Below, in pieces: positions 1-6,655 of a stretch of DNA of 6,655 nt. Location: contig JACPQZ010000037.1 of the NCBI GenBank assembly GCA_016190205.1, positions 1-6,655 on the forward strand. Reading direction: 5' to 3'. The notes under the pieces are model-generated. The model was given only the letters and a program-made list of their open reading frames with translations. It made no database searches and was not told the origin of the DNA. This DNA is from Candidatus Omnitrophota bacterium (lineage in GTDB: Bacteria; Omnitrophota; JACPQZ01). The stretch's first letter is position 1; each line of letters opens with the position of its first letter. The position numbers were made by a program, and so were the translations under genes.

Positions 1-203
1 CCCCGAGCCCCCGAGCCCGGGCACCCGCCGCACGGCGGGTGGGCGAAGGAAGTGCCGGTATACGTATTATACCGGCCGTTTCGCGGAGAAGGGTGCCGGC
101 CCCGGGTGCTGTATCCCGGATGCTTGAGATCGGCCCGTTCGTGCTCCAGTGGGGGTAGAGCAGACGGCGGCCGAAGGGGACGAGACGGGCATTTCATTAA
201 GGT
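1..203. other. Gene-free, hairpin-rich leader upstream of rarA
   Basis: No believable coding frame is present; the open frames here are low-complexity Arg/Gly/Pro-rich shadows. Direct reading shows several perfect inverted repeats. One is a 9-bp stem CACCCGCCG/CGGCGGGTG (22-30 with 33-41). Another is a 9-bp stem GCCGGTATA/TATACCGGC (54-62 with 68-76), with a 5-base loop. A 5-bp stem CCGGG/CCCGG lies at 102-106/115-119, and GCTC/GAGC at 143-146/158-161. Neither 9-bp hairpin is followed by a T run, so they are not clean intrinsic terminators, although the first could end an upstream transcript. The stretch could be a long structured 5' leader of rarA or a small RNA gene. I could not match it to tRNA, SRP RNA, RNase P RNA, tmRNA or a known riboswitch core. 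Confidence 0.5.
76..190 (+). other. Possible structured RNA with two competing folds
   Basis: The segment CGAGACGG (181-188) can pair with CCGTTTCG (76-83; 8 bp, one G-U). Alternatively ACGA plus ACGGGC (180-183, 185-190) can pair with GCCCGTTCGT (133-142; 10 bp with one bulged G), which encloses the GCTC/GAGC hairpin (143-161). The two pairings exclude each other, which is the layout expected of a switching leader or a compact ncRNA. It ends just before the weak AAGG (199-202) in front of rarA. This is pattern reading only: GC-rich DNA produces such stems by chance, no ligand-binding core is recognised, and at about 115 nt it is too short for an ordinary 6S RNA. Confidence 0.22.
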
Positions 204-1526
204 ATGCAGAAAAACTTATTTGGCGATGGGCAGGAGAAGTCGAAGCACACGCCGCCCCTGGCGGTGAGGATGCGGCCGCGGGCTTTTGAGGATTTTGTGG
301 GCCAGGGCCACATCGTGGGGGAGGGCAGGCTCTTGAGGCGCGCCCTGGCGGCCCAGTCGCTGTCGTCACTCATCCTCTATGGGCCGCCCGGAACGGGGAA
401 GACGGCGTTGGCGTATCTCATCGCGGGCGTGACGAAGGCACGGTTTGAATCGGTCAACGCCGTCACGTCAAATCTGGCGGAGCTCAAACCCATCCTGCAC
501 ACGGCCCAGCGGGCGGCCCGTGATAAGGGTCAAAAGACTATCCTTTTCATCGACGAGATCCACCGCTTTAACAAGGCGCAGCAGGATTCGCTCATGCCTT
601 TTGTGGAAGAGGGGGTCGCGATCCTCATTGGCGCCACGACGCATAATCCCTTTTTTTCGATCGTCAGCCCTCTCCTCTCGCGCTCACTCATCTTTGAATT
701 TGAACCCCTCTTGAAGGAGGATCTGAAGGAGATCGGCCGACGCGCCCTGAAAGACTGCGAGCGGGGCCTGGGAGGTTTTAAGGTGCAGTTGGATGCTGAC
801 GCCCTGGATTTTCTCGCCGATGTCTCCGACGGCGACGCCCGCCGCCTGCTCAACGCCTTGGAGATCGGGGTCAAGACGACGGCCCCGGAAGCGGGCGGAG
901 CGGTTCACCTAACGTGTGCCGTAGCCCAGGAGTCCATCCAAAAGAAGGCGGTGCGGTATGACCGGGATGAGGATCAGCATTACGATGCCGCCAGCGCCTT
1001 CATCAAGAGCATGCGTGGCTCGGACCCTGACGCCACGATCTATTGGCTCGCCAAGATGCTCTACGCCGGAGAAGATCCCCGCTTTATTGCCCGGCGCATC
1101 GCCATAGCGGCGGCGGAAGACGTGGGGAACGCCGATCCGCAGGCCTTGGTGGTGGCGGCGAGCGCCGTAACGGTGTCAGAGTTCGTAGGCCTGCCGGAGG
1201 CCCGCATCCCGCTCGCGCAGGCTGCGCTTTACATCGCCTGCGCCCCCAAGAGCAACGCCAGTTACCTGGCCATCTCCCATGCGGAGAAGGATATAAAGGA
1301 AGGCCGTTCCCTGGAGGTGCCCGCGCATCTAAAAGACGCAAGTTATAAAGGGGCGGCGCGCCTGGGACATGGGAAGGGCTATCAATATGCCCACGACTTT
1401 AAAGGGCACCATGTGAAGCAGGACTATCTCGCCGAACCAAGAACTTATTACGAACCCACCCAGCTCGGCTTCGAATCCATTATCAAAGAGCGCCTCAAAA
1501 AGCTTCGCGAGACCAGCAGTTCGTGA
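204..1526 (+). CDS. rarA: Replication-associated recombination protein A (RarA/MgsA), AAA+ ATPase
   Basis: A 440-residue cytoplasmic AAA+ ATPase of the RarA/MgsA/Mgs1 (WRNIP1) family. The family acts at stalled or gapped replication forks, is related to clamp-loader subunits and interacts with SSB. The N-terminus has the family signature PLAVRMRPRAFEDFVGQ (18-34). The Walker A is GPPGTGKT (60-67), Walker B is LFIDEIH (114-120), sensor 1 is GATTHNP (143-149), the arginine-finger SR is at 159-160 and the sensor-2 motif SDGDARRLLNALE is near 208-220. The C-terminal part (about 250-435) is the RarA tetramerisation region, including RYDRDEDQHYDAASAFIKS and EDPRFIARRIAIAAAEDVG. Length is normal for the family and the gene looks intact. 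The ATG at 204 gives the expected short N-terminus, but its only Shine-Dalgarno candidate, AAGG (199-202), lies one base away, so initiation may be weak or regulated. It appears to be transcribed separately from the secretion genes downstream. Confidence 0.97.
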   Translation: MQKNLFGDGQEKSKHTPPLAVRMRPRAFEDFVGQGHIVGEGRLLRRALAAQSLSSLILYGPPGTGKTALAYLIAGVTKARFESVNAVTSNLAELKPILHTAQRAARDKGQKTILFIDEIHRFNKAQQDSLMPFVEEGVAILIGATTHNPFFSIVSPLLSRSLIFEFEPLLKEDLKEIGRRALKDCERGLGGFKVQLDADALDFLADVSDGDARRLLNALEIGVKTTAPEAGGAVHLTCAVAQESIQKKAVRYDRDEDQHYDAASAFIKSMRGSDPDATIYWLAKMLYAGEDPRFIARRIAIAAAEDVGNADPQALVVAASAVTVSEFVGLPEARIPLAQAALYIACAPKSNASYLAISHAEKDIKEGRSLEVPAHLKDASYKGAARLGHGKGYQYAHDFKGHHVKQDYLAEPRTYYEPTQLGFESIIKERLKKLRETSSS

Positions 1527-1644
1527 GTCAATGACGCGCGAAGGTTCTCTTTGGCTGACTCACAATCACGCACTTCGTTTGACTTCCTGTTTTGCATGTG
1601 GCAAACTTGATTAAAGATGATAAAAAGGGGTAACTGAAGATAAA
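1527..1644. other. Spacer between rarA and the secretion operon
   Basis: This 118-bp spacer is more AT-rich than its surroundings. An 8-bp inverted repeat GTGAGTCA/TGACTCAC (1523-1530 and 1556-1563) overlaps the rarA stop, but its 25-base loop and the lack of a T run make it a poor terminator. A small dyad TTTGC-ATGTG-GCAAA (1591-1605) could be an operator. The purine-rich AAAAAGGGG (1622-1630) is a distant ribosome-binding candidate for the next gene. The operon promoter should lie here, but I see no convincing -35/-10 pair: TTGACT at 1579 and TTGCAT at 1592 have no good -10 at proper spacing. Confidence 0.4.
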
Positions 1645-1848
1645 ATGTCCATAGAAGCTTCCAGAGAGGTTATGACCATCAAGGAGGTGGCGCGGTATCT
1701 CAATATCAGTGAGATCACTGCGCACCGCCTGGCCAACCGGGGGATCCTGCCGGGGGCGAAGATAGGTCATCAGTGGCGGTTTCATCGAGCCAACATAGAG
1801 CGGCTGGTCCGCAGCCCCGAGTTATTGCAAAGGAAGGCGTCAGGGTGA
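1645..1848 (+). CDS. Small excisionase/MerR-type helix-turn-helix DNA-binding protein
   Basis: A 67-residue protein that is almost entirely one winged HTH domain of the excisionase/HTH_17 type. Residues 10-29 (MTIKEVARYLNISEITAHRL) form the turn-helix pair. GILPGAKIGHQWRFHRANIERLV (33-55) supplies the wing with the GxxWRF signature and a final helix. Proteins of this fold bind DNA and often form the N-terminal domain of larger regulators; here nothing follows the domain. The gene opens the secretion operon: its stop is 7 bases before the gspE ATG, and the gspE ribosome-binding site overlaps that stop, so the two are translationally coupled. A role in controlling the operon is inference from position. 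The start is uncertain, because ATG 1645 has only a distant purine tract, while ATG 1672 has AGAGAGG two bases upstream and would give 58 residues. Confidence 0.88.
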   Translation: MSIEASREVMTIKEVARYLNISEITAHRLANRGILPGAKIGHQWRFHRANIERLVRSPELLQRKASG

Positions 1849-1855
1849 GGTCCAT

Positions 1856-3568
1856 ATGGCTAAACGCCTGAACGTGCGGCTGGGGGACCTCCTGATCGAA
1901 AAGGGGATCATTACCCAGGCGCAGTTGGACCAGGTACTCAAGGAAAAAGAGGAATCAGGGGGGTTTTTCGCCCAGGCGCTCATCCGGCTGGGCATCGTGA
2001 CCGAAGAAAAGGTCCTGCCCATCCTGGCCGAACAGCTCGGCATTGAGTATGTCCGGGTGAACTCTCTCCAGGTGGACCGTACTGCCATCGAGAAGGTCCC
2101 GGCGCGGTTCGCGGTCTATTACAAACTCATGCCTGTCCGGTTCGAGGACAACCTGCTGACCGTCGCGATTGCAGATCCGCTGGACGTGCACACGCTGGAC
2201 GATTTGAGGCTTCTCATCAATTGTAAGATCCGGCCTGTCTTGGCAAGCGAAAAGGAGATCCTCGAGGGGATAAACAAATACTACGGGGTGGGGGCAGAGA
2301 CCATTGAGCGGATCATCGACGATGTGCCCCTCGAGAAAAAGCCGGCGCGCGCGGGTTTTGAGACGCAGGACCTGGCCGACCTTTCAGAAGACGCCTCGAT
2401 CATCAAGTTCGTCAATCAGCTCCTCCTCGGGGCCTACAATGACCGGGCCACCGACATCCATATCGAGCCGTTTCAGGATTCTCTGAGGGCGCGCTACCGG
2501 ATTGACGGAATCTTATACGAAACGCCCATACCACCCACGATCAAGCAGTTTCAAGATGCGATCGTCTCGCGCATCAAGATCATGGCGAGCCTAAACATCG
2601 CCGAGCGGCGTCTCCCCCAGGACGGGCGGATTAAGGTCAAGGTGGAGGGCAAGGAGCTTGACCTGCGCGTGTCCGTCCTTCCCACCCCGTACGGGGAATC
2701 GGTGGATATCCGCCTCTTGAGCACCGATATCCTTTTGGATCTCAAATCGATCGGATTTACGGAGGAGGACCTCGCCGTCATCGGTACCGTCATCAAGAAG
2801 CCCCATGGCATCGTCTTTCTAACGGGTCCCACGGGAAGCGGAAAGACCACGACCCTGTACGCGATGCTCAATTCCATCAATGCCACGTCCAAAAAGATCC
2901 TGACGATCGAAGACCCGATCGAATACATGCTCTACGGGATCATCCAGATGCAGGTACAGCCTAAAATAGACTTCACCTTTGCGACCGGTCTAAGGTCCAT
3001 GCTGCGGCACGACCCGGATGTCATGATGGTGGGGGAGGTGCGCGATTTTGAGACGGCTGAAATAGCCATCCGGAGCGCCCTCACTGGCCACCTCGTCTTT
3101 TCCACCCTGCATACGAACGACGCGGCGGGCGCGATTACCCGCCTTCTGGACATGGGGGTGGAGCCCTATCTCGTGTCCTCTTCGCTTGAGAGCATCATCG
3201 CCCAGCGCCTGGTGCGCAGGATTTGCTCCCAGTGCAAGAAGGAGGTGATCCTCACCCCTTCGGTTTTGAAGGAAATGGGCGTCAAGGAAATGATGGGGAT
3301 TGTCAAGGCGGCCGAGGGCGCCGGGTGCGAGGCCTGCAAGTTCACGGGTTATAAGGGCAGGACCGCCATCCATGAGATTCTGATCCTGAATGAAGATTTG
3401 CGCGATCTCGTCATGGAACGCTCGGGGTCGAACACGATACGTCTGCGCGCCATTGAGCAGGGCATGCGCACCCTGCGTGAATCCGGCTGGGAGAAGGTGA
3501 AGCTCGGCATCACCACCCCGAGCGAGGTGATCCGTGTGACCCAGCAGGGCGCGCTTCTGGACAGTTAA
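1856..3568 (+). CDS. gspE: Type II secretion / type IV pilus assembly ATPase GspE (PilB-like)
   Basis: A 570-residue hexameric motor ATPase on the cytoplasmic face of the inner membrane. It powers pseudopilus extension through GspF. The N-terminal GspE_N/MshEN region (about 8-145) begins with RLGDLLIEKGIITQAQLDQV (8-27). The ATPase core has Walker A GPTGSGKTT (324-332, catalytic Lys330), an Asp box TIEDPIEY from 350, Walker B VMMVGEVRD (389-397, Glu394) and a His box GHLVFSTLHTND (411-422). A tetracysteine zinc motif, C457-SQ-C460 and C491-EA-C494, is typical of GspE and PilB and absent from retraction ATPases such as PilT. GTGAGG (1845-1850) precedes the ATG by 5 bases and overlaps the stop of the HTH gene. 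The following gspF and pseudopilin genes favour a T2SS assignment over PilB, but sequence alone does not exclude a type IV pilus-related role. Confidence 0.95.
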   Translation: MAKRLNVRLGDLLIEKGIITQAQLDQVLKEKEESGGFFAQALIRLGIVTEEKVLPILAEQLGIEYVRVNSLQVDRTAIEKVPARFAVYYKLMPVRFEDNLLTVAIADPLDVHTLDDLRLLINCKIRPVLASEKEILEGINKYYGVGAETIERIIDDVPLEKKPARAGFETQDLADLSEDASIIKFVNQLLLGAYNDRATDIHIEPFQDSLRARYRIDGILYETPIPPTIKQFQDAIVSRIKIMASLNIAERRLPQDGRIKVKVEGKELDLRVSVLPTPYGESVDIRLLSTDILLDLKSIGFTEEDLAVIGTVIKKPHGIVFLTGPTGSGKTTTLYAMLNSINATSKKILTIEDPIEYMLYGIIQMQVQPKIDFTFATGLRSMLRHDPDVMMVGEVRDFETAEIAIRSALTGHLVFSTLHTNDAAGAITRLLDMGVEPYLVSSSLESIIAQRLVRRICSQCKKEVILTPSVLKEMGVKEMMGIVKAAEGAGCEACKFTGYKGRTAIHEILILNEDLRDLVMERSGSNTIRLRAIEQGMRTLRESGWEKVKLGITTPSEVIRVTQQGALLDS

Positions 3569-3578
3569 GAAACGCCGT

Positions 3579-3748
3579 TCGTGAATCGTGCATCGTGGAT
3601 CGTGAATCGCAAAAAAGAAACCAGTGATGAGATGAAATCCGAAATCCGAAGAATTTCGAATTTCGTGCTTTAGATTTGTTCGTGCTTCGCATATCGAGAT
3701 TCGGATTTGAACACCTTCGAATCACGATTCACGATTCACGAATCACGA
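3579..3748. repeat. Repeat element A: nested inverted heptad arrays between gspE and gspF
   Basis: This element fills nearly all of the 204-bp gap between gspE and gspF. Its outer arms are 31-bp imperfect inverted repeats (3579-3609 and 3718-3748; 27 of 31 positions match by eye) made of 7-bp units of the TCGTGAA type. Inside lies a second inverted pair: two GAAATCC heptads (3634-3650) against TTCGGATTT (3700-3708). A 9-bp direct repeat TTCGTGCTT sits in the core (3662-3670, 3679-3687). The left junction (3593-3624) is a perfect 32-bp match to element B (5943-5974), and 3724-3748 is a perfect 25-bp match to 6200-6224. No transposase, clear target duplication or coding frame is visible. It could fold into a large hairpin in the operon mRNA and change the E/F expression ratio (inference). 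Confidence 0.85.
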
Positions 3749-3772
3749 GCACGGCTCGCTAGAGGGTAAAGT

Positions 3773-4984
3773 ATGGCCCGTTTCGCATATAAGGCCCGTC
3801 AAGGCCCGCAGAAGACGGTTGAGGGTGTGATCGACGCGGAGACGCGTTCAGAATGCATCGCCAAGCTCGCCCAGCAGGGTTTTTTCCCTCTGGCAATCGT
3901 CGAAGAAAAGGAGGGACATGGCACCGGGCTATTGGGTTCATTCCGGGGCCGCGCCCGGCCCAGGGATTTGGAGGAATTGACGCGCCAATTGGCCAATCTT
4001 CTGGAATCGGGTCTTACCTTAATCCGCGCCCTTAAGGTGCTCGAGGGCCAGAGCCATAGCCCCAGGATGAAGCGGCTCCTCAAGGGTCTCGCGAGCGCTA
4101 TCGAGGACGGAGCAACCTTTTCGGAAGGTCTCGCGCGTTACCCGGGAGTGTTTTCGGATGTATTCGTCAACATGGTGCGTTCGGGAGAGACGGGGGGCAA
4201 TCTGGAACTTATCCTGCACAGGCTGGCGGATTTTAGCGAGAAGGAGAACGACATGAAGGACCGCATCCGGAATGCCATGATTTATCCTCTTATTCTGATT
4301 GTTTTTGGGAGCGGGGTCGTTTGCTTCCTGCTTGTCTTTGTTGTGCCGCAGATTACAAGTATGTTTACGGATCTGGGCCAGGCCCTTCCCTTGCCCACCC
4401 GCATCTTAATCTCTATAAGCGGGCTCATGACCGCTTACGGATGGGTTGTCTTTATAGGTGCAACTCTCGTCTTTCTGTTTCTAAAGCGCCTCCTGAATAC
4501 GAAGGAGGCCCGGCTCGTGATCCACCGGCTCTGGCTGCGCATTCCGGTGGCCGGCGAGCTCGCCAGGAAAAGCGACCTCGCGGGTCTGGGCCGCACGTTG
4601 GGGACACTGTTAGGGAGCGGGGTACCCATCCTGTCCGCCCTTCAGGTGAGCGAAAGCACCCTGTCCAATGAGTACGCGCGACACGAACTTAAGGCGGTGC
4701 ACGGGGAGGTGGCGGGAGGGGCAGCGCTTGCCGAGAGTTTGGGGAGGCATCCGTTTTTCCCTCCGTTCGTGACAAACCTGGTGAACGTGGGCGAAGAGGG
4801 CGGCCAGCTCGAGCGCTCGCTGGACCGCATCGCGGCGGCCTATGAGCGGGAGGCGCGCAGAACGTTGGAGGTCTTGACTTCACTCCTCGGGCCTGCCATG
4901 ATCCTGCTCTTGGGTTCTGTGGTTGGCTTCGTGGTGATCGCGATGCTGTTGCCCATATTTGAACTAAATGTATTTATGAGGTAA
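3773..4984 (+). CDS. gspF: Type II secretion inner-membrane platform protein GspF
   Basis: A 403-residue polytopic inner-membrane protein that couples the GspE ATPase to pseudopilin addition. It starts MARFAYKARQ, typical of GspF. Two repeated T2SSF cytoplasmic domains are visible. The first runs from about 65 to 188 (DLEELTRQLANLLESGLTLI, then VRSGETGGNLE at 135-145). The second runs from about 268 to 392 (DLAGLGRTLGTLLGSGVPIL, then VNVGEEGGQLE at 337-347). Transmembrane segments are near 171-193, 213-237 and 371-396, the standard three-helix layout, and total length is normal. AGAGGG (3761-3766) lies 6 bases before the ATG and just outside repeat element A, so the element has not damaged this gene's own start. 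The stop overlaps the strong ribosome-binding site of gspG. PilC of type IV pili is the main alternative name. Confidence 0.95.
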   Translation: MARFAYKARQGPQKTVEGVIDAETRSECIAKLAQQGFFPLAIVEEKEGHGTGLLGSFRGRARPRDLEELTRQLANLLESGLTLIRALKVLEGQSHSPRMKRLLKGLASAIEDGATFSEGLARYPGVFSDVFVNMVRSGETGGNLELILHRLADFSEKENDMKDRIRNAMIYPLILIVFGSGVVCFLLVFVVPQITSMFTDLGQALPLPTRILISISGLMTAYGWVVFIGATLVFLFLKRLLNTKEARLVIHRLWLRIPVAGELARKSDLAGLGRTLGTLLGSGVPILSALQVSESTLSNEYARHELKAVHGEVAGGAALAESLGRHPFFPPFVTNLVNVGEEGGQLERSLDRIAAAYEREARRTLEVLTSLLGPAMILLLGSVVGFVVIAMLLPIFELNVFMR

Positions 4985-4994
4985 GGAGGAAGCT

Positions 4995-5426
4995 ATGTTA
5001 CGGAACCAGAAAGGTTTCACCTTAATCGAACTTACGCTAGTTGTTCTTATCATAGCCGCCTTGGCGGCAATGGTTGGCCCGCGACTTGTGGGCCGGGCAG
5101 AAGATGCCCGGGTCGCCGCCGCGCAAGCAGACATCAAATCCAACCTTTCCACGGTCCTGGACCTCTATGAAATGGACAACGGCAGTTACCCGGAGTCGCT
5201 CGTCCACCTGTGGCAGAATCCGGGGTCCGATCGAGCCTCGAAGTGGAGGGGGCCTTACCTCAAAAAGAAAAGCCCCCGCGACCCATGGGGGAATGAGTAC
5301 CAGTACCGGAGCCCGGGGGAGCACAATACGGAGGACTACGATCTTTATTCCATGGGTCCTGACGGCGAGGTGAGCGAGGACGACATCACGAACTGGGAGG
5401 AAGAGGCGGGGGAGGCTGTCGATTAG
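4995..5426 (+). CDS. gspG: Major pseudopilin GspG
   Basis: A 143-residue pseudopilin and the main subunit of the periplasmic pseudopilus. The class III leader MLRNQKG^FTLIEL is cut after Gly7 by the prepilin peptidase. It leaves Phe+1 and the conserved Glu+5, followed by a hydrophobic helix (about 8-29). Diagnostic GspG features are the DPWGNEYQY motif (96-104) and the C-terminal calcium-site region DLYSMGPDGEVSEDDITNW (116-134), with Asp123 and Asp130 as likely ligands by analogy with known GspG proteins. The ribosome-binding site AAGGAGG (4983-4989), 5 bases from the ATG, overlaps the gspF stop and is the strongest in the operon, fitting the need for many copies. The 3' end overlaps the inferred gspH start. 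Confidence 0.97.
   Translation: MLRNQKGFTLIELTLVVLIIAALAAMVGPRLVGRAEDARVAAAQADIKSNLSTVLDLYEMDNGSYPESLVHLWQNPGSDRASKWRGPYLKKKSPRDPWGNEYQYRSPGEHNTEDYDLYSMGPDGEVSEDDITNWEEEAGEAVD
5411..5415 (+). promoter_or_regulatory. Ribosome-binding site that places the gspH start at ATT 5422
   Basis: GGAGG sits inside the end of gspG, in a longer purine run (about 5398-5415). It is 6 bases before ATT 5422, good spacing for initiation there. It is far from the first canonical start in frame, GTG 5458 (42 bases), and has no gap before CTG 5416. This supports the ATT start. Confidence 0.55.
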
Positions 5427-5910
5427 GCGCGGATTCACTTTTATAGAGCTCATCCTGGTGGTGCTCGTCATGGGGGTGATCGTAAGTCTGGCGAGTCCAC
5501 GCTTGAGCCGGAGCTTTAAGGGCCTGTCCGCCGATAATTTTGCGTACGACCTCGCACGCCTTACGACCACCCTGGGGGAACGCGCCGTCGCCGAGGGAAA
5601 CGTTTACCGGCTTGCGTTTGACGAGGACCGCACTGCCTATTGGACCGAACGTGCGCCGGGGGGCCTGGTGCCGGGCGAGACCAGCTCCTTTAAGAAGGTG
5701 AAGGACCGCTACGGCATGGTGCGCAGGGTGCCCGCGGGCGTTACCGTTGAGGCGCAGGGTGAAGCCCCGACGTTTTTCCCGAGCGGGGAGCAAAGCCCTT
5801 TCACCCTCACCATCCTGGAGAATGGAAATCCCTTTTACGTCCTGTCCAGCGAGGGGGTGTACGGGTACACGCGGCTCGAGGAAGTGGGTCCGGAGGGCGT
5901 CGAACCGTGA
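5422..5910 (+). CDS. gspH: Minor pseudopilin GspH, apparent ATT start
   Basis: A minor pseudopilin of about 162 residues that belongs near the pseudopilus tip. Read from ATT 5422 it begins M-R-R-G^FTFIELILVVLVMGV, a standard prepilin leader with Gly-1, Phe+1 and Glu+5. The GspH-type body follows, with LASPRLSRSFKGLSADNFAY near 23-42 and a beta-rich globular domain ending GYTRLEEVGPEGVEP. There is no ATG, GTG or TTG in frame between the upstream stop at 5371 and GTG 5458. Starting at GTG 5458 would discard the leader and half the signal helix, which cannot give a working pseudopilin. ATT 5422 shares one base with the gspG stop and follows GGAGG by 6 bases, implying translational coupling. ATT starts are rare but known (infC, pcnB in E. 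coli). CTG 5416 or a sequence error are alternatives. Confidence 0.88.
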   Translation: MRRGFTFIELILVVLVMGVIVSLASPRLSRSFKGLSADNFAYDLARLTTTLGERAVAEGNVYRLAFDEDRTAYWTERAPGGLVPGETSSFKKVKDRYGMVRRVPAGVTVEAQGEAPTFFPSGEQSPFTLTILENGNPFYVLSSEGVYGYTRLEEVGPEGVEP

Positions 5911-5915
5911 TGTGC

Positions 5916-6021
5916 CGTGGATCGTGGATCGTGGATCGTGGTTCGTGGATCGTGAATCGCAAAAAAGAAACCAGATACCAGTTGCCAGTAACCAGAAGAG
6001 ACCAGATACCAGAAACCAGAA
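5916..6021. repeat. Repeat element B, left arm: heptad arrays between gspH and gspI
   Basis: Six in-phase heptads of the CGTGGAT type (5916-5957) are followed by a short A-rich junction and then seven ACCAGAT-type units (CCAG at 5971, 5978, 5985, 5992, 6002, 6009, 6016; one 10-base step). The junction 5943-5974 repeats 3593-3624 of element A exactly. The arm begins 6 bases after the gspH stop. It is the inverted counterpart of 6088-6230: even the single irregular step in the ACCAGAT array is mirrored there, so the two arms share an origin. Confidence 0.88.
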
Positions 6022-6047
6022 CAGAGGATTTGTAACAATAGGACAGT

Positions 6048-6053
6048 AGGGGG
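6048..6053 (+). promoter_or_regulatory. Ribosome-binding site for gspI, inside the loop of element B
   Basis: AGGGGG lies 7 bases before TTG 6061, the first canonical start in frame for gspI. It sits in the unique stretch of about 66 bases (6022-6087) between the two inverted arms of element B, so in a folded mRNA it would be in the apical loop. It supports TTG 6061 as the true start. Confidence 0.5.
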
Positions 6054-6060
6054 TAGATAG

Positions 6061-6630
6061 TTGAAGATCAAATTGCTGCACGCAGGGTTCTGGTACCTGG
6101 TCTCTGGTATCTATCTGGTATCTGGTTACTGGTTTCTGGTTACTCAAGTTGTCTGCTACGTTTCACGATTCACGAATCACGAATCACGAATCACGGGTGA
6201 CGATTCACGATTCACGAATCACGAATCACGAAAATGGCTTGCAGGGTTTTTATTGTTTGAGGTCCTCGTCGCCGTCGCGATAGTATCGGCCACCCTCGTC
6301 TTTATCACGCGCGGGTTTTCAACGAGCCTGCGCGCCATCCGTCTGTCGGACGGGTATCTGGCGGCGACGTGGCTCGCGGAAGAGAAGCTGGAGTCCTTGG
6401 CGCGCCGCTTTTCCGAAGACAATGACCCCTCCATCCTTTCTGACCGGGGGCATTTCCCGAGGCCTTATGACTCTTTTTCATGGAAGACAGACTCGGAAGA
6501 ACTCGAGGAACTCCCCCTGCGGACCGTGGAGCTCGTCGTGAACTGGGAGGAAGGCCGCCGGCGCGAGGAGATCAGGATGGACACGTATTTTTATCTGCCC
6601 GAGACGGCGAGGGAAAGGCTTGAGAAGTGA
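6061..6630 (+). CDS. gspI: Minor pseudopilin GspI with an inserted 53-codon repeat-derived leader
   Basis: As it stands the frame encodes 189 residues from TTG 6061. The real pseudopilin starts at Phe63: LAG^FLLFEVLVAVAIVSA with Glu+5 (Glu67), a hydrophobic helix, and the GspI-type LAEEKLESL segment near 104-112. GspI is a minor tip pseudopilin that complexes with GspJ and GspK. Residues 10-62 are translated from the right arm of repeat element B. They comprise a hydrophobic Trp/Tyr/Val-rich stretch (about 10-34), then twice the peptide SRFTNHESR (35-43, 49-57). No canonical start lies between 6076 and the cleavage site. Without residues 10-62 the protein would be MKIKLLHAG^FLLFE and 136 residues, normal for the family. 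Whether the 62-residue leader is tolerated, or gspI is effectively impaired, cannot be decided here. The stop overlaps the gspJ start. Confidence 0.85.
   Translation: MKIKLLHAGFWYLVSGIYLVSGYWFLVTQVVCYVSRFTNHESRITGDDSRFTNHESRKWLAGFLLFEVLVAVAIVSATLVFITRGFSTSLRAIRLSDGYLAATWLAEEKLESLARRFSEDNDPSILSDRGHFPRPYDSFSWKTDSEELEELPLRTVELVVNWEEGRRREEIRMDTYFYLPETARERLEK
6082..6089 (+). repeat. Left copy of 8-bp direct repeat GCAGGGTT flanking the insert in gspI
   Basis: GCAGGGTT encodes Ala-Gly-Phe at codons 8-10 of gspI and recurs at 6241-6248 in the same frame. The distance of 159 bp is exactly 53 codons. Heptad DNA starts at once after the GCAGGG (first CTGG at 6090). It looks like a target-site duplication. 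Confidence 0.65.
6088..6230. repeat. Repeat element B, right arm: heptad arrays inside gspI
   Basis: Seven TCTGGTA-type units come first (CTGG at 6090, 6097, 6104, 6115, 6122, 6129, 6136; one 11-base step). After a 24-base junction come ten units of the CACGAAT/CACGATT type in exact 7-base phase from 6164 to 6230. This is the inverted counterpart of the left arm at 5916-6021. The segment 6200-6224 equals 3724-3748 of element A. The arm lies wholly in the gspI frame and carries no stop codon in it. Confidence 0.88.
6241..6248 (+). repeat. Right copy of 8-bp direct repeat GCAGGGTT in gspI
   Basis: This second copy of the repeat at 6082-6089 encodes Ala61-Gly62-Phe63, the functional prepilin cleavage site. 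It is separated from the last heptad by 10 bases (6231-6240). Confidence 0.65.
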
Positions 6631-6655
6631 GCCGCAGGGGGTTTACGTTTCTCGA
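6627..6655 (+). CDS. gspJ: Minor pseudopilin GspJ, 5' end only (cut by window edge)
   Basis: Only the first 29 bases are present. GTG 6627 overlaps the gspI TGA by the classic 4-base GTGA, with AAGG (6615-6618) 8 bases upstream. The translation MSRRGFTFL is a prepilin leader: cleavage after Gly5, Phe+1, and the next codon starts GA, consistent with Glu+5. The name GspJ rests on this leader and on the G-H-I order; the globular domain is not visible. Confidence 0.75.

Follow-up and report, generated by a model that had tools for sequence, protein, structure and literature searches.

A dispersed heptad-repeat palindrome in the gspI leader region, and heptad arrays in prepilin leaders, of an Omnitrophota bacterium

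Described prepilin leaders and repeat elements

The leaders of type IV prepilins (class III signal peptides) are hydrophilic, variable in length and cytoplasmic, and end in a Gly or Ala after which prepilin peptidase cuts; about 20 hydrophobic residues follow, usually with Glu at +5 (PMC10191384). The leaders described here differ in being made from heptad-repeat DNA and in reaching up to about 65 residues, and that of gspI, the gene studied in most detail, additionally holds a hydrophobic stretch. There is a described case of repeat DNA inside genes in the Rickettsia palindromic elements (RPE), which are dispersed palindromes with no self-encoded mobility, found in frame in unrelated protein genes (PMC10969869). 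The gspI element is likewise palindromic, dispersed and in frame, a likeness of description that implies no membership in the RPE families. RPE measure about 150 bp and encode a conserved peptide, whereas here we find nested 7-bp arrays. Besides, the fusion studied here lies in a leader of the kind that is cut off, and the mature protein would be unchanged once the repeat-encoded peptide is removed.

Heptanucleotide repeats as such are also on record. Geobacter metallireducens has abundant heptanucleotide repeat elements (PMC2700814), and arrays of TAACTGA are located just upstream of start codons in Beggiatoaceae and Cyanobacteria (PMC4679880). The arrays found here resemble both in being numerous, short, built of 7-bp units, mostly intergenic and in some cases genic. 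However, their units are different ones, and those of Geobacter and the TAACTGA arrays have been proposed to be regulatory sites. TAACTGA itself gives stop codons in every frame, in contrast to the open arms of the present element. Prokaryotic MITEs and REP-type palindromes are dispersed inverted repeats without genes, as is the case here, but we found neither constant termini nor a target-site duplication, and the arms consist of tandem heptads. In-frame palindromes and abundant heptanucleotide elements are, then, known; their repeated presence as prepilin leaders we have not found described. Neither for Omnitrophota nor for prepilin leaders did the literature searched, a collection with few subscription papers, yield any report of heptad repeats.

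The palindrome between gspH and gspI

The window, that is, the whole stretch of DNA analyzed, corresponds to C26, a 6655 bp contig in a draft genome of 76 contigs and 1.65 Mb. The host phylum is taken to be Omnitrophota, as the hits in two genomes of the same phylum, G046 and G375, are identical in sequence to the Omnitrophota MAG loci L185 and L186. It carries rarA/mgsA, a small HTH gene and then gspE, F, G, H and I. The right end of the window, 6564-6655, overlaps exactly with the end of contig C63, which therefore joins C26 and carries the operon on into gspJ and gspK. A second gsp cluster is located on contig C37, and its own gspI has a heptad leader too. The features of the window that matter here are the following, all on the forward strand.

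3579-3748, forward: heptad palindrome of the same family as the gspI element, in the gspE-gspF gap
5458-5910, forward: gspH (minor pseudopilin), stop TGA at 5908-5910, prepilin motif TIGR02532 at 5425-5493
5910-5912, forward: ATG that overlaps the stop of gspH (TGATG), probably where gspI began before the putative insertion, judged from the sequence and the gspI starts of relatives
5916-5959, forward: outer left arm, (CGTGGAT)n heptads, complementary to the outer right arm
5966-6021, forward: inner left arm, (CCAGNNN)n heptads
6022-6088, forward: element core, common to the C23 copy and partly to the C59 and C34 elements
6061-6063, forward: TTG within the core, the sole ATG, GTG or TTG in the gspI frame upstream of the cleavage site
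6089-6140, forward: inner right arm, (TATCTGG)n heptads, encoding the hydrophobic segment YLVSGIYLVSGYWFLV
6141-6162, forward: linker TTACTCAAGTTGTCTGCTACGT, conserved among copies
6163-6232, forward: outer right arm, heptads (TCACGAA)n without a stop in any frame of this strand
6233-6246, forward: probably what survives of the native leader (..KWLAG), its Gly(-1) codon being 6244-6246, placed by the sequence and by the lack of a common element end after the arrays
6247-6630, forward: gspI body, mature N-terminus FLLFEVLVAV (TIGR01707)

The region 5916-6232 is a nested palindrome of the form (CGTGGAT)n - (CCAGNNN)n - core - (TATCTGG)n - linker - (TCACGAA)n. Its RNA is predicted to fold as a single long hairpin (-150 kcal/mol, z -10), and its heptad units are degenerate, with 72-91% matches. 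Within the core lie AGGGGG (6048-6053), TTG 6061 and the octamer GCAGGGTT (6082-6089). BLAST gave 131 matches to the element in about 37 places of the genome, both strands of the palindrome being counted. Contig C23 carries a copy with 93% identity over 5929-6181, including the core with TTGAAGATCAAATTGCT.CACGCA, which differs from the window core at several bases, and parts of the core recur in elements on C59 and C34. Where the window has GCAGGG, all three related cores (C23, C59 and C34) have GCATGG. An exact pattern taken from the element had no match in the genome contigs searched. The element is thus palindromic and dispersed, with several related copies, and neither a target-site duplication nor conserved copy ends were found for it. 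Specifically, when 39 right flanks of TCACGAA arrays were compared, there was no common terminus beyond a few similar pairs. We had also considered AAATGGCTTGC, located after the array, as a worn element end and rejected it, its likeness to GCACGGCTCGC being only weak.

Heptad elements are present at three junctions of this operon, E-F, H-I and J-K. The gspH frame is open upstream to about 5416 without any ATG, GTG or TTG in the extension; none precedes the cleavage site, and the start would be CTG 5416 or ATT 5422, behind GGGGGAGG.

The gspI product is GspI-like and its gene sits between gspH and gspJ/gspK. Its best family match is TIGR01707 (28.3 bits, E 1.8e-6), for which the curated cut-off is 44.35 bits. 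The prepilin signal G^FLLFEVLVAVAIV has the Gly/Ala at -1, the hydrophobic stretch and the Glu at +5. The leader that would be read from TTG 6061 is not of the hydrophilic, cytoplasmic sort (Kyte-Doolittle up to 1.56 over 19 aa), unlike the other heptad leaders of the AVRSTQY type, which are hydrophilic. In relatives without the element, gspI leaders are short and overlap the upstream stop (MRSIPKNSKG, MISATGKSKG, MILRTGKNKKG and MSMSSRRNRKG). The first of these belongs to the closest GspI found (L022, 40% identity), from the same phylum but another genus and family. By analogy with this overlap in relatives, the native gspI start was probably ATG 5910, with ...KWLAG^FLLFE as what is left of the leader. 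The frame of ATG 5910 is now out of frame with gspI and reaches a stop inside the element.

The first-pass annotation had read this region in another way, and much of its description holds. Two copies of GCAGGGTT are found at 6082-6089 and 6241-6248, 159 bp apart, with heptad arrays occupying most of 6089-6232 between them. AGGGGG and TTG 6061 are present, the frame 6061-6630 is open (189 aa), and there are 62 residues to the Gly(-1) of G^FLLFE with a hydrophobic segment among them. From this, the annotation derived a duplicating event that had brought in, or expanded, an array at precisely the cleavage codon, leaving an 8-bp flanking duplication, in a gene whose ancestral leader was MKIKLLHAG. 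The repeat is indeed exact and the collapsed leader behind AGGGGG and TTG is neat, but we give this model almost no credence. The left copy of GCAGGGTT is internal to an element that starts at about 5916, and since it recurs as element DNA in other copies, with one substitution, it is not half of a duplication flanking an insertion. The DNA behind MKIKLLHAG is element core as well, present in C23 and partly in two further elements. The model also leaves the upstream left arm unaccounted for, and the array stops at 6232, short of the Gly(-1) codon. Chance alone often yields an 8-mer shared at such a distance: when a 30-nt stretch was slid along the window and compared with the 322 nt before it, 22 of 110 positions had one in common, as did 7.7% of shuffled sequences. 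Finally, the leaders of relatives, a comparison that the annotation had itself proposed, differ from MKIKLLHAG, the closest being the repeat-free MRSIPKNSKG^ILLFE of L022. What stands is the in-frame repeat element in the leader region of gspI. A different matter is whether this gspI is being lost, the element having cut the gene off from its start and the TTG frame being accidental, a prospect to which we give real weight while inclining somewhat to the contrary. ATG 5910 now leads out of frame into a stop, TTG is the only start, the genome has the second gsp cluster on C37, and the hydrophobic FWYLVSGIYLVSGYWFLVTQVV in the leader may turn the topology around, with the cleavage site then out of the peptidase's reach. 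However, the body of gspI runs undamaged through 128 codons within a full gsp operon, and the other array-bearing prepilins of the genome are likewise intact. Translation from TTG 6061 and correct processing of this gspI are, as far as the sequence allows us to judge, doubtful, and that this copy is impaired or lost seems to us a little short of an even chance.

Heptad arrays and prepilin leaders in this and other genomes

To describe the arrays of this genome we used a 400 kb sample chosen without regard to repeats. It held 74-99 period-7 arrays (74 at a cut-off of 25/35) and none of periods 4, 5, 8, 10, 11 or 13. The intergenic fraction was 63%, against 10% under random placement. Many arrays stop within about 25 nt of a start codon, and about 11% of genes have one within 60 nt of their start.

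In 8 of the 19 prepilins defined by motif, the sequence directly before the cleavage Gly/Ala had a period-7 score of 26-34 (of 35), while the other 11 scored 14 or less. The same statistic was applied to the start codons of the sample genes, with p-values that are only indicative because the background starts are longest-ORF calls, hence rough, and the prepilins cluster in a small number of operons, which limits their independence: scores of at least 21 were found in 8/19 prepilins and 30/368 genes (p = 1.4e-4), scores of at least 26 in 18/368 genes (p = 6e-6 versus the prepilins), and a looser test without gspI gave 9/20 versus 40/382 (p = 1.7e-4). The background set includes one array-bearing PilX-like protein. 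Beyond the 8/19, gspK and a PilX-like protein also carry heptad arrays that extend in frame to the cleavage Gly/Ala. The array of gspK (L095, G000:C63, minus strand) is of another family, GTACAGC / GCAGTAC, and lies in frame in the leader; the gene has the SD GGAGG, an ATG overlapping the gspJ stop and 65 codons up to RG^TILIITLW.

Similar leaders were found outside this genome. Among 129 prepilins of relatives, six had such arrays, with several different heptads. One heptad type occurred before the prepilin motif in 6/384 genomes of the phylum, and the reversed control pattern in none. When about 85,000 species were scanned, this type of fusion appeared at eight loci, three of them in Omnitrophota, three in Planctomycetota and two in Patescibacteria. 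Several of the genes are well formed: L180, L182, L186 and L187 have a ribosome-binding site, ATG, a heptad leader and G/A^FTL.E, and the gspG of G035 has the leader MIKTHNAIRNTRDA^FTLIE behind TAGGAGGG. In G046, two of the three loci of the scanned heptad type are the leaders of gspI and gspJ.

On contig C36 (L123, G000:C36:1-20000), GTAAACCTGGTGACTAGACT-ATG-ACGCAGTACGC stands ahead of two different genes, near 199-247 and 3384-3436, one for a PilX-like prepilin (MTQYAVRSTQYEQG^IALIL) and the other for a protein with a Sec-like signal (MTQYAVRSTQYEPCLLIFVTMLAVLCLQPVSVQAE). To judge by this arrangement, in which for instance GACTATGACGCAGTACGC precedes both genes, the element on C36 seems to carry its own start codon. 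Contig C70 (L121, L122) has a lipoprotein-like signal (AVRIAASLLILVTLLAPGC), and also a SurA/PpiC-like protein in which TATCTGG-type heptads encode the sole hydrophobic N-terminal segment. Sec signals may also be made from repeat DNA.

How the heptad leaders may have arisen

The element at 5916-6232, a single copy of the nested heptad palindrome dispersed in this genome, probably displaced the short native leader of gspI, as a case of a general pattern. It would have entered, by insertion or copying, somewhere from the gspH stop to the gspI cleavage site. The gspI frame now runs back through the right arms to TTG 6061 in the core. More generally, heptad arrays would spread into the DNA near gene starts and be purged where they meet sequence that matters, which in prepilins would be the cleavage codon and not the start codon. 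Arrays would accumulate in prepilin leaders up to the Gly/Ala(-1) codon, which they could reach because prepilin peptidase removes the leader. The leader itself would need little beyond a start codon, a hydrophilic charged make-up and the Gly/Ala at its end. The coding properties of the heptads agree with this picture. As 7 and 3 are coprime, a stop-free 7-bp unit encodes one and the same heptapeptide in all frames (AVRSTQY for GCAGTAC, SRITNHE for TCACGAA), and as the outward-reading heptads have no stop in any frame, fusions readily stay open. Heptad DNA would be tolerated in such leaders because they are removed and under loose constraint and because the heptads are open in three frames. 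We infer the insertion into an older short leader, the tolerance through leader removal and the translation of the heptad leaders. Tolerance of a repeat-derived leader, one of the two outcomes foreseen in the first-pass annotation, is supported by the many other prepilins with heptad arrays. Overall, the data suggest that repeat DNA can land safely in a peptide destined for removal.

Heptad arrays might merely be frequent near all gene starts, without prepilins being special. The arrays close to the starts of about 11% of genes speak for this, as do the many other genes with arrays at or in the N-terminus, but we find it unlikely in view of the matched statistic (8/19 versus 30/368), of G046, which has one heptad type at three loci, two of them prepilin leaders, and of the independent recurrence in other phyla. 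The heptads could also act as phase-variation (contingency) repeats, since the length of the unit is not divisible by three, and each 7-bp change in the stretch from the start to the cleavage site would shift the frame and switch the prepilin on or off. Their degenerate units (72-91% matches) lower slippage, and we regard this as quite improbable. An assembly artefact, in which a repeat was wrongly joined between gspH and gspI, has on its side that the genome is a draft in 76 contigs and that some heptad elements lie at contig ends. The expected operon order on both sides, the several bases at which the core differs from the C23 copy and the same architecture in independent assemblies of other organisms make it more improbable still. 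Insertion and tolerance in a removable leader is the reading we retain.

A more ambitious version, which we put forward only tentatively and rather doubt, is that heptad palindromes are portable N-terminal modules, some with their own start, and that AVRSTQY/YLVSGIW arrays have been recruited repeatedly, in several phyla, as leaders. If true, the recruits would be cleaved prepilin leaders and parts of Sec and lipoprotein signal peptides, and repeat DNA would supply the leaders of exported proteins over and over again.

The reading we retain points to a route from non-coding repeat DNA to coding sequence, through fusion to a stretch of protein that is discarded afterwards, with the mature protein unchanged, and it predicts at which sites repeats enter genes harmlessly. 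The prepilins with unrelated, repeat-made leaders form a natural set with which the minimal needs of prepilin peptidase and of targeting can be tested. As a caution, the prediction of start sites and signal peptides can fail in heptad-rich genomes.

Among the heptad-leader prepilins, Ala and not Gly is often found at -1 (L026, L030, L141, L142, L180, L184 and L191). In the gspJ of G046 (L026), the Ala(-1) codon prolongs the heptad array.
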